A stretch of 49,926 bases of DNA, from assembly GCA_025458805.1 (NCBI GenBank), contig JALORQ010000001.1, positions 1 through 49,926 of the forward strand, read 5' to 3'. This stretch comes from Rubrivivax sp. (GTDB taxonomy: Bacteria > Pseudomonadota > Gammaproteobacteria > Burkholderiales > Burkholderiaceae_C). Under the pieces are notes generated by a model. The model was not told the DNA's origin. It made no database searches and was given only the letters and a program-made list of their open reading frames with translations. This document shows positions 1 to 49,926 of this stretch, piece by piece (within the stretch, counting starts at the first letter, position 1; every line of letters begins with the position of its first letter). The translations under genes were made by a program, and so were the position numbers.

Positions 1-4
1 CGGC

Positions 5-1171
5 GTGCTGCACTCGCTGTCGGGCACGATGGCGATCTCCGAGACGGTGCTCAAGGACACCGTGCTGATGGCGATCGACGAGATCAACGCCAAGGGCGGT
101 CTGCTGGGCAAGAAGCTCGAGCCGGTGGTCGTCGATCCGGCATCGAACTGGCCGCTGTTCGCCGAGAAGGCGCGACAGCTGCTGACCAAGGACAAGGTCG
201 CGGTCGTCTTCGGCTGCTGGACCTCGGTCAGCCGCAAGAGCGTGCTGCCGGTCTTCGAGGAGCTCAACGGCCTGCTCTTCTACCCGGTGCAGTACGAGGG
301 CGAAGAGCTGAGCCGCAACGTCTTCTACACCGGCGCCGCGCCCAACCAGCAGGCGATCCCGGCGGTCGAGTACCTGATGAGCAAGGACGGCGGCAGTGCC
401 AAGCGCTTCGTGCTGCTCGGCACCGACTATGTCTACCCGCGCACGACGAACAAGATCCTGCGCGCCTTCCTGAAGTCCAAGGGCATCCCCGACAGCGACA
501 TCATGGAGGAGTACACGCCCTTCGGCCACAGCGACTACCAGTCGATCATCGCGAAGATCAAGCGGTTCGCCAGCGAAGGCAAGAAGACCGCCGTCATCTC
601 GACGATCAACGGCGACAGCAACGTGCCGTTCTACAAGGAGCTCGGCAACCAGGGCCTGAAGGCCACCGACGTGCCGGTGGTCGCGTTCTCGGTCGGCGAG
701 GAAGAGCTGCGCGGCGTCGACACCAAGCCGCTGGTCGGCCATCTGGCGGCATGGAACTACTTCATGTCGATCAAGAACCCGACCAACGACGAGTTCATCA
801 AGAAGTGGAGCGCCTACGCGAAGGCCAAGAACATCGCCGGCCACAAGGACCGCCCGCTGACCAACGACCCGATGGAGGCCACCTACATCGGCATCAACAT
901 GTGGGCCCAGGCAGTCAACAAGGCCAAGAGCACCGACGTCGACAAGGTGCGCACCGCGATGTACGGGCAGACCTTCAACGCGCCGTCGGGCATCGTCAGC
1001 AAGATGGACGAGAAGAACCACCACCTGCACAAGAGCGTGTTCATCGGCGAGGTGCGCGCCGACGGGCAGTTCAACGTCGTCTGGAAGACCCCGGGCCCGG
1101 TGGTCGCCGACCCGTGGAGCGACTTCATCCCCGAGAACAAGGGCAAGAAGAACGAGCCGGCCGCCAAGTGA
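5..1171 (+). CDS. urtA: Urea ABC transporter substrate-binding protein (5' end truncated by window edge)
   Basis: Translation LHSLSGTMAISETVLKD...GCWTSVSRKSVLPVFEELNGLLFYPVQYEGEE is typical of UrtA. It is followed by permease and ATPase genes in urt order. The true start lies before the window. Confidence 0.93.
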   Translation: MLHSLSGTMAISETVLKDTVLMAIDEINAKGGLLGKKLEPVVVDPASNWPLFAEKARQLLTKDKVAVVFGCWTSVSRKSVLPVFEELNGLLFYPVQYEGEELSRNVFYTGAAPNQQAIPAVEYLMSKDGGSAKRFVLLGTDYVYPRTTNKILRAFLKSKGIPDSDIMEEYTPFGHSDYQSIIAKIKRFASEGKKTAVISTINGDSNVPFYKELGNQGLKATDVPVVAFSVGEEELRGVDTKPLVGHLAAWNYFMSIKNPTNDEFIKKWSAYAKAKNIAGHKDRPLTNDPMEATYIGINMWAQAVNKAKSTDVDKVRTAMYGQTFNAPSGIVSKMDEKNHHLHKSVFIGEVRADGQFNVVWKTPGPVVADPWSDFIPENKGKKNEPAAK

Positions 1172-1190
1172 CGGCGGGCGGGCAGTCCTC

Positions 1191-2789
1191 GTGAGGAGCG
1201 ACCTCGTCTGGCGGCTGCTGCGGGCCTGGCTCGCGGCGGCCTGCCTGGTCGCGCTGCCGGCGGCGGCCTGGGCGCTGTCGCCGGCCCAGGCGGCGCGCAT
1301 CGCCGCCGGCGAGACCGACGACCGCCTGGCCGCGCTGGCCGAGGCGGTCGCGTCCGGGGACCCGGCCCTCGCCCCGTTCCTGCAGGCGCTGCTGGCCGAC
1401 GAGGTGAAGGTCGCGGGGGGCCGTGCGTTCGTGGTGCGCGACGGCCGCGCCATCGAAGCCGCCAGCGGCGTCGAGACCGCGCTGCCCGACGGCGCCGAGG
1501 ACGTCGTCAACAACAACCGGATGCGGCGCGAGCTGCAGGCGGCGCTCGCGGCGCTCAAGCTCTTCTCGCCCGACCGCGCGCTGCGCGCGGCCGCGATCGT
1601 CGAGCTCAAGGACCAGGTCGACGAGTCCAGGCTCGGCCTGGTCGACCGGGCGCTGGCGGCCGAGACCGACGCGGCGCTGAGGGAGCAGCTCGGGCAGCTG
1701 CGCGCCGCCGTGCTGATCTCGTCGGACGACCGCGCCAAGCGGCTCGAGGCGGCACGGCTGCTCGCCGACAGCGGCCAGCCCGCGACGCGCGCGCTGCTCG
1801 GCGAGCGCCTCGCCGCCGAGACCGACCCGCAGGTGCGCGCGGCGATCGCGGCGTCGCTCGCCGACGTCGAGGCGCGGCTGGCGTGGGGCGAGCGCCTGGG
1901 CGTGCTGTTCGCCGGCATCAGCCTCGGCTCGATCCTGATGCTGGTGGCGCTCGGGCTGGCCATCACCTACGGGCTGATGGGCGTCATCAACATGGCGCAC
2001 GGCGAGCTGATGATGATCGGCGCCTACGCGACCTACGTCGTGCAGAACCTCTTCCGCCAGCACCTGCCGGGCCTCTTCGACGCCTACGTGCTGGCGGCGA
2101 TACCGGCCAGCTTCCTCGCCGCCGCGTTGGTCGGCGCGGTGCTCGAGCGCAGCGTGATCCGCTGGCTCTACGGGCGGCCGCTCGAGACGCTGCTGGCCAC
2201 CTGGGGCATCAGCCTGATCCTGATGCAGGCCGTGCGCAGCGTCTTCGGCGCGCAGAACGTCGGCGTCGAGAACCCGTCGTGGCTCTCGGGCGGGGTGCAG
2301 GTGCTGCCGAATCTGACGCTGCCGTACAACCGGATCGCCATTCTCGTCTTCGCCGCGCTGGTGCTGGCGGCGGTGGCGCTGCTCATCGCGCGCACGCGGC
2401 TCGGGCTGTTCGTGCGCGGCGTGACGCAGAACCGCCGCATGGCGGCCTGCGTCGGCGTCGACACCGCCCGCGTCGACACCTACGCCTTCGCGCTCGGCGC
2501 CGGGATCGCCGGGCTGGCCGGCTGCGCGCTCAGCCAGGTCGGCAACGTCGGCCCGGACCTCGGGCAGGGCTACATCGTCGACGCCTTCATGGTCGTCGTG
2601 CTGGGCGGCGTCGGGCAGCTCGCCGGCACCGTCTACGCGGGGCTCGGCCTCGGCGTCGTGAGCAAGCTGCTCGAGGGCTGGCAGGGCGCGGTGCTGGCCA
2701 AGATCATGGTGCTGGTGCTGATCGTCGTCTTCATCCAGAAGCGGCCGCAGGGGATCTTCGCCCTCAAGGGCCGGAGCGCCGAGGCATGA
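1191..2789 (+). CDS. urtB: Urea ABC transporter permease UrtB
   Basis: Long N-terminal periplasmic region followed by a LivH-like permease (ITYGLMGVINMAHGELMMIGAYATYVVQ). Located between urtA and urtC. Confidence 0.93.
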   Translation: MRSDLVWRLLRAWLAAACLVALPAAAWALSPAQAARIAAGETDDRLAALAEAVASGDPALAPFLQALLADEVKVAGGRAFVVRDGRAIEAASGVETALPDGAEDVVNNNRMRRELQAALAALKLFSPDRALRAAAIVELKDQVDESRLGLVDRALAAETDAALREQLGQLRAAVLISSDDRAKRLEAARLLADSGQPATRALLGERLAAETDPQVRAAIAASLADVEARLAWGERLGVLFAGISLGSILMLVALGLAITYGLMGVINMAHGELMMIGAYATYVVQNLFRQHLPGLFDAYVLAAIPASFLAAALVGAVLERSVIRWLYGRPLETLLATWGISLILMQAVRSVFGAQNVGVENPSWLSGGVQVLPNLTLPYNRIAILVFAALVLAAVALLIARTRLGLFVRGVTQNRRMAACVGVDTARVDTYAFALGAGIAGLAGCALSQVGNVGPDLGQGYIVDAFMVVVLGGVGQLAGTVYAGLGLGVVSKLLEGWQGAVLAKIMVLVLIVVFIQKRPQGIFALKGRSAEA

Positions 2790-3913
2790 GCGCCGTGCTG
2801 CCCGCCGCGCCGCTGGCAGCCCCCGGCACCCGGCTGCTCGGGCCGCGCGGCTGGATCGCCGTCGCCGCCGCGACGCTGGTGATCGCGGTCGGCGTGCCGG
2901 TGCTCAACCTGGCGCTGCCCGCGGGCCACCCGCTGCACTTCAGCGACTACTTCGTCAGCCTCACCGGCAAGATCCTCTGCTACGCGATCTGCGCGCTGGC
3001 GATGGACCTGATCTGGGGCTACACCGGCATCCTGTCGCTCGGCCACGGCCTGTTCTTCGCGCTCGGTGGCTACGCGATGGGCATGTACCTGATGCGCCAG
3101 ATCGGTCGCGAGGGGCAGTACCAGAGCGACCTGCCCGACTTCATGGTGTTCCTCGACTGGAAAGCGCTGCCTTGGCACTGGGCGCTGTCGGACTCGTTCG
3201 CCGCGCAGATGCTGCTCGTCGTCGCGGTGCCCGGGCTGCTGGCCTTCGTCTTCGGCTGGTTCGCCTTCCGCTCGCGCATCAAGGGCGTCTACTTCTCGAT
3301 CATCACGCAGGCGCTCACCTTCGCCGCGATGCTGCTGTTCTTCCGCAACGAGACGGGCTTCGGCGGCAACAACGGCTTCACCGACTTCAAGCGCATCCTC
3401 GGCATCCCGATCGCCACCTCCGAGATGCGGGTGGCGCTGTGCGTGATCACGGGGCTCGTGCTGATCGGCTTCTTCCTGATGTCGCGCGCCATCGTGACCA
3501 GCAAGTACGGCCGCGTGCTGCAGGCCATCCGCGACGCCGAGAGCCGCGTGATGTTCACCGGCTACGACCCGGTGGCCTACAAGCTGAGCATCTGGACGCT
3601 GTCGGCGATGATGTGCGGCGTGGCCGGCGCGCTCTACGTGCCGCAGGTGGGCATCATCAACCCGAGCGAGATGTCGCCGGCGGCCTCGATCGAGATCGCG
3701 ATCTGGGCCGCGGTCGGCGGCCGTGCGACGCTGATCGGCCCGATCATCGGCGCGGTGTTCGTCAATGGCGCGAAGAGCTGGTTCACGGTGGCGTTCCCCG
3801 AGTTCTGGCTGTTCTTCCTGGGCGCGCTGTTCATCGCGGTGACGCTGTTCCTGCCCAACGGGCTGGTCGGGCTGTGGGCGCAGCTGCGGCGCCGGGGCCG
3901 CGAGCGCCGATGA
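2786..3913 (+). CDS. urtC: Urea ABC transporter permease UrtC
   Basis: ATG at 2786 overlaps the urtB stop (ATGA). LivM-like (YAICALAMDLIWGYTGILSLGHGLFFALGGYAMGMYLM). Confidence 0.93.
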   Translation: MSAVLPAAPLAAPGTRLLGPRGWIAVAAATLVIAVGVPVLNLALPAGHPLHFSDYFVSLTGKILCYAICALAMDLIWGYTGILSLGHGLFFALGGYAMGMYLMRQIGREGQYQSDLPDFMVFLDWKALPWHWALSDSFAAQMLLVVAVPGLLAFVFGWFAFRSRIKGVYFSIITQALTFAAMLLFFRNETGFGGNNGFTDFKRILGIPIATSEMRVALCVITGLVLIGFFLMSRAIVTSKYGRVLQAIRDAESRVMFTGYDPVAYKLSIWTLSAMMCGVAGALYVPQVGIINPSEMSPAASIEIAIWAAVGGRATLIGPIIGAVFVNGAKSWFTVAFPEFWLFFLGALFIAVTLFLPNGLVGLWAQLRRRGRERR

Positions 3914-4759
3914 CGCCGGACCTGATGGCCGAAGGCGCGCGCCGGCGCGCCGACTACGAGGCGCGGCGCGCCGCCGGCGAGGGCCGCACCGCCTCGGGCG
4001 GGCGCGCCGCCGGCTACGGCCGGCCGGTTGCGCCCGACGAGCCCGACTTCGCGCAAGGCGTCGCGCTGTACCTCGACGACGTCACCGTCAGCTTCGACGG
4101 CTTCAAGGCGCTGAACAAGCTGAGCCTCGCGGTCGACCTGGGCGAGCTGCGCTGCATCATCGGCCCGAACGGCGCGGGCAAGACGACGATGATGGACTGC
4201 ATCACCGGCAAGACCACGCCCGACGAGGGCCGCATCTTCTTCGGCAGCAACATCGACCTGCTGCGCCACACCGAGCCCGAGATCGCCCAGCTCGGCATCG
4301 GCCGCAAGTTCCAGAAGCCCACGGTCTACGAGCCGCTGACGGTGTTCGAGAACCTCGAGCTCGCGCTGAAGGCCGACCGCCGCGCGCGCGCCGCGCTGTT
4401 CTCGCGGCTGTCGGGTACCGAACTCGACCGCATAGGCGAGGTGCTGCAGCTGATCCACCTGAAGGACGAGGCGCAGCGCACCGCCGGGCTGCTCAGCCAC
4501 GGCCAGAAGCAGTGGCTCGAGATCGGCATGCTGCTGATGCAGGACCCGAAGCTGCTGCTGCTCGACGAGCCGGTGGCCGGCATGACCGGAGGGTCAGCAT
4601 TCGCTGGTCGTCGTCGAGCACGACATGACCTTCGTCGACCAGCTCACCCAGGGCCGCAAGAAGGTCACGGTGCTGCACGAGGGGCGCGTGCTCGCCGAGG
4701 GCCGGCTCGACCAGGTGCAGGCCGACGAGAAGGTGGTCGAGGTCTACCTCGGCCGGTGA
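3910..4759 (+). pseudogene. urtD: Urea ABC transporter ATPase UrtD, disrupted by an internal deletion/frameshift
   Basis: ATG at 3910 overlaps the urtC stop. Frame 1 encodes Walker A (GPNGAGKTT), signature (LLSHGQKQWLEIGMLLM) and Walker B (LLLLDEPVAGMT), then turns to nonsense near 4588. The C-terminus (HSLVVVEHDMTFVDQLTQGRKKVTVLHEGRVLAEGRLDQVQADEKVVEVYLGR*) is in frame 2, ending at 4759. Confidence 0.85.
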
Positions 4760-4766
4760 ACCCGAC

Positions 4767-5459
4767 ATGCTGAAGGTCGAAGGCGTCAACCAGTACTACG
4801 GCGGCTCGCACATCCTGCGCGACATCGGCTTCGAGGCGCGGCTGGGCGAGGTCACCGTCGTGCTCGGGCGCAACGGCGTCGGCAAGACGACGCTGCTCAA
4901 GAGCCTGATGGGGGTGGTGCCAGTGAAGACCGGGCGCATCGTGCTCGGCGACGCCGAGATCACGCGCGCGACGCCGTACGAACGCGTGCGCCGCGGCATC
5001 GGCTACGTGCCGCAGGGACGCGAGATCTTCGGCCGGCTGACCGTCGACGACAACCTGCGCATGGGGCTGGCCAGCCGGCCCGCCGGCACGGCGATCCCGG
5101 CCGAGCTGTTCGAGCTCTTCCCGGTGCTGCAGCAGATGATCTCGCGCCGCGGCGGCGACCTCTCCGGCGGCCAGCAGCAGCAGCTGGCGATCGCGCGCGC
5201 GCTCGCGGCCGGGCCGAAGCTGTTGATGCTCGACGAGCCGACCGAGGGCATCCAGCCGAGCATCATCAAGGACATCGGCCGCGTGATCCGCATGCTCGCC
5301 GACCGCAAGACGATGGCCATCGTCCTCGTCGAGCAGTACTACGACTTCGCCGCCGGGCTGGCCGACCAGTACCTGGTGATGGAGCGTGGCGAGATCGTGA
5401 TGCGCGGCCGCGGCGCCGACATGGAGCGTGACGGCGTGCGGCAGCGCATGTCGATCTGA
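4767..5459 (+). CDS. urtE: Urea ABC transporter ATP-binding subunit UrtE
   Basis: MLKVEGVNQYYGGSHILRD...GRNGVGKTTLLKSLMGVVPVKTG...LSGGQQQQLAIARAL. Last gene in urt order. Confidence 0.95.
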   Translation: MLKVEGVNQYYGGSHILRDIGFEARLGEVTVVLGRNGVGKTTLLKSLMGVVPVKTGRIVLGDAEITRATPYERVRRGIGYVPQGREIFGRLTVDDNLRMGLASRPAGTAIPAELFELFPVLQQMISRRGGDLSGGQQQQLAIARALAAGPKLLMLDEPTEGIQPSIIKDIGRVIRMLADRKTMAIVLVEQYYDFAAGLADQYLVMERGEIVMRGRGADMERDGVRQRMSI

Positions 5460-5517
5460 GCCTGCCGGCCCGGGCACGCGCGGCCGGCCCCCGGCGACAC
5501 GGGGACGCCGGTCTGGG

Positions 5518-5991
5518 TCAGAGAAACCTCTCGAGGATCGCCCGCGACCGCCGGTCGAGCGCGAAGCGGTCGGCGATCCGGAAGCCGATGCCGCGGCCGT
5601 CGGTGACGAGCAGCGCGCCTTCGCCGAGGCGGCGGATGTCCTCCTCGGCCTTGAGCACCAGCGTCGTCGGCCCGCGGTCGGTGTCGACGCTCCAGGTGCT
5701 GGGGGTGGCGAAGGTGTCGACCGCGGTGATGCGCTCGATGCGCGGGGCGAACTCGCGCAGCGCGAGTTCCTCGTCGAGGATGCGGCGCCACTCGGCCGGA
5801 AGCGCCCGCGGGTCGTCGATCCAGCACACCTCGTGGCCGTCGGCGCCCACGAGCGACAAGGCCGCGTCCGGCGCGCTGAGCGGAAACGCGCGTACCGGCA
5901 CGCAGCCGACGTGGACGCTGCCGTCGACCAGCCGCAGCACGAGCCGGCCGTGATCGTCGCGTCCCAGCGCCTCGGGCCGCACGGCCGTCAC
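5518..5991 (-). CDS. DUF1854-family protein (cyanophycin-metabolism-associated type)
   Basis: GTG start at 5991 overlaps the ABC gene stop (5988-5990). Translation [25 protein letters not shown]...DDPRALPAEWRRILDEELALREFAPRIERI resembles DUF1854 proteins next to cphA genes. Confidence 0.75.
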   Translation of the reverse strand: MTAVRPEALGRDDHGRLVLRLVDGSVHVGCVPVRAFPLSAPDAALSLVGADGHEVCWIDDPRALPAEWRRILDEELALREFAPRIERITAVDTFATPSTWSVDTDRGPTTLVLKAEEDIRRLGEGALLVTDGRGIGFRIADRFALDRRSRAILERFL

Positions 5992-8252
5992 AGCGACCCC
6001 GCGGTGTGCGCCGCTGGAAGCGGCGGCGGCAGCGTGGCCGCGACGCGCGCGGCCTGGTCGGACTCCTCCTCGTCGACCTGACGCGCCTGGGCCTGGTAGA
6101 GCCGCCAGTAGGCCCCCTCGCGCGCCATCAGCTCGTCGTGCGTGCCGGTCTCGACGATCAGGCCGCGGTCCATCACGACCAGGCGGTCGGCGCGGCGCAG
6201 CGTCGACAGCCGGTGCGCGATGGCGATCGTCGTGCGGCCGCGCACCAGGTTGTCGAGCGCGGTCTGGATCTCCTTCTCGGTCTCGGTGTCGACGCTCGAC
6301 GTAGCCTCGTCGAGGATCAGGATGCGCGGGTCGATGAGCAGCGCGCGCGCGATGCTGATGCGCTGGCGCTCGCCGCCCGACAGCCCCTGCCCGCGCTCGC
6401 CCACCACCGAGTCGTAGCCGTGCGGCAGGCGCAGGATGAAGTCGTGCGCGTGGGCGGCGCGCGCCGCCGCGACGATCTCGGCGCGCGTCGCGCCGGGCTT
6501 GCCGTAGGCGATGTTCTCGGCCACCGTGCCGAAGAACAGGAAGGGCTCCTGCAGCACCAGGCCGATGTGGCGCCGCCAGTCGGCCACGCGCAGCCGCCGC
6601 AGGTCGACGCCGTCGACCTTGATCGCGCCCTCGGTCACGTCGTAGAAGCGGCAGATCAGGTTGACCAGCGTGCTCTTGCCCGAGCCGCTGTGGCCGACGA
6701 GGCCGATCATCTCGCCGGGACGGATGGCCAGGTCGAGACCGCGGATCACCGCGCGGCTGCCGTAGCGGAAGCCCACCCCCTGCAGCTCGATGCGGCCCTC
6801 GACGCGCGGCAGCGCGACCGGCTCGGCCGGCTCGGGCACGTTGCTGACATGGTCGAGGATGTCGAAGATGCGCTTGGCGCCGGCGGCGGCCTTCTGCGTC
6901 ACCGAGACGATGCGGCTCATCGAGTCGAGCCGGCCGTAGAAGCGGCCGATGTAGGCGACGAACGCGGTGAGCACGCCGACCGTGATCCGGTCCTGGCTGA
7001 CCAGCCAGATGCCGAACGCCCACACGACGAGCAGCCCGATCTCGGTGAGCAGCGAGACGGTGGGCGAGAACAGGCTCCAGGTCTTGTTGAGCCTGTCGTT
7101 GACCTCGAGGTTGCGCCGGTTGGCGTCGCGGAAGCGCTCGGACTCGCGCCGCTCCTGCGCGAAGGCCTTGACGACGCGGATGCCGGGGATGGTGTCGGCG
7201 AGCACGCTGGTGACCTCGCCCCAGACGCGGTCGATCTTCTCGAAGCCGGTGCGGAGGCGGTCGCGCACGCGGTGGATCAGCCAGCCGATCAGCGGCAGCG
7301 GCAGCAGCGTGACCAGCGCCAGCGCCGGGTCGATGCTGAACAGGATCGCCGCCGTCATCAGGATCATCAGCACGTCGGTCGCGAAGTCGAGCGCGTGCAG
7401 CGACAGGAAGACGCAGATGCGGTCGCTCTCGCTGCCGATGCGCGACATCAGGTCGCCGGTGCGCTTGTTCGAGAAGTACGACAGCGACAGCCGCAGCAGG
7501 TGGTCGAAGGTGGCGGTGCGCAGGTCGGCGCCGATGCGCTCGCTGACGATCGCGAGCAGCCAGGTGCGCGCCCAGCCCAGCCCCCAGGCCACCAGCGCCG
7601 CGCCAAGCAGACCGCCGAGCAGCGCGGCCACCAGCGCCGGGTCGATGCGCTGCCCGTTCTGGTAAGGGATCAGCACCTCGTCCATCAGCGGGATCGTCAG
7701 GTACGGGGGAACCAGCGAGGCCCCGGTCGAGCCCAGCGTGAGAAGGAAGCCGGCCAGCAGCGGCCAGCGGTAGGGATGCGCAAAGCGCCAAAGCCGCCAC
7801 AGCACCCAGGTCGACGGCGGCGTCGGGGACTCGGCGGCGTAATCGGCGGCGTCGTCGGCGTCGTCGCCTTCGCCCGCCCGGTCGTCGGCCTCGCAGGCAC
7901 CGCGCGCGACCGCACGCTCGAACCGAGCGGCCAGCCGCAGCACCTGCGGCTGCACCCCGAGCGTGAAACTCCAGCGCGCGAGGCGGCGCGCCTCGTCGTG
8001 CAGTTCGATCCAGCCGATGCCGGCGTGATCGCCGCCGCGCAGCGCGAGCGGCGGCGCCAGCGGCCACGCAGACCAGTCCGCGCTGCCCGGCGCGCGCGCC
8101 AGCAGCCGCCGGTCGGTGAGCACCAGCGCCCCGTCGGCGAACCGGAGTCGGCAGTCCAGGTCAACCGAAACCGCCTCCAGAACATTCTCGTCGGGGACGA
8201 GCGGTGCCGAATCGAGCGCGCTCGCAGAGGAGACAGCAGGCGATGGCGGCAT
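5988..8252 (-). CDS. ABC transporter, fused permease/ATPase (cyanophycin-metabolism-associated type); start could be 8324
   Basis: About 150-residue soluble N-terminus, MsbA-like TMD, and NBD with [36 protein letters not shown] and [10 protein letters not shown]. Confidence 0.88.
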
Positions 8253-8371
8253 GGCACGTGGCGGCGGCGGGGCGCGATTCTCGCCGATCCGGTGGCGAGC
8301 GCGGCGGTGGGACGCGCCCGACAATCGAAGACCCGGCGCCCCGTGAGGCGCCCCACGACGAGAGCGTTCGC

Positions 8372-10519
8372 ATGGTCCGTTTCGACGATATCCGTCTGCT
8401 TCGCGTGACCTACCTGCGCGGGCCGAACGTCTGGACCTATCGCTCGGCGCTCGAGACCTGGCTCGACCTCGGGGCCCTCGAGGACTGGCCGTCGAACCGC
8501 ATCGACGGCTTCGTCGGGCGCCTGACCGCGCTGCTGCCGGCGGTCGCCGAGCACCACTGCGGCGTCGGCGAGCGCGGCGGCTTCATGCAGCGGCTGCAGG
8601 AAGGCACCTGGATGGGCCACGTGCTCGAGCACGTGGTGATCGAGCTGCTCAACCTGGCGGGCATGCCGACCGGCTTCGGGCAGACGCGCAGCACGTCGCG
8701 GCACGGCGTCTACCGGATGGTGTTCCGCGCGCGCGACGAGGCCGTCGCGCGCTGCGCGCTGGAGCGCGGCCACCGTCTGCTCATGGCCGCGATCAACGGC
8801 GATCCGTTCGACGTCGCCGCCGCGGTGCAGGCGGTGCGCGACTCGATCGACGACGCCTACCTCGGCCCGAGCACGGCGCACATCGTCGCCGCGGCGACCG
8901 AGCGCGGCATCCCGCACATCCGGCTCAACGACGGCAACCTCGTGCAGCTCGGCCACGGCGCGCGGCAGCACCGCATCTGGACCGCCGAGAGCGACCGCAC
9001 GAGCGCGATCGCCGAGAACATCGCCGGCGACAAGGACCTTACCAAGCGCCTGCTGCGCAGCGTCGGCGTGCCGGTGCCCGAGGGCGAGGTCGCCCGCTCG
9101 CCGGCGGAAGCCTGGGAGATCGCGGAACGCATCGGGCTGCCGGTCGCCGTCAAGCCGGGCGACGGCAACCACGGCCGCGGGGTGACGCTCGAGCTCGAGA
9201 CTCGCGAGCAGGTCGAGGCGGCCTGGGCCGTGGCCGACCGGCACGGCAGCGAGGTCATCGTCGAGCGCTTCGTGCGCGGCCACGAGCACCGGCTGCTCGT
9301 CGTCGCCGGCAAGGTGGTCGCCGCGGCGCGCGGCGAGACCGCCTGGGTGGTCGCCGATGGCCGGCGCAGCGTGCGGCAGCTCGTCGACGACGAGATCAAT
9401 GCCGACCCGCGCCGCGGCACGACCGAGGACCACCCGCTGGCGCGCCTGGTCATCGACGAGGACGAAGGCATCCAGTCCGACCTCGCCCGGCAGGGCCTGG
9501 CGGCCGACGACGTGCCCGAGGCCGGCCGCCGGGTGCTGATCCAGCGCAACGGCAACGTCGCCTTCGACTGCACCGACGACGTGCATCCCGAGCTCGCGCA
9601 TCTGGCGACGCTGGCCGCGCGCACGGTCGGCCTGGACATCGCCGGCATCGACCTCCTGGCCGAGGACATCGCGCGGCCGCCCGACGCGCAGGCCTTCGCG
9701 GTCGTCGAGGTCAACGCCGGACCCGGGCTGCTGCCGCACCTGAAGCCGGCCGAAGGGGCTCCGCGCCCGGTCGGGCGCGCCATCGTCGACCACCTGTTCG
9801 CGCCGGGCGACGACGGACGCATCGACATCGTCGGCATCACCGGCGGTGCCGGCGTGCCGGCGGTCGCGGCGCTGGTGGCCTGGCTGCTTCAGATCGCCGG
9901 CCGCCGCGTCGGGCTGGCGACGCGGCGCGGGCTCGCGCTGGGCCCGCAGCACCGGCTGCCCGGGGACGCCTCGGGCTGGCGGCTCGCGCAGCGCCTGCTC
10001 GTCAACCGCGATCTCGACGCGGCCGTCTTCGGCGCGGACGCGCCGCTCATTCTCGACGAAGGGCTGGTCTACGACCGCTGCCGGGTCGGCGTGGTCACCG
10101 ACCTCGGCGGCATCGACGACCTGGGCCGGCACGACATCGACAGCGTCGACCAACTGCCGCGCGTGATGCGCACGCAGATGGACGTCGTGCTCGATCGCGG
10201 CGCCGGCGTGCTGAATGCCGACGACCCGGCCGTCGCCGCGCTGGCGCAGTTCTGCGACGGCGAGGTGCTGCTGTACGCGACCGAACCGGCGGCGGTCGCG
10301 ACGCACCGCGAGTCGGGCGGCCGGGCGCTGCTGTGGCACGAAGGCGAGTTCCGGCTGTGCGAAGGCCCGTCGATCACCGCGCTGCCGCTGCACGCCGCGG
10401 CGCGCAGGCTGCCGCCCGAGACGCTGCTGCCGGCACTCGCCGCGGGCTGGGCGCTGGGGCTGGCTCCCGCGCAGCTGGCTGCCGCGGCCGACACCTTCGA
10501 CGCGGCGTCCGCGGCCTGA
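8372..10519 (+). CDS. cphA': Cyanophycin synthetase-like protein CphA' with a degenerate Mur-ligase domain
   Basis: Paralogous to the next gene along its length (LRGPNVWTYRSALE..., LGPSTAHIVAAATERGIP, DKDLTKRLLRSVGVPVPEG, VKPGDGNHGRGV). The Mur-type P-loop is replaced by GITGGAGVPAVAALV. Confidence 0.85.
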   Translation: MVRFDDIRLLRVTYLRGPNVWTYRSALETWLDLGALEDWPSNRIDGFVGRLTALLPAVAEHHCGVGERGGFMQRLQEGTWMGHVLEHVVIELLNLAGMPTGFGQTRSTSRHGVYRMVFRARDEAVARCALERGHRLLMAAINGDPFDVAAAVQAVRDSIDDAYLGPSTAHIVAAATERGIPHIRLNDGNLVQLGHGARQHRIWTAESDRTSAIAENIAGDKDLTKRLLRSVGVPVPEGEVARSPAEAWEIAERIGLPVAVKPGDGNHGRGVTLELETREQVEAAWAVADRHGSEVIVERFVRGHEHRLLVVAGKVVAAARGETAWVVADGRRSVRQLVDDEINADPRRGTTEDHPLARLVIDEDEGIQSDLARQGLAADDVPEAGRRVLIQRNGNVAFDCTDDVHPELAHLATLAARTVGLDIAGIDLLAEDIARPPDAQAFAVVEVNAGPGLLPHLKPAEGAPRPVGRAIVDHLFAPGDDGRIDIVGITGGAGVPAVAALVAWLLQIAGRRVGLATRRGLALGPQHRLPGDASGWRLAQRLLVNRDLDAAVFGADAPLILDEGLVYDRCRVGVVTDLGGIDDLGRHDIDSVDQLPRVMRTQMDVVLDRGAGVLNADDPAVAALAQFCDGEVLLYATEPAAVATHRESGGRALLWHEGEFRLCEGPSITALPLHAAARRLPPETLLPALAAGWALGLAPAQLAAAADTFDAASAA

Positions 10520-10533
10520 ACGGAGTCCTCCCG

Positions 10534-13113
10534 ATGGAGATCACCCGCATCCGCGCGCTGCGCGGTCCCAATGTCTGGAGCCGGCAGACCGCGATCGAGG
10601 CCGTGGTGCGCTGCCGGGACGACGAGCGCGCCGTCTCGCCGCAGGGCGACACCGAGCGGCGGCTGCGCGAGCTGTTCCCGGGCATCACCGCACTGCGCGG
10701 CGTGGGCGACGAGGCGGGCATCCCGATGGCGAGGCTCCTCGAGCGCGCGGCGCTGTCGCTGCAGGCGCAGGCCGGGTGCCCGGTCAGCTTCAGCCGCACG
10801 ACCGCCACCCCCGAGGCCGGCCTCTACCAGGTCGTCGTCGAGTACACCGAGGAGCCGGTCGGGCGACGCGCGATCGATCTGGCGCACGCGCTCGTCGAGG
10901 CCGCGGCGCGCGGCGACGGCTTCGTGCTGCAGGACGCCGTCGACGAGCTGCGCACGCTCGACGAGGATCTGCGCCTGGGCCCGAGCACCGGCAGCATCGT
11001 GGCGGCGGCGGCCGCGCGCGGCATCCCGTACCGGCGGCTCACCGACGGCAGCCTGGTGCAGTTCGGCTGGGGGTCGAAGGCACGGCGCATCTGGGCGGCC
11101 GAGGTCGATGCGACGAGCGCCGTCTCGGAGCAGGTCGCGCAGGACAAGGACCTGACGAAGCGGCTGCTCGCGGCGGCCGGCGTGCCGGTGCCCGAGGGCC
11201 GGCCGGTCGCCGACCCGGACGAGGGCTGGCGCGTCGCGCTCGCGCTCGGCCTGCCGGTGGTCGTCAAGCCGCGCGACGGCAACCAGGGCAAGGGCGTCAC
11301 GGTGAACATCGTCGACCGCGCGCACTTCGACTCGGCGTTCGCCGCCGCCGCCGAGGTCGGCGAGGTGATGGTCGAGCAGTTCCTGCCCGGCCACGACTTC
11401 AGGCTGCTCGTCGTCGGCCACAAGCTGGTCGCGGCGGCGCGGCGCGACCCGCCGCACGTGGTCGGCGACGGCAGGCTCACGGTGCGTCAGCTCGTCGACC
11501 GCGTCAACGAGGACCCGCGCCGCGGCGACGGCCACGCGACGTCGCTGACCCGGGTGCGGCTCGACGAGATCGCCCTCGCCCGGCTGCGCGTGCAGGGGCT
11601 GGGGCCGGACGACGTGCCCGCGGCCGGGCAGCGCGTCGTGTTGCGCAACAACGCCAACCTGAGCACCGGCGGCACCGCCACCGACGTGACCGACGACGTG
11701 CACCCCGAGGTCGCCGCGCGCGCGGTCGCCGCGGCACGCATGATCGGGCTGCACGTCTGCGGCGTCGACGTCGTCTGCGAGCGCGTCGACCGGCCGCTCG
11801 AGTCGCAGCGCGGCGGCATCGTCGAGGTCAATGCCGCCCCCGGGCTGCGCATGCACCTGGCGCCGAGCTACGGCAAGCCGCGCCGCGTCGGCGAGGCGAT
11901 CGCCGAACACCTGTTCGGTCATGGCGAGGACGGGCGCATCCCGGTCGTTGCCGTCACCGGCACGAATGGCAAGACGACGGTGACGCGGCTCATTGCGCAC
12001 CTGTTCGCCGCCGCCGGACTGCGCGTCGGGATGACCAACACCGACGGCGCCTACGTCGACGGGCGGGCGATCGACCGTGGCGACTGCAGCGGCCCGAAGA
12101 GCGCTCGCAACGTGCTCGCGCACCCCGACACCGAGGCTGCCGTGCTCGAGACCGCCCGCGGCGGCATCCTGCGCGAAGGGCTGGGCTTCGACCGCTGCCG
12201 CGTCGCGGTCGTCACCAACATCGGGGCCGGCGACCACCTCGGACTCGGCTTCCTGCACACCCCCGAGGACATCGCCTGGGCGAAGAGCGTGATCGTGCAG
12301 AACGTCGACCCGGACGGCTACGCGGTGCTGAACGCCGCCGACCCGCTGGTGCTGGCGATGGCCGCGCAGTGTCCGGGCGACGTCATCCTCTTCGCCGCCG
12401 ACGGCCGGCTGCCGGCGCTCGCGGCGCACCGGGCGCAGGGCAGGCGCGTCGTGTTCGTCGACCAGGGCGACATCGTCGCGGCCGAGGGTTCGGCGCGCAT
12501 GCGGCTGCCGCTGCGCGAGGTGCCGCTGACCCAGGCCGGCAAGGGTGGCGGCACGATCGGCTTCCAGGTCGAGAACGTCCTCGCCGCGGTCGGCGCGGCC
12601 TGGGGTGCCGGGCTGCCGTTCGAGGCGGTGCACGGCGGGCTCGCGAGCTTCTCGGGCGATGCGCAGAATGCGCCGGCGCGCTTCAACGTCATGGAGCATC
12701 GCGGCGCGACCGTGATCGCCGACTACGGTCACAACCCCGACGCGATGCGCGCGCTGGTCGGCGCCGTCGACGCCATGCCGGCGCGCCGGCGCAGCGTGGT
12801 GATCAGCGCCGCCGGCGACCGCCGCGACGAGGACATCCGCGCGCAGACCGCGATCCTCGGCGCCGCCTTCGACGACGTGATCCTCTACCAGGATGCCGCG
12901 CAGCGCGGCCGTGCCGACGGCGAGGTCATCGCGCTGCTGCGCGAGGGGCTGGCGGGCGCCACGCGCGCGCGCCACGTCGAGGAGATCCGCGGCGAGTTCG
13001 CCGCCATCGACCGCGCGCTGGCGCGGCTCGAGCCCGGCGACCTGTGCCTGGTGCTGGTCGACCAGGTCGACGAGGCCATGGCGCACCTGGCGTCGCGCAT
13101 CGCCGCCGGCTGA
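10534..13113 (+). CDS. cphA: Cyanophycin synthetase CphA
   Basis: MEITRIRALRGPNVWSRQTAIEAVV...; ATP-grasp region DKDLTKRLLAAAGVPVPEG...VKPRDGNQGKGV; Mur-ligase P-loop AVTGTNGKTTVTRLIAHL; TARGGILREGLGFDRC. Confidence 0.93.
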   Translation: MEITRIRALRGPNVWSRQTAIEAVVRCRDDERAVSPQGDTERRLRELFPGITALRGVGDEAGIPMARLLERAALSLQAQAGCPVSFSRTTATPEAGLYQVVVEYTEEPVGRRAIDLAHALVEAAARGDGFVLQDAVDELRTLDEDLRLGPSTGSIVAAAAARGIPYRRLTDGSLVQFGWGSKARRIWAAEVDATSAVSEQVAQDKDLTKRLLAAAGVPVPEGRPVADPDEGWRVALALGLPVVVKPRDGNQGKGVTVNIVDRAHFDSAFAAAAEVGEVMVEQFLPGHDFRLLVVGHKLVAAARRDPPHVVGDGRLTVRQLVDRVNEDPRRGDGHATSLTRVRLDEIALARLRVQGLGPDDVPAAGQRVVLRNNANLSTGGTATDVTDDVHPEVAARAVAAARMIGLHVCGVDVVCERVDRPLESQRGGIVEVNAAPGLRMHLAPSYGKPRRVGEAIAEHLFGHGEDGRIPVVAVTGTNGKTTVTRLIAHLFAAAGLRVGMTNTDGAYVDGRAIDRGDCSGPKSARNVLAHPDTEAAVLETARGGILREGLGFDRCRVAVVTNIGAGDHLGLGFLHTPEDIAWAKSVIVQNVDPDGYAVLNAADPLVLAMAAQCPGDVILFAADGRLPALAAHRAQGRRVVFVDQGDIVAAEGSARMRLPLREVPLTQAGKGGGTIGFQVENVLAAVGAAWGAGLPFEAVHGGLASFSGDAQNAPARFNVMEHRGATVIADYGHNPDAMRALVGAVDAMPARRRSVVISAAGDRRDEDIRAQTAILGAAFDDVILYQDAAQRGRADGEVIALLREGLAGATRARHVEEIRGEFAAIDRALARLEPGDLCLVLVDQVDEAMAHLASRIAAG

Positions 13114-13135
13114 ACAGCACCCGCGGCCTGCGCGC

Positions 13136-13966
13136 TCAGGTGCGCCACAGCCGCGGCCGGTGCGGCGGCAGCCCCCACGCGGCCGGCCGCCAGGCATCGC
13201 GCACCGAGCGCAGCGCGTGCAGCAGCGGCTCGGTGCGGTCGGCCAGCGCGCGCAGCACGACCACGCCGGGCGCGGGCGCGGTGACGCCCGCGGTCAGCGC
13301 GGGCGCTGAGGTGTCGAGCGCGCGCCGCGCGGCCTCGACCAGGGTCTCGCGCCGAGCCTCGCCGAGCGCGGCCCCGGCGACGAACCACATCGTGGCCAGT
13401 GCGCGCCCCCCGGCCAGGCCGCCGGTGCCGTCGAGCAGCGCGCGGTCCTCGGCGGCGAGCCGTCCGCGCTCGAGCCAGCACCCGGGCACCTCGAGGTGCT
13501 GGACGATGGCGCCGCGGTCGAAGGGCAGGCCCGAGGCCGGCAGGCCCAGCGCCAGCACGTCCCAGCCAATCGCCTCGGCCCCGCCCTCAAGCTCGATGCG
13601 CGTCACGTTCTCGGCCTCGCACCCGGGGTAGGCCAGCGTCTCCAGGGGCAGCCACTCGAGGCGCGCCCCGGACGCGAGCCTCAGGGTCGAATGCTGGGTC
13701 GCTGCAGCGCCGGCGCTGCGGTAGAACCGCGTCGCGCCGGGCGTCGTCACGAGGGCATGCGCCCCCTCCTCGAGCGTGATCGCGAGCGCGAGATCGTCGC
13801 CGCCGACCAGGCCACCCGGGGGATGCACGAGGACGTGGTGGCAGATGCCCTCGCCCTCCGGGTACAGCGCCTGCAGCACGCGCAGCGGGCCGTCGTGACG
13901 GTCGTGGGCGACGGTGCGCCCGCCCTCGCGCCGGTAGCGCAGCGCCAGGCGGCCGTGCCAGCTCAC
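13136..13966 (-). CDS. ureD: Urease accessory protein UreD
   Basis: SWHGRLALRYRREGGRTVAHDRHDGPLRVLQALYPEGEGICHHVLVHPPGGLVGGDDLAL...TTPGATRFYRS. GTG start at 13966 overlaps the upstream stop. Confidence 0.92.
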   Translation of the reverse strand: MSWHGRLALRYRREGGRTVAHDRHDGPLRVLQALYPEGEGICHHVLVHPPGGLVGGDDLALAITLEEGAHALVTTPGATRFYRSAGAAATQHSTLRLASGARLEWLPLETLAYPGCEAENVTRIELEGGAEAIGWDVLALGLPASGLPFDRGAIVQHLEVPGCWLERGRLAAEDRALLDGTGGLAGGRALATMWFVAGAALGEARRETLVEAARRALDTSAPALTAGVTAPAPGVVVLRALADRTEPLLHALRSVRDAWRPAAWGLPPHRPRLWRT

Positions 13967-14439
13967 CGCGACGACCAGAATCCGCGATGCAGAGCCGCGA
14001 TCTCGTCCTCGACCTCGGCAAACGGACCGTACACCTGCAGCGGCTTCTGCCCGCGCGCGAAGACCTCGCGGCACGGCAGGTCGAGCGTCGGGTTCTCGGG
14101 GTGGTCCCCGGTCAGCTCGCGCAGCCGGTGCTCGCTCATGCCGTAGACCAGGCGCCCGATGTGCGCCCAGTACTGCGTGCCGGCGCACATCGCACAAGGC
14201 TCGACCGTGGTCACCAGCGTGCAGTTCCAGAGCAGTTCGGCGTCGAACCTGCGCGCGGCGGCGCGCGCAAGCACCGACTCGGCGTGGTCGACGCTGTCGA
14301 CGTTGCCCTGCGCCAGCAGCACGGTCTCGCCGTCGGGCGCGACGAGCAGCGCACCGAACGGATGGTGGCCGGCCGCCATCGCGTCGCGCGACACCGCGTG
14401 CGCGGCGCGCAGCGCGGCGACCATCTGATCGTGCGTCAT
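13963..14439 (-). CDS. Nucleoside/guanine deaminase-like zinc deaminase
   Basis: CDA-fold motifs HAESVLARAA and TVEPCAMCAGTQYWAHIGRLVYG. Start overlaps the permease stop. Confidence 0.85.
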   Translation of the reverse strand: MTHDQMVAALRAAHAVSRDAMAAGHHPFGALLVAPDGETVLLAQGNVDSVDHAESVLARAAARRFDAELLWNCTLVTTVEPCAMCAGTQYWAHIGRLVYGMSEHRLRELTGDHPENPTLDLPCREVFARGQKPLQVYGPFAEVEDEIAALHRGFWSSR

Positions 14440-15212
14440 GCCGCCTGGCTGCCGCGGTGCGCCCAGCCGGTGGTGCGCTTCTCGACCCAGGAGAACAGCT
14501 CGTACATCACCATCGCCATCACGCCGATGGTCACCAGCCCCGCGAAGGCCAGCGACATGCGCTGCTGGCTGCCGGCGGTCTGCATCAGGTAGCCGATGCC
14601 GGAGTCGCCGGCCGTCATCTCGGCGAGCACGGTGCCGACGAAGGCGAGCGTGATCGCGATCTTCAGCGAGCCGTAGAAGTAGGGCATCGAGCGCGGCAGC
14701 CCCACCTTGACGAGGACGTCCCAGCGCCGCGCGCCGAGCACGCGCAGCACGTCCTCGAGCTCCGGCTCGAGCGTCGCCAGCCCGGTGGCGATGTTGACGG
14801 TGATCGGGAAGAAGCTGATCAGGAAGGCGGTCAGGATCCCCGGACCGAGGCCGATGCCGAACCACACCACCAGGATCGGCACTACCGCCGCCTTGGGCAC
14901 CGCGTTGAAGGCGACCATCAGCGGATAGAGCGCGTTGTATGCCATGCGCGAACTGCCGATCAGGAAGCCGAGCAGCACGCCGACGACGATGCTGATGCCG
15001 AAGCCGATCATCGTCACCCAGAAGGTCTTCCACGCCGCCTCGAGCAGCGGCCCCCCGAACTCGCCGAACTGGGCCGCGATCTGCGTCGGTGCCGGGAAGA
15101 TGAACTCGGGCACGTCGAAGGCGCGCACGACCAGCTCCCACACCAGCAGCACGACCGCCAGCACCAGCAGCGGCGAGAAGCGCTCGAAGGTCTTGCTCTT
15201 CGTGAAGCTCAC
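14436..15212 (-). CDS. ABC transporter permease (NitT/TauT/SsuC family)
   Basis: MSFTKSKTFERFSPLLVLAVVLLVWELVVRAF...; EAA-like loop LGARRWDVLVKVGLPRSMPYF. Confidence 0.9.
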   Translation of the reverse strand: MSFTKSKTFERFSPLLVLAVVLLVWELVVRAFDVPEFIFPAPTQIAAQFGEFGGPLLEAAWKTFWVTMIGFGISIVVGVLLGFLIGSSRMAYNALYPLMVAFNAVPKAAVVPILVVWFGIGLGPGILTAFLISFFPITVNIATGLATLEPELEDVLRVLGARRWDVLVKVGLPRSMPYFYGSLKIAITLAFVGTVLAEMTAGDSGIGYLMQTAGSQQRMSLAFAGLVTIGVMAMVMYELFSWVEKRTTGWAHRGSQAA

Positions 15213-15222
15213 GGCCGGCCCC

Positions 15223-16068
15223 TCACTGCGGCACCGCGACGCCGGTCTTGCCGACCGGTTGGCGGAAGGCGCCGATGTGGCCGCGCAGCTCGTGCACGAT
15301 GTCGGTGAACTCGGGCGTGTACGTCACCTCGAGGTCGCGCGGACGCGGCAGGTCGATGTGGCGCTTGACGACGAAGCGCCCCGGGCTGCGGCTCATGCAG
15401 TAGACGGTGTCGGCGAGGAAGACGCTCTCGCGCAGGTCGTGCGTGACCAGGATGACGTTGAAGCGCTGCGCCGCGTGCAGGTCGCGCAGCGCGCACCAGA
15501 GCTCCTCGCGCGTGAAGGCGTCGAGCGCGCCGAACGGCTCGTCGAGCAGCAGCATCTTGGGCTCGTGGATCAGCGCCCGGCAGATGCTCGCGCGCTGCTG
15601 CATGCCGCCCGAGAGCTGCCACGGGAACTTGTCCTCGTAGCCGCCGAGCCCGACGCTCTGCAGCAGCTTGCGCGCGCGCGCCTCGTACTCCTTGCGCCGG
15701 CTCTTGAAGCTCGACCGGTACGGCTCGACGATCTCGAGCGGCAGCAGCACGTTGTCGACCGTCGTGCGCCACGGCAGCAGGCTCGGCGCCTGGAAGGCCA
15801 TGCCGCTGATCTTGAGCGGGCCGGTCACCGGCTGGCCACCGATCGTGATCGTGCCCTTGCTCGGCATCTTCAGGCCCGTGGTCAGCTTCATGAACGTCGA
15901 CTTGCCGCAGCCCGACGGCCCGACGATGGCGATGAACTCGCCCTCCTCCACCTGCAGCGAGATGTCCTCGACCGCGTAGTGGCCGGCGGCGAGCAGCTCG
16001 TCGTTGTACGCGAGCCAGACGTTGCGGAAGTCGACGAAGGCCATGGGGCGCGCGTCCGCGACGGTCAC
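15223..16068 (-). CDS. ABC transporter ATP-binding protein (NitT/TauT/SsuB family)
   Basis: GTG start at 16068 overlaps the SBP stop. Motifs GPSGCGKST, LSGGMQQRASICRAL, LLLDEPFGALD, VTHDLRESV. Confidence 0.9.
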   Translation of the reverse strand: MTVADARPMAFVDFRNVWLAYNDELLAAGHYAVEDISLQVEEGEFIAIVGPSGCGKSTFMKLTTGLKMPSKGTITIGGQPVTGPLKISGMAFQAPSLLPWRTTVDNVLLPLEIVEPYRSSFKSRRKEYEARARKLLQSVGLGGYEDKFPWQLSGGMQQRASICRALIHEPKMLLLDEPFGALDAFTREELWCALRDLHAAQRFNVILVTHDLRESVFLADTVYCMSRSPGRFVVKRHIDLPRPRDLEVTYTPEFTDIVHELRGHIGAFRQPVGKTGVAVPQ

Positions 16069-17105
16069 TTGCGCGCCGGTGGCAGGATGTTCAGGTCGGC
16101 CTTCGGCGGCAGGAAGGCGTCGGTCCAGACCGCATTGGGGTCGACGCGCGTCTTGGTGCCGAAGGCGTCCGAGACCTGCGAGGCCATGAGCGCGAGCCGA
16201 CCCGGCACGACGACGCCGAAGCCCTCGGCGCGCGCGTCGGGGCTCGCGACCACCGCGTCGATCGCCATGCGCAGGCGCCGCTTCTCGAGCTCGACGTTGA
16301 TGATGCCGTCGCGCGCCTTCACGTACTCGATGGCCGGGTCGGGATTGGCCATCACCTCCTTGGCCCCCTTGGTGAAGGCGGCGAGGAAGGCACGCACCGC
16401 CTGCGGGTTCTCGCGGATCAGCTTCGGGCTCGCGATGATCGCGTTGCCGTACAGGCGCACGCCGTGATTCGCGTACGGGAAGACGACGATGTCCTCGGTC
16501 TTCACGCCGCGCGCCTCGAGGTTGAGGATCGAGGTGAACGAGAAGCCGGTGATGGCGTCGATGTCGCCGCGCACCAGCATCGTCTCGCGCAGCGGCGGGT
16601 CCATCGAGGTCCAGTTGGGCGTGGCCAGTCCGTTGGCCTTCGCGAGGATCGGGAAGGCGCGGCGGCCGGCGTCGAAGCTCGGCGCGCCGAGCTTGCGGCC
16701 GTCGAGGTCCTTGAGCTTGCCGATGCCGTTCTTCCTCAGCGTCAGCACCGCCGCCGGCGTGTTGTTGTAGACCATCATCACCGCGACCGGCTTGTTCGGC
16801 GCATCGGGGTTGTTGGCGTGGAACTCCATCAGCGCCGCGAGGTCGGCGAAGCCCATGTCGTAGGTGCCCGAGGCCACGCGCGTGACCGTGCCGCCGCTGC
16901 CGTTGCCGGCATCGATCGTGACGTCCAGCCCCGCCGCCTTGTAGTGGCCCTTTGCGGCCGACGCGAGGAACAGCGCCGACGGTCCCTCGAAGCGCCAGTC
17001 GAGCTGGAACTTGATCGGCGTCTGCGCCGCCGCGGGTAGGGAGGTGAGCGCCGCGGCGAATGCGGCGGCAACGAGGGCGCGACGGGCAGGCGAACGGGGC
17101 AGCAT
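16065..17105 (-). CDS. ABC transporter substrate-binding protein (SsuA/THI5-like)
   Basis: Signal peptide MLPRSPARRALVAAAFAAALTSLPAAAQTPIKFQLDWRFEGPSALFLASAAKGHYKAAGLDVTI. First gene of a coupled ABC operon. Confidence 0.88.
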   Translation of the reverse strand: MLPRSPARRALVAAAFAAALTSLPAAAQTPIKFQLDWRFEGPSALFLASAAKGHYKAAGLDVTIDAGNGSGGTVTRVASGTYDMGFADLAALMEFHANNPDAPNKPVAVMMVYNNTPAAVLTLRKNGIGKLKDLDGRKLGAPSFDAGRRAFPILAKANGLATPNWTSMDPPLRETMLVRGDIDAITGFSFTSILNLEARGVKTEDIVVFPYANHGVRLYGNAIIASPKLIRENPQAVRAFLAAFTKGAKEVMANPDPAIEYVKARDGIINVELEKRRLRMAIDAVVASPDARAEGFGVVVPGRLALMASQVSDAFGTKTRVDPNAVWTDAFLPPKADLNILPPARK

Positions 17106-17163
17106 GGCGCGGGGGCTCCTGGGAGTCGACGAAGGCGGGATGTCCGAGAGGACAGCAAATTCT

Positions 17164-17225
17164 GTGCGCGGCCTGCGCACCAGAAGGATCGGGTTTCACC
17201 CCGTTGCGCACCTCGCAGGTGCGCA
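17164..17225. promoter_or_regulatory. Two dyad-symmetric elements in a divergent intergenic region
   Basis: GTGCGC-GGCCT-GCGCAC (17164-17180) and TGCGCACCT-CGC-AGGTGCGCA (17205-17225), between the ABC operon and the class II aldolase gene. Confidence 0.5.
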
Positions 17226-17347
17226 GGCGCCCCCGCACGGTGTCTCGAATGGAAGGAGGTCCCCGGCAACGCGCGCCGCGCCGCCCCCTTGCGCCGCGAA
17301 GCCCCGCCGCCGGCCGGGCCGGCCCGCGCTGCGGCAGACTCCCGCCC

Positions 17348-18100
17348 ATGGGAGAACCCGCACGCCCGCCGCGCACCGAGGCCGAGGTCAGGCGCGACCT
17401 CGCGGCCGCCTACCGGCTGGCGGCGCTGGCCGGCTGGGACGACACCGTCTACGGCCACCTGTCGGCCAGCGTGCCCGGAGAGCCCGGCCACTACCTCATC
17501 CACCGGTTCGGCTGGCTGTTCGAGGAGGTCACCGCCAGTTCGCTGGTCAAGGTCGACCTCGGCGGCCGCGTCGTCGATGGCTCCGGGGCCCGGGTCAACC
17601 CGAGCGGCTTCGCGATCCACGGCGCGGTCCACGCGGCGCGGCCCGACGTCGAGTGCGTGATCCACCTGCACGCGCCATGGGGCGTGGCGCTGGCCATGCT
17701 GCCTGGCGGCCTGCGCCCGACCTCGCAGTGGGCGATGCGGCTGCACGGGCGGCTCGGACGCCACGCGTACGAGGGGCTCGCGCTGGGTGCGGCGGAACGC
17801 GCCCGGCTCGTCGCCGCGCTCGGCGGGCTCGACGGGCTGATCCTCGAGCACCATGGGCCCCTGGTGGTCGGCCGCACCGTCGGCGAAGCCTTCATGCTCA
17901 TGCACGTCCTCGAGCGCGCCGCGATGGCGCAACTGCGCGCGAGCGCGGCGCACGGCGGGCCGGTTCCGGACGTCGGCGACGCGCTGGCCACGCTGACGCG
18001 GACGCAATGGCTCGGCGATGGCCGCGAGTGGGACGGCGACCTCGAATGGCCGGCCCTGCTGCGGCGAGCCGACCGGCTGGCGCCGGGATGGCGCGACTGA
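17348..18100 (+). CDS. Class II aldolase/adducin family protein
   Basis: DTVYGHLSASVPG, SGFAIHGAVHAARPDVECVIHLHAPWGVALA and LEHHGPLVVGRTVGEAFMLMHVLERA are typical class II aldolase motifs. Confidence 0.88.
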   Translation: MGEPARPPRTEAEVRRDLAAAYRLAALAGWDDTVYGHLSASVPGEPGHYLIHRFGWLFEEVTASSLVKVDLGGRVVDGSGARVNPSGFAIHGAVHAARPDVECVIHLHAPWGVALAMLPGGLRPTSQWAMRLHGRLGRHAYEGLALGAAERARLVAALGGLDGLILEHHGPLVVGRTVGEAFMLMHVLERAAMAQLRASAAHGGPVPDVGDALATLTRTQWLGDGREWDGDLEWPALLRRADRLAPGWRD

Positions 18101-18151
18101 CGACACAGCCACCGCTCGATCTCGCGCCTTGACACCCAGAGGAGGATCCCC

Positions 18152-18358
18152 GTGCCCACCATCCGCGTCGAACTCTTCGCCGGCCGCAGCGTCGAGCAGA
18201 AGCGAGCCCTCGCCGAGGCGCTGACCGAGGCCACCGTACGCACGCTCGGGGGATCTCCCGACGGCGTCGACATCCTGTTCTACGACATCGAGCGCCACGA
18301 CTGGGCCACCGCGGGACGCCTCTGGAGCGACCGCGCGCCGCCCGCGCCCGCGTCCTGA
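18152..18358 (+). CDS. 4-oxalocrotonate tautomerase-family protein
   Basis: GTG start with catalytic-type Pro after Met (M-P-T-I-R-V-E-L-F-A-G-R-S). 68 aa, tautomerase-like; AGGAGG upstream. Confidence 0.8.
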   Translation: MPTIRVELFAGRSVEQKRALAEALTEATVRTLGGSPDGVDILFYDIERHDWATAGRLWSDRAPPAPAS

Positions 18359-18475
18359 GCGGGCGGCAGGCGCCGAAGGCGGGCCGGGCGTGCAATTCCG
18401 CGCGGTCGGCGGGCTTCGGCGCGGCATCATCCGGCCGATAGTCGGAGCAGGATGCGAAAGGACGCAGGAGGGCCC

Positions 18476-19543
18476 ATGCCGACGCCGCTTGCCGCAACCC
18501 TGTCCGCGTGGCTGGCTGCGGCCGTGACGTGCCTGCTCGCAGTGCTGCCCGGCGATGCGCGCGCCGAGACGCAGGCCCTGCGCATCGTCGGCGGCCTGGC
18601 CGGCGTCAACCAGTACACGCGCCACGAGGAGCCCTTCTGGACGCGCGAGCTGCCGCGGCTCACGGCCGGACGGCTGAGCGCCGAGATCGTGCCGTTCGAT
18701 CGTGCCGGGCTGCGCGGGCAGGAGATGCTCACGCTGATGCGGCTGGGGGTCGTCCCGTTCGGCACGGCGATCCTGTCGCTGAGCGCGGGCGGCCAGCCCG
18801 AACTCGGCGCCCCCGACCTCGCCGGCCTCAGCCCGGACATGCCGACGCTGAGGCGTGTCGTCGCCGCGTACCGGCCGCACCTGACGGCACTGCTGCGCGA
18901 GCGCTTCGGCGTCGAGCTGCTCGCGGTCTACGTCTATCCGGCGCAGGTGACGTTCTGCACGAAGCCGTTCGCCGGGCTGGCGGGGTTGGCCGGACGACGC
19001 GTCCGCACCTCGAGCGTGACGCAGGCCGACTGGCTGGAGGCGCTGGGCGCGACGCCGGTGCAGACCGCATTCGCCGAGCTCCTGCCGCAGCTGCGTGCCG
19101 GCAACATCGACTGCGCGATCACCGGCACCATGTCGGGAAACACGATCGGCCTGCACGAGCTCACGACCCAGCTTCACACGATGCCCGTGACCTGGGGTCT
19201 TTCGATCTTCGCCGCCAACGGCGGCGCATGGCAGCAGCTGCCCGATGACCTGCGCGGGCTGCTGCGGCGCGAGCTGGCCCGGCTCGAGGCCGCGATCTGG
19301 GACGAGTCGGAGCGCGAGACCGCCGAAGGCGTCGCCTGCAACACCGGCGCCGCGGGCTGCCCCGGCGGGCGCGCCGGCCGCATGTCGGCGCTGCGTCCCT
19401 CTCCCGCGGACGAGCAGCGACGGCGCGAGATCCTCGAGGCCGTGGTGCTGCCGCGCTGGCTGCAGCGCTGCGGCGCCCCTTGCGCGCCGGTCTGGAACCA
19501 GACCATCGGGCCGGCGGTCGGCATCCCCGCGAGGCCGCGCTGA
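18476..19543 (+). CDS. TRAP transporter DctP-type solute-binding protein
   Basis: Signal peptide after an AGGAGG site. DctP-like region [59 protein letters not shown]. Confidence 0.8.
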
Positions 19544-22047
19544 ACACGCCCGCATCCGCCGCCCGCACGTTGCGCCGACCGCTGCTGGCGCTGTGGATCG
19601 GCGCGGGCGTCCTCGCGCTGGCGATGAGCGGGCTCGCGGCCTGGCTCGTCGCCCAGGGACGCGCCGCGGCGCTGGCCGAGGGCGAACGCAGCGTCTCGAG
19701 GATCCTCGACAGCGCCGAGACGGCGCTCAACCGCGCGCTGCTGCAGGTCGACCTCGAGCTGTCGACGCTGCCCGAGGCCTTCGCCGCCGCCGAGGCCGAT
19801 GCCGCGACGGCGCTGGCCGCGCCGCTACGGGCGCTGGCCGCGGCGCGTGAGCGCTCGACGATCTTCGCCGACCTCGCACTGCTCGACGAGGCCGGCCGCA
19901 CGATCGGCGGCGCCACCCCCGCGAGCGCAAAGGCCGGCCTGCCGGTGCCGGCCGACTTCGTGCACCGCATCGTCCGGCAACCGATGCCGCAGATGCGCGT
20001 CAGCGCCCCGGTGGCTGCCGGCGCGGCCGGCGAACGTGCCCTCTACTTCGCGCGGCGCACGCGGCTCGCCGACGGGCGGACGGTCGCGCTGGTTGCCGAG
20101 GTCCCGGTGTCGGTGCTGTCGGGCCTGCTGGGCACGCCGACCGCCGGGCAGGGGGCGCAGATCACGCTGGAGCGCCTGGAAGGCGGCCTGCTCGCCAGCG
20201 TGCCCCCGAACGACCAGGCCGTCACGGATCCGCCCGCGCCGCTCCCGGCCGCGCAGCGGGATGGACGTCCCGTGCTCGCGGAGGCCCGGCTCGGCGGCGG
20301 TGCCGCGCACCTCGCTGCGCGGCCGGCGCTCTACCCGGAGCTGGTGATCACCGCCGCGGTCCCGCTGGCGCAGACGCTGGCCGCCTGGCGACAGCAGCGC
20401 GACGTCCTCGCGCTCGGCGGCCTGCTGCTGATCCTGCTCATCGGCGCTGGTGCACTGCTGACGCAGATGCAGCTCGTACGGCTGCAGCGCGCGCGCAGCG
20501 CGCTGGCGCTGTCGCAGGCCACGCTCGACCAGGCACTGGGTGCGATGGCCGACGGCTTCCTGCTGTGCGATGGCGAAGAGCGCGTCGTCAAGTGGAATGC
20601 CCGCTACCTGCAGCTCTTTCCCTGGCTGCGCCCGGCGATCGGCGTCGGCGTCCCGTACCGCAGGCTCGCCGAGACCGCGGCGGCGGCGCTGATGCCCGCG
20701 GGCACGGCCGACGAGCGCGCGGCTTGGGTCGAGATGCGGCTCGCGCTGCACCGCCAGGCCGACCGCGTCTGGGAGCAGGAGCTGGCCAACGGCATCGTCG
20801 TGCACGCCCTCGAACGCCGCACCCCGGACGGCGGCGTGGTCAGCGTCTTCCGCGACATCACCGCGGCCGAACGTCGGCTGGCGGCGGCCAAGGCGGCGGC
20901 GGAGGCGGCCAACGAGGCGAAGTCGAAGTTCCTCGCCACGATGAGCCACGAGATCCGAACGCCGCTCAACGCGGTGCTGGGGATGGCCGACCTGCTGCTC
21001 GCGACGCGTCTCGACGGCCGGCAGCGCCACTACGTCGAGCTGATGCGCAGCTCCGGGCGCAGCCTGCTCGAGGTCATCAACGACATCCTCGACGTCTCGA
21101 AGATCGAGGCCGGGCGCATGGAGCTCGAGGTCGCCGACTTCGACCCGGCGCAGGCCGTCGAGTCGGTGGCCGCGGTGCTCGAGCCGCGCGCCCGGGAGAA
21201 GGGGCTGCAGATGCGCTGCCGGCTCGCGCCGGGGCTGCCGCGAACCGTGCGCGGCGACGCGGCGCGGCTGCGCCAGGTGCTGATGAACCTGGTCGGCAAT
21301 GCGATCAAGTTCACCGCGCGCGGGTTCGTCGAGGTGCGCGTCTCGCACCTCGAGGCGGGCGACGACCGCATCACCCTCGAGATCGCGGTGCAGGACACGG
21401 GCGTTGGCATCGATCCGGATCTGCTGCCGACGCTGTTCGAGCCCTTCACGCAGGCCGACAGCTCGACGGCGCGCCGCTTCGGGGGCACCGGGCTCGGCCT
21501 GGCGATCTGCCGCGAGCTCGTCGAGCTGATGCACGGGCGCATCGATGTCCACAGCCGCCCGGGCGAAGGCAGCACCTTCGTGGTCAGGCTCGCGCTGCCG
21601 CGCGGCGAGCCGGCGCCGACCCGGCCGGCTGTGCTGGACGCGCCGACGGCACCCTCGGGCACGCGGCGTCGGATCCTGGTCGCCGAGGACAACGCGGTCA
21701 ACCAGATCCTCATCCGCGCGCTGCTCGAGCAGCTCGGGCACGATTGCGACGTCGTCGCCGACGGCGCCGAGGCGTTGCGCCAGGTGCAGGCCACCGCCTA
21801 CGACCTCGTGCTGATGGACGTGCAGATGCCCGCCCTCGACGGCCTGGCCGCGACGCGCGCGATCCGCGCGCTCGGCGGCACGACGGCGGGCGTGCCCATC
21901 GTCGCGATGACGGCGAACGCGATGGCCGAGGATCGCACCCAGTGCCTCGAGGCCGGCATGGACGACTACGTCACGAAGCCGATCGATCGCGCGCAGCTCG
22001 CCGCCGCGATCGAGCGCGCCGCGCAAGGCACTTCCGCCGACCGGTGA
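19480..22047 (+). CDS. Hybrid sensor histidine kinase/response regulator (start codon uncertain, 19480-19543)
   Basis: TM segments flanking a periplasmic domain, PAS-like region, HisKA ([25 protein letters not shown]), HATPase ([18 protein letters not shown]) and REC ([23 protein letters not shown]). Confidence 0.9.
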
Positions 22048-22138
22048 CCGTGGCCCCGGGCGGACCGGTCCGCGCGCGCTTCCGCAACAATGCGGCTGCC
22101 CGGGCCGCACGGCCTGCCACGACCCACGAAGGAGACCG

Positions 22139-23773
22139 ATGAACGGCCTGATGATGCAGCAGCCGCTGCTGATCTCGTCCCTGCTCGTCCACGCCGAGCG
22201 CCACCACGGCGACCGCGAGGTCGTCTCGCGACGCGTCGAGGGGGACATCCACCGCACCACCTACCGCGAACTCGCGGCGCGCGCCCGCCGCATGGCCAAG
22301 GCGCTGGCCCGGCTGGGCGTTGCGCCGTCGGACCGCGTCGCGACACTGGCCTGGAACGGCTACCGCCACATGGAGCTGTACTACGCGGCCAGCGGCAGCG
22401 GCGCCGTGCTGCACACCCTCAACCCCCGGCTGCACCCGGACCAGGTGGTCTACATCGCCGACCACGCCGAGGACCAGGTGCTCTTCTTCGACCTGACCTT
22501 CCTGCCGCTGGTGGCCGCGGTCGCCTCGCGCACGAAGACCGTCAGGCACTGGGTCGCGATGACCGACCGCGCCCACCTGCCGGCGGATGCGGCGGCGAAG
22601 ATCCCGAACCTGCTCGTCTACGAGGACCTGATCGACGCCGAGGACGACCGCTACGACTGGCCGACGTTCGACGAGAACACCGCCAGCTCGCTGTGCTACA
22701 CGAGCGGCACCACCGGCAACCCGAAGGGCGTGCTCTACAGCCACCGCAGCACGGTTCTGCACGCGATGGCCGGCGCGCTGCCGGACTGCCTGGGCTGCTC
22801 GGCCACCGACACCATCCTGCCCGTGGTGCCGATGTTCCACGTCAACTCGTGGGGCATCGTCTACGTGGCACCGATGACCGGCGCCAAGCTCGTGCTGCCG
22901 GGCGCGGCGCTGGACGGCAAGTCGCTCTACGAGCTCTTCGAGAGCGAGGGCGTCACCATCTCCGCCGGCGTGCCCACGGTGTGGCAGGGCCTGCTCGCCT
23001 ACGTGGAGGCCAACGGCCTCAAGTTCAGCACGATGAAGCGCACCGCCATCGGCGGCTCGGCCTGCCCGCCGGCGATGATCCGCAAGTTCTGGGACGACTA
23101 CGGCGTGCAGGTCCTCCACGCGTGGGGCATGACCGAGATGAGCCCGATCGGCACCGCGGCCGCCTTCAAGGCGAAGCACCTGGAGCAGACCCAGGAAGAG
23201 CGCTTCGCGGTCATGGCCACGCAAGGCCGCGCCGTGTACGGCGTGGACATGAAGATCGTCGACCCCAACGGCCAGGAGCTGCCCTGGGGCGGCGAGTCCT
23301 CGGGCGACCTGCTGGTGCGCGGCCCGTGGATCCTGTCGCAGTACTTCAAGGGCGAGGGCGGACAGGTCCTGCGCGACGGCTGGTTCCCGACCGGCGACGT
23401 CGCCCGCATCACCGCCGACGGCTACATGCAGATCACCGACCGCAGCAAGGACGTCATCAAGTCCGGAGGCGAGTGGATCGGCTCGATCGACCTCGAGAAC
23501 ATCGCGATGGCGCACCCCTCGGTGGCGATGGCCGCCTGCATCGCCGCGAAGCACCCGAAGTGGGACGAGCGCCCGCTGCTCGTGGTGATGCGGAAGCCTG
23601 GCGCCGAGGTGACGCGCGACGAGCTGCTCGCGTTCTACGAGGGCAAGGTCGCCAAGTGGTGGATCCCCGACGACGTCGTCTTCGTCGACGCGATCCCGCT
23701 CGGCGCGACCGGCAAGATGCAGAAGAACAAGCTGCGCGAGATGCTCAAGGACCACGTGCTGCCGACGGCCTGA
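22139..23773 (+). CDS. Acyl-CoA synthetase (3-(methylthio)propionyl-CoA ligase/fatty acid-CoA ligase type)
   Basis: AMP-binding motif [21 protein letters not shown], plus [28 protein letters not shown] and [11 protein letters not shown]. Confidence 0.9.
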
Positions 23774-23818
23774 GCGACCGCGTCGGCCGCCGGTCGCGCC
23801 GGGGGTATCGTCGCGGTC

Positions 23819-26266
23819 GTGAACGAGCTTGCCCCGCCCGCCCCCGCGGCGACCGCGCGACCGGCCGGCGCCTCGGCGGCGCAGGCGTGGATGCTGCCGG
23901 TCGAGGGCATGACCTGCGCCTCCTGCGTGGCGCGGGTCGAGCGCGCGCTGCGCGCGGTGCCCGGGGTCGTCGAGGCCAGTGTCAACCTCGCCACCGAGTC
24001 GGTCACGGTGCGCAGCGCGCCGTCCCTGGATCCGGCGCTGCTGCTCACCGCGATCGAGAAGGCCGGCTACGCGGTGCCGACGCGCGAGCTGACGTTCGAC
24101 GTGGGCGGCATGACCTGCGCGTCGTGCGTTGCGCGCGTCGAGCGCGCGCTGCGCCGGTCCCCGGGCGTGCTCGGGGCCACCGTCAACCTAGCCACCGAGA
24201 CGGCCAGCGTGCGGGTCGCCGCAGGCACGCCGGCCGATGCGCTGGCGCAGGCCGTCGAGCGCGCCGGCTACACGGCGCGCGCGCGGGATGACGCGTCGTC
24301 GCCGGCCGCGGCGCCGGGCCCGACGGCGGCCCCGCCCTGGCCGGTCATCTGGGCCGCGCTGCTGTCGCTGCCGCTCGTGCTGCCGATGCTCGCGATGCCC
24401 TTCGGTCGCGACCTGTCGCTGCCCGGCGCATGGCAATGGGCGCTGGCGACGCCGGTGCAGTTCTGGCTCGGCGCACGCTTCTACCGCGCCGGCTGGAAGG
24501 CGTTGCTTGCCGGCAGCGGCAACATGGACCTGCTGGTCGCCCTCGGCACCACGGCCGCCTACGGGCTCAGCGTGTGGCTGCTCTTCGCGCACCGTGACCA
24601 CGGCGGCGCGCCGCACCTGTACTTCGAGGCGTCGGCCGTCGTCATCACGCTGGTGCTGCTCGGCAAGTGGCTGGAGGCGCGGGCCAAGCGCCGCACCACC
24701 GAGGCGATCCGCGCGCTGCAGGCGCTGCGCCCGGAGACCGCGCGCGTGAGGCGCGACGGCGCCGACACCGAAGTGCCGGTCGCGCGCGTGCGGCCAGGCG
24801 ACCTCGTCGTCGTGCGTCCCGGAGAGCGCATCGCGGTCGACGGCATCGTCGCCGAGGGCGCGAGCTCGGTCGACGAATCGCTGATCACCGGCGAGAGCCT
24901 GCCGGTGCCGCGCCACCCGGGCGACCGCGTCACCGGCGGCGCGGTCAACGGCGAGGGGCTGCTCGTCGTGCGCACGACCGCCGTCGGCGCCGAGTCGACG
25001 CTCGCGCGCATCGTGCGACTGGTCGAGTCGGCGCAGGCCGGCAAGGCGCCGATCCAGCGCCTCGTCGACCGGGTGAGCGCCGTCTTCGTGCCCGTCGTCG
25101 TGGCGCTCGCCGCGGTCACGCTGCTCGGCTGGGGGCTGGCCGCGGGCGACTGGGAGCAGGCGGTGCTCAACGCGGTGGCGGTGCTGGTCATCGCCTGCCC
25201 GTGCGCGCTCGGGCTGGCGACGCCGGCGGCCATCATGGCCGGCACGGGCGTCGCGGCACGGCACGGCATCCTGATCAAGGACGCCGAAGCGCTCGAGATC
25301 GCGCACGCGGTGGGCACCGTGGCCTTCGACAAGACGGGCACGCTGACGCTCGGGCGGCCCCGGCTCGCCGGCGTGCTGCCGGTGGCGGGCGTCAGCGCGG
25401 CCGACCTGCTCGCCGACGCCGCGGCCTTGCAGGCCGGCAGCGAGCATCCGCTGGCCGCTGCGGTGCGGGCCGCGGCGTCCGACGCCGGCCTCGCGCCGCC
25501 TGCGGCTGCCGCGCTGGCCGCCGCACCGGGACGCGGCATCGGCGGCCGCGTCGGCGCGCGCGAGCTGCGTCTGGGCAGCGGGCGCTGGATGGGAGAGCTC
25601 GGCATCGACCTGTCGCCGCTCGCCGCAGAGGCCGACTCGCACCGCGCCGCCGGCCGCACCGTGTCCTGGCTCGCCGAGGCCGGCGCGGCGCCGCGGCTGC
25701 TGGGCCTGCTCGCGTTCGGCGACGAGGTCAAGCCGGGTGCGCGCACGGCGCTGGCCTCGCTGCATGCGCTCGGCGTGCGCACGGTGATGCTGACCGGCGA
25801 CCACCGCGCCAGCGCCGAGGGCGTGGCGCGCGCGCTCGGCATCGACGCCGTCGAGGCCGAGGTGCTGCCCGCCGACAAGGCGGCAGCCGTCGAGCGCCTG
25901 AAGTCGGGCGGGCAGCGCGTCGCGATGGTCGGCGACGGTCTCAACGACGCCCCGGCGCTGGCCGCCGCCGACGTCGGCATCGCGATGGCCACCGGGACCG
26001 ATGTCGCGATGCACGCCGCCGGCATCACGCTGATGCGCGGCGATCCGGCGCTGGTCGCGGCCGCCATCGACGTCAGCCGCCGCACCTGGCGCAAGATCCG
26101 GCAGAACCTGTTCTGGGCCTTCGCCTACAACGTGGTCGGCATCCCGCTGGCGGCGCTCGGATGGCTCAACCCGATGATCGCCGGGGCGGCGATGGCGGCC
26201 AGCAGCGTCAGCGTGCTCGGCAACGCGCTTCTGCTGCAGCGCTGGCGACCGCCCGACGCGCGCTGA
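23819..26266 (+). CDS. copA: Heavy-metal (copper) translocating P-type ATPase with two HMA domains
   Basis: Two [15 protein letters not shown] motifs, CPC motif [27 protein letters not shown] and [13 protein letters not shown]. Confidence 0.92.
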
Positions 26267-26278
26267 GTCCGACCGCCG

Positions 26279-27544
26279 TCAGGCGCGCGAAGCGCCGGCG
26301 GCCTCGAGTCCATCGGCCAGACGGGCGCCGAGCCGCGGCACCTGGTGGTCGAGCATCGCGGTCAGGAATGCCGTCTCGACCTGCACGACGATGCGCTCCC
26401 AGTCGAGGTCGAGCGCGCTGAGCCTGGCCTGCGGGCCGAGCCTCGCCGGCAGCTCGGCCTCGGCGCCGAGCTCGCGCGCCGCGCGCACGAAGGCCCCGGC
26501 GTCGCCGGCCGGTACCTTGCGGCCGTTGCGACCGTCGACGACGAGCTCGGACGCCGCGGCATGGTCGAACGCCAGCACCGGCAGGCCGCTGGCCATCGCT
26601 TCGGGCACGACGTTGCCGTAGGTCTCGGTGAGGCTGGGGAAGACGAAGAGGTCACCCGACGCGTAGTGCGCGGCCAGATCCTCGCCGCGGCGCAGGCCGG
26701 CGCAGAGGGCTTCGGGGCAGTGCTGCTGCAGTTCGCGGCGCAGCGGGCCGTCGCCGACCAGCACCAGCCGCCACCGCGCACCGCCGGCGCGCAGCGCGTC
26801 GAAGGCGCGCAGCAGCAGGTCGAGGTTCTTTTCCGGAGCCAGCCGCCCGACGTAGAGCGCGGCCCGGTCGCCGGCGCGCAGGCCCCAGCTCGCCCGCAGG
26901 GCCTCGCTGCGGTGCTGCGGACCGAATCGGCGCGTATCGACACCGCGCGCCACGACGAGCAGGCGCTCGAAGCCGCTGGCGGCGAGCTCGGCGCGCAGCG
27001 CCTCGGTCGGCACCATCGTGAACCGCGTCGCGTTGTGGAAGCGCCGCAGGTAGGCAACGATGGGCTTGCGCAGCCAGCCGATGCCGTAGTGCCGGCTGTA
27101 GGCGTGGAAGTTGGTGCGGAAGTCCGAGGTCACCGGCAGGCGCAGACGTCGCGCCGCCCGCACCGCCGACCAGCCCAGCGGGCCTTCGGTCGCGACGTGG
27201 ACGACGTCGGGCCGCGCGAGCGACCACCGCCTCGCGAGCGCGGCGGCGGCCGGCAGACCCATGCGTAGGTTCGGATACTGCGGGATCGGCAGACCGCGCA
27301 TCAGCAGCTCGCCCAGGCGCGGCGCGTCGCCCGGCGCATCGCCGCGGTGCTGGCGCGGTCGCACCAGCTGCAGGTCGTGCCCGCGCGCATGCAGTCCCTC
27401 GACGACGCGTGCGATGGTCGTCGCGACCCCGTTGACTTCGGGCGGCCAGGTCTCGGTGACGACCGCGATGCGCAGCGAATGGCGGTTCGCCGGCCACTCG
27501 TCGACGAGGAACGGAGCCGGCTCGGCGAGGTTCATGACGCGCAT
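26279..27544 (-). CDS. GT4-family glycosyltransferase (Agt/mannosyltransferase-like)
   Basis: LRIAVVTETWPPEVNGVATTIARVVEGLHARGHDLQLVRP...VVPTEALRAEL..LYVGRLAPEKNLDLLLRAF..FPSLTETYGNVVPEAMASGLPVLAF. Confidence 0.9.
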   Translation of the reverse strand: MRVMNLAEPAPFLVDEWPANRHSLRIAVVTETWPPEVNGVATTIARVVEGLHARGHDLQLVRPRQHRGDAPGDAPRLGELLMRGLPIPQYPNLRMGLPAAAALARRWSLARPDVVHVATEGPLGWSAVRAARRLRLPVTSDFRTNFHAYSRHYGIGWLRKPIVAYLRRFHNATRFTMVPTEALRAELAASGFERLLVVARGVDTRRFGPQHRSEALRASWGLRAGDRAALYVGRLAPEKNLDLLLRAFDALRAGGARWRLVLVGDGPLRRELQQHCPEALCAGLRRGEDLAAHYASGDLFVFPSLTETYGNVVPEAMASGLPVLAFDHAAASELVVDGRNGRKVPAGDAGAFVRAARELGAEAELPARLGPQARLSALDLDWERIVVQVETAFLTAMLDHQVPRLGARLADGLEAAGASRA

Positions 27545-27558
27545 CGTGCCCGGGCATC

Positions 27559-27576
27559 AAGACCGGTCGATGACGG
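27559..27576 (-). promoter_or_regulatory. Candidate Pho box upstream of the GT4 gene
   Basis: Minus strand: CCGTCAT-CGAC-CGGTCTT, 15-32 bp before the annotated start. Confidence 0.35.
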
Positions 27577-27611
27577 ACGCACCTTCCGACCGGGCCGCGT
27601 CGGCCGACGAA

Positions 27612-27640
27612 CCGACACGAGTCGGTCACGCCGCGTTCAC
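27612..27640 (+). promoter_or_regulatory. Candidate Pho box (three 7-mers, 11-bp period)
   Basis: CCGACAC-GAGT-CGGTCAC-GCCG-CGTTCAC compared with CTGTCAY. Upstream of the 27738 gene. Confidence 0.45.
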
Positions 27641-27737
27641 GCGCGCCGCCGAGCATCCTTCCCGCGCCGGCCCCCGGTCAGCGCAAGCCTGCCCGCGGGC
27701 ACCGCCCGCGACCATGCCCCGCCCCAGGAGGACCGCC

Positions 27738-28346
27738 TTGAACTCCTTCCTCGAAGCCCTTCGCGTGCAGCGCTGGGACGACCACCGCTACTACCACCAC
27801 AGCCGCATCAACCAGTCCTTGCACCTGGTCAGCGCGCTGTGCTTCGTCGTCGCATACGGCCTGCTCCTCGTCGACCCGGCGCTTGCAGCGTGGCTGGCCT
27901 GGGGCGTGTCGATGACGACCCGGCAGGCCGGCCACTTCTTCTTCGAGCCGCGCGGATACGACCACGTCAACCAGGCCACGCACGAGCACAAGGAGGAGAT
28001 CAAGGTCGGCTACAACCTCCGGCGCAAGATGGTGCTGATGGCGCTGTGGGCCGCGGCGCCGGTGGCGCTGGTGCTGTCGCCTTCGCTCGGCGGCCTGATC
28101 GAGCCGGCGTCGACGGTCGAGGGCACGCTGCGCGACATCGGCATGGCGTGGCTCGCGCTCGGCGTGGCCGGCCTGCTGTTCCGCACGCTGCAGCTCGCGG
28201 CCACGCAAGGCGCGATGACCGGTCTGGTGTGGGCCACCAAGATCGTCACCGACCCGTTCCACGACATCTGGCTCTATCACAGGGCGCCGCTCGCGCTGCT
28301 GCGCGGCGAGCTGATCGACCCGATGGGGCATGCGCAGCGCCACTGA
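27738..28346 (+). CDS. His-rich polytopic membrane protein, weakly DUF962/Mpo1-like
   Basis: AGGAGG at 27727-27732 precedes TTG at 27738 (ATG 27714 is an alternative). Sequence YYHHSRINQSLHLVSALCFV...GHFFFEP..HVNQATHEHKEE...FHDIWLYH. Confidence 0.6.
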   Translation: MNSFLEALRVQRWDDHRYYHHSRINQSLHLVSALCFVVAYGLLLVDPALAAWLAWGVSMTTRQAGHFFFEPRGYDHVNQATHEHKEEIKVGYNLRRKMVLMALWAAAPVALVLSPSLGGLIEPASTVEGTLRDIGMAWLALGVAGLLFRTLQLAATQGAMTGLVWATKIVTDPFHDIWLYHRAPLALLRGELIDPMGHAQRH

Positions 28347-28434
28347 GCGGGCACCGTGCGCCGAGCGGGCCCTTGCACCTCGAGCCGTGGGCCCCGCCGC
28401 GTCGCGGCGTCGCGCCGCCGGGCGCGCGCGAACG

Positions 28435-30093
28435 TCAGAACTTGTGCGCCAGCACCTCGCGCAGGATGCCGCGGCGGATCGTCCTGTTGCTGGCCGACGG
28501 TGCGCTCCAGAACCAGCCGTCGGCCCGCATCTCGCGGCACGCGGCGACGAAGCGCTCGGCGACGGCGGCAAAGTCGGCCTCGCCGTACGCGAGGCTGAAG
28601 ATCATGCGCCCGCTGCCCACCCAAGACAGCGCCAGCCCGTGGCGGCGCAGGTAGAACTGCAGCATCCAGTGGTAGCGCGAGGGACGCCTGTACAGCACCG
28701 TCCACACGGTCTGCAGGTGGGCCACCTGCACCGGCAGGTTCTCCTCCGCGAGCCAGTGGTTGAGCGCCCGCGCGCGCTCGTTCCAGCGCTCGTCGAGACG
28801 CTCGTACAGCGCCTGCACCTCGGGGCGCTCGAGGCGGTCGAGGAAGGCGCTCATCGCGCCCATCACGTAGGGGTGCGAGTTGAAGGTGCCGCGCGCGAAG
28901 CAGATGTCGGCCGGACGCTCCTCGCGGTAGCGCTTCATCAGGTCGCGGCGGCCGCAGACCACGCCGACGGGCAGCCCGCCGCCCAGCGTCTTGCCGTAGG
29001 TGACGAGGTCGGCCTGCACGCCGAAGTACTGCTGCGCGCCGCCCGGGGCGAGGCGGAAGCCCAGGAACACCTCGTCCATGATCAGCACGATGCCGCGCTC
29101 GGTGCACACCTCGCGCAGCCGCTTGAGCCAGTCGGTGTAGGCGGCGCGGTCGAAGCGGGCGCTGCGGCTGCCGTCGACGAGCGACGAGTCGCCCGGCGCC
29201 GGCCGGTTGGGGTGCAGCGCCTGCAGCGGATTGACCAGCACGCAGGCGATGTCGCGGCGCGTGCGCAGCACCTTCAGCGTGCGCTCGTCCATCTCGCGCA
29301 GCGTGTAGGTCTGCCGCGGCATCACCGGATTGCCGGGGCCGGGCTGCACGTCCTCCCACCAGCCGTGGTAGGCGCCGCAGAAGCGCACGAGGTGCGTGCG
29401 GCGCGTGTGGTAGCGCGCCAGCCGCACGGCCTGCATCACGGCCTCGGTGCCCGACATGTGGAACGACACCTCGTCGAGGCCGGAGATGCGCCGCAGGCGC
29501 TCGATGTTCCCCAGCATCACCGGGTGGTAGCTGCCGAGCACTGGACCGAGTTCGCGCACGAGCGCGCTGCCCTCGTCGATGCAGGCCTTGTAGGTGTCGA
29601 CGCCGAGCAGGTTGACGCCGTACGAGCCGGTCAGGTCGTAGAAGCGGTTGCCGTCCAGGTCGGTCAACGTGACGCCCGTGGAGGCCTGCACGAAGCTGCC
29701 GACCTTCAGGTGCCGGCGCAGGAACTCGCCGTACTGGAACGGCACGCGGTAGGCGCCGGTGAACTGCAGGTCGGACAGCCCCTGAGCGGCCTCGGCGGTG
29801 GCGGCCAGCGATCGCGGGAAGCGCTCGCGGAAGGTCGCGGCGAGCGACTCGAGGCCGCGCCGGCGCAGCTCGACGACGTCGGCCGGGGCGCCGTCGGAGG
29901 CGAAGAAGCGCTGCTCGTCGTAGGCATACCCCGGCAGCCAGGCGGCCACGCGCCTGGCCATGCGCGCGTGGCCGGCCAGCGAGCGGTGCTTGGCGCGCGA
30001 CAGCTCGAGCCGGCGCCACGCCGCGGGTGCGCCGGCGGCAACGGCCGCCGCGGCGGCGAACGCGATCGCGCCGAGGGCAAGGGTGTCGTTCAT
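28435..30093 (-). CDS. Class III aminotransferase (GSA-aminomutase-like), N-terminally membrane-anchored
   Basis: N-terminal hydrophobic segment (TLALGAIAFAAAAAVAAGAPAAW). PLP enzyme motifs GSYHPVMLGN, FHMSGTEAVMQAVRLAR, FCGAYHGWW, IMDEVFLGFR and TYGKTLGGGLPVGVV. Confidence 0.85.
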   Translation of the reverse strand: MNDTLALGAIAFAAAAAVAAGAPAAWRRLELSRAKHRSLAGHARMARRVAAWLPGYAYDEQRFFASDGAPADVVELRRRGLESLAATFRERFPRSLAATAEAAQGLSDLQFTGAYRVPFQYGEFLRRHLKVGSFVQASTGVTLTDLDGNRFYDLTGSYGVNLLGVDTYKACIDEGSALVRELGPVLGSYHPVMLGNIERLRRISGLDEVSFHMSGTEAVMQAVRLARYHTRRTHLVRFCGAYHGWWEDVQPGPGNPVMPRQTYTLREMDERTLKVLRTRRDIACVLVNPLQALHPNRPAPGDSSLVDGSRSARFDRAAYTDWLKRLREVCTERGIVLIMDEVFLGFRLAPGGAQQYFGVQADLVTYGKTLGGGLPVGVVCGRRDLMKRYREERPADICFARGTFNSHPYVMGAMSAFLDRLERPEVQALYERLDERWNERARALNHWLAEENLPVQVAHLQTVWTVLYRRPSRYHWMLQFYLRRHGLALSWVGSGRMIFSLAYGEADFAAVAERFVAACREMRADGWFWSAPSASNRTIRRGILREVLAHKF

Positions 30094-31063
30094 GGACGAT
30101 CCGGATCCGAAGGAGGCCCGATTGGGACCCGCAGGCGTTGACAAGCCGATGAAAGCCCCCGCATGGCGCGAACGGCTGCTGCTGCAGGAGGACCTCAACT
30201 TCCTGCTCACCAACCGCGTGCCGCGGCTGCTGCTGACGCGGCTGATGGGCCGCTTCAGCCGCATCCGCAGCCGGCCCCTCGCGCGGGTGTCGATCGCGGT
30301 CTGGCGGCTCTTCACCGACCTCGACTTCTCCGACGCAGAGACCGACCGCTTCGACAGCCTGCACGCGTGCTTCACGCGCGCGCTCAAGCCCGGGGCGCGG
30401 CCGATCGCGGCGGACCCGCAGGTCGTCGCCAGCCCCTGCGACGCGATCGTCGGCGCCTGCGGCGCCGTGCAGGCGGGCAGCGTGCTGCAGGCCAAGGGCT
30501 TCCCGTACCGGCTCGCCGACCTGCTGGGCCGCGAGGCCCGCGCCGCGCCTTTCCACGAGGGCACCTACGTCACGCTGCGTCTCACGTCCAGCATGTACCA
30601 CCGCTTCCACGCGCCGCACGACGGCCGCGCGGTGCAGGTCACCCACTTCAGCGGCGACACCTGGAACGTCAACCCGATCGCGCTCGCGCGCATCGAGCGC
30701 CTGTTCTGCCGCAACGAGCGCGCCGCGATCGAGTACGTGCTCGACCGCGGCGGCCACCGGCTGATGCTGGTGCCGGTCGCGGCGATCCTGGTGGCCAGCC
30801 TGCGCCTGCACTGGCTGCGGCTGCGGCTGCACACCGGCTACCGCGGCCCGGACGAGATCGCCTGCGACCAGCCGTTCGCGAAGGGCCAGGAGATGGGCTG
30901 GTTCGAGCACGGCTCGACGATCATCGTGCTCGCGCCGCCCGGCTTCGCGCTCGCCCCGGGCATCGCGCCGGGGCAGCGCGTGCGCATGGGCGAGGCGCTG
31001 CTGACGCTGCCCCGCGCGGGCGAGGGGTCGTCACGCGACCGTCATTCCCCCGGCGGAGCATGA
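30092..31063 (+). CDS. Phosphatidylserine decarboxylase-family protein (start 30092 or 30149)
   Basis: CFTRALKPGARPIAADPQVVASPCDAIVG, HEGTYVTLRLTSSMYHRFHAPHDG, and WFEHGSTIIVL, which contains the pyruvoyl-forming GST motif. Confidence 0.88.
   Translation: MDDPDPKEARLGPAGVDKPMKAPAWRERLLLQEDLNFLLTNRVPRLLLTRLMGRFSRIRSRPLARVSIAVWRLFTDLDFSDAETDRFDSLHACFTRALKPGARPIAADPQVVASPCDAIVGACGAVQAGSVLQAKGFPYRLADLLGREARAAPFHEGTYVTLRLTSSMYHRFHAPHDGRAVQVTHFSGDTWNVNPIALARIERLFCRNERAAIEYVLDRGGHRLMLVPVAAILVASLRLHWLRLRLHTGYRGPDEIACDQPFAKGQEMGWFEHGSTIIVLAPPGFALAPGIAPGQRVRMGEALLTLPRAGEGSSRDRHSPGGA
30138..30155 (-). promoter_or_regulatory. Candidate Pho box upstream of the aminotransferase
   Basis: Minus strand: CTTTCAT-CGGC-TTGTCAA, 45-62 bp before the ATG at 30093. 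Overlaps the PSD 5' coding region. Confidence 0.35.
31028..31045 (+). promoter_or_regulatory. Candidate Pho box upstream of the GT28 gene
   Basis: TCGTCAC-GCGA-CCGTCAT, 22-40 bp before the ATG at 31068. Lies inside the PSD 3' coding end. Confidence 0.35.
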
Positions 31064-31067
31064 CGCG

Positions 31068-32270
31068 ATGGATTCGAGCTTCGAGGACGCGGCAAGGCCG
31101 CCGGTCGACGGCGCGCTGCCCGCGGTCGACCTGGTCTACTTCAACGCCGGCGGCGGGCATCGCGCCGCGGCCGAGGCGCTGCGGTCGCTGGCGGCGATGC
31201 AGGGCCGTCGCTGGCGCGTGCGCACGCTCAACCTGTTCGACGTGCTCGACCCGGCCGGCCGCTTCGAGCGCATCACCGGCTTCGCGCCCGAGGACTACTA
31301 CAACAAGCGGCTGGCGCGCGGCTGGACGATCGGCCTGGCGCAGGAGCTGAAGATCCTGCAGGCGATGATCCGCGCCGCGCACCCGTGGATGGTCGAGCGG
31401 CTGGCCGCGCACTGGCAGGCGACGCGGCCCGACCTCGTCGTCTCGCTGGTGCCCAACGTCAACCGGGCGCTGCACGACGGGCTCGCGCGCGGGCGTCCGG
31501 GCGCGCCGTTCGCGACCGTGCTGACCGACTTCGCCGACCTGCCGCCGCATTTCTGGATCGAGCGCGGCCAGCGCCAGCACCTGGTGTGCGGCACCGGCCG
31601 GGCGTACGCGCAGGCACTCGCCGCCGGCCATGCACCGCGCCGCGTGCACCGGGTCTCCGGGATGATCCTGCGGCCGAGCTTCTACGCGCCGCCACGCGTC
31701 GGGCGCGACGAGGCGCGCGCGGCGCTGGGCCTCGACCCCGCGCAGCCGGTGGGCGCGGTGCTGTTCGGCGGCCACGGCTCGCGCGTGATGAAGCGCATCG
31801 CCGCGCGGCTGCCCGACGTGCCGCTGGTGCTGCTGTGCGGACACAACGCCGCGCTCGCCGACGAGCTGCGCGCGCTGCCCGCGCGCGCGCCGCGTGTCGT
31901 CGTCGGCCACACGGCCGACGTCGCACACTACCTGCGGCTGGCCGACTTCCTGGTCGGCAAGCCGGGGCCGGGCAGCGTGAGCGAGGCGCTGCACTGCGGC
32001 CTGCCGGTGATCGTGACGCGCAACGCCTTCACGATGCCGCAGGAGCGCTACAACACCGAGTGGGTGCGCGACCAGGGCGTCGGCCTCGTGCTCGAGAGCT
32101 TCGCGGACATCGAGCCGGCCGTCGCACGGATGCTCGCGGCGTTGCCGTCGTTTCGCGAGCGCGTGCAACGCCACCGCAACCGGGCGGTGTTCGAGGTCGC
32201 GGAACTGATCGACCGATGGCTCGCCACGGCCCCGGTGCCCGAAGGCGCGACGCCGGCCGCGGCCGTCTGA
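31068..32270 (+). CDS. MGDG synthase-family (GT28) glycosyltransferase
   Basis: VYFNAGGGHRAAAEALRSLAA, LTDFADLPPHFWIERGQRQHLVCGT and VGKPGPGSVSEALHCGLPVIV match the GT28/MGDG synthase pattern. Confidence 0.85.
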   Translation: MDSSFEDAARPPVDGALPAVDLVYFNAGGGHRAAAEALRSLAAMQGRRWRVRTLNLFDVLDPAGRFERITGFAPEDYYNKRLARGWTIGLAQELKILQAMIRAAHPWMVERLAAHWQATRPDLVVSLVPNVNRALHDGLARGRPGAPFATVLTDFADLPPHFWIERGQRQHLVCGTGRAYAQALAAGHAPRRVHRVSGMILRPSFYAPPRVGRDEARAALGLDPAQPVGAVLFGGHGSRVMKRIAARLPDVPLVLLCGHNAALADELRALPARAPRVVVGHTADVAHYLRLADFLVGKPGPGSVSEALHCGLPVIVTRNAFTMPQERYNTEWVRDQGVGLVLESFADIEPAVARMLAALPSFRERVQRHRNRAVFEVAELIDRWLATAPVPEGATPAAAV

Positions 32271-32290
32271 CCCGCCCCGCCATCACGAAC

Positions 32291-32319
32291 CTGTCGCGGC
32301 ACGGTCACGCCGCCGTCGC
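32291..32319 (+). promoter_or_regulatory. Candidate Pho box upstream of the PlcP-like gene (three 7-mers, 11-bp period)
   Basis: CTGTCGC-GGCA-CGGTCAC-GCCG-CCGTCGC. Shares the exact 11-mer CGGTCACGCCG with the element at 27623. Confidence 0.5.
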
Positions 32320-32343
32320 CGTTGCAGCGCACCATGAAGGTCC

Positions 32344-33225
32344 ATGCAAAGGGACCTGCCCTTCGACGCCTCGGCGCTCGTCGCCGGCCCGGACGACGGC
32401 CCGCCGGCCCGGCAACGGGTGCGCACCGTCTGGATCTCGGACCTGCACCTCGGCACCCCCGGGTGCCAGGCGGGCGCGCTGCTCGACTTCCTGCGCAGCG
32501 TCGATTGCGAGACGCTGTACCTCGTCGGCGACATCATCGACGGCTGGCAGCTGCGGCGCCAGTGGTACTGGCCGCAGGCGCACAACGACGTCGTGCAGAA
32601 GCTGCTGCGCAAGGCGCGCAAGGGCACGCGCGTGGTCTTCGTTCCCGGCAACCACGACGAGTTCGCGCGCCGCTACGTCGACCACAACTTCGGCGGCGTC
32701 GACGTCGTCGAGGACTGCATGCACGTCACCGCCGACGGCCGGCGGTTGTGGGTGACGCATGGCGACCACTTCGACGGCGTGATCCAGTGCGCCAAGTGGC
32801 TGGCCTACGTCGGCGACTCGGCCTACGAGTTCACGCTGCGCGTGAGCCGGCACGTCAACTCCCTGCGTGCGCGGGTCGGGCTGCCGTACTGGAGCCTGTC
32901 GCGCTACCTCAAGCTGAAGGTCAAGCGCGCGGTGAGCTACGTCAGCGACTTCGAGAACGCGGTGGCGCGCGAGGCGCGCGCCCGCGGCGCCGACGGTGTC
33001 GTCTGCGGCCACATCCACCATGCCGAGCTGCGCATGATCGACGGCCTGCTCTACGCCAACGACGGCGACTGGGTCGAGAGCCTGACGGCGCTGGTCGAGC
33101 ACGACGACGGTCGCCTCGAGATCGTCGACTGGTCCGCCGCCGGCCGCGAGGTCGCGCCGCCGTCCCCTGTGGTCCCGGCGGTGCTGCCCGCCCCTGCGCC
33201 CGCACTCCGCGCCGCGGACGGCTGA
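32344..33225 (+). CDS. PlcP/LpxH-like metallophosphoesterase
   Basis: RTVWISDLHLGTPGCQAGALLDFLRS..YLVGDIIDGWQLRRQWYWPQAHNDVVQKLLRKARKGTRVVFVPGNHDEF..THGDHFD..GHIHHAEL. I recall this as closer to PlcP-type phospholipase C proteins than to canonical LpxH. Confidence 0.85.
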   Translation: MQRDLPFDASALVAGPDDGPPARQRVRTVWISDLHLGTPGCQAGALLDFLRSVDCETLYLVGDIIDGWQLRRQWYWPQAHNDVVQKLLRKARKGTRVVFVPGNHDEFARRYVDHNFGGVDVVEDCMHVTADGRRLWVTHGDHFDGVIQCAKWLAYVGDSAYEFTLRVSRHVNSLRARVGLPYWSLSRYLKLKVKRAVSYVSDFENAVAREARARGADGVVCGHIHHAELRMIDGLLYANDGDWVESLTALVEHDDGRLEIVDWSAAGREVAPPSPVVPAVLPAPAPALRAADG

Positions 33226-33271
33226 GCGAGGAGTCGCCGGCGGCGGGCCGCGCGCACCTATCATCGGTGCC

Positions 33272-34948
33272 GTGAGCGCGCGGCATCCGATGCAAGCCTT
33301 CCCCGGTCCGACGACGCTCCTTCGCATCGCCATCGGACTCGTACTCGGGTGCGCGCTGCTCCTCGCGTCGCCCATGCACGCAGCCGAAGGCAACCCGCCA
33401 CGCACGGCGGCGCGCGACGCCGCGCCGGTCGTCATCGACGGGAGCGTGCTGTTTCGCGTCGCAGGCACCGACGCGATGCCCGCGACGCAGCGCGCGCGCT
33501 CGATCGCAGGCCGCATCGAGGCCATCGCCGCCGACCCGAAGGCCGATCCGTCGGCACTGCGCACCGAGGCGAGCGGCCCCTACGTCGCGATCATGATGGG
33601 TTCGCAGCGCCTCCTGCTCGTGGCCGACGAGGACGCGACGCTGGCCGACTTCGACAGCGCCGAATCGATCGCACCGATCTGGGCCGAACGCATCCGCCTC
33701 GCCATCGGCGACTACCGCGCCGACCGCACGCCCGAGGCGCTGCGCACCGGCGCCATTCGTGCCGCGCTGGCGACCGTCGGCTTCGCCGTCGGCGTCTGGC
33801 TGCTGGTGCGGCTGCGGCGGATCGCCACGGGCTGGCTCGACCGCCGGCTGGCCACGCAAGTCACCGACCTCGAGGTGCAGGGCCTGCCGATCCTGCATGC
33901 CGAGCAGATCTCGCGCACCGTGCGCGTGGCGCTGCGTACCGTCTGGGCACTCGCCGTCGTGCTGCTGGCGTTCGTCTGGCTCGATCTGGCGCTGTCGCGC
34001 TTCGTCTGGACGCGCCCGTTCGCCGAGGGCCTCGTCGCGCTGGTCCTCGAGCCGCTCGAACGGATGGGCGCGAGCGCCGTCGACGCCCTGCCCGGCCTGG
34101 CGTTCATCGCCGTCCTCGCCGTCGTCGTCTGGTGGCTGCTGCGGATCGGCGCCCTCGTCTTCGACGCGCTCGGCAACGGCGCGATCCAGGTCGCGGGCTT
34201 CGAGCCCGAATGGGCACAGCCGACCTTCCGCATCGTGCGCACGATGGTGCTGCTGTTCGCCATCGTCGTCGCCTACCCCTACCTGCCCGGGTCGAGTTCG
34301 GATGCGTTCAAGGGCGTCTCGGTCTTCGTCGGCCTGCTGCTGTCTCTGGGCGCTGCGTCGATGGTGGGCAACCTGATCGCCGGCTACACGATGATCTACC
34401 GGCGCGCCTTCCGCGTCGGCGACCGCATCCGCGTGGCCGACCACGTGGGCGACGTGACCCAGATCCGCGCCATGGTCACGCACCTGCGCACGGTGAAGAA
34501 CGAGGAGGTCGTGGTGCCGAACTCCAGGCTGCTCGGCGAGTCGGTCGTCAACTACAGCACGCTTGCACGCCAGGCCGGGCTGATCCTGCACACCACGGTC
34601 GGCATCGGCTACGAGACGCCGTGGCGGCAGGTCGAGGCCATGCTGCTGCTCGCGGCCGGACGCACGCCCGGCGTGCTGGCGGAGCCGCCGCCCTTCGTGC
34701 TGCAGACGTCGCTGGGCGACTTCTGCATCGTCTACGAGCTCAACGTCCACGTCGCCGACCCGCGCGGCATGGATCGCGTGTACAGCGACCTGCACCGCCA
34801 CATCCTGGACGTGTTCAACGAGCACGGCGTGGCCATCATGACGCCGGCGTACGTCGCCGATCCGGCCGATGCGAAGCTGGTGCCGCCGGCGCGCTGGTAC
34901 GAGCCACCGGCACGCCGTCCTGCGGCGGACGGGCAGCGGACGGCCTGA
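33272..34948 (+). CDS. MscS-family mechanosensitive channel
   Basis: GTG start, N-terminal signal-like segment, several TMs, then SLGAASMVGNLIAGYTMIYRRAFRVGDRIRVADHVGDVTQIRAMVTHLRTVKNEEVVVPNS. Confidence 0.9.
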   Translation: MSARHPMQAFPGPTTLLRIAIGLVLGCALLLASPMHAAEGNPPRTAARDAAPVVIDGSVLFRVAGTDAMPATQRARSIAGRIEAIAADPKADPSALRTEASGPYVAIMMGSQRLLLVADEDATLADFDSAESIAPIWAERIRLAIGDYRADRTPEALRTGAIRAALATVGFAVGVWLLVRLRRIATGWLDRRLATQVTDLEVQGLPILHAEQISRTVRVALRTVWALAVVLLAFVWLDLALSRFVWTRPFAEGLVALVLEPLERMGASAVDALPGLAFIAVLAVVVWWLLRIGALVFDALGNGAIQVAGFEPEWAQPTFRIVRTMVLLFAIVVAYPYLPGSSSDAFKGVSVFVGLLLSLGAASMVGNLIAGYTMIYRRAFRVGDRIRVADHVGDVTQIRAMVTHLRTVKNEEVVVPNSRLLGESVVNYSTLARQAGLILHTTVGIGYETPWRQVEAMLLLAAGRTPGVLAEPPPFVLQTSLGDFCIVYELNVHVADPRGMDRVYSDLHRHILDVFNEHGVAIMTPAYVADPADAKLVPPARWYEPPARRPAADGQRTA

Positions 34949-34964
34949 CGCCCGGACGCCTGAA

Positions 34965-36866
34965 TCAGCCGCCGCCGAGCGCGCGGGTCACGTGGTACGT
35001 GAGGCCGGCCGCGACATAGGCGAGCACGAACAGGCCGCCCGTGATCAGGGCCGGCATGCGCCAGTTCCCGGTCTCGCGCCGGATGGTCGCGATCGTGCTC
35101 AGGCATTGCGGCGCGAAGACGAACCACGCCAGGAGCGCCAGCGCTGTGGACAGGCTCCACTGCGCCGAGATCAGCGGCACCAGGGCCTCGGCGGTGCCCT
35201 CGCCGGCGGCCGACAGCGCGTACACCGTCCCGAGCGCGCTGACCGCCACCTCGCGCGCCGCCATGCCGGGCACGAGCGCGACGCTGATCTCCCAGGTGAA
35301 GCCGATCGGCGCGAAGATCACCTGCAGCCCGCGGCCCAGCATGCCGGCGAAGCTGTGCTCGATCGGCGTGCCCGCGGCACCCGGGGGCGGCGCGGGATAC
35401 GAGGCGAGAAACCAGATCGCGATGGTCATCGCGAGGATGATGCCGCCCACACGCCGGAGGAAGATCGTCACGCGCTGCCACAGGCCCAGCAGCACGTTGG
35501 GCAGGTGGGGCCAGTGCCAGGCCGGCAGTTCCATCATCAGCGTGCGCTCCTGGCCGCGCGCCGTCAGGTGCTTGAGGACCCAGGCCACCGCCGCGGCGCC
35601 GGCGATCCCGGCCAGGTACAGCACGAACAGCACCAAGCCCTGCAGCCCGACGCCCAGCCCGGCCAGCGAGAGGACGTTGCGCTCGGGCACGAAGGCCGCG
35701 ATCAGCAGCGCGTAGACGGGCAGCCGCGCCGAGCAGGTCATCAGCGGCGCCAGTGCGATCGTCACCAGGCGATCGCGCGGGTCGGCGATGGTGCGCGTGG
35801 CCATGATGCCGGGGATGGCGCAGGCGAAGCTCGACAGCAGCGGGATGAAGCTGCGGCCAGACAGCCCGAGCCCGCCCATCAGGCGGTCGAGCAGGTACGC
35901 GGCGCGCGGCAGGTACCCGCTGTCCTCGAGCACCAGGATGAAGGCGAACAGGATGACGATCTGCGGCAGGAAGACGAGCACGCCGCCGACACCGGCGACG
36001 ATGCCGTCGACCAGCAGGCTGCGCAGCCAGCCCTCGGAGAGCGCCGCGCCGACCTGCACTCCGACCCAGGCCGTGCCGGCCTCGATCCAGCCCATCGGGG
36101 CCTCGGCCCAGGCGAAGACGGCCTGGAACACGAGGAACATCAGCAGCGCGAGCAGCACCGGGCCGAGCACCGGGTGAAGCACCCAGCGGTCGATGCGGTC
36201 CCCCGGCTCGGCGGGCACGACGCGGGCCAGGCCCAGCGTGGCCAGGATCCGCTGAACGCGCTCGGCGTCGTCCGCCGGGTCGTCGACGGCAGCCGTGGCG
36301 GCGGCCACGGGGCGTTGCCAGGCGGCGGGATCGTCGAGCAGCGCGCGCAGTTCGGCCGTGCCCTGCCCGCTGACCGCGACGGTCCGCACGACCGGTACGC
36401 CGAGCAGCCCGGACAGGCGCGCGGCGTCGATGGCGATGCCCAGCGACTCGGCACGGTCGGCCATGTTGAGCGCCACCACGACAGGAAGCCCCAGCCGCTG
36501 GGCCGCCAGGACCAGCCTGAGCTGTCGCCGCAGCTGCGTCGCGTCGACGACCGCGAGAACGAGGTCGGGCCGCTTCTCGCCCGGCGCGGTGCCGGCAAGC
36601 ACGTCGCGCGTCACGCGCTCGTCGGGACTGCGCGGCACCAGGCTGTATGCGCCGGGCAGGTCGAGAAGACGCAGCACCCGGCCGGCCGCGGTGGCGAAGC
36701 GGCCCTCCTTGCGCTCGACCGTCACGCCGGCATAGTTGGCCACCTTCTGGCGGCTCCCGGTGAGGCGGTTGAACAGCGCGGTCTTGCCGCAGTTCGGGTT
36801 GCCCAGCAGGGCGAGCAGCGCCCCGCCCGGATGGACGTGGATCTTGGCTTCGCGGGTGGTGGGCAT
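34965..36866 (-). CDS. feoB: Ferrous iron transporter B
   Basis: GNPNCGKTALFNRLTGSRQKVANYAGVTVERKEG..DLPGAYSL; FeoB membrane region SFACAIPGIMATRTI. Confidence 0.95.
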   Translation of the reverse strand: MPTTREAKIHVHPGGALLALLGNPNCGKTALFNRLTGSRQKVANYAGVTVERKEGRFATAAGRVLRLLDLPGAYSLVPRSPDERVTRDVLAGTAPGEKRPDLVLAVVDATQLRRQLRLVLAAQRLGLPVVVALNMADRAESLGIAIDAARLSGLLGVPVVRTVAVSGQGTAELRALLDDPAAWQRPVAAATAAVDDPADDAERVQRILATLGLARVVPAEPGDRIDRWVLHPVLGPVLLALLMFLVFQAVFAWAEAPMGWIEAGTAWVGVQVGAALSEGWLRSLLVDGIVAGVGGVLVFLPQIVILFAFILVLEDSGYLPRAAYLLDRLMGGLGLSGRSFIPLLSSFACAIPGIMATRTIADPRDRLVTIALAPLMTCSARLPVYALLIAAFVPERNVLSLAGLGVGLQGLVLFVLYLAGIAGAAAVAWVLKHLTARGQERTLMMELPAWHWPHLPNVLLGLWQRVTIFLRRVGGIILAMTIAIWFLASYPAPPPGAAGTPIEHSFAGMLGRGLQVIFAPIGFTWEISVALVPGMAAREVAVSALGTVYALSAAGEGTAEALVPLISAQWSLSTALALLAWFVFAPQCLSTIATIRRETGNWRMPALITGGLFVLAYVAAGLTYHVTRALGGG

Positions 36867-36896
36867 GGCGGGCTTGCGTGGCTGGCGGGGTCGCGC

Positions 36897-37139
36897 TCAG
36901 GGGTCGAGCGGCTCGACGACGACGCAGGCCGCCTCGGCGCGTCGCAGCGCGAAGGTGCTGCTGCCGATGCGCACGACCATGGGGTCGCCGCCGGGCATGG
37001 CACGGCGCAGCACGCACACCGGCTCGCCGGGCGTGAAGCCGATCTCGCCCAGCTGGCGCGCCCGATCGGGCAACGGGTCGGCGTCGCGCACGCGCAGCAC
37101 GCGACCGGCCCGGCCCGCCGGAAGATCGTTCAGCGTCAT
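36897..37139 (-). CDS. feoA: Ferrous iron transport protein A
   Basis: 80-aa SH3-like FeoA (MTLNDLPAGRAGRVLRV..LGEIGFTPGEPVCVLRRAMPGGDPMVVRIGSSTFALRRAEA) directly upstream of feoB. Confidence 0.92.
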   Translation of the reverse strand: MTLNDLPAGRAGRVLRVRDADPLPDRARQLGEIGFTPGEPVCVLRRAMPGGDPMVVRIGSSTFALRRAEAACVVVEPLDP

Positions 37140-38395
37140 CGTCCGAACTCCTCGCTCGACGGTCCCGCGGCCGATCCCGGCCGCGCCACGGCGCGTGCCG
37201 GATCCGGCTGCCGTGCGCGCCGGCGCTGCCACCAGATCACGACACCGGTCGCCGACAGCAGCGCGACCGACACACCGACGACGCTGACGAAGACCTTCAT
37301 CGGCAGCCCCCACATCGCCGCCATGGGCAGCGCGAGCAGCCAGGTCGTGATCGTGTCGCCCGCGGCCTTTCCGGTGGGGACGAAGCTGCCGACGAGCCGG
37401 CCGTCGCGCGCGTCGATGACGACCCCGGTCTGGCCGAGGCGCTCGGCGACGTCGAGGCTGCTGCGCACGCGCAGGTGGAGGGTGCCCTTGGCGGCGTCGT
37501 ACCCGAGGTTGCTCTCCTCGATCACTGCGAAGCCCTCGCGCGCGGCCAGCTCGTCCATGTGCCGGCGCGCGGCGGCCAGGCCCGCGGCCCAGCCCATCGG
37601 CGGCTCGGCCAGCGGCGCGGGCAGTTCGGGCGCCAGGTCCCGCGGGTCGCCCTGCATCGCGAACAGCGTCCGCATCACCGGGTGGTAGACCTCGTCGCCG
37701 AGGTTGAAGGCCACGCTGCTCCAGGCCAGCACGAACAGCATCGCCCAGGGCCAGAGCCCGCCGGCGCGGTGCAGGTCGAAGTTGAGCCGGCTGGCCCCCG
37801 AGCGCAGGCGCAGCCGCCATGCCGGGGCCCAGCGCGACCACCAGCCGGGCCCGCCGCCCGCGGCGCGGCGGCGGCGCGCCGGCATCGTCAGCCAGGCACC
37901 GACGAAGCAGTCGACGGTCCACGCCAGCGCGACCACGCCGAGCACGATCGCGCCGACGCGGCCGAGAGCGAGCTCGTAGTGCAGCCGGTAGACGAAGGGC
38001 ATCAGGTTGCCCCAGCCCTGGCCGATGTCGCCCCATCGGCGCTCGCCGACGATGCGCCCGCTGTACGGGTCGACGAACACCTCGTCGTTCGCAAGGGGCG
38101 GCGCGCCGGGGCGGGCCTCGAGGTAGAAGACCGCGTTCTCGCCGGCGGCGCGACGCAGCGACACGTAATGCACGAGCGCCTCGGGTCGCTGCGCCGCGAC
38201 GCGCTCGCGCAGCGTCAGCGGATCGAGCGGCAGCCGGTCCGAAGGCGCGGGCGCGGTGCGGAACCAAGCCGGGCTGAGCGCCTCGTCGAGCTCGTGGTAC
38301 CAGGCGAGCAGCGCGCCGGTCAGCCCGGCGAGCACCAGGAATCCGGCCATCACGAGGCCGGCCCAGCGATGGCCCAGCACGAGAATGCGGCGCAT
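37136..38395 (-). CDS. PepSY-associated TM-helix domain protein
   Basis: MRRILVLGHRWAGLVMAGFLVLAGLTGALLAWYHELDEAL...FVDPYSGRIVGERRWGD. Stop overlaps the feoA start (ATGA). Confidence 0.88.
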   Translation of the reverse strand: MRRILVLGHRWAGLVMAGFLVLAGLTGALLAWYHELDEALSPAWFRTAPAPSDRLPLDPLTLRERVAAQRPEALVHYVSLRRAAGENAVFYLEARPGAPPLANDEVFVDPYSGRIVGERRWGDIGQGWGNLMPFVYRLHYELALGRVGAIVLGVVALAWTVDCFVGAWLTMPARRRRAAGGGPGWWSRWAPAWRLRLRSGASRLNFDLHRAGGLWPWAMLFVLAWSSVAFNLGDEVYHPVMRTLFAMQGDPRDLAPELPAPLAEPPMGWAAGLAAARRHMDELAAREGFAVIEESNLGYDAAKGTLHLRVRSSLDVAERLGQTGVVIDARDGRLVGSFVPTGKAAGDTITTWLLALPMAAMWGLPMKVFVSVVGVSVALLSATGVVIWWQRRRARQPDPARAVARPGSAAGPSSEEFGR

Positions 38396-38427
38396 GGCGT
38401 GGGCCGAAGGCCGCCCGGGCGGGCTGG

Positions 38428-40599
38428 TCAGAAGCGCCACGTCGCCCCGAAACGCACCGAGCGCGGGTCGCCGGGGAAGACGCGGCCGTAGTTGTAGCCC
38501 CCGGTCCAATGCACCTCGTCGGTCACGTTGTCGACCGCCAGCTGCAGCGACAGCGCGTCGCGCTGCCAGTAGACCGCGACGTTGCCCACCGTGTACGCCG
38601 GCAACTGCAGCGGCCGCTCGAAGGTCTCGCGGGCGCCGACGTGTGTGATGCCGCCGCCGATCCCGAAGCCACTGGGAAAGTCGTAGCGCAGGAACAGCGT
38701 GCCGGCGACGCGCGGCGCCCCTTCCTTGACCGCCCCGACCAGCGCCGGATCCTCGTCGTCCAGGATGCGCGCGTCGTTGTAGGCCAGGTTGGCCAGGACC
38801 TGAAGCGCCGGGATCGGGCGGCCCGAGGCCTCGAGCTCGACGCCGCGCGCCCGCTCGCGGCCCCGCTGCCGGTAGACGTCCTGCCCGTCGATGAAGCCGA
38901 CGTAGACGATGACGTTGTCCTTCACGATCTCGTAGAGGGAGGCGGTGAAGAGCAGGCGCTCGTCGAACATGCGCTGCTTCCAGCCGACCTCCAGCAGGCG
39001 GCTGTCCTCGGGCTCGAACGGGCCGCCGCGCGCGGGCACGTTGGCGTAGGTGTCGGGCGGCTGGAAGCCGGTGGTGTAGACACCGTAGGCGCTGGCGGAC
39101 GGCGAGACCTCGTAGACCAGGCCGAGCCGCGGCAGCGTGATGCGACTGTTCTGCGTCGCCTCGCCGAGCGGCGTGGTCTCGTAGCGCTGGTGCCGCAGCC
39201 CGAGCAGCAGGTCCCAGCGGCCGAGGCCGATCGTGTCGTGCGCGAACACGCCGGTGGTGCGCAGTTCGCCCCCGTACTGGCCGCGGATGTACTCGTACGA
39301 CGCGAAGTCACGCGGCAGGTACGTCGGCGCCAGCAGGTCGAAGGTGCCCACCGTGTCGCTCGGCGTGTAGGCGTCGTCCTGGAAGTCCTCGCGGCGCGCC
39401 GTGTCGGCACCGATGACGACCTCGTGCCGCACCGAGCCCCATTCCAGGCGCCCGACCGCGCGCACCGTCGCGTTGCCCGTGTCGGCGCGCGTGTCGCGGT
39501 CGGTGGCGTACAGGTCGATCACGCTCGGCGTGATGTAGTAGTTCAGCCCGTGCTCCTGCAGCTTCTCGCGGTAGCGGTAGCGCATCAGCGCGCCCGAGAG
39601 CGTCCACGCATCGCCGAGCGCCTGCTCGACGCTGAGCGCGATCGACGTGTCGGTCGTGTCGAGACGGTCGCCCGGCTGCGTGACCATGACCTCGATCGGC
39701 ACCAGGCCGAGCTCGCCGGCGCCGTCGATGTTGGGCTGGCCACGATCGAGAACCGAGCGGTCGTCGACGTGCACGATGTCGAGGTTGAGCCGCGTCGTCT
39801 CGGTCGGCAGCCAGGTCACCGAGGGCGCGAGCAGCCAGCCCTTCTGGAAGTAGGGGTTGCGGAACGATTCGGAGTCCTCGGCAGCGACGTTGAGCCGGTA
39901 CAGCCAGCGCGCGCCCTCGTCTAGGGCGCCGGTGAGGTCGAGCGCCGCATAGGCCTCGCTGTCGCTACCGAGCCGCAGTTCGACTTCGCGCCGCGTCTCG
40001 GCCAGCGGCTTCTTCGTCACCAGGTTGACCGTGCCGCCGGGATTGGCGTCGCCGAACAGTGCCGACGCCGGGCCCTTGATGACCTCGACACGCTCGAGGT
40101 GCGCGATGAACGGCTGTTTCCAGAAGCTGTTGTAGGTGCGCAGGCCGTTGACGCGCCGGTCGTCGAAGTTGCGGAAGCCGCGGATCGTGATGTCGTCGTA
40201 GACCGAGAACTCGTTGACGCCGGCGACGAAGGGCGCGATGTCGTTGAGCCGCAGCAGCCCCTGTTCGCGGATCACCTCCTTGGTCACCGCACTGACCGAC
40301 TGCGGCACCCTGAGGATGTCGGTCTGCGTGCCGGTCACCGAGAACGTGCTCTCGGCGAACGGGTTGCGCTCGGCGCGGCCGGTGATCTCGATGGTCTGGC
40401 TGCCAGGGTTGGCGATGGCCGCCGAAGCGATCAGCGCCGGCGCGACGAGCGCGAGCCGCGCCGCACGCCGCCGGCGCGGACCGGGGCCAGGCACATCGAC
40501 CATCGGCGCGCTGGATGACGCGGCCGGGCGGGTGGTGCCCGCGCGGGGCCGGATCGCACGGGCGATCCGATGGGGGGTTGTCGTCGATCGTTGGGTCAT
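38428..40599 (-). CDS. TonB-dependent siderophore receptor
   Basis: VPQSVSAVTKEVIREQGLLRLNDIAPFVAGV..ITIRGF..VEVIKGPASALFGDANPGGTVNLVTKKP plug and a C-terminal ..RSVRFGATWRF. Confidence 0.93.
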   Translation of the reverse strand: MTQRSTTTPHRIARAIRPRAGTTRPAASSSAPMVDVPGPGPRRRRAARLALVAPALIASAAIANPGSQTIEITGRAERNPFAESTFSVTGTQTDILRVPQSVSAVTKEVIREQGLLRLNDIAPFVAGVNEFSVYDDITIRGFRNFDDRRVNGLRTYNSFWKQPFIAHLERVEVIKGPASALFGDANPGGTVNLVTKKPLAETRREVELRLGSDSEAYAALDLTGALDEGARWLYRLNVAAEDSESFRNPYFQKGWLLAPSVTWLPTETTRLNLDIVHVDDRSVLDRGQPNIDGAGELGLVPIEVMVTQPGDRLDTTDTSIALSVEQALGDAWTLSGALMRYRYREKLQEHGLNYYITPSVIDLYATDRDTRADTGNATVRAVGRLEWGSVRHEVVIGADTARREDFQDDAYTPSDTVGTFDLLAPTYLPRDFASYEYIRGQYGGELRTTGVFAHDTIGLGRWDLLLGLRHQRYETTPLGEATQNSRITLPRLGLVYEVSPSASAYGVYTTGFQPPDTYANVPARGGPFEPEDSRLLEVGWKQRMFDERLLFTASLYEIVKDNVIVYVGFIDGQDVYRQRGRERARGVELEASGRPIPALQVLANLAYNDARILDDEDPALVGAVKEGAPRVAGTLFLRYDFPSGFGIGGGITHVGARETFERPLQLPAYTVGNVAVYWQRDALSLQLAVDNVTDEVHWTGGYNYGRVFPGDPRSVRFGATWRF

Positions 40600-40700
40600 G
40601 GCCGGTCCGGCGGACGTGTCGAGGCGATTCGCGGGCTGGCGGCCTGGGTCGGGTCGACGCGGCGGGCTGGCTGGACGTGGGTGGTCGGGGAGGCCTGGCG

Positions 40701-41978
40701 TCAGGGTCCTTCGGCGATCGGGGTACTGCCGTCGGCCAGCGCGGCCGCGAAGCGCGCGACGCCCGGCCGCTCGAGGTAGATGCAGGGCGTGCCGGTGCGC
40801 GCGCAGTGGCGCTTGATGCGGTGATAGGCCTCGTGGTTGATGCAGCCGGCCTGGCAGATCACCAGGTCGGCACGCGCGAGCCGGCTGTCCAGGCGCGGCA
40901 GCGCCTCCTCGAGACCGCCGTCGTGGTGCTCGAACTGGCCGCCGCGGCGCTCGACCTCGCGCCGGTAGCGCGCGACCGCATGCTGCACGCCGCCCACGCA
41001 CAGCACGCGGCGGCCGTGGACGGCCGCACGCTTGGTCCCCACCGGCGCGCCGGCGGGGTCGGCGCACGAGGCGCGCCGAGGCGGCGTGCGCGCCGGCGCG
41101 CCGGGCGACGGCTGCGACGGCGGCACGAGGAGCGTCGTCCGGTCGTCGGGCCCGGGTTCGTCGGGCGCGGCGGGCGCGGGCGCGTCCGACGCGACGCCAG
41201 CCGCCGCCGAGGGCGCGCCGGCCTGCGCGCGCGCCAGCCGTCCGGCCAGGTCCGCAAGGCCGGCCTCGAGTCGCCGACGCGACGCCTCATGCTCGCGCTG
41301 CTTCTGCAGGATCCTTGCGCGCAGCGAGTCGACCTCGGTCTGAAGCGCAGCCGCACGCATCGCGATCCGCTCGCGCTCGGCGGCCATGGCCTCGACCTGC
41401 CGCGCGCAGCGCGCACCCCATGCGCGCGCATCGGCGACGAGCCGCACGTCGAGACCCGGGCCCTCGGGGTGGGTGAGAAGTGCCCACAGGGTCGCCGCCA
41501 CGTCGCCGCGCGACAGCGCATCGGACCAGCGCGCGCGCAGCGCCTGGGGGTCGCGCAGCGCGTGCACCACCGCGATCGCCCGAGCATGACGGCGGTCGAG
41601 GGCGAGCTGCACGGCCTCCGACAGCGCATTGCGCTCGCCGAGGTCGCGCAACACGGCATCGAGCACGTCACCGGGTTCGCCGACGATGCGGCAGCGGGCG
41701 CGGTGCATGCGACCGACCGCGCGCTGCGCTTCGGCGCGCAGCGTGTCCACGTCGAGGCCGAGGGCGACCGCCAGCTCGCGTGCCGGCTCGGGCAGCTGCC
41801 AGAGCCGGCGGCGGCGTGCCCGGCCGGCGCCGGGCGGAGCGGACGGCGGCTCCGGGTCACTGCCCGCCGACACGGTGTCGACAGCTTGCGGGAACGCGGC
41901 AGCGGAATCGCGCAGCACGGTGGCTCCTTCGAGCGGGGCACCGGGCTGGCAGCGGGCTGGCAGGTGCGCGGCGGTCAA
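40701..41978 (-). CDS. DUF2325 domain-containing protein
   Basis: C-terminal VLCVGGVQHAVARYRREVERRGGQFEHHDGGLEEALPRLDSRLARADLVICQAGCINHEAYHRIKRHC is typical of DUF2325. Coiled-coil-like N-terminus. Confidence 0.8.
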   Translation of the reverse strand: MTAAHLPARCQPGAPLEGATVLRDSAAAFPQAVDTVSAGSDPEPPSAPPGAGRARRRRLWQLPEPARELAVALGLDVDTLRAEAQRAVGRMHRARCRIVGEPGDVLDAVLRDLGERNALSEAVQLALDRRHARAIAVVHALRDPQALRARWSDALSRGDVAATLWALLTHPEGPGLDVRLVADARAWGARCARQVEAMAAERERIAMRAAALQTEVDSLRARILQKQREHEASRRRLEAGLADLAGRLARAQAGAPSAAAGVASDAPAPAAPDEPGPDDRTTLLVPPSQPSPGAPARTPPRRASCADPAGAPVGTKRAAVHGRRVLCVGGVQHAVARYRREVERRGGQFEHHDGGLEEALPRLDSRLARADLVICQAGCINHEAYHRIKRHCARTGTPCIYLERPGVARFAAALADGSTPIAEGP

Positions 41979-41999
41979 TGCCGCCGGGAGGGACTGGGG

Positions 42000-42206
42000 T
42001 TACTTGGTCAGGATCAGCTTGCCGAGGGAGGTGCAGCGCAGGCGGTAGACCTGCGACTGGTGTTCGATCTCGACTTCGCGCCCACCGGCAAACAGATCGC
42101 GGCTGGCGATGCGGCGCAGGCGCTGCGGCTCGGGCGGGGCGACGGGCGCCACCGGCAAGCGTGGCTCGACCTGCGGCGGCGGGGACGGGATCGCAGGCGG
42201 CTTCAT
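42000..42206 (-). CDS. hemP: Hemin uptake protein HemP
   Basis: C-terminal RRIASRDLFAGGREVEIEHQSQVYRLRCTSLGKLILTK. ATG at 42206 overlaps the bfd stop. Confidence 0.9.
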   Translation of the reverse strand: MKPPAIPSPPPQVEPRLPVAPVAPPEPQRLRRIASRDLFAGGREVEIEHQSQVYRLRCTSLGKLILTK

Positions 42207-42427
42207 GCCGTCAACGCGACCGCGCCGCATCGCGCCGCGCCCGGGCAGGCGCCACAGTCGGCCAGGCGCGAATGCTCGCCAAAGCACGACTCGGCGCACT
42301 CCAGGCACGCCCCGCAGGCCGTTCCGACCCGGAGTTCGTCCTGAACGGCCTCGAAGCTGGCACATCCCGCACGCACCTCGCGCGCGATGTCGCGGTCGCT
42401 GACCCGATGACAGAGACATACGATCAT
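42203..42427 (-). CDS. bfd: Bacterioferritin-associated ferredoxin-like (2Fe-2S) protein
   Basis: MIVCLCHRVSDRDIAREVRAGCASFEAVQDELRVGTACGACLEC. Divergent from bfr. Confidence 0.88.
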   Translation of the reverse strand: MIVCLCHRVSDRDIAREVRAGCASFEAVQDELRVGTACGACLECAESCFGEHSRLADCGACPGAARCGAVALTA

Positions 42428-42438
42428 GATTGAGACAT

Positions 42439-42457
42439 CGTAATGCGAATCGTTGTT
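42439..42457. promoter_or_regulatory. Candidate Fur box between bfd and bfr
   Basis: cgtaatgcgaatcgttgtt matches 12 of 19 positions of GATAATGATAATCATTATC by eye. Lies between two iron genes. Confidence 0.45.
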
Positions 42458-42608
42458 GTTTGCAAGCGCAACCGCAGCAGGCGACCCAGACGAGTTACCC
42501 CGCATGCGTTTCAGTTGCATTCAGACCGCTGGCACGCGGTCATCGCCCGCGCTTGGACGAACCGAGACAATCCTGACCTCGTTCAACGACAACCCGGAAG
42601 GCTCCCCG

Positions 42609-43088
42609 ATGAAAGGCGACCCGCAGGTCATCGCGCACCTGAATGCCCAGCTCAAGCTCGAGCTCACCGCGATCAACCAGTACTTCCTGCATGCCCGCAT
42701 GCTGAAGAACTGGGGCTTCGACCGCATGGCCAAGCACGAGTACGAGGAGTCGATCGACGAGATGAAGCACGCCGACAAGCTCATCGAGCGCGTGCTGATG
42801 CTCGAGGGCCTGCCCAACCTGCAGGACCTGGGCAAGCTGCTGATCGGAGAGAGCGCCATCGAGACGCTGCACTGCGACCTGAAGGCCGAGCTGATGTCGC
42901 AGGCGCACCTGAAGGAGGCCATCGCGCACTGCGAGGGCATACGCGACTACGTCACCCGCGAGCTGTTCGAGTCGATCCTCGAGGACACCGAGGAGCACAT
43001 CGACCACCTCGAGACGCAGATCGAGCTCGTGGCCAAGGTGGGCGAGCCCAACTTCCTGCAGTCGCAGATGGGCGCGACCGGCAGCTGA
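42609..43088 (+). CDS. bfr: Bacterioferritin
   Basis: [77 protein letters not shown], including the heme-ligand-type Met in SIDEMKHAD. Confidence 0.96.
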
Positions 43089-43182
43089 GCGCGCCGTCGC
43101 GGGTGCGCCGGGGCGCGTCGCCCGCCTCCTGGAACCTTATAGTCCCGGGACGGGCGGCCGTCGCCCGACACCGGCCGCGCAC

Positions 43183-44226
43183 ATGGATTTCGGCGCCCTT
43201 GCCCGCCGTCTGGGCCAGACGACCACCTTTTCGGCGCTCGAGGCCGCGACCCGGCTGGCCCTGGTGTCGCGGGCACGGCGCGGTCGCGCACGCGTCGGCG
43301 AGACGATCGCCGATGCGGCCGACGGACTGTCCGACCACCTCGTCCTGCTGGCCGGCGCGGTCGAGGTCGAGCGGCGCTGGCTGTGCAGCGACGGCCAGCC
43401 GGGCGCGTCCTCTCATCGAGTCGCCGTCGACGACGCAAGCCCGGGTTTCGCGCTCGTGAGCGCGGGCGGCCGGCAGCTGCGCGTGCGCGCGGTCGCCGAC
43501 ACCGACTACCTCGCCATCGACAGTGACGAGGTCGACGACCTGCTCGGCTGGGGCCACCTCGGCGCCTGCGTGCTGCCCGAGCCGCACCTCAAGGTGTTTC
43601 ACCGGCTGCCGCTGGACAACGTCGCGCGCGCGATCCCGCGCCTGGTCGAGCGCAGCGTCTCGGCCGGCGAAACCATCGTCCGCGAGGGCGAGCAGGGCGA
43701 CCAGTACTTCGTCATCCTCGAAGGCGAGGCCGACGTCTTCGAGCGCGATGCCGACGGTTCGCCGAGGCAGGTCAATCGCCTCGTCGATGGCGACGCCTTC
43801 GGCGAAGAGGCGCTGCTCGCCGGCAGCACCCGGACCGCCACCGTGCGCATGGCCACGCCGGGACGTCTGCTGTCGCTCGACCGGGCGCAGTTCGATGCGC
43901 TGCTCGGCCCCTCGACCGTCGAGGAGGTCGACGCGATTCGGGCGCGCGGGCTCATTGCCGACGGGCGCGTCCACGTGATCGACTGCCGCGACCCCGGCGA
44001 GTTCGAGGCTGCGCACATCCCGTGCGCACTGCCGCTGCCGCTCGGTCGCCTGCGACACGATGGCGTGTTCGCACTCGACCCGACGCGGGAGTACCTGGTG
44101 TGCTGCGGCAGCGGCCGCCGCAGTCGCGCCGCCGTATTCCTGTTGCACGAGCGCGGCCTGCGTGCGCGGGTCCTGGCTGGCGGACTGGCGGCCTGGCCGT
44201 ACGAGCTCGCTGTCGGCCCCGCCTGA
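43183..44226 (+). CDS. Cyclic nucleotide-binding domain plus rhodanese domain fusion protein
   Basis: CNBD region VSAGETIVREGEQGDQYFVILEGEADVFERD..GDAFGEEALLAGSTRTATV, then rhodanese VIDCRDPGEFEAAHIPCALPLPL..YLVCCGSGRRSRAAVFLL. Confidence 0.85.
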   Translation: MDFGALARRLGQTTTFSALEAATRLALVSRARRGRARVGETIADAADGLSDHLVLLAGAVEVERRWLCSDGQPGASSHRVAVDDASPGFALVSAGGRQLRVRAVADTDYLAIDSDEVDDLLGWGHLGACVLPEPHLKVFHRLPLDNVARAIPRLVERSVSAGETIVREGEQGDQYFVILEGEADVFERDADGSPRQVNRLVDGDAFGEEALLAGSTRTATVRMATPGRLLSLDRAQFDALLGPSTVEEVDAIRARGLIADGRVHVIDCRDPGEFEAAHIPCALPLPLGRLRHDGVFALDPTREYLVCCGSGRRSRAAVFLLHERGLRARVLAGGLAAWPYELAVGPA

Positions 44227-44257
44227 GCCGCGCGGCTCGCGAGCCCACCAAACGAAA

Positions 44258-44284
44258 CAGCCCTGCGGGGATGCCGCAGGGCTG
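44258..44284 (-). terminator. Rho-independent terminator for the tRNA cluster
   Basis: Perfect 11-bp inverted repeat CAGCCCTGCGG-GGATG-CCGCAGGGCTG, followed on the minus strand by TTTCGTTT. Confidence 0.8.
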
Positions 44285-44294
44285 CTGGAAACGT

Positions 44295-44371
44295 TGGCGG
44301 AGTGGACGGGACTCGAACCCGCGACCCCCGGCGTGACAGGCCGGTATTCTAACCGACTGAACTACCACTCC
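44295..44371 (-). tRNA. tRNA-Asp (GTC)
   Basis: GGAGTGGTAGTTCAGTCGGTTAGAATACCGGCCTGTCACGCCGGGGGTCGCGGGTTCGAGTCCCGTCCACTCCGCCA. Anticodon GTC, encoded CCA. Confidence 0.96.
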
Positions 44372-44432
44372 GCGTCGGTGGCGCGTTCCGGCCGAAGCCG
44401 CAAGTGCTGCCATGCTTGCCCAGCGTTGCCGC

Positions 44433-44508
44433 TGGCGTCCCCTAGGGGATTCGAACCCCTGTTACAACCGTGAAAGGGTCGTGTCCTAGGCCTCTAGACG
44501 AAGGGGAC
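44433..44508 (-). tRNA. tRNA-Glu (TTC)
   Basis: GTCCCCTTCGTCTAGAGGCCTAGGACACGACCCTTTCACGGTTGTAACAGGGGTTCGAATCCCCTAGGGGACGCCA. Anticodon TTC, encoded CCA. Confidence 0.96.
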
Positions 44509-44572
44509 GGCGCAAACCTCGATCCGAATCCATGCCCGTTCGGCTGCGGGCCTCATCCGAACGGCGCCTGTT

Positions 44573-44648
<76 letters not shown>

Positions 44649-44702
44649 TGAGTCTTTCGACCACACGCCGTTCGAAGCGAGTCTGCGAGTATACGACGCC
44701 TG

Positions 44703-46139
44703 TCAGACCCCCCGCAAGCGAGCCAGCACCTCGTCGCGGGCGAAGAGCGCCAGCACGGCGTCGATCGACGGCGTCTGCGCCCGAGCGCAGACCATCACGC
44801 GCACCGCGGGTGCGAGCTGCGGCATCTTCAGCCGGTGCGCGGCCAGCACGTCCTTGAGCGCCGCCGCGATGTCCGCCGCCGTCCAGGGGACGGTCGCGAG
44901 CCGATCGCGCAGGTCTCGCAGCGCCGGCCGCACGGCGTCGCCGACATGCGCCACGAGGTCGGCCTCGCGCGGCGTGATCGCGACGAAGTACATCTCGAGC
45001 CAGTCGGCGAGCTCGACGATCGTCGAGCAGCGATCCTTGAACAGCATGCACCGCGCCGCCTGCCGCTCGGCCTGCGCGGCATCCACGACGAGGCCGCGGC
45101 GACCGAACTCGTCGGCCACCAGCGCCGCCAGACGATCGTCCGGCGCCGCCTTCATGTAGTGCGCGTTGACCCAGGCGAGCTTGGCGGCGTCCCACTGCGC
45201 GGCGCTGCGCGCCAGGTGCCGGCCGTCGAACCAGGCGACGAGCTGTTCGCGCGTGAAGAGCTCGTCGTCGCCGTGGCTCCAGCCCAGCCGTGCCAGGTAG
45301 TTGACCATGGCCTCGGGCAGGTAGCCCGCGTCCCGGTACTGGAGCACGCTGACGGCGCCGTGGCGCTTGCTGAGCTTGTCGCCGTCGGGCCCGAGGATCA
45401 TCGGCACGTGGCCGTAGCGCGGCAGTTCGCCGCCGGGGCCGAGCAGCGCGCGCAGGATGTTGATCTGCCGCGGCGTGTTGTTGACATGGTCGTCGCCGCG
45501 GATGACATGCGTGATCGCCATGTCGAGGTCGTCGACGACGACGCAGAAGTTGTACGTCGGCACGCCGATCTCGTGACCGTCGTCGCCGGGCCGGGCGATG
45601 ATCAGGTCATCCAGCTCGCGGTTGGCGATCGAGATCGGGCCCTTGACGAGGTCGTCCCAGGTCACGACGCCGTCCTCGGGATTGCGGAACCGGATCACCG
45701 GCCGCACGCCGGCTCGCGGCGGGGGCAGCTTCTTGCCGGTCTCCGGGCGCCAGCGGCCGTCGTAGCGCGGTTTCTCGCCGCGCGCGCGCTGCGCCTCGCG
45801 CATCGCGTCGAGCTCGTCGGGGGTGCACCAGCAGCGGTAGGCGCTGCCCTCGTCGAGCATGCGTCCGATGACCTCGCGATAGCGGTCGAGCCGCTGCATC
45901 TGGAAGAACGGCCCCTCGTCGTGGTCCAGGCCGAGCCAGCGCAGCGCCTCGACGATCTGGTCGACTGCCTCCTGCGTCGAGCGCTCGACGTCGGTGTCCT
46001 CGATGCGCAGCACGAAGGCGCCGCCGAAGTGGCGCGCGAAGGCCCACGCGAAGAGCGCTGTACGCGCGGTGCCCAGGTGCAGGAAGCCGGTGGGCGAAGG
46101 GGCGATGCGCGTGCGCACCGGCAGCGTCGGTGGGGTCAT
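44703..46139 (-). CDS. gltX: Glutamyl-tRNA synthetase
   Basis: [26 protein letters not shown] (HIGH-like), [26 protein letters not shown] (KMSKS-like). Confidence 0.95.
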
Positions 46140-47359
46140 GCGGTGGCGAGGGCGTCGAGGCCCCGTGCGAGGTCGGCCTTCAGGTCGTCGACGTGCTCGA
46201 GGCCGACCGCGACGCGGACCAGGCCCTGCACGACGCCGGCCGCCTGGCGCTGCGCCTCGGTGAGCCGGCCGTGCGAGGTGCTGGCCGGGTGGGTGATGGT
46301 GGTCTTGGTGTCGCCGAGGTTGGCGGTGATCGAGCAGATGCGCGTGGCGTCGATGACCGAGAACGCGTGCCGCCGAGCGGCATCGGCATCGGGCGCGCGC
46401 ACGACGAAGGACACCACCGCGCCGCCTTGGCCGCCCTGCTGGCGCATCGCCAGCGAATGCTGCGGGTGCGAGGGCAGCGCCGGGTGGTGGACCCGCTCGA
46501 CCGCCGGCCGCGACTCGAGCCAGTGCGCCAGTTCGAGCGCGCGCGCGCTCTGCGCCTGCATGCGGATCGACAGCGTCTCCAGCCCCTTCAGCACCACCCA
46601 GGCGTTGAACGGCGACAGCGACATGCCGGCGCTGCGCATCGTCGGCACGAACTTCGTCTCGATCAGGTCGGCCGGGCCGCAGACGGCACCGGCGACCACC
46701 CGGCCCTGTCCGTCGAGGTACTTGGTGCCCGAGTGCATTACCAGATCGGCGCCCAGGCGCGCCGGCTGCTGCAGGGCCGGGCTGCAGAAGCAGTTGTCGA
46801 CCAGCAGCAGCGCGCCGCCGGCGTGCGCGATCTCGGCCAGCGCAGCGATGTCGCAGACCTCGGTCAGCGGGTTGCTGGGCGTCTCGGCAAACAGCAGCCT
46901 CGTCTGTGGCCGCATCGCGGCGCGCCAGGCCGCCGCATCGGTCTGCGAGACGAAGCTCGTCTCGATGCCGAACCTCGCGAAGTCCTGGAACAGCCGGATC
47001 GTCGAGCCGAAGACCCCGTTCGAGCAGACGACGTGGTCGCCCGACCGCAGCAGCGACAGGATGGTGATGAGGATCGCCGACATCCCGCTCGACGTGGCGA
47101 TGCAGGCGCCGGTGCCCTCGAGCGCCGCCAGCCGACGCTCCATCATCGTCACGGTCGGGTTGCCGAATCGGCTGTAGACGAAGGCCTCGTCCTCGCCGGC
47201 GAAGCGCCGGGCCGCCGTCTCGGCATCGGGGTGCACGAAGCTGCTGGTCAGGAACAGCGCCTCGGAGTTCTCGCCCCACGGCGTGTGCGGCAGGCCCTCG
47301 CGCACGGCCAGCGTCTCGAGCCGCACGTCGGGCGGCAAGGCCACCTTCGGGATCGTCAC
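46136..47359 (-). CDS. metZ: O-succinylhomoserine sulfhydrylase
   Basis: Cys/Met-metabolism PLP enzyme: [50 protein letters not shown] and [18 protein letters not shown]. Adjacent to purF. Confidence 0.93.
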
Positions 47360-48882
47360 GTGCGCTCCTCGGCGCCCTGCAGCGCGAGGCGGGTGCGGCC
47401 GCTCTCGTCGTCGTCGGCGCCGAACTGCAGCCTGCGTTGGGTCTCGATGGCGTCGAAGTCGGCGGCGCTCACGTCACCGGTCACGTACACGCCGTCGAAG
47501 CAGCTCGCCTCGAAGCCGTCGAGGCGGGGGTTGAGGCCCCGCACGACGCGCTTCATCGCGTCGACGTCCTGATAGACCAGCGCGTCGGCGCCGATGTAGG
47601 CCCGGATCTCCTCGACGCTGCGCCCGTGGGCGATCAGCTCGTCCTTGGTCGGCATGTCGATGCCGTAGACGTTGGGCCAGCGCACCGGCGGTGCCGCGCT
47701 CGCCATGTAGACGCGCCTCGCGCCCGCCTCGCGCGCCATCTGGACGATCTCCTTGCTCGTCGTGCCGCGCACGATGCTGTCGTCGACGAGCAGCACGTTG
47801 CGCCCCCTGAACTCCATCCCGATCGCATTGAGCTTCTGGCGCACGCTCTTCTTGCGCACCGCCTGCCCCGGCATGATGAAGGTGCGGCCGACGTAGCGGT
47901 TCTTGACGAAGCCCTCGCGGTAGGGCTTGCCGAGCTTGCGCGCCAGCTCCATCGCGCTCGGGCGGCTGCTCTCGGGGATCGGCACGACGACGTCGATCTC
48001 GCTCGGCGCCAGGGTGTTGATGACGCGCTGCGCGAGCGCCTCGCCGAGGTTGAGGCGCGCGTGGTAGACGGAGATGCCGTCGAGCACCGAATCGGGCCGC
48101 GCGAGGTAGACGTACTCGAACATGCACGGGTGCAGCGCGGGACGCTCGGCGCACTGTCGGGCGTGGACCCGCCCGTCGAGGTCGACGAACACCGCCTCGC
48201 CCGGCGCCACGTCGCGCACGAAGCGATGGCCGGTGCCTTCGATCGCCACGCTCTCGCTGGCCAGCATCACCTCGTGCACACCGTCGACCGTGCCCTCGCC
48301 AAGCGCGAGCGGCCGGATCCCGAACGGATCGCGGAACGCCAGCAGACCATGCCCGGCGACCAGCGCGATGACCGCGTACGATCCCCTGACTCGGCGATGC
48401 ACCGCGGCCACCGCCTTGAAGACCTCCTCGGCCGACAGCGGCATGTCGCGCGCCGCGAGCTCGAGCTCGTGCGCCAGCACGTTGATCAGCACCTCGGTGT
48501 CGCTCTCGGTGTTGATGTGGCGGCGGTCGATGTCGAACAGCTCGGCCTTCAGCGCGTGCGCATTCGTCAGGTTGCCGTTGTGCACGAGGACGATGCCGAA
48601 CGGCGCGTTGACGTAGAACGGCTGCGCCTCCTCCTCGCTGTAGGCGTTGCCCGCGGTCGGGTAGCGCACCTGCCCAAGGCCGACGGTGCCAGGCAGCGCG
48701 CGCATGTTGCGCGTGCGGAAGACGTCGCGCACCATGCCGCGCGCCTTGTGCATGAAGCACTTGGTGCCCTGCATCGTGACGATGCCGGCCGCGTCCTGCC
48801 CTCGATGCTGCAGCAGCAGAAGCGCGTCGTAGATCAGCTGGTTGACGGGCGCCTTCGAGATCACGCCGACGATGCCGCACAT
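47356..48882 (-). CDS. purF: Amidophosphoribosyltransferase
   Basis: [36 protein letters not shown]; PRTase motif [26 protein letters not shown]. Confidence 0.97.
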
Positions 48883-48906
48883 GGTTCGAGACCTCCGTCC
48901 TCGGCG

Positions 48907-49425
48907 TCAGCGCGGCAGCACGTCGCGCAACGGGGCGGGCAGCCACGGCGACATGCCGCGAGTGGCGGCCGACAGCCACGCCGCACCGGTCGACTCGCGC
49001 CACGTCGCCGACTCGCGTGCCGGCGTCAGCCCCACGACCGTGGCCGTCGCGAGCAGCAGCACCGCTCCGCGCAGCAGCCCGAACCCGGCGCCCAGCGCGC
49101 GATCGGCAGCCGACAGCGGTGAAGCGCGCACGAGCTGCCGCACGACGCGGGAAACCAGCAGCCAGGCCACCAGCGCGCCCACGAAGCAGACGGCGAAGGC
49201 GGCGGCGAGGTTGAGCGCCCCGCCGGGCGTGCCGACCGGGACGTGAGGCGCGGCTTGCGGGGCGGCCCACTGCGCCGCGAGCCAGGCCGCGACCCAGCCC
49301 GCGAGAGAGAGCGCCTCGAAGACGAGGCCCCGCACGAGGCCGATGACCACCGACAGCACCAGCACGGCGAGCAGCACGGCATCGAGCCAGCCGATCGACT
49401 GCAGGCGAGCGACGATGTCCATCAA
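48907..49425 (-). CDS. cvpA: CvpA family protein
   Basis: Four-TM protein (LDAVLLAVLVLSVVIGLVRGLVFEALSLAGWVAAWLAAQ) directly upstream of purF. Confidence 0.92.
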   Translation of the reverse strand: MMDIVARLQSIGWLDAVLLAVLVLSVVIGLVRGLVFEALSLAGWVAAWLAAQWAAPQAAPHVPVGTPGGALNLAAAFAVCFVGALVAWLLVSRVVRQLVRASPLSAADRALGAGFGLLRGAVLLLATATVVGLTPARESATWRESTGAAWLSAATRGMSPWLPAPLRDVLPR

Positions 49426-49926
49426 AGCACCAGGATGTTTGCCGGCAGACCCGCGGCCTTCAGCCGTCGCGCCGCCTCGTCGGCGTCGGCCCGCGAGTCG
49501 AAAGGCCCGACGCGAACGCGCGTGCGTCGCCCGGCATCGGTCTCGATGACCTGGGTATAGGTCTTCAGGCCCAGCCGCTCGACCTTCTGACGCGCCTCGC
49601 GCAGCGTCGCCGGGTCGGTGTAGGCGCCGACCTGCACGACGAAGCGGTCGTCACCGTCAGGCCCGGACGCGGCGCGCGCGGCGCCGGTCGCGACGGCGGG
49701 TCCGACGGTCGTGGCAGGCGTCGCGACCATGCCGGCCGGGGGCCTGGACGCGCCCGCCATGGCCGGCGGCGAGGCCGGTGGAGCCGCCGCCGAAGCCGGC
49801 GGCGGCAACCCGGCCACGGCCCGTGGCGCGGAGGCCGGGGCGGAAACGGGAACCGGCGCCGCGACCGGCGACATCGCCTCGGTTCCCGCATCGGGCGGCG
49901 GCGCCACCGACGTCACCGGCCTGGGC
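49422..49926 (-). CDS. SPOR domain protein (5' part beyond window)
   Basis: C-terminal RFVVQVGAYTDPATLREARQKVERLGLKTYTQVIETDAGRRTRVRVGPFDSRADADEAARRLKAAGLPANILVL. Frame is open to the window edge. Confidence 0.88.
   Translation of the reverse strand, partial: PRPVTSVAPPPDAGTEAMSPVAAPVPVSAPASAPRAVAGLPPPASAAAPPASPPAMAGASRPPAGMVATPATTVGPAVATGAARAASGPDGDDRFVVQVGAYTDPATLREARQKVERLGLKTYTQVIETDAGRRTRVRVGPFDSRADADEAARRLKAAGLPANILVL

Follow-up and report, generated by a model that had tools for sequence, protein, structure and literature searches.

PlcP-Agt lipid remodelling is established in other proteobacteria, among them Methylosinus trichosporium, roseobacters and Agrobacterium; a Methylosinus plcP-agt mutant lacks a glycolipid and shows poor growth when phosphate is low, and type Ia methanotrophs carry other diacylglycerol (DAG) glycosyltransferases near plcP (PMC9239053). 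A locus of Rubrivivax sp., contained in a 49,926-nucleotide stretch of DNA (the window), resembles this system in combining a PlcP-like phosphoesterase with a GT4 glycosyltransferase (plus a DAG-type GT28) in a phosphate-gene context. It differs by an extra conserved cassette, outside the described pathway, that encodes an Mpo1-like, His-rich membrane protein (HISM), a class III aminotransferase (AT) and a phosphatidylserine decarboxylase-family protein (PSD). The HISM-AT-PSD cassette is probably an addition to the known phospholipid-to-glycolipid switch of phosphate limitation. We found no published description of it in a literature search that was thin in subscription journals and so gives weak evidence of absence. 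Ornithine-lipid synthesis by OlsB and OlsA offers a second comparison, being directed to a phosphorus-free aminolipid of phosphate limitation, and 15 of 125 loci have an OlsB-like gene close to the cassette; the cassette and the OlsB/OlsA route nevertheless have zero enzymes in common.

Gene families of the window locus

All six open reading frames of the preliminary description were found where it placed them and on the strands it gave (Table 1), and Pfam and NCBIfam scans returned the families it had named for every gene except HISM.

Table 1. Features of the locus, in window positions.
Feature	Position	Strand	Properties
GT4 glycosyltransferase, Agt/monoglycosyl-DAG-synthase-like	26279..27544	-	421 aa; Pfam GT4 domains
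PHO-box-like site, weak, between GT4 and HISM	27559..27576	-	11/14 positions
HISM, Mpo1-like His-rich membrane protein	27738..28346	+	202 aa; TTG start, AGGAGG upstream
AT, class III aminotransferase, likely membrane-anchored	28435..30093	-	552 aa; catalytic Lys368
PSD, type I PSD-family pyruvoyl decarboxylase	30092..31063	+	TIGR00163 above cut-off
GT28 / MGDG-synthase-type glycosyltransferase	31068..32270	+	PF06925; accessory
PlcP-like metallophosphoesterase	32344..33225	+	calcineurin-like phosphoesterase family match

The phosphoesterase has complete metal-ligand motifs, with D33, H35, D63, N103, H104, H139, H223 and H225 invariant. LpxH models with cut-offs of 134-190 bits give it no more than 36-44, and a solved LpxH gives 34 bits. 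It is the sole LpxH-model match in the window's assembly, which is 76% complete, and a separate LpxH is present in all ten relatives checked (above the cut-off in nine, at 188 bits in one), with the PlcP-like protein as a second, weak match in seven of the ten. We therefore reject the candidate, named at the outset as one that would refute the remodelling reading, that the protein is LpxH and the only copy in the genome (36 bits versus a cut-off of 190, and ten relatives with an LpxH of their own). Presumably it resembles rhizobial PlcP, and from its sequence we classify it as a PlcP-like, putative phospholipase C.

The GT4 domains of the first glycosyltransferase score 110.8 bits in Pfam, and its top NCBIfam matches, all below their cut-offs, are lipid glycosyltransferases (GlcN-PG synthase and MGlcDAG synthase). 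Its domains and its linkage to a PlcP-like gene are as expected of Agt, suggesting an Agt-like putative DAG glycosyltransferase. The second, GT28, matches MGDG_synth (PF06925) at 29.3 bits, slightly above the cut-off of 25.

PSD scores 189 bits with PS_Dcarbxylase and 150.7 bits with TIGR00163 (cut-off 111.75), and its closest solved relative is E. coli PSD. In the alignment D117, H173 and S275 are invariant and a GST cleavage site is present, so that family, Asp/His/Ser residues and cleavage site are all those of the E. coli-type phosphatidylserine decarboxylase. What sets it apart is that it is locked to AT and HISM and that the same genome encodes a further PSD on a different contig; because of that second copy, a dedicated substrate or condition for the cassette's enzyme is likely. 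PSD more probably begins at the conserved ATG at 30149, which lies 55 bp from the AT start.

AT matches Aminotran_3 at 104 bits and retains the PLP lysine (Lys368) in the alignment. Glutamate-1-semialdehyde aminomutase (GSA-AM) of the heme pathway was considered and rejected (167 bits versus an equivalog cut-off of 527). The nearest solved relative, both by sequence (222.7 bits, versus 156.4 for the best GSA-AM) and by fold of the predicted model (MycA, 6kfm; TM-score 0.82, E 3.8e-28), is the AMT domain of mycosubtilin synthase, which aminates a beta-ketoacyl chain and with which the PLP lysine aligns. Unlike that domain, AT stands alone, has about 100 extra residues and an N-terminal hydrophobic helix, and is not accompanied by PKS or NRPS genes, which are absent among the recurrent neighbours of the cassette. 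Both proteins are probably lipid-facing. In nearly all of 107 members the N-terminal stretch is of moderate hydrophobicity, and the model shows one long helix at residues 2-34; of the membrane-anchored class III enzyme that had been described, the family stands, while the anchor is likely rather than proven.

HISM was assigned with less certainty. PF06127, the family of Mpo1-like 2-hydroxy-fatty-acid dioxygenases, matches all 24 aligned members (best 8.7e-6), and the window protein scores 18.6 bits, below the curated cut-off of 24. The match, universal though weak, the conserved histidines and the multi-helix membrane character point weakly to a divergent Mpo1-like protein. In contrast to the Mpo1-like dioxygenases, HISM is about twice the length of the profile and is essentially confined to genomes that carry AT. 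Its AF2 model (pLDDT 86.6) has no structural relative among solved structures (best E 0.74).

Conservation of the HISM-AT-PSD core

HISM and PSD flank AT in every AT locus with a long enough contig (125 loci), and GT4 lies beside this triad in most AT loci. AT is present in 28 of 249 genomes of the window's order and in 26 of 399 genomes of the phylum; among named genomes, candidate stretches with AT number more than 570, and the best 80 of them make up the named loci used here. The loci belong to Burkholderiales, to Bradyrhizobium-like and other Alphaproteobacteria and to some Gammaproteobacteria, and the carriers include Variovorax, Curvibacter, Pelomonas, Paucibacter, Hydrogenophaga and Rubrivivax as well as Limnohabitans, Dechloromonas, Bradyrhizobium, Roseomonas and Acidisphaera. 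These locus and genome counts are all inflated by shared ancestry, related loci being non-independent. The neighbourhood recurs far above chance and, with the triad in more than 120 loci of Alpha-, Beta- and Gammaproteobacteria, its conservation, on which the preliminary description had made its reading depend, extends far beyond the window strain.

In the window's order, HISM occurs in all 28 genomes with AT and in one genome without an intact AT, G064, where truncated remnants of both HISM and AT lie beside intact-looking GT4, PSD and PhoX genes and PstB; this looks like joint decay of HISM and AT. AT and PSD have diverged in a correlated manner (r = 0.80), and the correlations of AT with HISM (0.47) and with GT4 (0.42) are modest. 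The strands are HISM +, AT - and PSD + always in Betaproteobacteria and in most Alphaproteobacteria, so that AT is read against the two co-directional genes on either side of it. A different architecture, the f79/gamma variant (loci L169, L170, L171 and L173), has the one-direction order AT, fused GT4, PSD, HISM, and in L169 and L173, the two that were read from end to end, the first three genes overlap or are separated by very short gaps. Because this co-directional operon includes the GT4 fusion, we count GT4 as part of the core. The fused GT4 carries an N-terminal domain with PHP-like motifs; Pfam does not detect a PHP-like domain there, and the PHP reading comes from the motifs only.

The other two genes behave differently. 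GT28 is limited to a Rubrivivax-like subset, with 13 of the 80 named loci (the best 80 of more than 570) and 0 of 27 loci of the order, and is a local addition to the cassette. A PlcP-like gene is found in 26 of the 28 AT genomes versus 100 of the 221 others (Fisher p = 9e-7). It falls inside the examined neighbourhood in 43 of 125 AT loci, at varied positions and on both strands, and in most loci it is not adjacent to the triad. The island of six genes proposed from the window thus holds in part: HISM, AT and PSD are invariant, usually with GT4, while PlcP is frequent but optional and GT28 is restricted to its subset, which rules out the six as a single fixed unit.

Linkage to phosphate and lipid genes

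The genes that recur beside the cassette are those for PhoX, PstA/PstB, PhoU, PhoR, PhnC/D/E, Ppk, Ppx, OlsB, PmtA and LplT, several of which (Pst, Phn, Ppk and Ppx among them) were named by reading the sequences. At least one of PlcP, PhoX, Pst/PhoU/PhoR, Phn, Ppk, Ppx, OlsB and PmtA (counted from 40% identity upwards, with PlcP in the tally and LplT left out as possible clade synteny) is present in 78 of 125 AT loci, versus none of ten control loci centred on LpxH, a small set drawn from ten of the AT-locus genomes. Genes of phosphate acquisition or storage account for 27 of the 125. The phosphate-starvation setting first suggested for the window is thus supported by the company that the cassette keeps elsewhere.

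PHO-box-like sites (at least 12 of 14 positions) lie upstream of HISM or GT4 in 17 of 94 loci, versus 20 of 1044 other upstream regions (p = 4e-10), a background made of real upstream regions. The site in the window, at 11 of 14 positions, is equalled by 8% of ordinary upstream regions and is unconvincing alone. Several of the high-scoring control regions are those of phosphate genes.

A candidate aminolipid branch and its alternatives

Our data suggest that the locus serves membrane remodelling at phosphate limitation, to which the triad contributes an aminolipid branch, a reading to which we give a probability of about 55%. At low phosphate the PlcP-like enzyme would cut phospholipids to diacylglycerol, to which GT4 (and in the window also GT28) would add sugars, as in PlcP-Agt remodelling, and the HISM-AT-PSD triad would form a second branch leading to an amine-bearing membrane lipid. 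In that branch, HISM may oxidise a lipid, the membrane-bound AT may aminate the resulting carbonyl, much as its MycA-type relative acts on a beta-ketoacyl chain, and the PSD-type enzyme may decarboxylate a headgroup of the alpha-amino-acid type to a primary amine. The parts of this reading differ in strength: a phosphate-linked lipid role for the locus is very likely, the odds that an amine-bearing lipid is formed or modified by the triad are about even, and the specific order of the HISM, AT and PSD steps is doubtful. PSD would not accept a beta-aminoacyl product of AT, which puts a simple AT-then-PSD sequence in doubt; should AT form a beta-amino acid, that centre is closed to PSD, and the two enzymes may act on different parts of the molecule.

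The cassette of Alphaproteobacteria is accompanied by a gene for a PmtA-like N-methyltransferase, an enzyme that would fit an amine-bearing product. We tentatively propose that, in many Burkholderiales and Bradyrhizobium-like bacteria, the triad is the core for an undescribed phosphorus-free, amine-bearing lipid, methylated by PmtA in places, that would replace phosphatidylethanolamine (PE) or phosphatidylcholine (PC) at low phosphate. To our knowledge, the known phosphorus-free bacterial lipids come from only a handful of pathways. The bacteria that conserve the cassette are common in fresh water and soil, and some probably belong to Bradyrhizobium; they may make a further lipid that present lipidomics may miss, and the cassette names the genes behind such a possible missed lipid. 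The remodelling interpretation given in the preliminary description was right in direction, since the phosphoesterase is not LpxH, the neighbourhood is conserved and phosphate genes are linked to it, but not in which genes form the unit.

The same PmtA-like gene, a neighbour of the triad in 18 of 125 loci, could also belong to aminophospholipid turnover instead of a phosphorus-free lipid; PSD, as a phosphatidylserine decarboxylase under stress regulation, would then provide PE (and PC where PmtA takes part), and AT and HISM would edit or recycle phospholipid headgroups or acyl chains during and after phosphate stress. A score above the equivalog cut-off for phosphatidylserine decarboxylase and a full set of catalytic residues in PSD agree with this, as does the lysophospholipid transporter LplT near the cassette in 32 of 125 loci, although the position of LplT may be clade-specific synteny. 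Yet the genome already has its second PSD, AT and HISM have no obvious part in plain PE synthesis, and linkage to phosphate-saving genes speaks for sparing phosphorus, so we regard turnover as a minority possibility, perhaps the case once in four.

Still less probable is modification of acyl chains, with AT forming a beta-amino fatty acyl group and HISM oxidising hydroxy-fatty acids to give an amino- or shortened-acyl lipid, and PSD acting in parallel. The nearest relatives of AT and HISM, a beta-ketoacyl aminotransferase domain and the 2-hydroxy-fatty-acid dioxygenases, are what such a pathway would use; however, the triad genes are inseparable, which makes a bystander PSD unlikely, and the clustered neighbour families include no recurrent acyl carrier protein, ligase or ketosynthase.

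That housekeeping genes came together by coincidence is negligibly probable: the window flanks (CopA, an MscS-like protein, FeoB and an acyl-CoA ligase) are indeed unrelated to the cassette and not conserved with it, but for the triad, identical in all those loci of three proteobacterial classes, the perfect co-occurrence of HISM with AT (28/28) refutes chance neighbourhood, which can apply only to GT28 and to the exact position of PlcP.

A fused PHP-like/GT4 protein

Two loci carry, within the operon of the class III aminotransferase (AT), a protein of 911-958 aa in which the GT4 glycosyltransferase is preceded by an N-terminal domain with the PHP-like motifs DLHCH, VTNHN and GSDDH, a domain that was not detected by Pfam search. 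A phosphoesterase and a glycosyltransferase may be joined in this single protein, which would then resemble PlcP and Agt, with both activities on one chain.

Features in and around the cassette
Feature	Position	Remark
PHP-like domain-GT4 fusion	L169:5908-8784	inside AT operon
PHP-like domain-GT4 fusion	L173:6375-9110	inside AT operon
Decayed cassette copy	L176 (G064:C1:1487000-1505000)	
284-aa neighbour protein, cluster 12	L077:7349-8203	recurrent, 8 loci
MscS-like channel gene	window 33272-34948	directly downstream of phosphoesterase

Arrangement and neighbours of the cassette

In all Betaproteobacterial and most Alphaproteobacterial loci (window 27738-31063 and its homologues), AT lies antisense, flanked by the genes for the His-rich membrane protein (HISM) and the PSD decarboxylase, and the start codons of AT and PSD overlap or lie close together. 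Directly ahead of HISM-AT-PSD in Alphaproteobacteria (L157, L158, L160, L161, L162 and other loci) are an Agt-like GT4, which matches the window GT4 at 36-38%, and a methyltransferase of PmtA-like type that may be one of the additional Pmt genes known from Bradyrhizobium. The cluster 12 protein has no Pfam match. The MscS-like gene accompanies the cassette at 1 of 80 loci and is not conserved alongside it.

LpxH and a decayed cassette copy

No LpxH above the cut-off was found in the window's own genome (76% complete), where LpxB is present; its absence is probably an assembly gap, the alternative being that a different enzyme performs the LpxH step. In the 2.0 Mb genome G064, HISM and AT are both truncated and adjoined by GT4, PSD and PhoX, with PhoU and PstB also present at greater distance.

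Follow-up and report, generated by a model that had tools for sequence, protein, structure and literature searches.

The recurrent direct repeats that precede most transcription units of a putative lipid gene island in Rubrivivax sp. are, we conclude with high confidence, Pho boxes, which together with a suitably placed -10 hexamer would form PhoB-dependent, sigma70-type promoters for low-phosphate lipid remodelling. The island lies in a stretch of 49,926 nucleotides (hereafter the window; 72.5% GC) from a 3.16-Mb assembly of 274 contigs that is 76% complete. Its reading as a PhoB regulon, put forward in the original prediction, is strongly supported at the level of sequence by matrix scores, a composite promoter ranking, the rarity and conservation of the motif, and the presence of PhoB, PhoR, PhoU and PstS. 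The elements and genes are collected in Table 1.

Table 1. Predicted promoter elements and genes of the island, with positions in the window.
Feature	Positions	Strand	Sequence, geometry or domain evidence
Predicted PhoB box, GT4 gene	27559-27576	-	CCGTCAT-cgac-CGGTCTT
Predicted triple PhoB half-site array, Mpo1-like gene	27612-27640	+	CCGACAC-gagt-CGGTCAC-gccg-CGTTCAC
Predicted PhoB box, class-III aminotransferase gene	30138-30155	-	CTTTCAT-cggc-TTGTCAA
Predicted PhoB box, GT28/MGDG-synthase-like gene	31028-31045	+	TCGTCAC-gcga-CCGTCAT
plcP-side array, four in-register half-sites	32280-32319	+	CCATCAC-N4-CTGTCGC-N4-CGGTCAC-N4-CCGTCGC
plcP-side array, three originally noted half-sites	32291-32319	+	CTGTCGC-ggca-CGGTCAC-gccg-CCGTCGC
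-10 hexamer, GT4 promoter	27543-27548	-	CACGAT, exactly 10 nt after box
-10 hexamer, Mpo1 promoter	27651-27656	+	GAGCAT, 10 nt after array
Candidate -10 hexamer (weak), aminotransferase promoter	30122-30127	-	TCCCAA, 10 nt after box
-10 hexamer, GT28 promoter	31056-31061	+	GAGCAT, 10 nt after box
-10 hexamer, PlcP-like promoter	32330-32335	+	CACCAT, 10 nt after array
GT4-family glycosyltransferase	26279-27544	-	Pfam GT4 domains
Mpo1-like (DUF962-type) membrane protein	27741-28346	+	Weak Pfam Mpo1-like match, below gathering score
Class-III aminotransferase (glutamate-1-semialdehyde aminomutase-like)	28435-30093	-	Pfam PF00202
Phosphatidylserine decarboxylase, psd	30149-31063	+	Pfam PF02666, 189 bits
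MGDG-synthase/diglucosyl-diacylglycerol-synthase-like glycosyltransferase, GT28 type	31068-32270	+	Pfam PF06925
PlcP-like calcineurin-type metallophosphoesterase	32344-33225	+	Pfam PF00149/PF12850

On re-reading the sequence, all five elements of the original prediction were found at exactly the coordinates and on the strands given for them. Each contains at least two CTGTCAY-like 7-nt direct repeats with 4-nt gaps and hence an 11-bp period, in which individual half-sites match only five to six of the seven positions. Two of the elements had been described as triple repeats sharing an 11-mer; the shared 11-mer (CGGTCACGCCG, at 27623 and 32302) and the triple repeat of the Mpo1-like gene both stand, but the plcP-side array comprises four half-sites, with an overlooked CCATCAC in register at 32280-32286. 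The overlap of two boxes with coding sequence was likewise borne out: the 31028 box falls entirely within the 3' end of psd, and the 30138 element covers the start codon of the divergent psd gene (ATG 30149-30151). Boxes do precede most transcription units, as proposed; psd itself has no forward box of its own in this genome, and several congeners do have one.

A further regularity, missed in the original prediction, is the -10 hexamer that lies 10 nt past the last half-site, as it does in the genome's own pstS promoter (TTGTCAC-CGGT-TTGTCAC-N10-TAGAGT). Across the genus, the pstS box is followed by TANNNT at N10 in 22 of 22 promoters, this one included, and the same box to -10 distance is constant through the island, the hexamer of the aminotransferase promoter being weak in this genome. 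Four of the five island hexamers fit NANNAT (P about 2e-9), and xAxxAT occupies the hexamer position behind 9 of 10 GT28 boxes from the window and its congeners. Island promoters mostly show SANSAT at N10 (GT28, PlcP, GT4, and part of Mpo1 and psd) and aminotransferase promoters TANANN, with TACAAR or TAGACC at this position in many congeners. Among 109 near-gene boxes, found with a matrix of which the hexamer rule formed no part, a -10-like hexamer stands at spacer 10 in 45; any other spacer accounts for at most two boxes, save for 11-bp echoes at spacers 21 (nine boxes) and 32 (eight boxes).

The resulting geometry of box, 10 nt, -10 hexamer, 6-8 nt and ATG explains both the overlap of boxes with coding sequence and their closeness to annotated starts. 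An ATG follows the hexamer after only 7 nt in GT4 (27535), 6 nt in GT28 (31068) and 8 nt in the PlcP-like gene (32344), so that leaderless mRNAs are predicted for all three. Since the ATG at 27535 lies closely behind the GT4 hexamer, translation of GT4 probably starts there and not at 27544.

The pstS promoters also provide a yardstick for the boxes themselves. A PhoB-site matrix trained solely on the pstS promoters of 21 congeners, with the genome's own pstS excluded, identifies the island boxes as the pstS motif, strongly for GT28 and the aminotransferase and more weakly for GT4 and Mpo1. Since CCGTCAY is often the second half-site of pstS boxes in this lineage, the island half-sites depart less from the norm than a comparison with E. 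coli suggests. The background for this matrix was 595,756 bp of the same genome outside the window (1.19 million positions), on contigs chosen mainly for their response-regulator genes and thus non-random. Against it the GT28 box, the top box of the window, has a per-position p of 1.7e-6, its score being reached by only two background positions, the pstS and choice-of-anchor-I sites. The aminotransferase box follows (p=4.2e-6; five background positions), then the plcP-side array, each 18-mer of which has a p of about 2e-5 (window ranks 4, 5 and 6), and the Mpo1 array (p=3e-5 on the box alone). A start-codon artefact was considered for the aminotransferase box, in which the CAT of a half-site is the psd ATG, and was rejected: its score is reached at 1 of 1895 anchored starts, and as this control set includes the window, that single position is probably the 30138 site itself.

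GTCA-rich direct repeats might simply be frequent in DNA of such GC content, the best of those near genes having been picked, and the imperfect half-sites would accord with this, as would the GT4 box, which is weak on its own (p=1.5e-4, a score met by 173 of the 1.19 million background positions). Half-site pairs at gap 4, however, occur in 82 of 155 upstream regions of island genes; gaps of 0-3 and of 5-14 are seen in 0-10 regions, and gaps 15 and 17 show echoes. This peak and that at spacer 10 rule out chance for the set, leaving room for it only in single weak half-sites; together with the independent matrix, the shuffled controls, the orthologous conservation and the genome-wide rarity described below, they make coincidence a negligible prospect.

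Rarity is clearest when box and hexamer are scored together. A composite model of box, N10 and hexamer was trained on other genomes only, from a set picked for A at the second hexamer position, and was run over both strands of 645,682 bp of this genome's DNA, window included (about 1.29 million positions). The pstS promoter ranks first (28.9), followed by the choice-of-anchor-I gene (27.0), GT28 (25.5), the PlcP-like gene (21.0), ppk1 (19.5), GT4 (18.9), a pstS-divergent gene named fasciclin-like from its translation (18.4), the aminotransferase (18.0) and the Mpo1-like gene (17.7). All five island elements are thus among the top nine (ranks 3, 4, 6, 8 and 9). The best composite score elsewhere in the window is 12.7, which upholds the remark in the original prediction that its other intergenic regions hold nothing comparable. 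In the entire assembly the exact box-plus-hexamer pattern has seven matches, and the reversed pattern none, so that similar sites are not equally common throughout the genome. Four of the seven belong to pstS, its divergent partner, the choice-of-anchor-I gene and GT28; the other three precede genes which, from their translations only, would encode a phytase-like esterase, a glgC-like protein and a P-type ATPase.

The repeats are also kept in relatives: orthologous genes have them upstream both in congeners and in more distant genera. About 25 genomes of the same genus share the island or substantial portions of it, with its two divergent promoter regions conserved, and some congeners lack it. 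Boxes of at least 10 bits lie upstream of GT4 in 12 of 22 orthologues, Mpo1-like in 16 of 23, aminotransferase in 24 of 29, GT28 in 11 of 24, PlcP-like in 15 of 28 and psd in 9 of 29, this genome included and the congeners not being independent samples, as against 0.2-0.7 expected for each from dinucleotide shuffles. Some of the antisense signal comes from the box of the neighbouring gene, since these promoters form divergent pairs. The GT4 box recurs in congeners as YTGTCATCRRNCTGTTGC at an identical distance from the gene, and the order of the Mpo1 triple is preserved (e.g., GCGACAC-N4-GTGTCAC-N4-CATTCAC in G019). Where plcP or GT28 has been relocated or inverted, the box mostly stays with the gene, and where GT28 directly follows GT4, in Pseudorhodoferax and Variovorax, it has no box; box presence therefore tracks transcription units. 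Promoters of the same build accompany the island in Pseudorhodoferax, Variovorax boronicumulans and Candidatus Accumulibacter. Among nine loci of distant genomes, box and hexamer precede the aminotransferase in six, only its neighbours in one and neither in two; the matrix assumes high GC and its scores are inflated in AT-richer genomes, so that position is the better evidence there.

PhoB, PhoR and PhoU are all encoded in the genome, each passing the cut-off of its model (TIGR02154, TIGR02966 and TIGR02135, respectively), with PstS in the same cluster. The genome also holds ten OmpR-type DNA-binding domains, and several OmpR/PhoB-family regulators bind similar direct repeats, so the boxes could in principle be the 11-bp-phased operators of another member of this family. 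This is very improbable: motif, gap and -10 spacing in the island are those of the pstS promoters, and the remaining best sites lie before ppk1, the phytase-like esterase and the pst-divergent gene. Alternatively, PhoB might bind, but some sites might be transcriptionally inert, chiefly the 31028 site, which lies within psd, and the weak boxes of GT4 and Mpo1, much as most intragenic PhoB sites of E. coli are inert (PMC10294691). Conservation, however, sets the island sites apart from the inert ones of E. coli, which lack it. The island sites also carry a -10 hexamer spaced as in pstS, and the same paper describes a tightly fixed position relative to core promoter elements as a requirement (PMC10294691). 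Inertness is hence unlikely, and PhoB-dependent promoter function remains the preferred reading.

The genes so arranged point to membrane lipids. The MGDG_synth-domain, diglucosyl-DAG-synthase-like glycosyltransferase adjoins the PlcP-like gene in the window and in many congeners; its protein matches NCBIfam PRK13609 below the cut-off, and the GT4 protein likewise does not reach the NCBIfam thresholds for glycolipid synthases (e.g., NF053787). An LpxH identity of the PlcP-like protein is not supported (36 bits, versus the LpxH equivalog cut-off of 190), and no other LpxH was found in the 76% complete assembly. The Mpo1-like gene, with a TTG start preceded by AGGAGG, is kept in congeners. For the aminotransferase, the closest solved structures are mycosubtilin synthase subunit A and GSAM, and the island psd is the second copy in the genome, the other lying at C149.

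In E. coli, phospho-PhoB stands in for the -35 element and brings sigma70 polymerase to the promoter. For the island we infer a comparable chain, from PhoB binding and a response to phosphate to the transcription starts and the resulting lipids. When phosphate is scarce, phospho-PhoB would bind the 11-bp-phased half-sites, replace the missing -35 element and recruit sigma70 polymerase to the -10 hexamer, giving transcription of the GT4, Mpo1-like, aminotransferase, GT28 and PlcP-like genes, several of them as leaderless mRNAs. The PlcP-like phosphoesterase would then free diacylglycerol from phospholipid, and the glycosyltransferases would turn it into phosphorus-free glycolipids. Because almost every gene has its own conserved switch at a fixed distance, the island genes are very probably switched on together at phosphate exhaustion. 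The gene content fits the replacement of phospholipids by phosphorus-free lipids, with a chemistry read from protein families only. The aminotransferase-PSD-Mpo1-GT4 module, kept together with its Pho boxes well beyond the genus, may be an undescribed phosphate-starvation pathway to a new amino- or glyco-lipid, a tentative proposal in which the head group would come from the action of the aminotransferase and the second PS decarboxylase.

The base-level promoter models give a sharp, testable regulon prediction, and would extend Pho-controlled membrane remodelling to the Burkholderiales, including relatives in Variovorax and Accumulibacter. Searches of the literature for Pho-linked clusters combining PSD and aminotransferase genes returned nothing relevant, and the island's gene content is not reported for known PlcP clusters in the literature found. 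Predicted Pho control of a class-III aminotransferase and of a second PS decarboxylase hints at lipid chemistry not yet sought.

Set against known systems, the island promoters resemble PhoB-activated promoters of E. coli in having two or more 7-nt repeats, 4-nt gaps and a -10 at a set distance. They depart from the E. coli consensus CTGTCAT-N4-CTGTCAY of the phoA and pstS promoters (PMC3465305; PMC4415409) in half-sites that drift to CCGTCAY and CGGTCAC, in -10 hexamers of mostly SANSAT instead of TANNNT form, and in the leaderless transcripts predicted for several of them. As in the phosphate-controlled ornithine- and lysine-lipid synthesis of Acinetobacter, where olsB is the gene concerned (PMC11828411), a Pho box lies ahead of a gene for phosphorus-free lipids, box and lipid role both being predicted in the island, although no OlsA/OlsB-type gene is found among its genes. 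The closest parallel is with the PlcP-Agt low-phosphate lipid-remodelling clusters of Phaeobacter MED193, SAR11 and P. aeruginosa (PA3219-PA3218) (PMC4796936; PMC8528852), in which a PlcP phosphoesterase likewise lies beside one or more glycosyltransferases with Pho boxes upstream, the island's PlcP-like protein being named by family. The island is best read as a putative Pho-controlled PlcP/glycosyltransferase remodelling cluster of this known kind with extra parts. Unlike the described clusters, it adds a second PS decarboxylase, a class-III aminotransferase, an Mpo1-like protein and an MGDG-synthase-type glycosyltransferase, provides nearly every gene with a box of its own, and resides in the Burkholderiales.

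The sole LpxH-like match in the organism's own genome (a 76%-complete assembly) is the phosphoesterase of the lipid island, which falls far below the LpxH cut-off; a true lpxH is either absent from this incomplete assembly or has been replaced. Within the island, the annotated GT4 start codon overlaps the predicted -10 hexamer, and the downstream start is, from the sequence, more likely. Paired boxes offset by 24 bp recur upstream of the Mpo1-like gene in congeneric genomes (G004, G014, G019, G025, G031, G036), where the downstream box, mostly lacking a -10 at 10 nt, may have a different role.

Beyond the island, the promoter ranked second in the sampled genome (646 kb) precedes a gene encoding a choice-of-anchor-I/PEP-CTERM protein, a likely secreted member of the Pho regulon. 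Upstream of ppk1 (polyphosphate kinase), a Pho box is followed at N10 by TAAACT, and an ATG comes a few nt after this hexamer. Exact box-plus-hexamer matches also lie upstream of a glgC-like gene, a P-type ATPase and a phytase-like esterase (L246, L247 and L248; own contigs C123, C138 and C202), the first two overlapping long open reading frames in their 5' portion. In two acidobacterial MAGs carrying a GT28 homologue, strong Pho-like promoters are directed away from that homologue, upstream of its divergent neighbour.

Predicted Pho promoters and GT4 starts (L, stretches of DNA outside the window; C, own contigs)
Feature	Position	Strand	Contig
Pho-like promoter, acidobacterial MAG	L037:1700-1733	-	
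Pho-like promoter, acidobacterial MAG	L041:7952-7985	-	
ppk1, Pho box + N10-TAAACT	L215:15016-15049		C228
Choice-of-anchor-I gene, predicted Pho promoter	L205:1595-1628		C57
GT4 start, annotated	27544 (window)		
GT4 start, more likely	27535 (window)
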